NCBI GenBank assembly: GCA_005779525.1
Contig: SXIZ01000196.1
Coordinates: 1-32,967, forward strand
Length of the DNA stretch: 32,967 nucleotides
Reading direction: 5' to 3'
Origin: Methylococcaceae bacterium
GTDB taxonomy: Bacteria > Pseudomonadota > Gammaproteobacteria > Methylococcales > Methylomonadaceae
Below, one piece after another: positions 1 to 32,967 of this stretch. The position numbers and the translations under genes were made by a program. Under the pieces are notes generated by a model, which ran no database searches, was not told where the DNA came from, and saw only the letters and a program-made list of their open reading frames with translations. How positions within the stretch are numbered: the stretch's first letter is position 1; each line of letters begins with the position of its first letter.

Positions 1-19
1 ACTTAAAATCCCTTGTCAA
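1..19 (-). promoter_or_regulatory. Putative second promoter -35 box (TTGACA at 14-19, minus strand); its -10 would lie outside the window
   Basis: Reverse complement of 14-19 is TTGACA; only 13 nt remain before the window edge, so the -10 cannot be seen. Confidence 0.4.
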
Positions 20-66
20 ATGTTTTTATCAGGAAGGGTAAAAACTACGTTTTACTTATCATCCCC

Positions 67-100
67 AAAAAAACCGCCTCGCCTTATCCTTAGCGAGCCG
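67..100 (-). terminator. Intrinsic terminator downstream of tyrS
   Basis: Minus strand CGGCTCGC-TAAGGATAAG-GCGAGGCG stem (one mismatch) followed by G and T7. Confidence 0.6.
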
Positions 101-103
101 CCC

Positions 104-131
104 ATTATAGGGCTTTTTAAATTCCTGTCAA
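104..131 (-). promoter_or_regulatory. Strong sigma70 promoter pointing out of the window (TTGACA-16 nt-TATAAT, GC-rich discriminator, AT-rich upstream element)
   Basis: Minus strand reads TTGACA GGAATTTAAAAAGCCC TATAAT GGGCGG; A/T-rich tract upstream of the -35. Confidence 0.75.
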
Positions 132-234
132 CACAAAACTTAAAATCAAAGCATTTAATCGATAAATTTCCCGCTTAGCATTCTATATTATTGATCAATA
201 TATACTTAGTATTTCGAAACAAAACGCTATATCT

Positions 235-1428
235 TTACACCTTAATTTTAACTTTTGCAAATTTACGCTTACCCACTTGAAACACATGTACCGAACCCAC
301 ATCTAAGTGCAGTTTGGCATCTTCAATTTTTTCTCCATCTATTTTTACCCCACCCTGCTTAATCATACGTAACGACTCCGAAGTGCTTTCAGTCAGACCT
401 GCATCTTTAAGTAAATTTGCTATTGCAATACCTGTTGCACTGACAAGCTCAACTTCCGCTATGTTATCGGGTATGGCATTACGCTGAAACTTTGTCTCAA
501 AATCCAACAAAGCCTGCTCAGCAGCTTGCTGACTATGAAAGCGGGCAATAATTTCTTGCGCCAACATTACTTTGCAATTTCTGGGATTCATTCCATTTTG
601 ACAGGCACTTTGCAAATCTTTGATTTCCACCAAAGGCTTATAACTAAGCAATTCAAAATATCGCCACATTAATTCATCGGAGATAGACATAATTTTGCCA
701 AACATATCATTAGGCGCATCTGCAATTCCAACATAATTACCTAAAGATTTGGACATTTTTTGCACTCCATCCAATCCTTCTAATATAGGCATAGTCAATA
801 CCACCTGCGGCGCCTGACCATATACCTCTTGCAGTTGCCTACCCACTAACAAATTAAATTTTTGATCTGTCCCACCCAGTTCAACATCTGCTTTTAATGC
901 AACCGAGTCATACCCCTGAATCAAAGGATATAAAAACTCATGGATAGCAATAGGCTGCCCACCTTTAAATCTTTTAGAAAAGTCATCCCGCTCCAACATT
1001 CTGGCAACCGTATGCTTTGCCGCCAATTGTATCAATTGCGCGGGACTCATGGCCTCCATCCACTGGGAATTAAAAACCACTTCGGTTTTATCAGGGTCCA
1101 ATATTTTGAATACCTGCTCCTGATAAGTCTTAGCATTGATCAACACCTCCTCTTTAGTCAATGGCTTGCGAGTGATATTCTTTCCCGTCGGATCACCTAT
1201 CATTCCGGTAAAATCCCCTATTAAAAATAGAATATGGTGACCCAAATCTTGAAATTGCTTTAATTTGTTAATCAGCACTGTGTGCCCTAACTGCAAATCT
1301 GGCGCGGTAGGATCAAAACCAGCCTTAATTCTTAAGGGTCTTCCTTCCTGTAACTTTTTCAACAAGACCTCTTCAATCAAAATCTCTTCAGAACCACGGC
1401 GTATCTGCTCTAATTGCTGATCTTGCAT
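235..1428 (-). CDS. tyrS: Tyrosyl-tRNA synthetase
   Basis: ORF 397 aa; class I motifs ([15 protein letters not shown]), C-terminal S4-like domain. Confidence 0.97.
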
Positions 1429-1562
1429 TACATTTTTTCCTTTAGGTTTATTATATTTATGATTTGTGTTGGCGATTAATCTGCTCTACAAAAGCAAAAA
1501 ACAGCATTATTATTAGCCAAAATTAAAAAAATAACTTACACTTCGATCATAATTTTAAATTG

Positions 1563-2903
1563 ATGGTCGATAATATTGTGAAAAACTTATATAAATCATT
1601 GTTTATAGGGGTTGGGACGGCCCTGATTACAAGTGCGACATTAGCACTTGCCGACTCAAACGCCCGATCGAGTCAGAATATTAATGCTGCAATCAAGCCT
1701 TTGATACTTGCAGAAGCAGATATCAATGAAGATGATGCAAACTTGGACACCGATAAGGACATTATAACTCGCCATAATACGTCTACCACAAGAGACAAAT
1801 TTATAAGTTATAAAATCAAAGAGGGTGACAGTCTTTCTACCATCTTCATTGACCTCGGTTTAAGCACTTACGATCTACAAAAAATTCTCCACAACCGTAA
1901 GTTTGGGCATGAATTTACTGATTTGGAAGTCGGTAAAATCCTTAATTTTAAAATCAATTCACGCAACCAACTGAACGAATTAAGTTATCTGCTCGATGCA
2001 GGTCAGACCGTATCTGCTACCCGGCATATCAATGATTTCAATATCAGTAGCAGCACTAATCAACTAAATACTCGCTACGCAACCGCCCACGTTGTAATCA
2101 ATTCTTCTTTGGAAAAAGCCGGCAAAAATGCGGGACTTTCTTATGAGCTTACCAATAAGCTGGCTGAGATTTTTGCCTGGGACATTGATTTCGCACAAAA
2201 TTTACAGCCAAACGATCAATTTACGGTTGTGTATGAGCAAAAATTATCGGGCAAAAAAGTTGTTGGGACAGGGGATATTGTTGCTGCCGAGTTTATTAAC
2301 CAAGGTGAAAGCCACCAAGCTGTGCGCTTTATTGACGATGAAGGTAATGTAAATTATTTATCCCCTAAAGGTGAAGGCTTACGTAAGGCATTTCTAAGTG
2401 CTCCACTGGAATACGCCAAAATCAGCTCACAATTTTCCACACACCGAAATCACCCGATTCTCAATAGAATTCGAGCCCATAAAGGTGTTGATTATGCCGC
2501 CAGTACCGGAACTCCTGTCAGGTCAACGGGTGATGGCAAAATAACCTACCAAGGAATTAAAGGCGGATATGGTCAAGTAGTCACTGTAGACCATGGACAC
2601 GGCTATGCGACGCTTTACGCTCATCTCTCTAAATTTCAATCGGATTTACAAGAGGGTGATAACGTTAAGCAAGGTCAAATAATTGGCTATGTTGGGCGGA
2701 CAGGTTTAGCCACAGGCCCTCATTTACATTATGAGTTTTTAGTTAATGGCGAACATCAAGATCCTTTGACGGTAAAACTTACCGACGCTATGCCAATTGA
2801 TAAGTCATTAATGGCTAGTTTTAAAGCACAAACGCGCCCGCTACTAGCACAATTAGAACAAGCAAAATCGACCATGTTAGCTAAAAATTCGCGTGAAGAG
2901 TAA
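1563..2903 (+). CDS. mepM: Murein DD-endopeptidase, MepM/YebA-like (LysM/OapA region plus M23 peptidase)
   Basis: HKGVDYAASTGTPVRSTGDG and GRTGLATGPHLHYE M23 motifs; divergent from tyrS. ATG at 1563 preferred to the TTG at 1560. Confidence 0.88.
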   Translation: MVDNIVKNLYKSLFIGVGTALITSATLALADSNARSSQNINAAIKPLILAEADINEDDANLDTDKDIITRHNTSTTRDKFISYKIKEGDSLSTIFIDLGLSTYDLQKILHNRKFGHEFTDLEVGKILNFKINSRNQLNELSYLLDAGQTVSATRHINDFNISSSTNQLNTRYATAHVVINSSLEKAGKNAGLSYELTNKLAEIFAWDIDFAQNLQPNDQFTVVYEQKLSGKKVVGTGDIVAAEFINQGESHQAVRFIDDEGNVNYLSPKGEGLRKAFLSAPLEYAKISSQFSTHRNHPILNRIRAHKGVDYAASTGTPVRSTGDGKITYQGIKGGYGQVVTVDHGHGYATLYAHLSKFQSDLQEGDNVKQGQIIGYVGRTGLATGPHLHYEFLVNGEHQDPLTVKLTDAMPIDKSLMASFKAQTRPLLAQLEQAKSTMLAKNSREE

Positions 2904-2951
2904 GCATTCGCTTACTATTTAAAGTAATAGTTAAAAAACTCAAGACAGGCC

Positions 2952-3647
2952 TTATGGTGAAGGTAATGTTTTTTGATCTGACAAACTTGCTATAAAGTCA
3001 TTGGCTTCTGCAATAATAATTTCCATAACTTGAATTAATTGCGAAATATCCATACCTATTTCAACAAACTCATGTTGGATAGCCGCAATAGCCTGGGCAT
3101 TCAAGTTATGTTTTAAAAATAATACCTGATCTCTAAAAGCCGCCAACACGGGTTGTATTCTGTCTTCTGCCCGCGTAAGGGCCTTGGACAAGCGCAAATA
3201 TCTTTGCCGCGAAACTTTAAGCTGTTGTCGACTTGCCGCTCTCAAGGTTCTGTTACTGTATTGTTCTAACTCTACTTCCCATTCGTCAAATAAAGCTGTA
3301 CTGACTTCATCTATTACCCGGATTCTGTTTCTAACCAGCTCAGCCTTATTTTGACAGGCATCAAACTGACGCTTCAGTAGATGATATTTATTCTCTAAAC
3401 TCCCACCTTCAACACTCACGATAGACTTAAATTTCTGCAAAGCGTCTTGAAACTGGTCTCGCGTTTCCTGTAAATTTACACATGCTTGGCTCACCTCATA
3501 CACTACAATTTCTCTTTTAGGCTCCCCTAAAGTCTCGCGCGTACGGTAATATAAATCTCTCGCTTTTTGCCCAAAGAATTGGGTAATAATTTTTGTAGCT
3601 TTTTCCGCTATCCCGAGTTCGTCGAATATCGATTTTTTATCCGCCAT
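2952..3647 (-). CDS. DUF2959 family coiled-coil protein
   Basis: Recognised family pattern: FKSIVSVEGGSLENKYHLLKR, LRDQVLFLKHNLNAQAIAAIQ-type segments. Confidence 0.75.
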   Translation of the reverse strand: MADKKSIFDELGIAEKATKIITQFFGQKARDLYYRTRETLGEPKREIVVYEVSQACVNLQETRDQFQDALQKFKSIVSVEGGSLENKYHLLKRQFDACQNKAELVRNRIRVIDEVSTALFDEWEVELEQYSNRTLRAASRQQLKVSRQRYLRLSKALTRAEDRIQPVLAAFRDQVLFLKHNLNAQAIAAIQHEFVEIGMDISQLIQVMEIIIAEANDFIASLSDQKTLPSP

Positions 3648-3663
3648 TTTGCCCGCCTGTTAT

Positions 3664-4233
3664 CTACGCCCAAACCCTACTGAGAAAATCACCGCTATGC
3701 ACGACAGTGATGTTATTTTTAAACTCATTGGCGTAGCGCATAAAAGCAGCATCTAAAATTCCATCAGCCACTAAATCTATTAAACTAGCCCCCATGGGTA
3801 TTTTTGCAGCCTTGACTATAATAATTTCGCCCACCGCTAACCGTGTACCCAACCAGACTGCCAAGCTATCCGAAGTAATCGCCCAGCTTGCAGGCAACGC
3901 ATAGGCATTCAATAACTCTATTTCTGGCCACCAAATGATGACACCTGCTGAGGAAATATTTAGTTCCGCCAAATTCTTAATCAGCCGCCAGTTTGGCTGC
4001 ATGGCGTTTATAAGTAGCGCCATTTGTTGCATGGCTAGAATTGCCATATGATGAGCAACAACATCATTAAAATGCCATTGCTGTTGTGCTAAGCGCACTT
4101 GATCTGCAAAGCCGCCCCCGCCCGGGACAATAATCACAGGCTGCGAACCTCGTTCCTGCGCTGCAATATGTTCGATACATGAGCGTAATCGATCATCATG
4201 ACTTAAACTACCGCCCAATTTAACGATCTTCAT
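3664..4233 (-). CDS. Amino acid kinase family protein (MfnE-like, probable methylofuran/H4MPT cofactor gene)
   Basis: N-terminal MKIVKLGGSL and VPGGGGFADQVR kinase-fold motifs; overlaps pabB; cofactor-gene neighbourhood. Confidence 0.7.
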   Translation of the reverse strand: MKIVKLGGSLSHDDRLRSCIEHIAAQERGSQPVIIVPGGGGFADQVRLAQQQWHFNDVVAHHMAILAMQQMALLINAMQPNWRLIKNLAELNISSAGVIIWWPEIELLNAYALPASWAITSDSLAVWLGTRLAVGEIIIVKAAKIPMGASLIDLVADGILDAAFMRYANEFKNNITVVHSGDFLSRVWA

Positions 4234-5599
4234 CCTGCATTAACCGCAATAACCTTAATAAAGCATCCGCTTTATCGAAACTTTCTTGAAATTCGTCCGC
4301 CATGACCGAATCATTCACAATACCGCCGCCCGCCCAACACCGAATAGTCTCTGCAGATGTTACCAGAGTTCTGATAGCAATGTTGGTATCCATATTGCCA
4401 TTAAAGCCGATATAACCAATTGCGCCACAATATACTCCGCGACGATGCGGCTCTAACTCTTCTATTATTTCCATCGCTCGAATTTTGGGCGCCCCAGTAA
4501 TCGAGCCCCCGGGGAAACAACTACGTAACAAATCCAATGCATGCTGATCCACATCTAACACACCTGTGATAGTACTCACCAAATGATGCACCGTTGCATA
4601 GCTTTCCACGGCGAATAATTCTGGCACTTTCACGGAACCCGCGCGACAGTTTTTTCCAATATCATTACGCAGCAAGTCTACAATCATGACGTTTTCTGCC
4701 CGGTCCTTAGGACTGCTACTCAAGTTTTCTAGTTGCTGCTGATCTTCTAGCGAGTCAAGTTTTCGTGGACGCGTGCCTTTGATCGGCTTTGTTTGCACTT
4801 GTCCGTCCGTCACAGATAAAAACCGCTCTGGAGATGAACATAAAACTTGTGCAAACGGATTATTTAAATATGCACCAAAAGGCGCTGGATTTAATTTACG
4901 TAATTCACGATAAGCGTACCAAGGATCCCCCGAGCAATTCGCTTCAAAGCGTTGCGCCAGATTAACCTGATAGCAATCACCTTCCTTTAAGTAATTTTTA
5001 ATCTTATCAAATGCGCACGCATACTGATCGGCGGTCATATTACTGCAAATATCTCCAGTCACCTGAAATTTCACTAGTGATACTGGTTGTAATGCACTGA
5101 ATAATCGAATTAACACCATCCATGAGTCATCCAAAATATTCTGCCCCACTAACCAGCTGGTCCGCAGCTGATGATCGACAATCACTGCCCAGGAATAAAT
5201 TCCTATCGCCATTTCCGGAATATGCTCAGCATCCAGTGCACGCGTTGGCAATACTTCAATGCAACGTGCTAAATCATAGCTAAAATAGCCCAGCGCACCT
5301 CCATTAAATGGTAAATGCGTGGTGCTGGTCGCAAACGTTGATAATTCATGCTTAAGTAAGACAAAAGGATCTTGTGTAGAAACTTCCTCTATGCCTGCGC
5401 GGGTAATCGTGGTCTCACCCAATTGAGTCACTAAAGTAACAATCGGGTCACTCGCTAAAATAGCATAACGCCCCTGCTGTGAACCTGGATGACCACTATC
5501 CAAAAATACCGACCATGGCCTATGCACAATACTCTCAAATAAGGCAGAGCTATCTTCAAAATAGGGTAATTGATGTAAGCGTTGAATAGATGGCGACAT
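4220..5599 (-). CDS. pabB: Aminodeoxychorismate synthase component I
   Basis: Chorismate-binding motifs SSPERFL, KPIKGTRPR, FPGGSITGAPK; start taken at MSPSIQR. Confidence 0.9.
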   Translation of the reverse strand: MSPSIQRLHQLPYFEDSSALFESIVHRPWSVFLDSGHPGSQQGRYAILASDPIVTLVTQLGETTITRAGIEEVSTQDPFVLLKHELSTFATSTTHLPFNGGALGYFSYDLARCIEVLPTRALDAEHIPEMAIGIYSWAVIVDHQLRTSWLVGQNILDDSWMVLIRLFSALQPVSLVKFQVTGDICSNMTADQYACAFDKIKNYLKEGDCYQVNLAQRFEANCSGDPWYAYRELRKLNPAPFGAYLNNPFAQVLCSSPERFLSVTDGQVQTKPIKGTRPRKLDSLEDQQQLENLSSSPKDRAENVMIVDLLRNDIGKNCRAGSVKVPELFAVESYATVHHLVSTITGVLDVDQHALDLLRSCFPGGSITGAPKIRAMEIIEELEPHRRGVYCGAIGYIGFNGNMDTNIAIRTLVTSAETIRCWAGGGIVNDSVMADEFQESFDKADALLRLLRLMQDEDR

Positions 5600-5864
5600 G
5601 TAAAACAAATGAGTGGCAGTTTATTAAAACTGTTAAAGAATGCAGCAAAGCAACTAAAAGCTTACTATGAAAACGCTAACGCATCCTTATGGATTTTTGA
5701 GTTACCGCATACGGATTCATCAAAATCACTGCGATTAAGTGCGTAAAAAACATGCAAACTTAAACATAATCAACCCTTAGCAATATTCCGCCCTCAGGTT
5801 TCCAAAACAATCAAGCTAAAGAGCTCCATACTACCACTTAAAACAAGTTAGATGAATTTTAGAC

Positions 5865-5896
5865 AAAAAAATACCCCGACATGCGGGGTATTTTTT
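5865..5896 (-). terminator. Intrinsic terminator of fae (potentially bidirectional)
   Basis: AAAAAATACCCCG-loop-CGGGGTATTTTTT just downstream of the fae stop. Confidence 0.85.
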
Positions 5897-5913
5897 ACTA
5901 CGATAAAACCAAA

Positions 5914-6429
5914 TTATACGTTGTTAGACGCAAATGGGTGTTTTGCAGTACCTTTTTGTGCAACAACTTCTGCAGCAGTTGGACTGCCAGCAACAGCGCG
6001 TTTGATAGCCGCTTTAGTTGCATCATAGTTGTTTTTCTCAATAGCTGCGTCATCTTCAGCCAACCAGTGAATGAAAACACCAACAGAAATAAACAGATCA
6101 TCTGCTTCGTCTGCAGGAATAGTGCCATCTTCAACAGAATCAGCAACAGCCATAGCAACACCGCGTTGCGCAGGACCAAACATTTGCACAGCTTGTTTAG
6201 CACCTTTAATGGTTACTTTGTTGAAAAGAATAGTTGCTGGTTTAACCAACAGGTTAGGAGCAACTACTGCTAACAAAGTAGAAAAACCATCTTTGTTGTT
6301 AGTTAAAGCATTTGCGAATGCAGATTCTGCAGCAGAACCTCTTGGTCCAATAATTAAGTCGATGTGAGCAACTTCGTTACCGTCACCGTTTAAAGATTCA
6401 CCAACACGCATGTTATTGATTTTAGCCAT
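5914..6429 (-). CDS. fae: Formaldehyde-activating enzyme (5,6,7,8-tetrahydromethanopterin hydro-lyase)
   Basis: Characteristic Fae sequence ([58 protein letters not shown]); AAGGGG upstream of ATG. Confidence 0.97.
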
Positions 6430-6477
6430 TCTTGTATTCCCCTTAGGAAGTTTTTTATAGTTTAAATTAACAAATCA

Positions 6478-6514
6478 CTTTAACACCAACATCATAAAGA
6501 GCAAGGTGTTAAAG
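6478..6514. repeat. 10-bp perfect inverted repeat upstream of fae (CTTTAACACC-17 nt-GGTGTTAAAG)
   Basis: Arms at 6478-6487 and 6505-6514, between the CitG-like gene and fae. Confidence 0.75.
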
Positions 6515-6540
6515 AAATCTTATCAGCTAGTAGTTAAGAA

Positions 6541-7395
6541 TTATCTTGTCGCTAGCCAGCTCATAATCTTAACGGTTAGCACTGTCGCTACCGTCAGATC
6601 AGCGGTCGTACCCGGATTAATTCCTTTACACTTGAACTCGGTATCTAGATCGCTAAATTTAGAAACCAATGACTCAGGTGTTTTAGAATCAAGTAAAACC
6701 TGATCAAGCACCAACATTTGAGCTGCAATCCATGCAGAATGCTGGCCACCATATTTGCGTTCGACATGGCTATCTGGAAATTGACTTAGCAATCCTGTGT
6801 AAACAGCAACCGCCGCCCAATCTTCCATACCCCATCGATTAAGTTGGGTATTATACCTTATTACGCCAAAATCAAAAACATCTTTAAAGTTTGACACATA
6901 TTGCAATGCAATCCGATCTCGCTCTGCCGCCAGCTGCATGGCCTGGAGTAAAGTCATGGTTGCGGGTTGAATCACATCTCCCTGTTCCGCGCTCCCCAGC
7001 CCACCTGGTGCTGCCGCAGTAATCGCCTTAAATACCCAATCAGCATCCTTGACCGAAGTATTCTGTAATACTTCAGTCAAGACAGCTTGATAATTTTGCA
7101 GAACATCGCAACGTAACGCCGCTTCAATCAGAGGTGCACACAGCAATAATATTCCTAAATTCGTATTACAACCTACCGCCGAACGCGTAGCTTGCACCGC
7201 ATAATAAATTCGCTCACCCAGAGTGAGTTCTAAATTCACCAAGTGAGCACTGCTAACTGTAGCACTGATTAAAAAATCTGCAACTTGCATTCCGTGACCC
7301 GCTGCATAAATACTGACATTACCCGGTTTAAAGGCACGTAATTCGAGCGCACAAGCATCACGATAAAATTCTTGAACGAGTTCACGACTATGCAT
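6541..7395 (-). CDS. Triphosphoribosyl-dephospho-CoA synthase (CitG/MdcB)-like protein, methylotroph orf5-type
   Basis: ACALELRAFKPGNVS motif, NTNLGILLLCAPL, AAPGGLGSAEQGDV; 8-nt overlap with the upstream ATP-grasp gene. Confidence 0.8.
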   Translation of the reverse strand: MHSRELVQEFYRDACALELRAFKPGNVSIYAAGHGMQVADFLISATVSSAHLVNLELTLGERIYYAVQATRSAVGCNTNLGILLLCAPLIEAALRCDVLQNYQAVLTEVLQNTSVKDADWVFKAITAAAPGGLGSAEQGDVIQPATMTLLQAMQLAAERDRIALQYVSNFKDVFDFGVIRYNTQLNRWGMEDWAAVAVYTGLLSQFPDSHVERKYGGQHSAWIAAQMLVLDQVLLDSKTPESLVSKFSDLDTEFKCKGINPGTTADLTVATVLTVKIMSWLATR

Positions 7396-8326
7396 CGTAG
7401 TGATCTTGCTGGGGATTAAGATAACGATTAATTAAATCGTCAACCATAAGCTGAGCTACGTTAACACACGTTACACTTTGCAAACCTTTCCAGGCAGGGA
7501 TGCTATTAACTTCGATAACTATTGGCATTTCATCTTGGTCCAGCATAATATCGATACCAGCATAATCCATCTCTAAACATTGAGCGGCTTTGACCGCGAG
7601 CTCAGCGATAGCCGTCGAAATATCCAATGCTTCACATCGCGCGCCTCGCGCCACATTATTTAACCAAGAGACTCCTTTACGCCACATCCCTGCGACCGCT
7701 TGACCATTGATGACAAACACACGCATATCTGAAAACTCATGCCCCGCACAGGCTACAAAACGCTGTAAATAGTAAATACCCTGGCTACTGGTTAACCAAA
7801 GTAGATCGGAAGATTTTTCTAAACGGCGAATGCCTTCGCCTTGCGACCCAAACAGCGGTTTAGTGAGCAACATTCGACCTTCAGATAACTCCTGTTCTGC
7901 GACGGCTAAGATAAAATCACGCTCACGATTTACCCAGGTGACTGGCGTAGCAATATCTTGGGTATGCAATAAAAAACTGGTCATGCCTTTATCAACACTT
8001 TTTTCAATCGCTCGCCCATCGTTGTACACTGGCACGCCGAGTAATTTGAGGGCATGCAGTACATCAAGATAAAATACAACTTCTTGCAATGAGCCTCCTG
8101 GCACACCGCGTACAAAAACGGCAGCTGGCAGCTCCTGCTCAAACCCTGGGATAACGACCGGAAACTTATGCGCAGCAATCGCTAAACGGCAAGCCGTCAG
8201 TGAGACATATTCAGCTTGATACCCACGTAAATTAAATGCCAGACAGAGTTGCTTGCCATGCCAACCGGGATCATCTGTAAAAATAGCGATACGTTTAGGC
8301 ATTAACATACCAATCGTAAAGTGCAA
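7388..8326 (-). CDS. ATP-grasp (RimK-like) ligase, probable H4MPT/methylofuran cofactor gene
   Basis: ATP-grasp segments TKPLFGSQGEGIRRL, GIDIMLDQDEMPIVIEVNSIPAWKGLQ. Confidence 0.8.
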   Translation of the reverse strand: MHFTIGMLMPKRIAIFTDDPGWHGKQLCLAFNLRGYQAEYVSLTACRLAIAAHKFPVVIPGFEQELPAAVFVRGVPGGSLQEVVFYLDVLHALKLLGVPVYNDGRAIEKSVDKGMTSFLLHTQDIATPVTWVNRERDFILAVAEQELSEGRMLLTKPLFGSQGEGIRRLEKSSDLLWLTSSQGIYYLQRFVACAGHEFSDMRVFVINGQAVAGMWRKGVSWLNNVARGARCEALDISTAIAELAVKAAQCLEMDYAGIDIMLDQDEMPIVIEVNSIPAWKGLQSVTCVNVAQLMVDDLINRYLNPQQDHYDA

Positions 8327-8374
8327 CTAACTAATAATTCGAATTTTTGCATGCAAGACAAGGTAAGAGAACGA

Positions 8375-9013
8375 TCACTCATGCAACTCTTGCATCAGCA
8401 TCTTGATTTTTTGGAGCGCGAGTTGTTGTTTATCGGGTGATAAGGCGTTAAATTCTTGCGCAAAAACTTCAAAACTATACGTAGGTGCACTTTTAGTTTC
8501 AGCAGTTCCCGCGCAGGCAGTTAAAACTTTATTCAGTACAGGGCTGGCACCGTCCAAAGGAATTGCCGTCGTCAATACCTTCCGAATCATGGTATTTACT
8601 TTCAAAAATAAGGTATTACCACTTAACATGCTATCCAACATCGCTTTAGCATATTCATCGGTAAATCCTTTACGCTTTGAGTCGGGAAAGGTTTGCATCC
8701 GAATTTTGACGGGTACATTTTTGTCGATTTGATATTCAACGTCAAAAAAACTGCCTTGTGAGGTGATCAAAGCATCAGAATTGAGTACGACCTGCAATTT
8801 ATTATCACTGCATACCAGCGACAATTTTATATTGTCGTATACGCCATCCAGTGACCTAGGCGCCACAACACTGGTAATCACGCGATTATTTAATGGGTCG
8901 TTAGCCTGCGTGAACGTCCAGGTATTTTCTGCATACCCCGCAGGCGCTATTAGCAATAAGCCAATGACCCGGCTAAACAGGTTTAGTTTTGCTAAGTATC
9001 TGTGCAACTTCAT
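8375..9013 (-). CDS. Hypothetical secreted protein (weak resemblance to VasI/TagO-type proteins)
   Basis: Signal peptide-like N-terminus (MKLHRYLAKLNLFSRVIGLLLIAPAGYAE); CDS overlaps minimally with neighbours in a co-oriented block. Confidence 0.6.
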   Translation of the reverse strand: MKLHRYLAKLNLFSRVIGLLLIAPAGYAENTWTFTQANDPLNNRVITSVVAPRSLDGVYDNIKLSLVCSDNKLQVVLNSDALITSQGSFFDVEYQIDKNVPVKIRMQTFPDSKRKGFTDEYAKAMLDSMLSGNTLFLKVNTMIRKVLTTAIPLDGASPVLNKVLTACAGTAETKSAPTYSFEVFAQEFNALSPDKQQLALQKIKMLMQELHE

Positions 9014-9037
9014 AGCCCATAACATCCCAAGACCTAA

Positions 9038-9418
9038 CTATTTACTAACATTCACCAACCAACCATCACTACCTTTACAATTATTAGCCGCCTCAGCCGA
9101 AATATTAATTCTCGCCATCCCCGGCTCAAGATTGGCGGGTAATTTGCCAGTCACTTGAAATCCAGAGTTTTTGGCGATTGTCTGCACCTCAACAGGCTGC
9201 TGCTTGACCGTGACCACAATGCTTTTAGGATTGTTAGTGGGAGCGACCATAAAAGAGAATTCTGCTTGCTGCGGAACAACTTCCTTATCAGCGGGTGTAA
9301 ATGCCGTAAAAACTGGCTTGGCGCATGATTTTGAACTACTGCTGCTACCATAAGCCCAAGCCGTACCGTTTATTCCGAATACGAAAATAATCAACATACC
9401 TAATTTTAACATTGCCAT
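9038..9418 (-). CDS. Hypothetical small secreted protein (Ig/CopC-like beta fold suspected)
   Basis: Signal peptide MAMLKLGMLIIFVFGINGTAWA; FTPADKEVVPQQAEFSFMV repeat-like beta strands; start estimated. Confidence 0.55.
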   Translation of the reverse strand: MAMLKLGMLIIFVFGINGTAWAYGSSSSSKSCAKPVFTAFTPADKEVVPQQAEFSFMVAPTNNPKSIVVTVKQQPVEVQTIAKNSGFQVTGKLPANLEPGMARINISAEAANNCKGSDGWLVNVSK

Positions 9419-9489
9419 TCTCCTCATTAATAAAAGTAACACCTCAGCAGTATACCGCGCCTCAATTTAAACGCCTCATAACAAAGCAG

Positions 9490-10509
9490 CTATTCTGGCT
9501 GAATGCGTTGTAACTGCCGTGTTAATTCTAACCAAGCACCTGCCACGCCTAACAACGACCCCAGCAGTAATAACTGCAAGGTATCGGCATAGCCTAAGAA
9601 TACAATATTAAATTCAGAAGCATATAGCTTTGAAAGCTGAGTTGCTGGCTGCTGAATGATCAACATAATGATGGTGACCACCAGCCAAGCGATTAATGCG
9701 GCTAAAAACCCTAACCAAAATCCGGTATAAAGAAATGGACGACGAATAAAAGCATTGGTGGCCCCTACCAACTTCGCAATAATGACTTCATCTTTACGAT
9801 TTTGTAATTCCAAGCGAATGGTATTTGCAATAATTAACAATACTTCTAAACCGAAAAGCACCCCCATAAGCCAGACGCTACGTTCCGCCAGTTCTAAAAT
9901 GGCTTGTAAACGATGTAACCACTGCATATCGAGTTGTGCAAAATCAACTTCTGGATATTGTTGCAATTGTTCTACTAACTTAGCGGAAATTGATTGATCA
10001 CTTAAAGCGTTTCTGGGAGTGACCACTAATACTGCAGGCAATGGATTTTGCTGCAATTCATCCAAGGCCGCACCAAAACCACTATGGGCTTTAAATTCAA
10101 TCAGGGCCTGTTCGGGGGTAATTAAACTGACATTCTCTACATCGGGGTTAGCCGTTATTTCTTTGCGTAATTTATCGATCACACTCGGCTTCAGTTCGCC
10201 TTTTAAAAACACGGAGATCTGATGGCTAGATGCCAAACCACCTGTAAGCTGCTGAAAATTTTGGACTATTAAATAAAAAATACATGCTAAAGCAATACTG
10301 GTGGAAAGTACCAACAACGTCATGGTTAAAGACGCCGGGGAGCGCATTAATCGCCCTAAACTGGAAAATAACGCGTGCGCATGTAAATCGCGATACGCAT
10401 GCCAACGGTTATTCAGTTGCAACTTATAACGTTCAAACCTGCCTAAGGCCTTTCGATTCTGAGTACTTTTATCTTTTAACATAGTCTTGACCCGCCACCA
10501 AGCGACCAT
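9490..10509 (-). CDS. ftsX: Cell division protein FtsX
   Basis: Four-TM permease architecture; overlaps ftsE; NPLPAVLVV extracytoplasmic segment. Confidence 0.92.
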   Translation of the reverse strand: MVAWWRVKTMLKDKSTQNRKALGRFERYKLQLNNRWHAYRDLHAHALFSSLGRLMRSPASLTMTLLVLSTSIALACIFYLIVQNFQQLTGGLASSHQISVFLKGELKPSVIDKLRKEITANPDVENVSLITPEQALIEFKAHSGFGAALDELQQNPLPAVLVVTPRNALSDQSISAKLVEQLQQYPEVDFAQLDMQWLHRLQAILELAERSVWLMGVLFGLEVLLIIANTIRLELQNRKDEVIIAKLVGATNAFIRRPFLYTGFWLGFLAALIAWLVVTIIMLIIQQPATQLSKLYASEFNIVFLGYADTLQLLLLGSLLGVAGAWLELTRQLQRIQPE

Positions 10510-11143
10510 GATCCAAGGTAAGTACTCGGTGCCCCATACGATTAATTAACTCAAAATCATGGGTCGCAATTAAAATTGCAACCCCGACTTGGGTAAATTG
10601 ACCAAATAGACGCATAATTTCTTTCGATAACTGTGGATCTAAGTTCCCTGTCGGCTCGTCTGCAAGAATCAATTCTGGTTTATTGACCACTGCACGCGCA
10701 ATACCTACCCGTTGTTGCTCCCCGCCTGATAGGGCCTGGGGGTATTTATGCTCCTTACCCAGCAAACCGACTTTATCTAATGCAGCGCGCACACGCTTGG
10801 CAATATCTTGGTAACCATAGCCTGCAACCACCATCGGCAAAGCGATGTTATCCAGTACGGTGCGATCTTGCAGCAATTTGTAATCCTGAAAAATCAAGCC
10901 CATCTTGCGCCGTACATACGGGATTTGCGAACTTTTAAGTTGACTGACATCTTGTCCGCCCAATAACACCTGACCATGGGTACAATTTTCCATCAACGCA
11001 GCGAGTTTCAGTACGGTACTTTTGCCTGCACCTGAATGCCCAGTCAAGAAAACAATTTCACCTGGCCGGATATGAAAATTCACATCCAATAAGGCATCGC
11101 CTCCGTCTTGGTAACGCTTACTGACATGTTCAAATTTCAACAC
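10469..11143 (-). CDS. ftsE: Cell division ATP-binding protein FtsE
   Basis: Walker [10 protein letters not shown], signature [14 protein letters not shown], Walker [13 protein letters not shown]. Confidence 0.95.
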
Positions 11144-11146
11144 GGC

Positions 11147-13084
11147 TTATTCATCCAGTACAAACAATGCATCCACAAAGCGTTCGGCATCGAAGTCTTG
11201 CAAATCATCAATGGCCTCCCCCACACCAATATAGCGGATCGGAATTTCCATTTGCCGCGCCAAGGCAAAAATAACGCCCCCCTTGGCTGTACCGTCCAGT
11301 TTAGTTAGCACCAAACCTGTCAACGCAACGGCTTCATTAAACAATTTTGCTTGCGACAAGGCATTTTGTCCGGTCCCCGCATCGAGCACCAGCAATACTT
11401 CATGCGGTGCGGATTCATCTAGACGCCCCATAATACGTTTAACTTTTTTCAATTCATCCATTAAATTGGATTTTGTATGCAAGCGCCCTGCGGTATCAGC
11501 AATCAAGACATCAATCCCTTTTGCACTTGCAGATTGCACAGCATCAAAAATGACGGACGCAGAATCTGCCCCCGTATGCTGAGCGACTACTTGAATATTA
11601 TTGCGCTCACCCCAAACTTGTAATTGCTCAACCGCGGCGGCTCTAAACGTATCTCCCGCGGCCAACATAACGCTATGCCCTTGAGCTTGCAAACGTTTGG
11701 CCATTTTACCTATGGTTGTCGTTTTACCCGCGCCATTAATACCGACCACTAAAATAACATAAGGCTTATCTTGTTTGGGAATAACCAAAGGACGAGAACA
11801 AGGTTGTAGTAACAGTAATAATTCTTGTTTCAACGCCGCAGATAGCGTTTGCACATCATTTAATTGCTGGCGTTCGAGTTTATCGGTCAGTTTTTGAATA
11901 ATCGCAGTAGTAGCCTCCATGCCCACATCGGCCATGATCAAGCTCGCTTCGATATCTTCGAGTAATTCGGAATTTATGGCGCGCTGTCCAAACGGAATGG
12001 CTGAGAGTACATTACCAATCCCAGAACGCGTGCGTTTTAATTGGGATTTTAGACGTAAATAGATGGATTCCGGTTCTGGCTCGACGTAGTCGGCTTTAGC
12101 AGATGCCGCAGTTAATGCGGTCACCGCGTTCGCCGCTGCGATTTCCTTGGTTGCATCAGGAACATACACGGCATAGCTGCTGTAAAAACTCATTGCCAAT
12201 ACAGGTAGCAACAGCAACAGCCCTAAACCGCTATGCAGCCAAGTTATCCATACAGGATGTTGCATTTGGAGGCTAGCCATGCCGAGGGTTATCTCCATCA
12301 CCAACATTACCAGCAAGACTAAACCCGCTTTACGGATTTCCAATACTTGTCTGGGTAATAATGCCAGTATCGCCACGGCAAACAAGCCAAAAGCAATAAT
12401 GCAAGCGAGCGCGACATGCCAAAGCATAATTCCAGACAGATGCTCGGATGTGATAACAGGCATTTGGCCATTAAATACCGCCAACAAAGCCTGAAGTAGC
12501 ATTCTAAGATCTAACGTCGTTAACCACGCTGCAATACATGGAGCTAGATCACTACATGCTTGCCCAGCAGCATTGGTACTGACCCAAATGCCTGAAAACT
12601 GCAGTACTAACACGCATAAAACCGCTAATTTAGCCAAATACCCCACACTACAGCTTTTTACGCGTATGACATTTGGGGCAAGGTGTAATGCTAATGCATA
12701 AGCACAAGCGATGAATAATCCACCCAGTGAGAAATGAAGTGCAGATTTTATTGCAGGCGATAATAGCTGACCGAAACTCAGATCGATGCCTAAAGGCAAT
12801 AGTAGCAACAGGGCATAAACAATATAACCCAGCAATGCTCTAACCCGCAGCACGCTATGAGTCATAGCGATCGGTATTGCAGAAAGAACGAGTAACGCCA
12901 TTAACGCAATACTATAGTTATGTACGATGAGCGGTAGGGCTTGCTCGAAACTCAAAAACTGTAACAGCGACCCCGATGGAGACATTGACTGCGATAGGTC
13001 AGTTTGACTCGTTCGGTAGACAACACCTGCCAAGCTAGCAAGCAAGGCAAAAAAGCCACATAGGTAAGCAATAAGTTTCAACAT
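11147..13084 (-). CDS. ftsY: Fusion protein: N-terminal divergent CtaA/Cox15-like heme A synthase domain (aa ~1-305) plus C-terminal FtsY SRP receptor NG domain (aa ~340-645)
   Basis: One uninterrupted 645-aa ORF. FtsY: GINGAGKTTTIGKMAKRL, DTFRAAAVEQL, DTAGRLHTKSNLM, TKLDGTAKGG. N-term: 8 hydrophobic segments, QFSGIWVSTNAAGQACSDLAPC, paired H55/H117 and H223/H284. Confidence 0.88.
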   Translation of the reverse strand: MLKLIAYLCGFFALLASLAGVVYRTSQTDLSQSMSPSGSLLQFLSFEQALPLIVHNYSIALMALLVLSAIPIAMTHSVLRVRALLGYIVYALLLLLPLGIDLSFGQLLSPAIKSALHFSLGGLFIACAYALALHLAPNVIRVKSCSVGYLAKLAVLCVLVLQFSGIWVSTNAAGQACSDLAPCIAAWLTTLDLRMLLQALLAVFNGQMPVITSEHLSGIMLWHVALACIIAFGLFAVAILALLPRQVLEIRKAGLVLLVMLVMEITLGMASLQMQHPVWITWLHSGLGLLLLLPVLAMSFYSSYAVYVPDATKEIAAANAVTALTAASAKADYVEPEPESIYLRLKSQLKRTRSGIGNVLSAIPFGQRAINSELLEDIEASLIMADVGMEATTAIIQKLTDKLERQQLNDVQTLSAALKQELLLLLQPCSRPLVIPKQDKPYVILVVGINGAGKTTTIGKMAKRLQAQGHSVMLAAGDTFRAAAVEQLQVWGERNNIQVVAQHTGADSASVIFDAVQSASAKGIDVLIADTAGRLHTKSNLMDELKKVKRIMGRLDESAPHEVLLVLDAGTGQNALSQAKLFNEAVALTGLVLTKLDGTAKGGVIFALARQMEIPIRYIGVGEAIDDLQDFDAERFVDALFVLDE

Positions 13085-13169
13085 GCGTGATCCATTCGTT
13101 TATTATTTTTATATTCTGTTGTTAGCAATCTAACCTAAGTCAGATTGGTGCGTACTTGTTTGGAAATAA

Positions 13170-13766
13170 CTAACCAATTTGGGAAATCATCAATAATTTT
13201 TTCAAATCATCTTTTACTTTATATGGATCAAATCCGGGTTCATATTGCATCATTAAATTCCCGAGAGGATCCATTAAAAACAGCATTCCCTCTGGGATCT
13301 CTGCCTTTCTGATGGTCGTTAATTTCTGCTTTAATTCAGGCATTGCTTGAGCGCGCAGCAATCGGCTATCATCTTCCCACCATTTTGCACTTACCGTCTC
13401 GGGTGGCGGATTAAACACCGCTACGAGACGACGAGTGCGCGTTAAATCTTTATTTAACATTAAAACTATCTGCTTAGTTTTATGGATTGCATCTAAACAT
13501 GTCTGATTACAATCATTGCCTGCTATCACATTAAGCAACACCCAATGACCTGCTATTTCCGACATATTATTGCGGGAAAACTGATCTAATCCGGTGAATT
13601 CAATTAAGTCTGTAGGAACTGGGGGCGTAATCAGTTCGCCGTTGTTGGTATGCGTTACCAATGTTTGCGGATGCTCTTTTAGATACCATGCAATTAAAAA
13701 TGGAATGAAAGACATCGCAAAAATAATGAGTATAAGTCTTTGATTTTTAGTTTGTTGCTGATTCAT
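13170..13766 (-). CDS. SCO/thioredoxin-like cytochrome oxidase assembly protein (CNQTC motif)
   Basis: Single N-terminal TM, CxxxC motif in NVIAGNDCNQTCLDAI, oxidase operon context; overlaps surf1. Confidence 0.7.
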   Translation of the reverse strand: MNQQQTKNQRLILIIFAMSFIPFLIAWYLKEHPQTLVTHTNNGELITPPVPTDLIEFTGLDQFSRNNMSEIAGHWVLLNVIAGNDCNQTCLDAIHKTKQIVLMLNKDLTRTRRLVAVFNPPPETVSAKWWEDDSRLLRAQAMPELKQKLTTIRKAEIPEGMLFLMDPLGNLMMQYEPGFDPYKVKDDLKKLLMISQIG

Positions 13767-14481
13767 GTAATTTTTTTCTTATTGACCAAAATGCTAACAC
13801 CGTTAAGGTAAATGCTAAACCAAACCATTGCACCGCATAAGCAATATGTTTTTCCGGCGTAATGAGCACGGGCAGACTCCAACTGCGTAAGTAGCCATTT
13901 TCAGCGTATGGATCCAGTTCTATTTGAAAGCTAAGTACATCAGCATGTAATAACGGCCCCAGTATTTTAGGTTGCACCACCTGGACTACAGCTGGCCATC
14001 CAGATGTTGGTAACTCAGCGCCCGACAACTGCAAACCTACACTGGGAAAACTATTGACCCGTCCAGTCAGACTAACTTGCTTTTGCGTAAACGCAATATC
14101 AGGCAGGATCTTCCGATCCACATTCAGCGGCACCCAGCCTCGATTAATCAATATTACCTTATGGTTAGATAGTTTTAAGGGGGTTAATACCAAGTAACCC
14201 ACTTTGCCATGCATATGCTGATTATCTACTAAAAATTGATGCTCAACATCATATTCTCCGGTCACACTGACAGGTCTAAATTTTAAACTTGCAAGATCAT
14301 CCGGGGTATTGCCATCAATGACTAACGCATCCTGTTGTAATAATTGTTCTTGGGTTTGCAAATATTCGCGTTTTTGTTCCGAACGGGCGAGCTGCCAGAA
14401 ACCTAAGCTGAGTAGTATCCCCATCACTAGTATATAGGCCAAAAGAGGCCACATACCGATTTGTCTTAATTTTAAAATCAT
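13747..14481 (-). CDS. SURF1 family cytochrome oxidase assembly protein
   Basis: Two terminal TMs, LGFWQLARSEQKREYL, VLINRGWVP motif. Confidence 0.9.
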   Translation of the reverse strand: MILKLRQIGMWPLLAYILVMGILLSLGFWQLARSEQKREYLQTQEQLLQQDALVIDGNTPDDLASLKFRPVSVTGEYDVEHQFLVDNQHMHGKVGYLVLTPLKLSNHKVILINRGWVPLNVDRKILPDIAFTQKQVSLTGRVNSFPSVGLQLSGAELPTSGWPAVVQVVQPKILGPLLHADVLSFQIELDPYAENGYLRSWSLPVLITPEKHIAYAVQWFGLAFTLTVLAFWSIRKKLHESATN

Positions 14482-14552
14482 CCGCAGTATCTATTGGCAA
14501 TTTTGCGCTAAATAGCTGAAAATACCATTTATTTTCTCATTTACAAAATATT

Positions 14553-14807
14553 ATGCTTAAAATCTTTGTTATTGTTGCATTTATTCTGATTATCATCAGC
14601 TTAGGAAATGCGCTGTTTCACTTAGTAAAATCGAAAAATGAAATTGATTCTGCCAAAACAGCCAAAGCCCTGACGGTGCGTATTAGCCTATCGATTGCTT
14701 TGTTTTTCTTGATTTTTCTTGCGTTTGCGACAGGTTTACTGCAACCTCATGGCATCGGTGCGGTGATCAAAAATCATCCTAATAACACCCAGACTAACAC
14801 TCCATAA
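14553..14807 (+). CDS. DUF2909 twin-transmembrane protein
   Basis: 84 aa, two TMs, MLKIFVIVAFILIIISLGNALFHLVK; opposite orientation between coxC and surf1 as in many cox loci. Confidence 0.75.
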   Translation: MLKIFVIVAFILIIISLGNALFHLVKSKNEIDSAKTAKALTVRISLSIALFFLIFLAFATGLLQPHGIGAVIKNHPNNTQTNTP

Positions 14808-14841
14808 GTTTGGCGCATTTCATGTCGCCGTATAAACAAAA

Positions 14842-14867
14842 AAGGCGCTGACTGACGTCAACGCCTT
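14842..14867 (-). terminator. Terminator hairpin between coxC and DUF2909
   Basis: AAGGCG-C-TGAC-TGAC-GTCA-A-CGCCTT stem; T-run follows on the minus strand. Confidence 0.75.
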
Positions 14868-14888
14868 GATACCGATTAAATGTAATTT

Positions 14889-15755
14889 CTACATCAAGTA
14901 CACAAAAACAAACAGACCTAACCAGACGACGTCAACGAAATGCCAGTACCATGCTGCCGCTTCGAAAGCAAAATGGTTCTCCGGTTTAAAATGACCTTTG
15001 CTGCTGCGAAACAGCACCACCGTCAAAATAATTGCTCCGACACACACATGAAATCCATGGAAACCGGTCAACATGAAAAAGGTTGAGCCATAAATTCCAG
15101 AACCCAAGGTTAAGCCCATTTCAGTATAGGCTTCGTGGTATTCAAAAGCTTGACAAGCTACGAAAGTAAAACCCAGTGCGACAGTTGCAATCAAACCCTT
15201 AATTAATTGACTACGATTTTTAGCCAATAAACCATGATGCGCCCAAGTACAAGTCACACCACTGGTTAGCAGAATTAAGGTGTTCAAGAAAGGCAATCCC
15301 CAGGCACCCATCGGTTCAAATTCCCCACCGACGTTTCCTGGACCATTAGTTGGCCACTTGGCTTCAAATCCCGGCCATAACATTGCAGTATCCCGACCCG
15401 GACCATCACCTATACCGCCTAACCAAGGCACAGATAAGTTACGGGTATACCAAAGCGTTCCAAAAAATACAGCAAAAAACATGATTTCGGAGAAAATAAA
15501 CCACATCATACCCATGCGATAGGAGATTCCTACCTGCGTACTGTACATGCCGGACTCACTTTCGTGCGCCTGTAAAGTAAACCAGCCTGCTAACATGACG
15601 ATGAAGATGGCTAATCCCAACACCATCATGCTCGAGCCAATAGACGATCCATTTAGATAGTTTGCAAATCCTGCCAGCATCGTCATCAACCCGACGGTAC
15701 CTATCACCGGCCAAGTAGCTTGATGCGGGATATAATAAGCATTATTTGTCGCCAT
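14889..15755 (-). CDS. coxC: Cytochrome c oxidase subunit III
   Basis: FSEIMFFAVFFGTLWYTRN, TGFHGFHVCVGAI, EAAAWYWHFVDVVWLGLFVFVY. Confidence 0.96.
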   Translation of the reverse strand: MATNNAYYIPHQATWPVIGTVGLMTMLAGFANYLNGSSIGSSMMVLGLAIFIVMLAGWFTLQAHESESGMYSTQVGISYRMGMMWFIFSEIMFFAVFFGTLWYTRNLSVPWLGGIGDGPGRDTAMLWPGFEAKWPTNGPGNVGGEFEPMGAWGLPFLNTLILLTSGVTCTWAHHGLLAKNRSQLIKGLIATVALGFTFVACQAFEYHEAYTEMGLTLGSGIYGSTFFMLTGFHGFHVCVGAIILTVVLFRSSKGHFKPENHFAFEAAAWYWHFVDVVWLGLFVFVYLM

Positions 15756-15868
15756 AATTTTCCCCTGTCTATTACTTCTTATTTAATATTAAAAAATTGT
15801 TGTGCCAAAGCGATATTTTTGACTTTGGCAGGTAATTCTGGGTTGATCACCCAGCGCAAAGTTACCGT

Positions 15869-16303
15869 TTATACTTCCTGCGCCTGCAAGGTTATGGTTT
15901 CAAAACACAAACAATGGAGCACGCCAAAATAATTGGCCGCAAATCCCGGGCTTACGCTAGCTAACGTGCGTAATTTAATTTCTTTGCCCGCCAGATTGTG
16001 TAATTGATAACTCACATCATAAATCGCACCTGGATGCACTTCCCAGCGCGACTGCGAAAACGTTACCTGCAGATCACTCGCGGCGCTGACTGCGCTGATA
16101 AAATCCACGTACACATTTCTTTGCTCATCCACCTGATAAGCCAAGGTTTTTTCATCCAACAACTGCGTTATCTTGCCATTGACTCCGCTAATTTGCGTAA
16201 ACACATCATAGAGCGGAATCATTGCCACACTGAAACCCAACATTCCCAGGGCTACCAGCAATAATTTTACTGCCAAGCGCCGATTTTGCTGCTGTGTATT
16301 CAC
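15869..16303 (-). CDS. ctaG: CtaG/Cox11 cytochrome oxidase CuB assembly protein, truncated by an in-frame TAA (homologous frame continues to 15779)
   Basis: FSVAMIPLYDVFTQISGVNGK, FAANYFGVLHCLCF copper motif. GTG start at 16303 overlaps the upstream small ORF stop (GTGA). Confidence 0.85.
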   Translation of the reverse strand: MNTQQQNRRLAVKLLLVALGMLGFSVAMIPLYDVFTQISGVNGKITQLLDEKTLAYQVDEQRNVYVDFISAVSAASDLQVTFSQSRWEVHPGAIYDVSYQLHNLAGKEIKLRTLASVSPGFAANYFGVLHCLCFETITLQAQEV

Positions 16304-16398
16304 CCCGACATGGCCTGATGTACCGCGTAGGCATAAATACAAAAAGCAATCAGAAACAACACAGTAACCGTAATAATATTTTTCTTTTTAGTGTCCAT
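16300..16398 (-). CDS. Small single-TM protein (32 aa) of the cox operon
   Basis: MDTKKKNIITVTVLFLIAFCIYAYAVHQAMSG, not in the ORF track; sits between coxA and ctaG with GTGA overlap to ctaG. Confidence 0.7.
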   Translation of the reverse strand: MDTKKKNIITVTVLFLIAFCIYAYAVHQAMSG

Positions 16399-16474
16399 AT
16401 TAACCTTGTGCCCTGTTTTGTGGCCAAAACAGGGCTTAACTAAGTTTCTTAACTTAGCGACCAACACCTACAGA

Positions 16475-18097
16475 TTAATGATGCTCTGTAGGAATAATGG
16501 TTGGTGGCGTTGTAAAAGAATGGTACGGCGGAGGAGAAGGCAAAGTCCATTCTAAACCATGCTTGGCAGCATCTTCCCAGACTTCATCAGTCACTTTTTC
16601 ACCCGTGCCACCTTTGATCGTATGGATAACAATATACAAAAATAACAACTGGCTAGCACCAAAGATAAATCCACCAATACTAGAAATCATATTCCAATCA
16701 GCAAACTGCACTGCATAATCTGGAATCCTTCTAGGCATACCCGCTAAACCTAAGAAATGTTGCGGGAAGAATAAAATATTTACCGAGATCGCTGACAACC
16801 AAAAATGCAATTTACCAATTTTTTCGTCATACATATGCCCAGTCCATTTTGGCAACCAGTAATACCCTGCCGCCATCAAAATAAATACTGACGCAGGTAC
16901 CAAGGTGTAATGAAAGTGCGCAACAATAAAATAAGTATCATGATATTGAAAATCCAGCGGCGCTACCGACATCATCAAACCCGTCAAGCCACCCATGGTA
17001 AATAACACCACAAATGCAATCGAAAACAACATCGGCGTTTCAAAAGTCATCGCACCTTTCCACATGGTTGCAGTCCAATTGAAGACTTTAACGCCAGTTG
17101 GAATCGCAATTAACATGGTGGCATACATAAAGTACAACTCGCCAGCAATTGGCAAGCCCACGGTAAACATGTGATGCGACCATACGATAAACGATAAGAA
17201 CGCAATCGAAGCCGTTGCATAAACCATGGAGCTGTAGCCAAATAATGGCTTACGCGCAAACACGGGGATAATGGTAGATGCCACACCGAAAGTCGGTAGA
17301 ATCATGACATACACTTCAGGATGACCGAAGAACCAGAAAATATGTTGATATAAAACTGGATCGCCGCCACCTGCCGCATCAAAGAAGCTAGTATCGAAGA
17401 AACGGTCAGTTAATAACATGGTCACCGCACCTGCAAAAACAGGCATGATCGCTACCAATAAAAAGCCCGTAATCAACCAAGTCCACACAAACAACGGCAT
17501 TTTCATTAAGGTCATGCCGGGAGCACGCATATTGAAAATGGTCGAAATGATATTAATGGCGCCCATGATGGAGGAAATACCCAATAAATGCACCGAGAAT
17601 ACTGCAAATGGTAAGGCTTTACCTGTTTGTAATACTAAAGGCGGATATAAGGTCCAACCCGAGGCAGGAGCCCCCCCTTCCATAAACAAGGTACTCGCAA
17701 GTAGTAACACTCCCGCGACTAACAACCAAAAACTCATATTGTTCATGCGCGGCAATGCCATATCTGGCGCACCGATCATGAGAGGAATCATCCAGTTTGC
17801 CAGCCCAACAAAGGCAGGCATAACCGCACCAAACACCATGACCAAAGCATGCATAGTTGTCATAGAGTTAAAAAACTGCGGCTCTACGAATTGCATACCT
17901 GGTTCAAATAATTCGGCACGAATGACCATAGCCATCGCCCCACCAACGAAAAACATAATCAACGCAAACCATAAATAGAGTGTGCCGATATCTTTGTGGT
18001 TGGTGGTAATTATCCACCGTAATAGCCCCTTGGCTGGGCCGTGATCATGATGCTCATGCTCATGATCGTGATCATGTTCAGCAACTACTGTAGACAT
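16475..18097 (-). CDS. coxA: Cytochrome c oxidase subunit I (A1-type, GHPEVY)
   Basis: [37 protein letters not shown]; His-rich N-terminus. Confidence 0.97.
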
Positions 18098-18141
18098 ATA
18101 ATTAATACCTCATTAATAAATAAAAAGATTAGATAACCCGA

Positions 18142-18157
18142 TAAACGCATGCGTTTA
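18142..18157. repeat. 16-bp perfect palindrome TAAACGCATGCGTTTA between coxB and coxA
   Basis: Read directly from sequence. Confidence 0.8.
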
Positions 18158-18171
18158 GCCCAATATCCCGT

Positions 18172-19680
18172 CTACTTGCCTGCTTTTGCAGACTTTAAAG
18201 ATTCGACATCAGCAGGCTGAAGCATATCGCCCACCTTATTACCCAAAGCATTACGGGTATAAGTTACTACAGCAGCAAAATCCACTGCATTCAGAGTTTT
18301 ACCAAAAGCGGGCATAGCACCTTTACCATTCAGTACTAATTCGACCTGTTTATCTAACTTGCCTTTAACGACAGCACTTCCTGTGATCGCAGGTGCAAAC
18401 CCCGTCATTCCTGCACCATCGGGTTGATGACAAGAGGAACATTTTTCTTTGTAAACGGCTTCACCTTTGGTATTTAAGTCAGCCAAAGTTAAGGGTTTAC
18501 TGACATCTACTTTAGCGGCGGGTTTTTCTTCGACGGCAGCCGCAACAGGTTCCGCAGTTCCAGACATTAACGCTTTGACAGCTTTAGCTTGAATTGCATC
18601 GCCAACTTTATTTCCTAAACCATTACGCGTGAAGGTAATCACCTGCGCTAATTCTAAAGGATTTAACATCGTACCAAAGGCAGGCATCATGCCTTTACCA
18701 TTCAGGATTAACTTAGTTTGCGCATTAATATCCCCAAGTACTACAGGACTTTTAGTCAACGCAGGGAAAGTACCAGCAATACCCTCACCACCCGCCATAT
18801 GACAAGAGGCGCAGTTTTTCTCATACAGGGCAGCACCAGCAGTGATTAATTCTGCAGGGGCTTGATCATCTAATACGGGGCCTTTCGCTAAATCTGCTTT
18901 AGTTTTATCTACCCAAGCCTGATAATCCGCTGGTTCCATGGCAATGACCACAATCGGCATAAAGCCATGATCTTTACCACATAACTCCGTACATTGACCA
19001 CGATAGGTCCCTGGCTTATCCACAGACGTCCACGCCTCATTGATAAATCCTGGAATAGTATCTTTTTTCCAGCCCAAATCCGGCACCCACCACGAGTGAA
19101 TCACATCTTTCGCAGTAAATAAAAACCGAATTTTAGTTTTAACCGGAACCACTAAAGGCTTATCAACATTAAGTAAGTAATTGGGCACTGAGCGCGGGTC
19201 AACACCTGATCCCACTTGACGAGCTTTGTTACTTGCCGCATCCAAACTACTGAAGAAATGAATACCACTATCTAAATATTCATATTCCCATTTCCATTGC
19301 CAACCAGTAACTCTAATGGACATTTGAGCTTCTTTAACATCATCAAGCTCAATCATCGCTTTAGTTGCAGGAATCGCCATACCAATCAAAATCAAGGTTG
19401 GAATAATCGTCCAGATAATTTCAACGGTGGTATTTTCATGGAACTGTTCAGCCACATGCCCCTTCGACTTCCGATGATGGTAGATCGAATAAAACATGAC
19501 ACTAAACACGCCCAACCCGATAAAAACGCAGATCCACAAAATCAGCATATGTAGATCATAAAGATCATTACTGACTTGCGTGACACCTTGCATTAAATTA
19601 AGGGCATAATCCGCATGCGCAGAACCTAAGCCAAAAGCCATTAAGGTCAGACATGCGAAAAGTTGCTTGATTTTCTTCAC
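18172..19680 (-). CDS. coxB: Cytochrome c oxidase subunit II with two C-terminal cytochrome c domains
   Basis: CuA motif CTELCGKDHGFMP; CASCH and CSSCH heme c motifs; GTG start at 19680 preceded by AGGAGG and followed by a signal-like sequence. Confidence 0.94.
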   Translation of the reverse strand: MKKIKQLFACLTLMAFGLGSAHADYALNLMQGVTQVSNDLYDLHMLILWICVFIGLGVFSVMFYSIYHHRKSKGHVAEQFHENTTVEIIWTIIPTLILIGMAIPATKAMIELDDVKEAQMSIRVTGWQWKWEYEYLDSGIHFFSSLDAASNKARQVGSGVDPRSVPNYLLNVDKPLVVPVKTKIRFLFTAKDVIHSWWVPDLGWKKDTIPGFINEAWTSVDKPGTYRGQCTELCGKDHGFMPIVVIAMEPADYQAWVDKTKADLAKGPVLDDQAPAELITAGAALYEKNCASCHMAGGEGIAGTFPALTKSPVVLGDINAQTKLILNGKGMMPAFGTMLNPLELAQVITFTRNGLGNKVGDAIQAKAVKALMSGTAEPVAAAVEEKPAAKVDVSKPLTLADLNTKGEAVYKEKCSSCHQPDGAGMTGFAPAITGSAVVKGKLDKQVELVLNGKGAMPAFGKTLNAVDFAAVVTYTRNALGNKVGDMLQPADVESLKSAKAGK

Positions 19681-19880
19681 GGAGCAGCCTCCTCGGTTTG
19701 TAGTTAGAAACTCTTGTATGCGTTTATCGTTATGGTAATACAAGCAATCTCTAGGTCGCCGATCCCAATAACTTTAGTATTTTCATAATAACCTTGCAAT
19801 TCTAAACCATACCGCTATTTTAAGCTAGGCTGCATTACGGAATTACATTAGTTTATGTAGTATAAATTTCTGATGCAAAA

Positions 19881-19912
19881 AAAAACCTGCGCAGTTGCTG
19901 CACAGGTTTTTG
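19881..19912 (-). terminator. Terminator downstream of the bacteriohemerythrin gene
   Basis: AAAAACCTGCGCAG-TTG-CTGCACAGGTTTTT hairpin, one mismatch; A/T tracts on both sides. Confidence 0.8.
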
Positions 19913-19940
19913 GCAAAACACTTGTCAATCAATCTTTAAT

Positions 19941-20339
19941 TCAACTATTCAACGCATCAGCATAGGCTTTGTCGAAAGTTGGGATGTGGCTATCCAACCA
20001 TCCTTTAACCATTTGTCCGACTTCTTCAGTCACATCGGCTTCACCCGCATGGAATTTTGTTTGCAAGCCTGCACAGATTCCGATTAAGGCTTCATGCTCT
20101 TCTTTATGCCGAGGATAACCCGCAAAATTTTTAGCTTGCATTTCTTTTTCTTCATGTGCGAAATGACCCACAACATAAGCGATTAAATCATCCAACTGCG
20201 CACCAATCTCTGAGCGTGCCGCACCGCCTGTTGCTAAATCATACAATTTATTTAATTTATCAAACAATGTTTTATGTTCTTCATCTGCAAAGCCAACATT
20301 TGTACCATATTGAGCTGCTGTCCACGTAATTAGTGCCAT
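19941..20339 (-). CDS. Bacteriohemerythrin
   Basis: 132 aa; HFAHEEKEM, HKEEHE, HIPTFD iron-ligand motifs. Confidence 0.93.
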   Translation of the reverse strand: MALITWTAAQYGTNVGFADEEHKTLFDKLNKLYDLATGGAARSEIGAQLDDLIAYVVGHFAHEEKEMQAKNFAGYPRHKEEHEALIGICAGLQTKFHAGEADVTEEVGQMVKGWLDSHIPTFDKAYADALNS

Positions 20340-20383
20340 GATGTTTCCTCATTGATAAAATTATTATATTAACCGCATCGATA

Positions 20384-21076
20384 TTATGGTTTAATTTCAT
20401 TAATTTTACAATGGTTATTTATGCTAAATGCGGATGCTAATTTGTCAAAATCAGGTTCTCGTAAATAAGGCAAAATTCCCAGTAACGGGACAGACAACTG
20501 CTTACGTAAATAGGCTATATTTTCTTGAGTATAAGGGAGATCTGGCTCAACACGCACAGCAATCCACCCACAACAATTAGCTTTCGATTGTTGAATTGCA
20601 GCTAAACTTAAGCGCGCATGATTAATACACCCCAAGCGAATTCCCACAACTAAAATAACAGGTATAGCTAATGCCTCTGCCAACAGCGCATTATCAAACG
20701 CCATAGACAGCGGCGAATACCAACCACCTGCTCCCTCAACTATCACTAGCTCGGCCTGGGAAGCTAACTGCTCATACTGCGTTTTAATCACCTCCAAAGA
20801 AGCAGGATTGTGAATGCCTGCAAAATTCGGCGCAATCGCGGGTTCATAAGCAAAGGGATTAACGCTCGCATAATCTAGCGCCACATTACCCTGCTGCAAT
20901 AAGCACAAAGCATCTGAATTTTGTAAACTACCTTCATGCCACTCGCAGCCGGAGGCAACTGGCTTCATACCGACAACTCTAAAACCTTGTCGCACTCCTG
21001 CGCGCATTAACGACGCACTTGCCCACGTTTTTCCCACATGTGTATCTGTACCCGTTACAAAATAGCCTTGTGCCAT
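20384..21076 (-). CDS. bioD: Dethiobiotin synthetase
   Basis: FVTGTDTHVGKTWAS, VEGAGGWYSPL; start at MAQGYF, overlapping the bioC stop (TAATG). Confidence 0.93.
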   Translation of the reverse strand: MAQGYFVTGTDTHVGKTWASASLMRAGVRQGFRVVGMKPVASGCEWHEGSLQNSDALCLLQQGNVALDYASVNPFAYEPAIAPNFAGIHNPASLEVIKTQYEQLASQAELVIVEGAGGWYSPLSMAFDNALLAEALAIPVILVVGIRLGCINHARLSLAAIQQSKANCCGWIAVRVEPDLPYTQENIAYLRKQLSVPLLGILPYLREPDFDKLASAFSINNHCKINEIKP

Positions 21077-21870
21077 TATTTCACCACTGTAGCTTGCACC
21101 CAAATGACTTCATAGGTGGCAATTATTTTCCCCGTCTCGTCTAACTTAGGATAAGCATCCAGCATTGTCTTCCAACGCGCCTTGCCCATCAGTTGTGACT
21201 GACGCCCCTGTAACACATGCTGCGCACCTAAGCCCTTTAACTCACGCAACAAACTATGCACCGATCCGTACTGACACTGATAATCTTGTTTGCTTAGGGT
21301 AATATTTTGCCAGCCCCCAGTACGCAACAACTCGAGCAGATCGGCCTCAGCATAGAACGCATTCACATGCGGCGCACGATCCACCGCCCGCCATGCCTGT
21401 TTTAATTCTTGCAGCGTCGCCTCGCCAAAGGTTGCAAAGCATAATTGCCCGCCTGGTCGTAAGACTCGCTGATACTCCCGCAGCGTTGCAGGCAAATCTA
21501 AACACCACTGCAACGCCAAACTTGAAAATAACCAATCAATACTATTGGACTGAATTGGCAATTGCTCCAGATCGGCGCACAAATAGCTTACAGATGCCAG
21601 CTCACGCTTTATAGCCATAGATAGCATCGCGGGCGCAATATCCAAGCCCCAGAGGTGTGAAAAGCCACCTAACTCAGATAATAATTGCGTCAAATAGCCT
21701 GTACCACAGCCTAAATCCACGACCTTGCCATGGAGTTTTGGCAATCCGCTACGACGCAATAATTCTGCCGCTACCGTACGTTGCAAATATGCAAAATCAT
21801 CATACGTCGTTGCCGACTGCGCAAATGCCTGCCGAACCTTATATTTATCAATGTTGGTCAATAACGTCAT
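21076..21870 (-). CDS. bioC: Malonyl-ACP O-methyltransferase
   Basis: SAM motif VVDLGCGTGYLTQLL; LALQWCLDLPATLREYQRVLRPGGQLCFATFGE; bio operon context. Confidence 0.92.
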   Translation of the reverse strand: MTLLTNIDKYKVRQAFAQSATTYDDFAYLQRTVAAELLRRSGLPKLHGKVVDLGCGTGYLTQLLSELGGFSHLWGLDIAPAMLSMAIKRELASVSYLCADLEQLPIQSNSIDWLFSSLALQWCLDLPATLREYQRVLRPGGQLCFATFGEATLQELKQAWRAVDRAPHVNAFYAEADLLELLRTGGWQNITLSKQDYQCQYGSVHSLLRELKGLGAQHVLQGRQSQLMGKARWKTMLDAYPKLDETGKIIATYEVIWVQATVVK

Positions 21871-22643
21871 ACATTTCGCATAAATTGCTCAATTAATTCT
21901 CGCGTCTCTGTTGGATGCGATAAAAACGGCGCGTGTCCGGCAGACGCCAGGATCTCTGAGCAAATATTAGTGTTTAGCGCCGAAAGTTGAGCCGCTATGC
22001 TCACAGGCACTAAGGCGTCTTTAACTCCGAAAATAGCAAGTATCGGACACGTTAATAAACTTAGCTCTGCCCGTAAATCCGTGTTTTCCAGCAACATTAA
22101 CCCTTGTTGTAAGGTGAGTATCTCAGGAACTGCACATTCCATAACCCGCTGCTTTAATGCAACTAGCAACGCTTCCTGCTCATCTAATCCCCAAAGCTGC
22201 AAAGCTAAAAAATTAACAATAGTTGCCACCGAATCTGCTGCTAATTGCGCTGCAAATTTTTTTAATATCGTCAGTTTCATACCCGGCCAATCCGATTGCC
22301 GTACAAAACAAGGATTACTAGCAAGCAAAATCAAGCCTTTCACTGCTTCTGGACTTTGGCGAGCAACTTCAATGGCCAACAAGCCACCCATAGACCAACC
22401 CAACCAATAGGCGGGCACTTGACCAAGCTCATTGAGGAGCTGCATAGCAACTGTCGGCAAATCTAAAGCCAAGGCGACATCACTTCGCCCATGCCCAGGA
22501 AGATCAACGCAAACTACGCGAAAATTGCTAGCCAAACGTTGAGCAAACGGTCGCCACACGCCGCTATGCATCGCCCAGCCATGCAATAACACCAGGGTTT
22601 CCCCGGTGCCATACACCTCAGTATGTAGCGTATTCATCGCCAC
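21867..22643 (-). CDS. bioH: Pimeloyl-ACP methyl ester carboxylesterase
   Basis: [20 protein letters not shown] nucleophile motif, GHAPFLSHP. Confidence 0.92.
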
Positions 22644-23791
22644 ACCACCTCCAACGCCTGCAGTAATTGTTGTACCTGTGCTTCAGAATGCGCAGCAGAC
22701 AAGGTTACTCGCAAGCGCGCACTCCCCTTTGGCACGGTAGGGGGACGAATGGCACTGACCAAGATACCGTGCTGTAACAATTGTTCACTCAGGAACAATG
22801 CTCGCTCACTGCTCCCGACTAGAATGGGTTGAATCGGGGAAATCGAAGGCATAAGCTGTAAGCCAATCTGACTCACCCCCGCTCGAAATTGCCGAATCAA
22901 AATTTGCAAATGCTCTCGCCGCCACGATTCTTGTTGCAGCAAGCTAAGACTGGTGCGTGTTGCCGCTGCAATGGCTGCAGGCATGGCCGTGGTATACACA
23001 AAAGTGCGCGCTTTATGTATTAAGATTTCGATAAGCTCTGCGGACCCGGCCACAAAAGCACCTGCGGTACCAAACGCCTTACCCAAAGTCCCTACGAGCA
23101 CAGGCACTTGGCTTGACGTCAAGCCAAAATGCTCTATCACACCTGCCCCGGTTTTCCCCAAAACACCCAACCCATGCGCATCATCCACCATCAACCACGC
23201 CTGCTGTGGTTCAGCAACTGCGAGCAATTGTTTCAGTGGAGCCACATCACCATCCATACTAAAGACGCCATCGGTCACAATCAGCTTGCGCCTAGCATCC
23301 TCCGCCAATAATTGCCGCACATGCTCAGCATCCGCATGACGATAGCGATTGAACTTTGCCCGGGTTAATAATCCGCCATCCAGTAACGAGGCATGATTTA
23401 ATTTATCTTCAAACACGGCATCATTTCGTCCAAGCAACGCAGCAATTGCCCCAATATTTGCCATATAGCCCGTAGAAAACAACAAGGCGCGATCTCGCCC
23501 GGTAAACGCCGCCAATTCCTCTTCCAGCTGATGATGTTCTGCAGTGTGACCACAGACCAAATGTGCTGCCCCAGAGCCGACTCCCCACTGATTAACCGCA
23601 CGCTGAAAGGCCCGAACCACCTCAGGATGATTCGCTAAGCCGAGATAGTCATTACTACAAAAATTCAGGGCCTGCTTGCCATTTACCTCGACGACAGCTC
23701 CCTGGGGAGACGTCAATAGCTTGCGGGTGCGGTACAAGCCCTGTTGGCGTAAGCTATCAAGCTCAACGGTTAAATCGGCAAAGCCACTCAT
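22634..23791 (-). CDS. bioF: 8-amino-7-oxononanoate synthase
   Basis: [36 protein letters not shown]-lysine motif. Confidence 0.95.
23108..23127. repeat. 20-bp perfect palindrome TTGGCTTGACGTCAAGCCAA inside bioF
   Basis: Read directly from sequence. Confidence 0.85.
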
Positions 23792-24780
23792 GCGTTAGCG
23801 TAACTCGACCCACCTGAATACAAACCTAGACGCTTAAATAATGACTGATCATGCACCGTCATCGGGTTATCAGTGGTTAATAATTTATCGCCATAAAAAA
23901 TAGAATTTGCCCCCGCCAAAAAACACAACGCTTGCATTTCATCCGTCATAGCATTCCGTCCAGCCGACAATCGCACCCTGGAACTCGGCATTAATATCCT
24001 TGCTACCGCAATAGTACGCACAAATTCCAGAGGATCTAAGGCCTCTGTCCCCATCAATGGCGTACCTTCAACTTGCACCAACATGTTAATTGGCACACTC
24101 TCTGGATGTTTTGGCATGTTAGCCAGTTGCAAGAGCAATTTAGCCCGATCTTGCTGACCTTCCCCCATACCGACAATCCCGCCGCAACACACATTAATAC
24201 CCGCATCCCGCACTCGATCTAGAGTATCCAAGCGATCTTGATAGGTGCGTGTGGTAATCACTTCTGAATAATAGTCTTCTGAGGTATCTAAGTTATGATT
24301 GTAATAATCTAAGCCACCTTCTTTTAATGCAAGGGTTTGGGTATCAGTCAACATCCCCAAGGTCACGCAGGTTTCCAATCCTAAGGCTTTGACTCCTTGA
24401 ATCATTTCCACCACCCGCACGATATCTTTGTCCTTGGGTTGCCGCCAAGCAGCGCCCATACAAAAACGCGATGCGCCTTGATCTTTAGCGCGTTGTGCAG
24501 CCGTCAACACTTCAGCAATCGGCATTAACGCTTCCGGTTTAAGATCACTGTCATATCGAGCACTTTGCGGACAATAACCACAATCTTCAGAACATGCGCC
24601 CGTTTTAATACTGAGTAAACTGCTGATTTGCACTTCGTTAGGGTCAAAATTAGCGCGGTGCGCGGTTTGCGCTTGAAACAGCAAATCATTAAACGGTAAC
24701 GAGAATAACGCTAATACTTCTGAAAGTTGCCAGTCGTGGCGCATCGCTACGGACAAAGTTATTGCACTACATGCAGACAT
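23788..24780 (-). CDS. bioB: Biotin synthase
   Basis: Radical-SAM [18 protein letters not shown] about 7 nt upstream of ATG at 24780. Confidence 0.96.
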
Positions 24781-24848
24781 GCTGATAGTCTCCAAACTTG
24801 AATAAATAATTGATAGAACTTCGACTTGTTAACCCAAATCATAAATTA

Positions 24849-25550
24849 ATGGTAAACAACTGGCTTAATATTATACAGAATTCCGTGCTGCCGCCCACCT
24901 GCATTTTATGCAATGCCTACGGACATCGAGGGTTAGATTTATGCATAGACTGTTATAACGCACTCCCTCGGCCTAAGCATTTTTGTAGTCAATGCGCCGC
25001 GCCTTTACCTGAAGACACCTCGACAGCAAGCATCTGCGGCCATTGTCAAACATGGCCACCCGCTTTTGATACCACTGTGGCGTGTTTAAGCTATCAACAC
25101 ACAGCCCAGTATCTTATTACGCAATTGAAATTTAATGCGCAGTACAAACATGCTCGCCTATTAGGATTATTACTGGCCGAACGACTAAGTGATGCTACAA
25201 CACTTCCCCAAGCGATCATTCCAGTCCCATTACACCCCCTGCGTTTTAGGGAACGGCAATTTAATCAATGTATTGAGATCGGAAAAGTAGTAAGCCAACA
25301 ACTTAAGATCCCTCTACTTTTAGATAGTTGTATACGCCTTCGAGATACGCCGCAGCAAGCCAATTTGACACGTAAACAACGCTTAAGAAATTTACACCAG
25401 GCATTTGCGCTTAATCACAGCATTGCGCTAGAGCATATTGCGCTCTTAGATGATGTCATGACCACGGGCACAACTTTACATGAACTCGCTTATGTCTTGA
25501 AGAAAAACGGCGTTAGTCGTGTAGATGCCTGGGTTTGTGCTAGGGCTTAA
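24849..25550 (+). CDS. comF: ComF family phosphoribosyltransferase-like protein
   Basis: Cys-rich zinc finger CILCNAYG...CIDC...CSQC...CGHC and PRPP motif ALLDDVMTTGTTL; start uncertain (TTG at 24810 possible). Confidence 0.88.
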   Translation: MVNNWLNIIQNSVLPPTCILCNAYGHRGLDLCIDCYNALPRPKHFCSQCAAPLPEDTSTASICGHCQTWPPAFDTTVACLSYQHTAQYLITQLKFNAQYKHARLLGLLLAERLSDATTLPQAIIPVPLHPLRFRERQFNQCIEIGKVVSQQLKIPLLLDSCIRLRDTPQQANLTRKQRLRNLHQAFALNHSIALEHIALLDDVMTTGTTLHELAYVLKKNGVSRVDAWVCARA

Positions 25551-25667
25551 AATTAGCTGTAATTGCAATTTTTAGCTGGGAAAACACTTAAAGGTTGCAC
25601 GAATGCAGAAACTAGGGGGAGGGAAAGGAACGTTAAAATGTCACTAGGCTTCGAAAAACCAAGGCAC

Positions 25668-25700
25668 TAGCGCGTAAGAGGGAATTCCTACTGCGCGCTA
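25668..25700. repeat. Inverted repeat TAGCGCG...CGCGCTA enclosing GGAATTCC, between convergent genes
   Basis: Arms 25668-25674 and 25694-25700; inner palindrome 25681-25688. Confidence 0.6.
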
Positions 25701-25717
25701 ACGCATGTATTCAAAGT

Positions 25718-26107
25718 TTACTTAACTTTTAACATCCTAAAGTAAATATGATTACAGTCTAAAACCATTTTAGGACCGTTTTTTTCTATCGCAACACAAT
25801 CTTGCATTCTTGAACGACCAGGGGAAACTTGTTTTTGAATTTTGCCATCGACAATACTCCAATTAAGCGTTGCCCGAAATTCAGAAACCCGCGCATGCGC
25901 ATTGGTATCACTAGAGAGACCTTCCATAGTGCCATCTTCGCGAAACGTCCATACTGAATTTAACTCTTTAGCATCTTTCCCATCAGCACTTAAAGCCTCT
26001 GTTTCAATACGCCACGAACCTAAAAGATCTGCCTTAGTCAAAGGTACATCTGCATTTGCGGCAAACGCCGAGACCAATAAGATTATGAACGGAAAAGTTT
26101 TAAGCAT
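25718..26107 (-). CDS. Hypothetical small secreted protein (lipocalin-like pattern)
   Basis: Signal peptide MLKTFPFIILLVSAFAANA; LLGSWRIETEA...WTFREDGTM; start at internal Met. Confidence 0.6.
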   Translation of the reverse strand: MLKTFPFIILLVSAFAANADVPLTKADLLGSWRIETEALSADGKDAKELNSVWTFREDGTMEGLSSDTNAHARVSEFRATLNWSIVDGKIQKQVSPGRSRMQDCVAIEKNGPKMVLDCNHIYFRMLKVK

Positions 26108-26328
26108 AAGTTGACTGCCTATAAGTAAATTTAAAAGACAAACTATAGCATATAACACTAAAATCATTCCGGTAATTACACCACGCCTTGCTTAAAAATT
26201 TTTTCTTTTCATCAAACTGCATTCTTATTGGACACCCAAGCTGCGTTACTGACAACATACTAATTCTAATGCTCATAGCTAACGTACTGATCGACCGTGA
26301 ATGACTTAACTCATGCTAAAATTCAAAC

Positions 26329-27681
26329 ATGCATACATCCACCTCAAGAGAACCCACGATTTACTCTGTTGCCCAATTAAATAGTTTGGCGCGACAACTA
26401 TTGACGGAAGAATTTACAGATATTCGCGTCAACGGTGAAATATCCAACTTGAGCACACCTTCATCTGGACACCTGTATTTTTCCTTAAAAGATTCTTTGG
26501 CCCAAATTCGTTGCGCCATGTTTCGGACGCGCATGCAACGCAATACCCCCAAATTAACCAATGGCATGCAAGTCACTTTACGAGGGCAAGTCAGTTTGTA
26601 TGAACCGCGTGGGGATTACCAACTGATTGTTAACGCGATTGAAGCTGATGGCACGGGTGCACTACAGCGCAATTTTGAACTGCTCAAACAAAAACTAGCC
26701 GCCCAAGGCCTATTTGACGCCAGCCATAAAAAAGCCATTCCAAGCTTGCCCAAGTGCATCGGTGTCATTACCTCACCCAGCGGCGCCGCAATCCGTGATG
26801 TTTTAAGCGTACTCAAGCGCCGCTTTCCGGCGATCCCAATCATAATCTATCCAACCGCCGTGCAAGGTGAGGCCGCCAAACACGAAATCGTGCAGGCGAT
26901 CACGCTTGCCAATCAACATCCGCAGTGCGATGTCTTGCTACTTTGCCGAGGCGGGGGGTCGCTGGAGGATTTATGGGCATTTAATGAAGAACTGGTGGCG
27001 AATGCAATTTTCTCTAGCAGCCTACCAATCATTAGCGGCATCGGCCATGAAATTGATTTTACCATTGCAGATTTTGTTGCTGATCTCCGCGCACCTACGC
27101 CTTCAGCGGCAGCGGAACACGCGGTCCCGAGTCAAGAGCACTGGTTACATCAACTGCAGCAAGTCGAAACGCGCTTAATCCAACAACTGCAACGTAAATT
27201 GCACGCTACCCAGCAACAGTTAAACTGGCTAGACAAACGCTTACAATCGCAACATCCTAAGCAACAATTGTTACGCCATGCTCAAACCTTGGACCAACTG
27301 GAATTACGCCTGCACCATAGCTGGCAATCACTCTTCCAACGCCAGCAACATCAGCTTAATCAGCTGCAGGCTAAGCTTTGGCAACATTCGCCTACCGCCA
27401 AACTGCAACAATATCAACAGCAACAACGCTTCCTGCACCAACGTTTACAGCGCAGCATGCACCAAAGCTTGCAAGTTCGACAGCAACAGCTATTGCGCTA
27501 TAGCCAAACCTTACATGCGCTCAGTCCGTTAGCAACTCTGGAACGAGGCTACGCTATCGTGCGCCGTGTGGATGACCAACATGTCATTACTCAGCGCCAA
27601 CAATTACAAGTGGGCACGTTAATACACACCCGTTTTGCCCAAGGCTCGATTATCAGCCGGGTAGAGGACTTAGACACATGA
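26329..27681 (+). CDS. xseA: Exodeoxyribonuclease VII large subunit
   Basis: VNGEISNLSTPSSGHLYFSLKD, RGGGSLEDLWAFNEE, GHEIDFTIADFVADLRAPTPSAAAE. Confidence 0.96.
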   Translation: MHTSTSREPTIYSVAQLNSLARQLLTEEFTDIRVNGEISNLSTPSSGHLYFSLKDSLAQIRCAMFRTRMQRNTPKLTNGMQVTLRGQVSLYEPRGDYQLIVNAIEADGTGALQRNFELLKQKLAAQGLFDASHKKAIPSLPKCIGVITSPSGAAIRDVLSVLKRRFPAIPIIIYPTAVQGEAAKHEIVQAITLANQHPQCDVLLLCRGGGSLEDLWAFNEELVANAIFSSSLPIISGIGHEIDFTIADFVADLRAPTPSAAAEHAVPSQEHWLHQLQQVETRLIQQLQRKLHATQQQLNWLDKRLQSQHPKQQLLRHAQTLDQLELRLHHSWQSLFQRQQHQLNQLQAKLWQHSPTAKLQQYQQQQRFLHQRLQRSMHQSLQVRQQQLLRYSQTLHALSPLATLERGYAIVRRVDDQHVITQRQQLQVGTLIHTRFAQGSIISRVEDLDT

Positions 27682-28538
27682 ATCGCAATTTAGTCAAATG
27701 CATTACGTTAATATCGCTGTGCGCGAGCACCCCAGCAGAGTCTCGGGAGCTTCCCCAGGCACTTAGCGTTCCAGGTGGAATCGCAGAAATTCACTTGGGA
27801 AGCAGCCATCAGCCTGCGCCAAAAGTGTATTTTAATCAACAACGGGTATTAGTGACACGTAACCGAGATCAATGGCTTGCGTTAGTGGGTATTCCCCTGG
27901 AAACCTCTCCCGGCGCGCAACACATTAGCGTCAACACCCCGGAAAAAAGCTATGAGCTGAGTTTTAACGTCAGCTATAAGCACTATCCCGAGCAGCACTT
28001 AACCATTAAAAACCAGCGTATGGTTAATCCAGAACCCGAGGATGAGCTGCGCATTGCTGAAGATTTAAAACACATTAACCAAGCGATTGATACTTGGACA
28101 GAACAGGAGGTTGTCGATACGGCATTTAGCACGCCAGTTGAAGGTCGTATTAGTGGTGTTTTTGGCTCACGGCGTTTTTTTAATAATCAACCCAAAAATC
28201 CCCATAGCGGTTTAGATATTGCCGCTCCAGCTGGGTCGCCTATCAAAGCCCCCGCGCATGCTCGGGTTATCAATACCGGAAATTATTATTACAACGGCAA
28301 CAGCGTGTTTCTGGATCATGGACAAGGCTTAATCACCGGGTATTTTCATATGACTGCAATCCATGTACGTCCTGGACAAGTAGTTAAACCTGGCGATATT
28401 TTAGGTACCGTCGGCGCCACAGGTAGAGTGACTGGACCGCATTTACATTGGAACGCCTACCTTAATCACACCAAAATAGACGCTGCCCTGCTGATCCCGG
28501 ACGACATGCCACGTTTGCAAATGCGTAATCGTAAATAA
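27678..28538 (+). CDS. M23 family metallopeptidase
   Basis: HSGLDIAAPAGSPIKAP, GRVTGPHLHWN; 4-nt overlap with xseA. Confidence 0.9.
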   Translation: MNRNLVKCITLISLCASTPAESRELPQALSVPGGIAEIHLGSSHQPAPKVYFNQQRVLVTRNRDQWLALVGIPLETSPGAQHISVNTPEKSYELSFNVSYKHYPEQHLTIKNQRMVNPEPEDELRIAEDLKHINQAIDTWTEQEVVDTAFSTPVEGRISGVFGSRRFFNNQPKNPHSGLDIAAPAGSPIKAPAHARVINTGNYYYNGNSVFLDHGQGLITGYFHMTAIHVRPGQVVKPGDILGTVGATGRVTGPHLHWNAYLNHTKIDAALLIPDDMPRLQMRNRK

Positions 28539-28565
28539 CCTATCTGCTTTTGGCACGCCGCAGCT

Positions 28566-30182
28566 TTAACTAGTTTGCCGCTCTCGAATGCTCAGTGCCA
28601 AGGCTTCGGCGACCTTCATACCATCCACGGCCGCCGAAATAATGCCTCCAGCATAACCTGCACCTTCTCCTGCCGGATACAATCCTCTCGTATTTACGCT
28701 TTCATAGGTTTTTTGCATGCGGGTAATTCTAATGGGAGAGGATGTCCGCGTTTCCACCCCCGTCAATACCGCGTCAGGGCGCCCATAGCCTTTAATAGTG
28801 CGATCAAAGACTGGAATCGCTTCACGCATCGCGGTAATGGCATACTCGGGTAAGGCGGTATCTAAATTGGTCAATGTGATACCAGGCGTATACGACGGTA
28901 ACACCTCACCTAAGCTAGTAGAGGCTCGATTGGCTAGAAAATCACCCACCAATTGTGCAGGTGCAAAATAACTACTCCCTCCTAAAACGAACGCATGCGC
29001 TTCTAAGCGCCGTTGCAGTTCTATGCCCGCCAAGGGATGCTCGCTACCAAAATCTGCTGGCGCGATATCGACAACTAAACCCGCGTTAGCATTGCGCTCA
29101 TTACGTGAATAGTGACTCATACCATTAGTCACGACGCGTCCCACTTCTGAGGTCGCGGCAACGACTTGCCCTCCTGGACACATACAAAAACTGTAGACAG
29201 CCCGCCCATTACTCGCATGATGTACCAACTTGTAATCTGCAGCACCCAACAAGCTGTTACCGGCATACCCTCCCCAGCGACAACTATCGATCATGCCTTG
29301 TGGATGTTCAATGCGAAAACCTATGGAAAACGGCTTGGCCTCAATGTGTACCCCGCGCGCATGCAAGGTTGCAAAGGTATCGCGTGCACTATGCCCTAAA
29401 GCTAAAATGACATAGTCAGTGGTAATCTCATCCCCATTCGCACATAGCAACGCCTTAATCGCGCCATCTTGTATTATAAAATCAGTGACTTGCATTTCAA
29501 AACGAAATTCTCCGCCAGCGGCAATGATTTTCTTACGTAAATTCTCCACTACTTTGACTAAACGTAACGTGCCAATATGCGGCTTGCTAATATACATAAT
29601 TTCTTCTGGGGCGCCGCATTCAACCAAATCCTGCATAATTTTACGCATGCGATGCCCGCGGTCTTTGATTCCTGTATATAACTTACCATCGGAAAAGGTA
29701 CCTGCCCCGCCTTCGCCAAACTGCACATTGGATACCGGATCGAAACGCTGTTTGCGCCAAAAATTCCAAACATCTTCGGTGCGTTTACGCACTTCTCGCC
29801 CCCGCTCTAGAATTAAAGGCTGCAAGCCCATACGCACTAAAGTGAGCGCGGCGATTAATCCACAGGGGCCTGAACCAATTACCACCGGACGCTGAGTCGG
29901 GGGACTTGCAAACATACAGGGGTAATGGTAGTTTTCATCCGGTGTTGCTTGAATATGGGGATGCCCGCTAAACTTCGATAGGACTTCAGCTTCATTGGTC
30001 AATTCCACATCCAAGGTATACACTAGCTGGATAATTCCACGTTTACGTGCATCATTACCGCGTCTACGCACATGTATTGCCAATAATTGTGCCTCCTTGA
30101 TAGCTAATAGCTTTAAAACAGCATGACGCAAATCAGCATCCGTGTGCAGCAAATCCAATTTTAATTCAGTAAGACGAAGCAT
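28566..30182 (-). CDS. NAD(P)/FAD-dependent oxidoreductase, COG2509-like
   Basis: VIGSGPCGLIAALTLVRMG FAD motif; PAGEGAGYAGGIISAAVDGMKVAEAL C-terminus. Confidence 0.85.
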   Translation of the reverse strand: MLRLTELKLDLLHTDADLRHAVLKLLAIKEAQLLAIHVRRRGNDARKRGIIQLVYTLDVELTNEAEVLSKFSGHPHIQATPDENYHYPCMFASPPTQRPVVIGSGPCGLIAALTLVRMGLQPLILERGREVRKRTEDVWNFWRKQRFDPVSNVQFGEGGAGTFSDGKLYTGIKDRGHRMRKIMQDLVECGAPEEIMYISKPHIGTLRLVKVVENLRKKIIAAGGEFRFEMQVTDFIIQDGAIKALLCANGDEITTDYVILALGHSARDTFATLHARGVHIEAKPFSIGFRIEHPQGMIDSCRWGGYAGNSLLGAADYKLVHHASNGRAVYSFCMCPGGQVVAATSEVGRVVTNGMSHYSRNERNANAGLVVDIAPADFGSEHPLAGIELQRRLEAHAFVLGGSSYFAPAQLVGDFLANRASTSLGEVLPSYTPGITLTNLDTALPEYAITAMREAIPVFDRTIKGYGRPDAVLTGVETRTSSPIRITRMQKTYESVNTRGLYPAGEGAGYAGGIISAAVDGMKVAEALALSIRERQTS

Positions 30183-30381
30183 TTGATAACCAAGTTAATA
30201 ACTAAAGTCACTATTATCCTTTAATCACTGGGTCTTTCACAATTGAAGCGCAACAGCCGTAGCATTTTTTGAACGACGATGGCGCAACACTGTCGCTAAA
30301 TACCCGATAATTCATTCATTTTAGCCCACTAGAATTGTAAACTATGCCTAATCTATTTTTCACACTTACCTTTTTGTACTC

Positions 30382-31623
30382 ATGAAAACATCGTTACCCC
30401 CCCTAGCACTGGCATTATTATCTGCATCACTGCTGGGCTGTTCCAGTTTTGGTGAAGGTATCGCTAAAGCATTTCTGGATAAACAAACCGAAACGGACAC
30501 GCGCATTTGCGAAATTTGGGGCAAGCCTTTTGGCGGCTTAGCCCCCCATCTAAGCAATAAAGCGGGCAAAATGAAAGTCTTAATGGTCCATGGAGTCGGC
30601 GATCATTTACCTGGATACGCGACACAATTTAGCCAAAAACTGGCACAAGAACTGGATTTGGGCGTTGCCGCCCAACAACAAAAAAATATCACCCTCAGCA
30701 GTCGTTATGACAATAATAAAAATCTTGGCAATTTAAGAATCAATCGCTTGCTGAGTCGCGATCGTCAACGCGAACTCTTGTTTTATGAATTAACGTGGTC
30801 GGCAATCACTGCCAAGCAAAAAGAAGTTTTGGCCTACGACAACTCAGGTGAATATTCTTTTCGTCGCGCTGAAGTCAACGATTTAATGAAAAAGTTTTCC
30901 AATGATACGGGCCCAGACCCGATTATTTACTTAGGCGAAAGCCGAGAAGATATTCTGGTTTCTTTTGCACAAGCATTTTGCTGGATGACCAAAACCGACT
31001 GGGAGCAACTACCAGAAGGCATCCCCCAAGAAGCCTGCTCATTTAATGATGACTCTGCTGCGATTAATTTAGAACGTGATCAGTACGCATTTATTTCGCA
31101 CAGCCTAGGCAGCCGTATTACCATTGACGGTATGCAACGCATCGCAGCAATACTCAAAGACCGAGATGTTGAATTTCGCAATGCCTTAAAACAAAAAACC
31201 ATCCCAATTTATATGATGTCAAATCAGTTACCCATGTTACAACTGGGCCGTAAACTGCCCGAAATCAGTCAGCAAAAAGCCGATTACTGCCAAGCAACTG
31301 GGAAACATTTTAATGAGCGCGTACTAACGGCCACGCCGATTATCGCCTTCAGTGATCCCAACGACTTGCTTAGCTATGCGATTCCACAGGGTTTTATTGA
31401 AAAATACATGGATTCGCGCCTGTGTATTGAGGTCACCAATATTAATATCAATGTCGCAAGCATTTTTGATGCCTTTGGATTAGGTAAAATGGCCAATCCT
31501 TTAAAAGCGCATGTTGGCTACGATACCGATGATCGCGTAATTGCTTTAATCGCTAAAGGCATAGGCAACCCCAATAGTGCAAAACTAGTGCAAGAGCGCT
31601 GTCGCTGGACGGAAACCTTTTAA
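30382..31623 (+). CDS. Putative lipoprotein with alpha/beta-hydrolase features
   Basis: Lipobox LLGC; VLMVHGVGDHLPGY and FISHSLGSR motifs. Confidence 0.65.
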   Translation: MKTSLPPLALALLSASLLGCSSFGEGIAKAFLDKQTETDTRICEIWGKPFGGLAPHLSNKAGKMKVLMVHGVGDHLPGYATQFSQKLAQELDLGVAAQQQKNITLSSRYDNNKNLGNLRINRLLSRDRQRELLFYELTWSAITAKQKEVLAYDNSGEYSFRRAEVNDLMKKFSNDTGPDPIIYLGESREDILVSFAQAFCWMTKTDWEQLPEGIPQEACSFNDDSAAINLERDQYAFISHSLGSRITIDGMQRIAAILKDRDVEFRNALKQKTIPIYMMSNQLPMLQLGRKLPEISQQKADYCQATGKHFNERVLTATPIIAFSDPNDLLSYAIPQGFIEKYMDSRLCIEVTNININVASIFDAFGLGKMANPLKAHVGYDTDDRVIALIAKGIGNPNSAKLVQERCRWTETF

Positions 31624-32555
31624 AAAGCTAACGACTTCGCCAAAAACTGATGCCAAAACGGTAAGGTGACGACGCTGACTGCGGTGGTAATCGTCACCAG
31701 CATCGCATAAAGCGCACTATCAAGCTGATAGCGATCACACAGCACCACGCCCATGAGCATACTGGGCATCGCGATATCCAAAACCGCCGCAGCTTGATAC
31801 TGCGGCAAAAAATCCATTGTCTGCACAATATGCAGCGCCACCCAAGGCATGAATAACATTTTTAGCACCACGACGACTAGCGCAATCGGCAACTTGTTGA
31901 GCTTGACAGCATGCCAACTTAACGCTAACCCCATAGAAAATAACATTAACGGTATCACGGCATTGGCTAGTCGTTGCAACACACTACTTAACCAGTCGGG
32001 GCTATTAACCCCCATTAAATTTAACGCTACCGCAATAAACATGCTCCAAAACGGCGGGGCATTCAGAAAAGACCCTAGGGAATTTGACTGACTCTCCTGG
32101 GTATCAGCGCCATAATGCCTGACGATGACAATTCCCACAGTAAATAAAAAGGGGGCTACTGCAAATAAATCTATTTGAATCACCACAGAGCGTGCCCAAG
32201 GACCAAACAATTGCTCTAAAACCGGCAAACCTAAAAAAGTAACATTAGGAAATGCAGTCGCTAGCAAGACAGCCCCCATCTGCTGCGCAGGTAAGCGGAG
32301 CAACCTCCCACCTAGAAAACTTACGCTCAAGGTCATGATGATACTTAACACGCCTAAAGCGCTGTATTGCAGAGATTTAACGCCCAACTCAGCATGCCAA
32401 AGCACATCAATAATCAGTGCGGGCAAAAAAACATAAAACACTGAAGACGTAATCACCTGTCGAGTTAGCTGTGCATCCAGACCACGGGGCGTCAACCAGC
32501 GCCAAATTGAACCACACCCCATAATTATCGCCATTTGCAGAATCGTTGAGCTCAT
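31620..32555 (-). CDS. AEC family transporter
   Basis: About 10 TMs; ATAFPNVTFLGLPVLEQLFG and C-terminal half typical of auxin-efflux-carrier family. Confidence 0.85.
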   Translation of the reverse strand: MSSTILQMAIIMGCGSIWRWLTPRGLDAQLTRQVITSSVFYVFLPALIIDVLWHAELGVKSLQYSALGVLSIIMTLSVSFLGGRLLRLPAQQMGAVLLATAFPNVTFLGLPVLEQLFGPWARSVVIQIDLFAVAPFLFTVGIVIVRHYGADTQESQSNSLGSFLNAPPFWSMFIAVALNLMGVNSPDWLSSVLQRLANAVIPLMLFSMGLALSWHAVKLNKLPIALVVVVLKMLFMPWVALHIVQTMDFLPQYQAAAVLDIAMPSMLMGVVLCDRYQLDSALYAMLVTITTAVSVVTLPFWHQFLAKSLAF

Positions 32556-32653
32556 GTCTTCACTTTTTTAATAAGATTCTTGAATTTTAACATTCCGCCT
32601 GTTAAAGAGTTCAGGTAATATAAGCTATTCCAAAATTTAGACACGCCCACCCT

Positions 32654-32967
32654 ATGTCAACAACGTTCTTATCCCAAAAAGCCATCCCTCCCCGTGACCG
32701 CCTGATTATGGCATTAGATTTACCAAGTATTCCTCAAGCGCAAGCGCTGGTAGAAGAACTTGGAGATTCGGTGGACTTTTATAAAGTCGGTATGGAAATA
32801 TTTATGGCTGGGGATTATTTTAGTTTTATTGAATGGTTACAAGCCCGTCACAAAAAAGTGTTTGTCGATTTAAAATTTTTTGATGTTCCAGCGACTGTCG
32901 GTCGCGCCATTAAAGCCTTGAGCAGTCGTGGCGTCGATTTGGCGACTATCCATGGGAATGATGCCAT
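32654..32967 (+). CDS. pyrF: Orotidine 5'-phosphate decarboxylase, 5' part (runs off window)
   Basis: RLIMALDLPS, FYKVGMEIFMA, VFVDLKFFDVPATVGRA motifs; not listed in the ORF track because it is incomplete. Confidence 0.95.
   Translation, partial: MSTTFLSQKAIPPRDRLIMALDLPSIPQAQALVEELGDSVDFYKVGMEIFMAGDYFSFIEWLQARHKKVFVDLKFFDVPATVGRAIKALSSRGVDLATIHGNDA

Follow-up and report, generated by a model that had tools for sequence, protein, structure and literature searches.

An in-frame stop codon in the ctaG gene of a Methylococcaceae draft genome, ahead of an intact C-terminal reading frame

Proteins of the CtaG/Cox11 family (PF04442), represented by Cox11 of Sinorhizobium meliloti (1SO9/1SP0), have an N-terminal transmembrane (TM) helix, an Ig-like domain and a CxC motif, and ctaG is placed between coxA and coxC in the cox operon. 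In yeast Cox11 a third conserved cysteine is reported to be essential (PMC4683207), and the variant Y250*, which has a stop codon within the last β strand, loses its function fully and yields greatly reduced amounts of protein (PMC10706101). Draft metagenome assemblies also carry ordinary nonsense or consensus-base variants, in which a single base creates a stop codon and the frame is intact on both sides. The ctaG gene described here, from a Methylococcaceae bacterium, shares the architecture and the gene placement of the family, but differs from it in having a TAA codon ahead of the last two strands, CLCF where the family has CFCF and a threonine at the position of the third conserved cysteine. 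Its stop resembles Y250* in being a premature one within the C-terminal β strands but sits one strand before it, and the loss is therefore larger. When set against the draft-assembly variants no difference was found, as the ctaG stop is likewise a single-base change within an intact frame, present in one genome only and accompanied by a second instance, in pilM, in the same assembly. The ctaG stop is an ordinary one.

The window, that is the whole 32,967-nucleotide stretch of DNA that was analysed, forms contig 180 of a draft assembly (the source genome, G000) that totals 2.87 Mb, is divided into 316 contigs and is 73% complete. It was compared with three congeners, G001–G003, which are 92–100% complete and hold one intact ctaG each. 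The minus strand of the window carries coxB, coxA, a 32-aa open reading frame (ORF), ctaG, coxC, a SURF1-family gene and a redox-disulfide-type gene, and an 84-aa ORF lies on the plus strand between coxC and the SURF1-family gene. The genes coxB (18172–19743, subunit II with two C-terminal cytochrome c domains), coxA (16475–18097, cytochrome c oxidase subunit I, TIGR02891 at 690.5 bits), coxC (14889–15755, subunit III) and the SURF1-family gene (13747–14481), all on the minus strand, are intact. The 32-aa ORF (16300–16398, minus strand; MDTKKKNIITVTVLFLIAFCIYAYAVHQAMSG) encodes a single TM segment and is kept in the three congeners. Its TGA overlaps a GTG at 16303–16301 that, from the sequence, is most likely the start codon of ctaG; the GTG start and the same overlap were found in all three congeners. 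The small protein showed a weak, sub-threshold match to Coa3_cc (21.8 bits, cut-off 27), and may possibly be a small oxidase assembly protein that is translationally coupled to ctaG.

As interrupted, ctaG runs on the minus strand from the GTG to the in-frame TAA (15869–16303, 144 codons). The TAA is codon 145 (15871–15869), where the congeners have AAG, AAA and AAG, all coding for lysine. It is followed in the same frame by the 29 sense codons of the conserved C-terminus, which correspond to the last two β strands (15782–15868; TVTLRWVINPELPAKVKNIALAQQFFNIK, 29 aa), and by a terminal TAA at 15781–15779. The original prediction had placed the stop and its in-frame extension at these positions, and its coordinates, its description and the naming of the gene as ctaG were borne out. 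The interrupted product matched the CtaG_Cox11 profile (PF04442) with 77.2 bits over positions 1–114, whereas reading through the stop raised the match to 94.7 bits over positions 1–148, the whole domain; this gain indicates that the downstream frame is more than a chance one. Against NCBIfam PRK05089.1 the interrupted form scored 110.5 bits, under the cut-off of 162. An indel or frameshift was excluded, since the alignment to the congeners has no gap at the stop site; with lysine codons in that column, a single substitution from AAA is enough, as had been predicted.

The interrupted product would comprise the TM helix and the Ig-like domain as far as the CxC copper motif (HCLCF), with a short strand beyond. 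Both cysteines of the motif, C131 and C133, are invariant in our alignment (A1). The read-through protein was modelled with AlphaFold2 (mean pLDDT 89.4), and the stop, at residue 145, falls where the penultimate strand (144–153) begins. In this model the interrupted product lacks strands 144–153 and 163–172, and only reading through the stop gives a complete Ig-like β domain. The read-through model matched the solved apo-Cox11 structure 1SO9 (E 3.4e-6, TM 0.72 by target length), which was also the sole sequence match for CtaG in the PDB.

We then looked at how widely such a stop occurs among relatives. A search of the family found ctaG in 220 of 237 genomes, and among the matches listed none apart from the source genome had an internal stop; a list of 60 genomes likewise showed an internal ctaG stop in the source genome only. 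No relative in the CtaG alignment terminates ahead of the C-terminal segment, so that a naturally shorter CtaG in close relatives, which the original prediction had named as one of two observations that would overturn it, was not encountered. It had also raised a second ctaG copy, and none was found in the 73% complete source assembly, which holds one ctaG only. A scan of genome contigs with the 144-aa form returned Kangiella-type CtaG proteins at 34–36% and no near relative, and a search of viral contigs for the same locus gave no match.

The C-terminal tail appears, from these comparisons, to be still under constraint and without decay. Ten of its 29 residues differ from G001, the nearest congener, while windows of equal length in the body of the protein differ at 17.0 residues on average. 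The corresponding values of pN and pS are 0.215 and 0.737 for the tail, a small sample of 29 codons, and 0.394 and 0.745 for the body; synonymous sites are near saturation, and only the contrast between tail and body is therefore informative. Against G003 the tail was no more conserved than the body. For the gene as a whole, the ratio of divergence between the source genome and its congeners to that among the congeners was 1.12 for CtaG, 1.17 for SURF1 and 1.11 for FtsX, so that CtaG shows no acceleration in the source genome. At body columns conserved in outgroups the source genome departs at 17 of 41, compared with 14, 12 and 9 for the congeners, which would amount to a slight excess at most. 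None of the signs of an old pseudogene that we looked for in ctaG (further stops, frameshifts, neutral drift) was found, and a downstream frame that is intact, with a conserved tail, speaks against one, as originally proposed. With decay absent, the stop is either recent or not real.

A region-wise sample of 796 kb of the source genome (28%) was scanned for single stops with coding-like codons on both sides, at a sensitivity of ~0.53, and 634 kb of the congeners were scanned by the same procedure. Two clear in-gene stops were found in the source genome, that in ctaG and one in pilM (G000:C75:14597). With its stop read through, pilM encodes a protein that matches PilM_2 along the full profile at 458 bits; all three congeners have an intact pilM. 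The pilM stop is a TAG at the position of a leucine codon in the congeners. No hit resembling an in-gene stop was obtained in the 634 kb of congener sequence, although the difference of two against zero is not significant (at an equal rate, the probability that the congeners would show none is 0.38). If random, two cases at ~53% sensitivity imply ~85 unselected substitutions, or ~1e-4 per coding base. Two further candidates were set aside: a possible third in-frame stop, a TGA at L093:8816 on the minus strand (G000:C66), was not counted as it had no Pfam match, and a TAA at L060:2152 has a PAS-domain ORF after it and appears to mark an ordinary junction between genes. ORFs were also compared after filtering by codon usage, which removes antisense shadow ORFs, and no frameshift was found in 115 gene comparisons at ~86 loci. 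The ABC-transporter domains listed for the source genome were also free of stops; together these two results indicate that the assembly is not generally poor. A literature search on premature stops in metagenome assemblies returned nothing relevant.

With isolated nonsense bases in two unrelated core genes, a feature of the assembly or of a mixture of strains becomes more likely than a cause specific to ctaG. We therefore consider it somewhat better than an even chance that the TAA is a one-off base, present in the consensus by error or as the allele of a minority strain, in a ctaG that is intact and conserved apart from it. Living cells of the population would then make full-length CtaG, which would insert CuB into the adjacent CoxA as usual, and the TAA base would not be representative of that population. 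More generally, where a lone in-frame stop precedes an intact tail in a single draft metagenome assembly, the reads should be consulted before readthrough or truncation is claimed.

The strongest alternative, which we hold tentatively and at distinctly less than even probability, is that the sampled population has lost CtaG through a genuine nonsense mutation of very recent date. The product without its last two strands would misfold, the aa3 oxidase would lack CuB and other oxidases would carry respiration. The loss of the strands, taken with yeast Y250* (PMC10706101), does predict loss of function, and a real knockout could survive, since genes for a bd oxidase (C118) and for another haem-copper oxidase (C83) are present in the source genome as well. 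The third cysteine, missing in three of the four members of the genus, may in addition mean that the demand on CtaG is relaxed. Against a recent knockout, decay does not extend past the single base; intact copies of coxA, coxB, coxC and SURF1 are present, with CoxA 95–97% identical to that of two congeners; and pilM would need to have been freshly broken as well. If the stop were confirmed, the genus would offer a natural case of an aa3 oxidase with near-identical CoxA coping with a damaged CtaG.

The third conserved cysteine of CtaG lies in the motif PLYDxFC, which in the source genome reads PLYDVFT (region 16199–16210, minus strand). The column, equated from the alignment, holds threonine in G000, G001 and G002 and cysteine in G003 and the aligned outgroups. 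Judged on the alignment, the absence of this cysteine from three of four genus members would be more unusual than the stop itself. CtaG is also divergent overall within the genus, at 43–55% between species compared with 90–97% for CoxA. A wider reading, under which the genus would have weakened its demand on CtaG, with the third cysteine gone in three of four species, the gene now being lost outright in one and CuB inserted by another factor, seems to us quite improbable.

Translation through the stop, by UAA readthrough or a suppressor tRNA that would give full-length CtaG, is in our view very improbable. The downstream frame is indeed intact and conserved, as readthrough would predict, but the stop codon itself is not: all congeners have lysine there and no other listed genome has a stop, and its occurrence in one genome only gives no sign of selection on it. 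Across the sampled part of the source genome TAA terminates 208 of 336 long ORFs, more than any other stop codon, and is thus a normal terminator showing no mark of reassignment; pilM, the other interrupted gene, has UAG rather than UAA. No stop-decoding tRNA was present among the six recovered (with Met, Ala, Gln and three Leu anticodons), a weak test as most tRNA genes are absent or were missed. A short CtaG of 144 aa that is functional, which the original prediction had listed, like readthrough, among its four options, is less probable still. The TM helix and CxC copper motif do precede the stop, but the Ig-like domain is left without its last two strands; in yeast Cox11 a truncation within the last strand already costs the protein its function and most of its amount (PMC10706101), and no relative terminates there.

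The source genome contains genes for particulate methane monooxygenase subunit B and a formaldehyde-activating enzyme, which suggests that the organism is a methanotroph. The sole pmoB-type monooxygenase gene of the assembly (G000:C86:2806-3948) scored 523 bits, close to the 526 of the second copy in G002, whereas the congeners' main copies reach 621–627.
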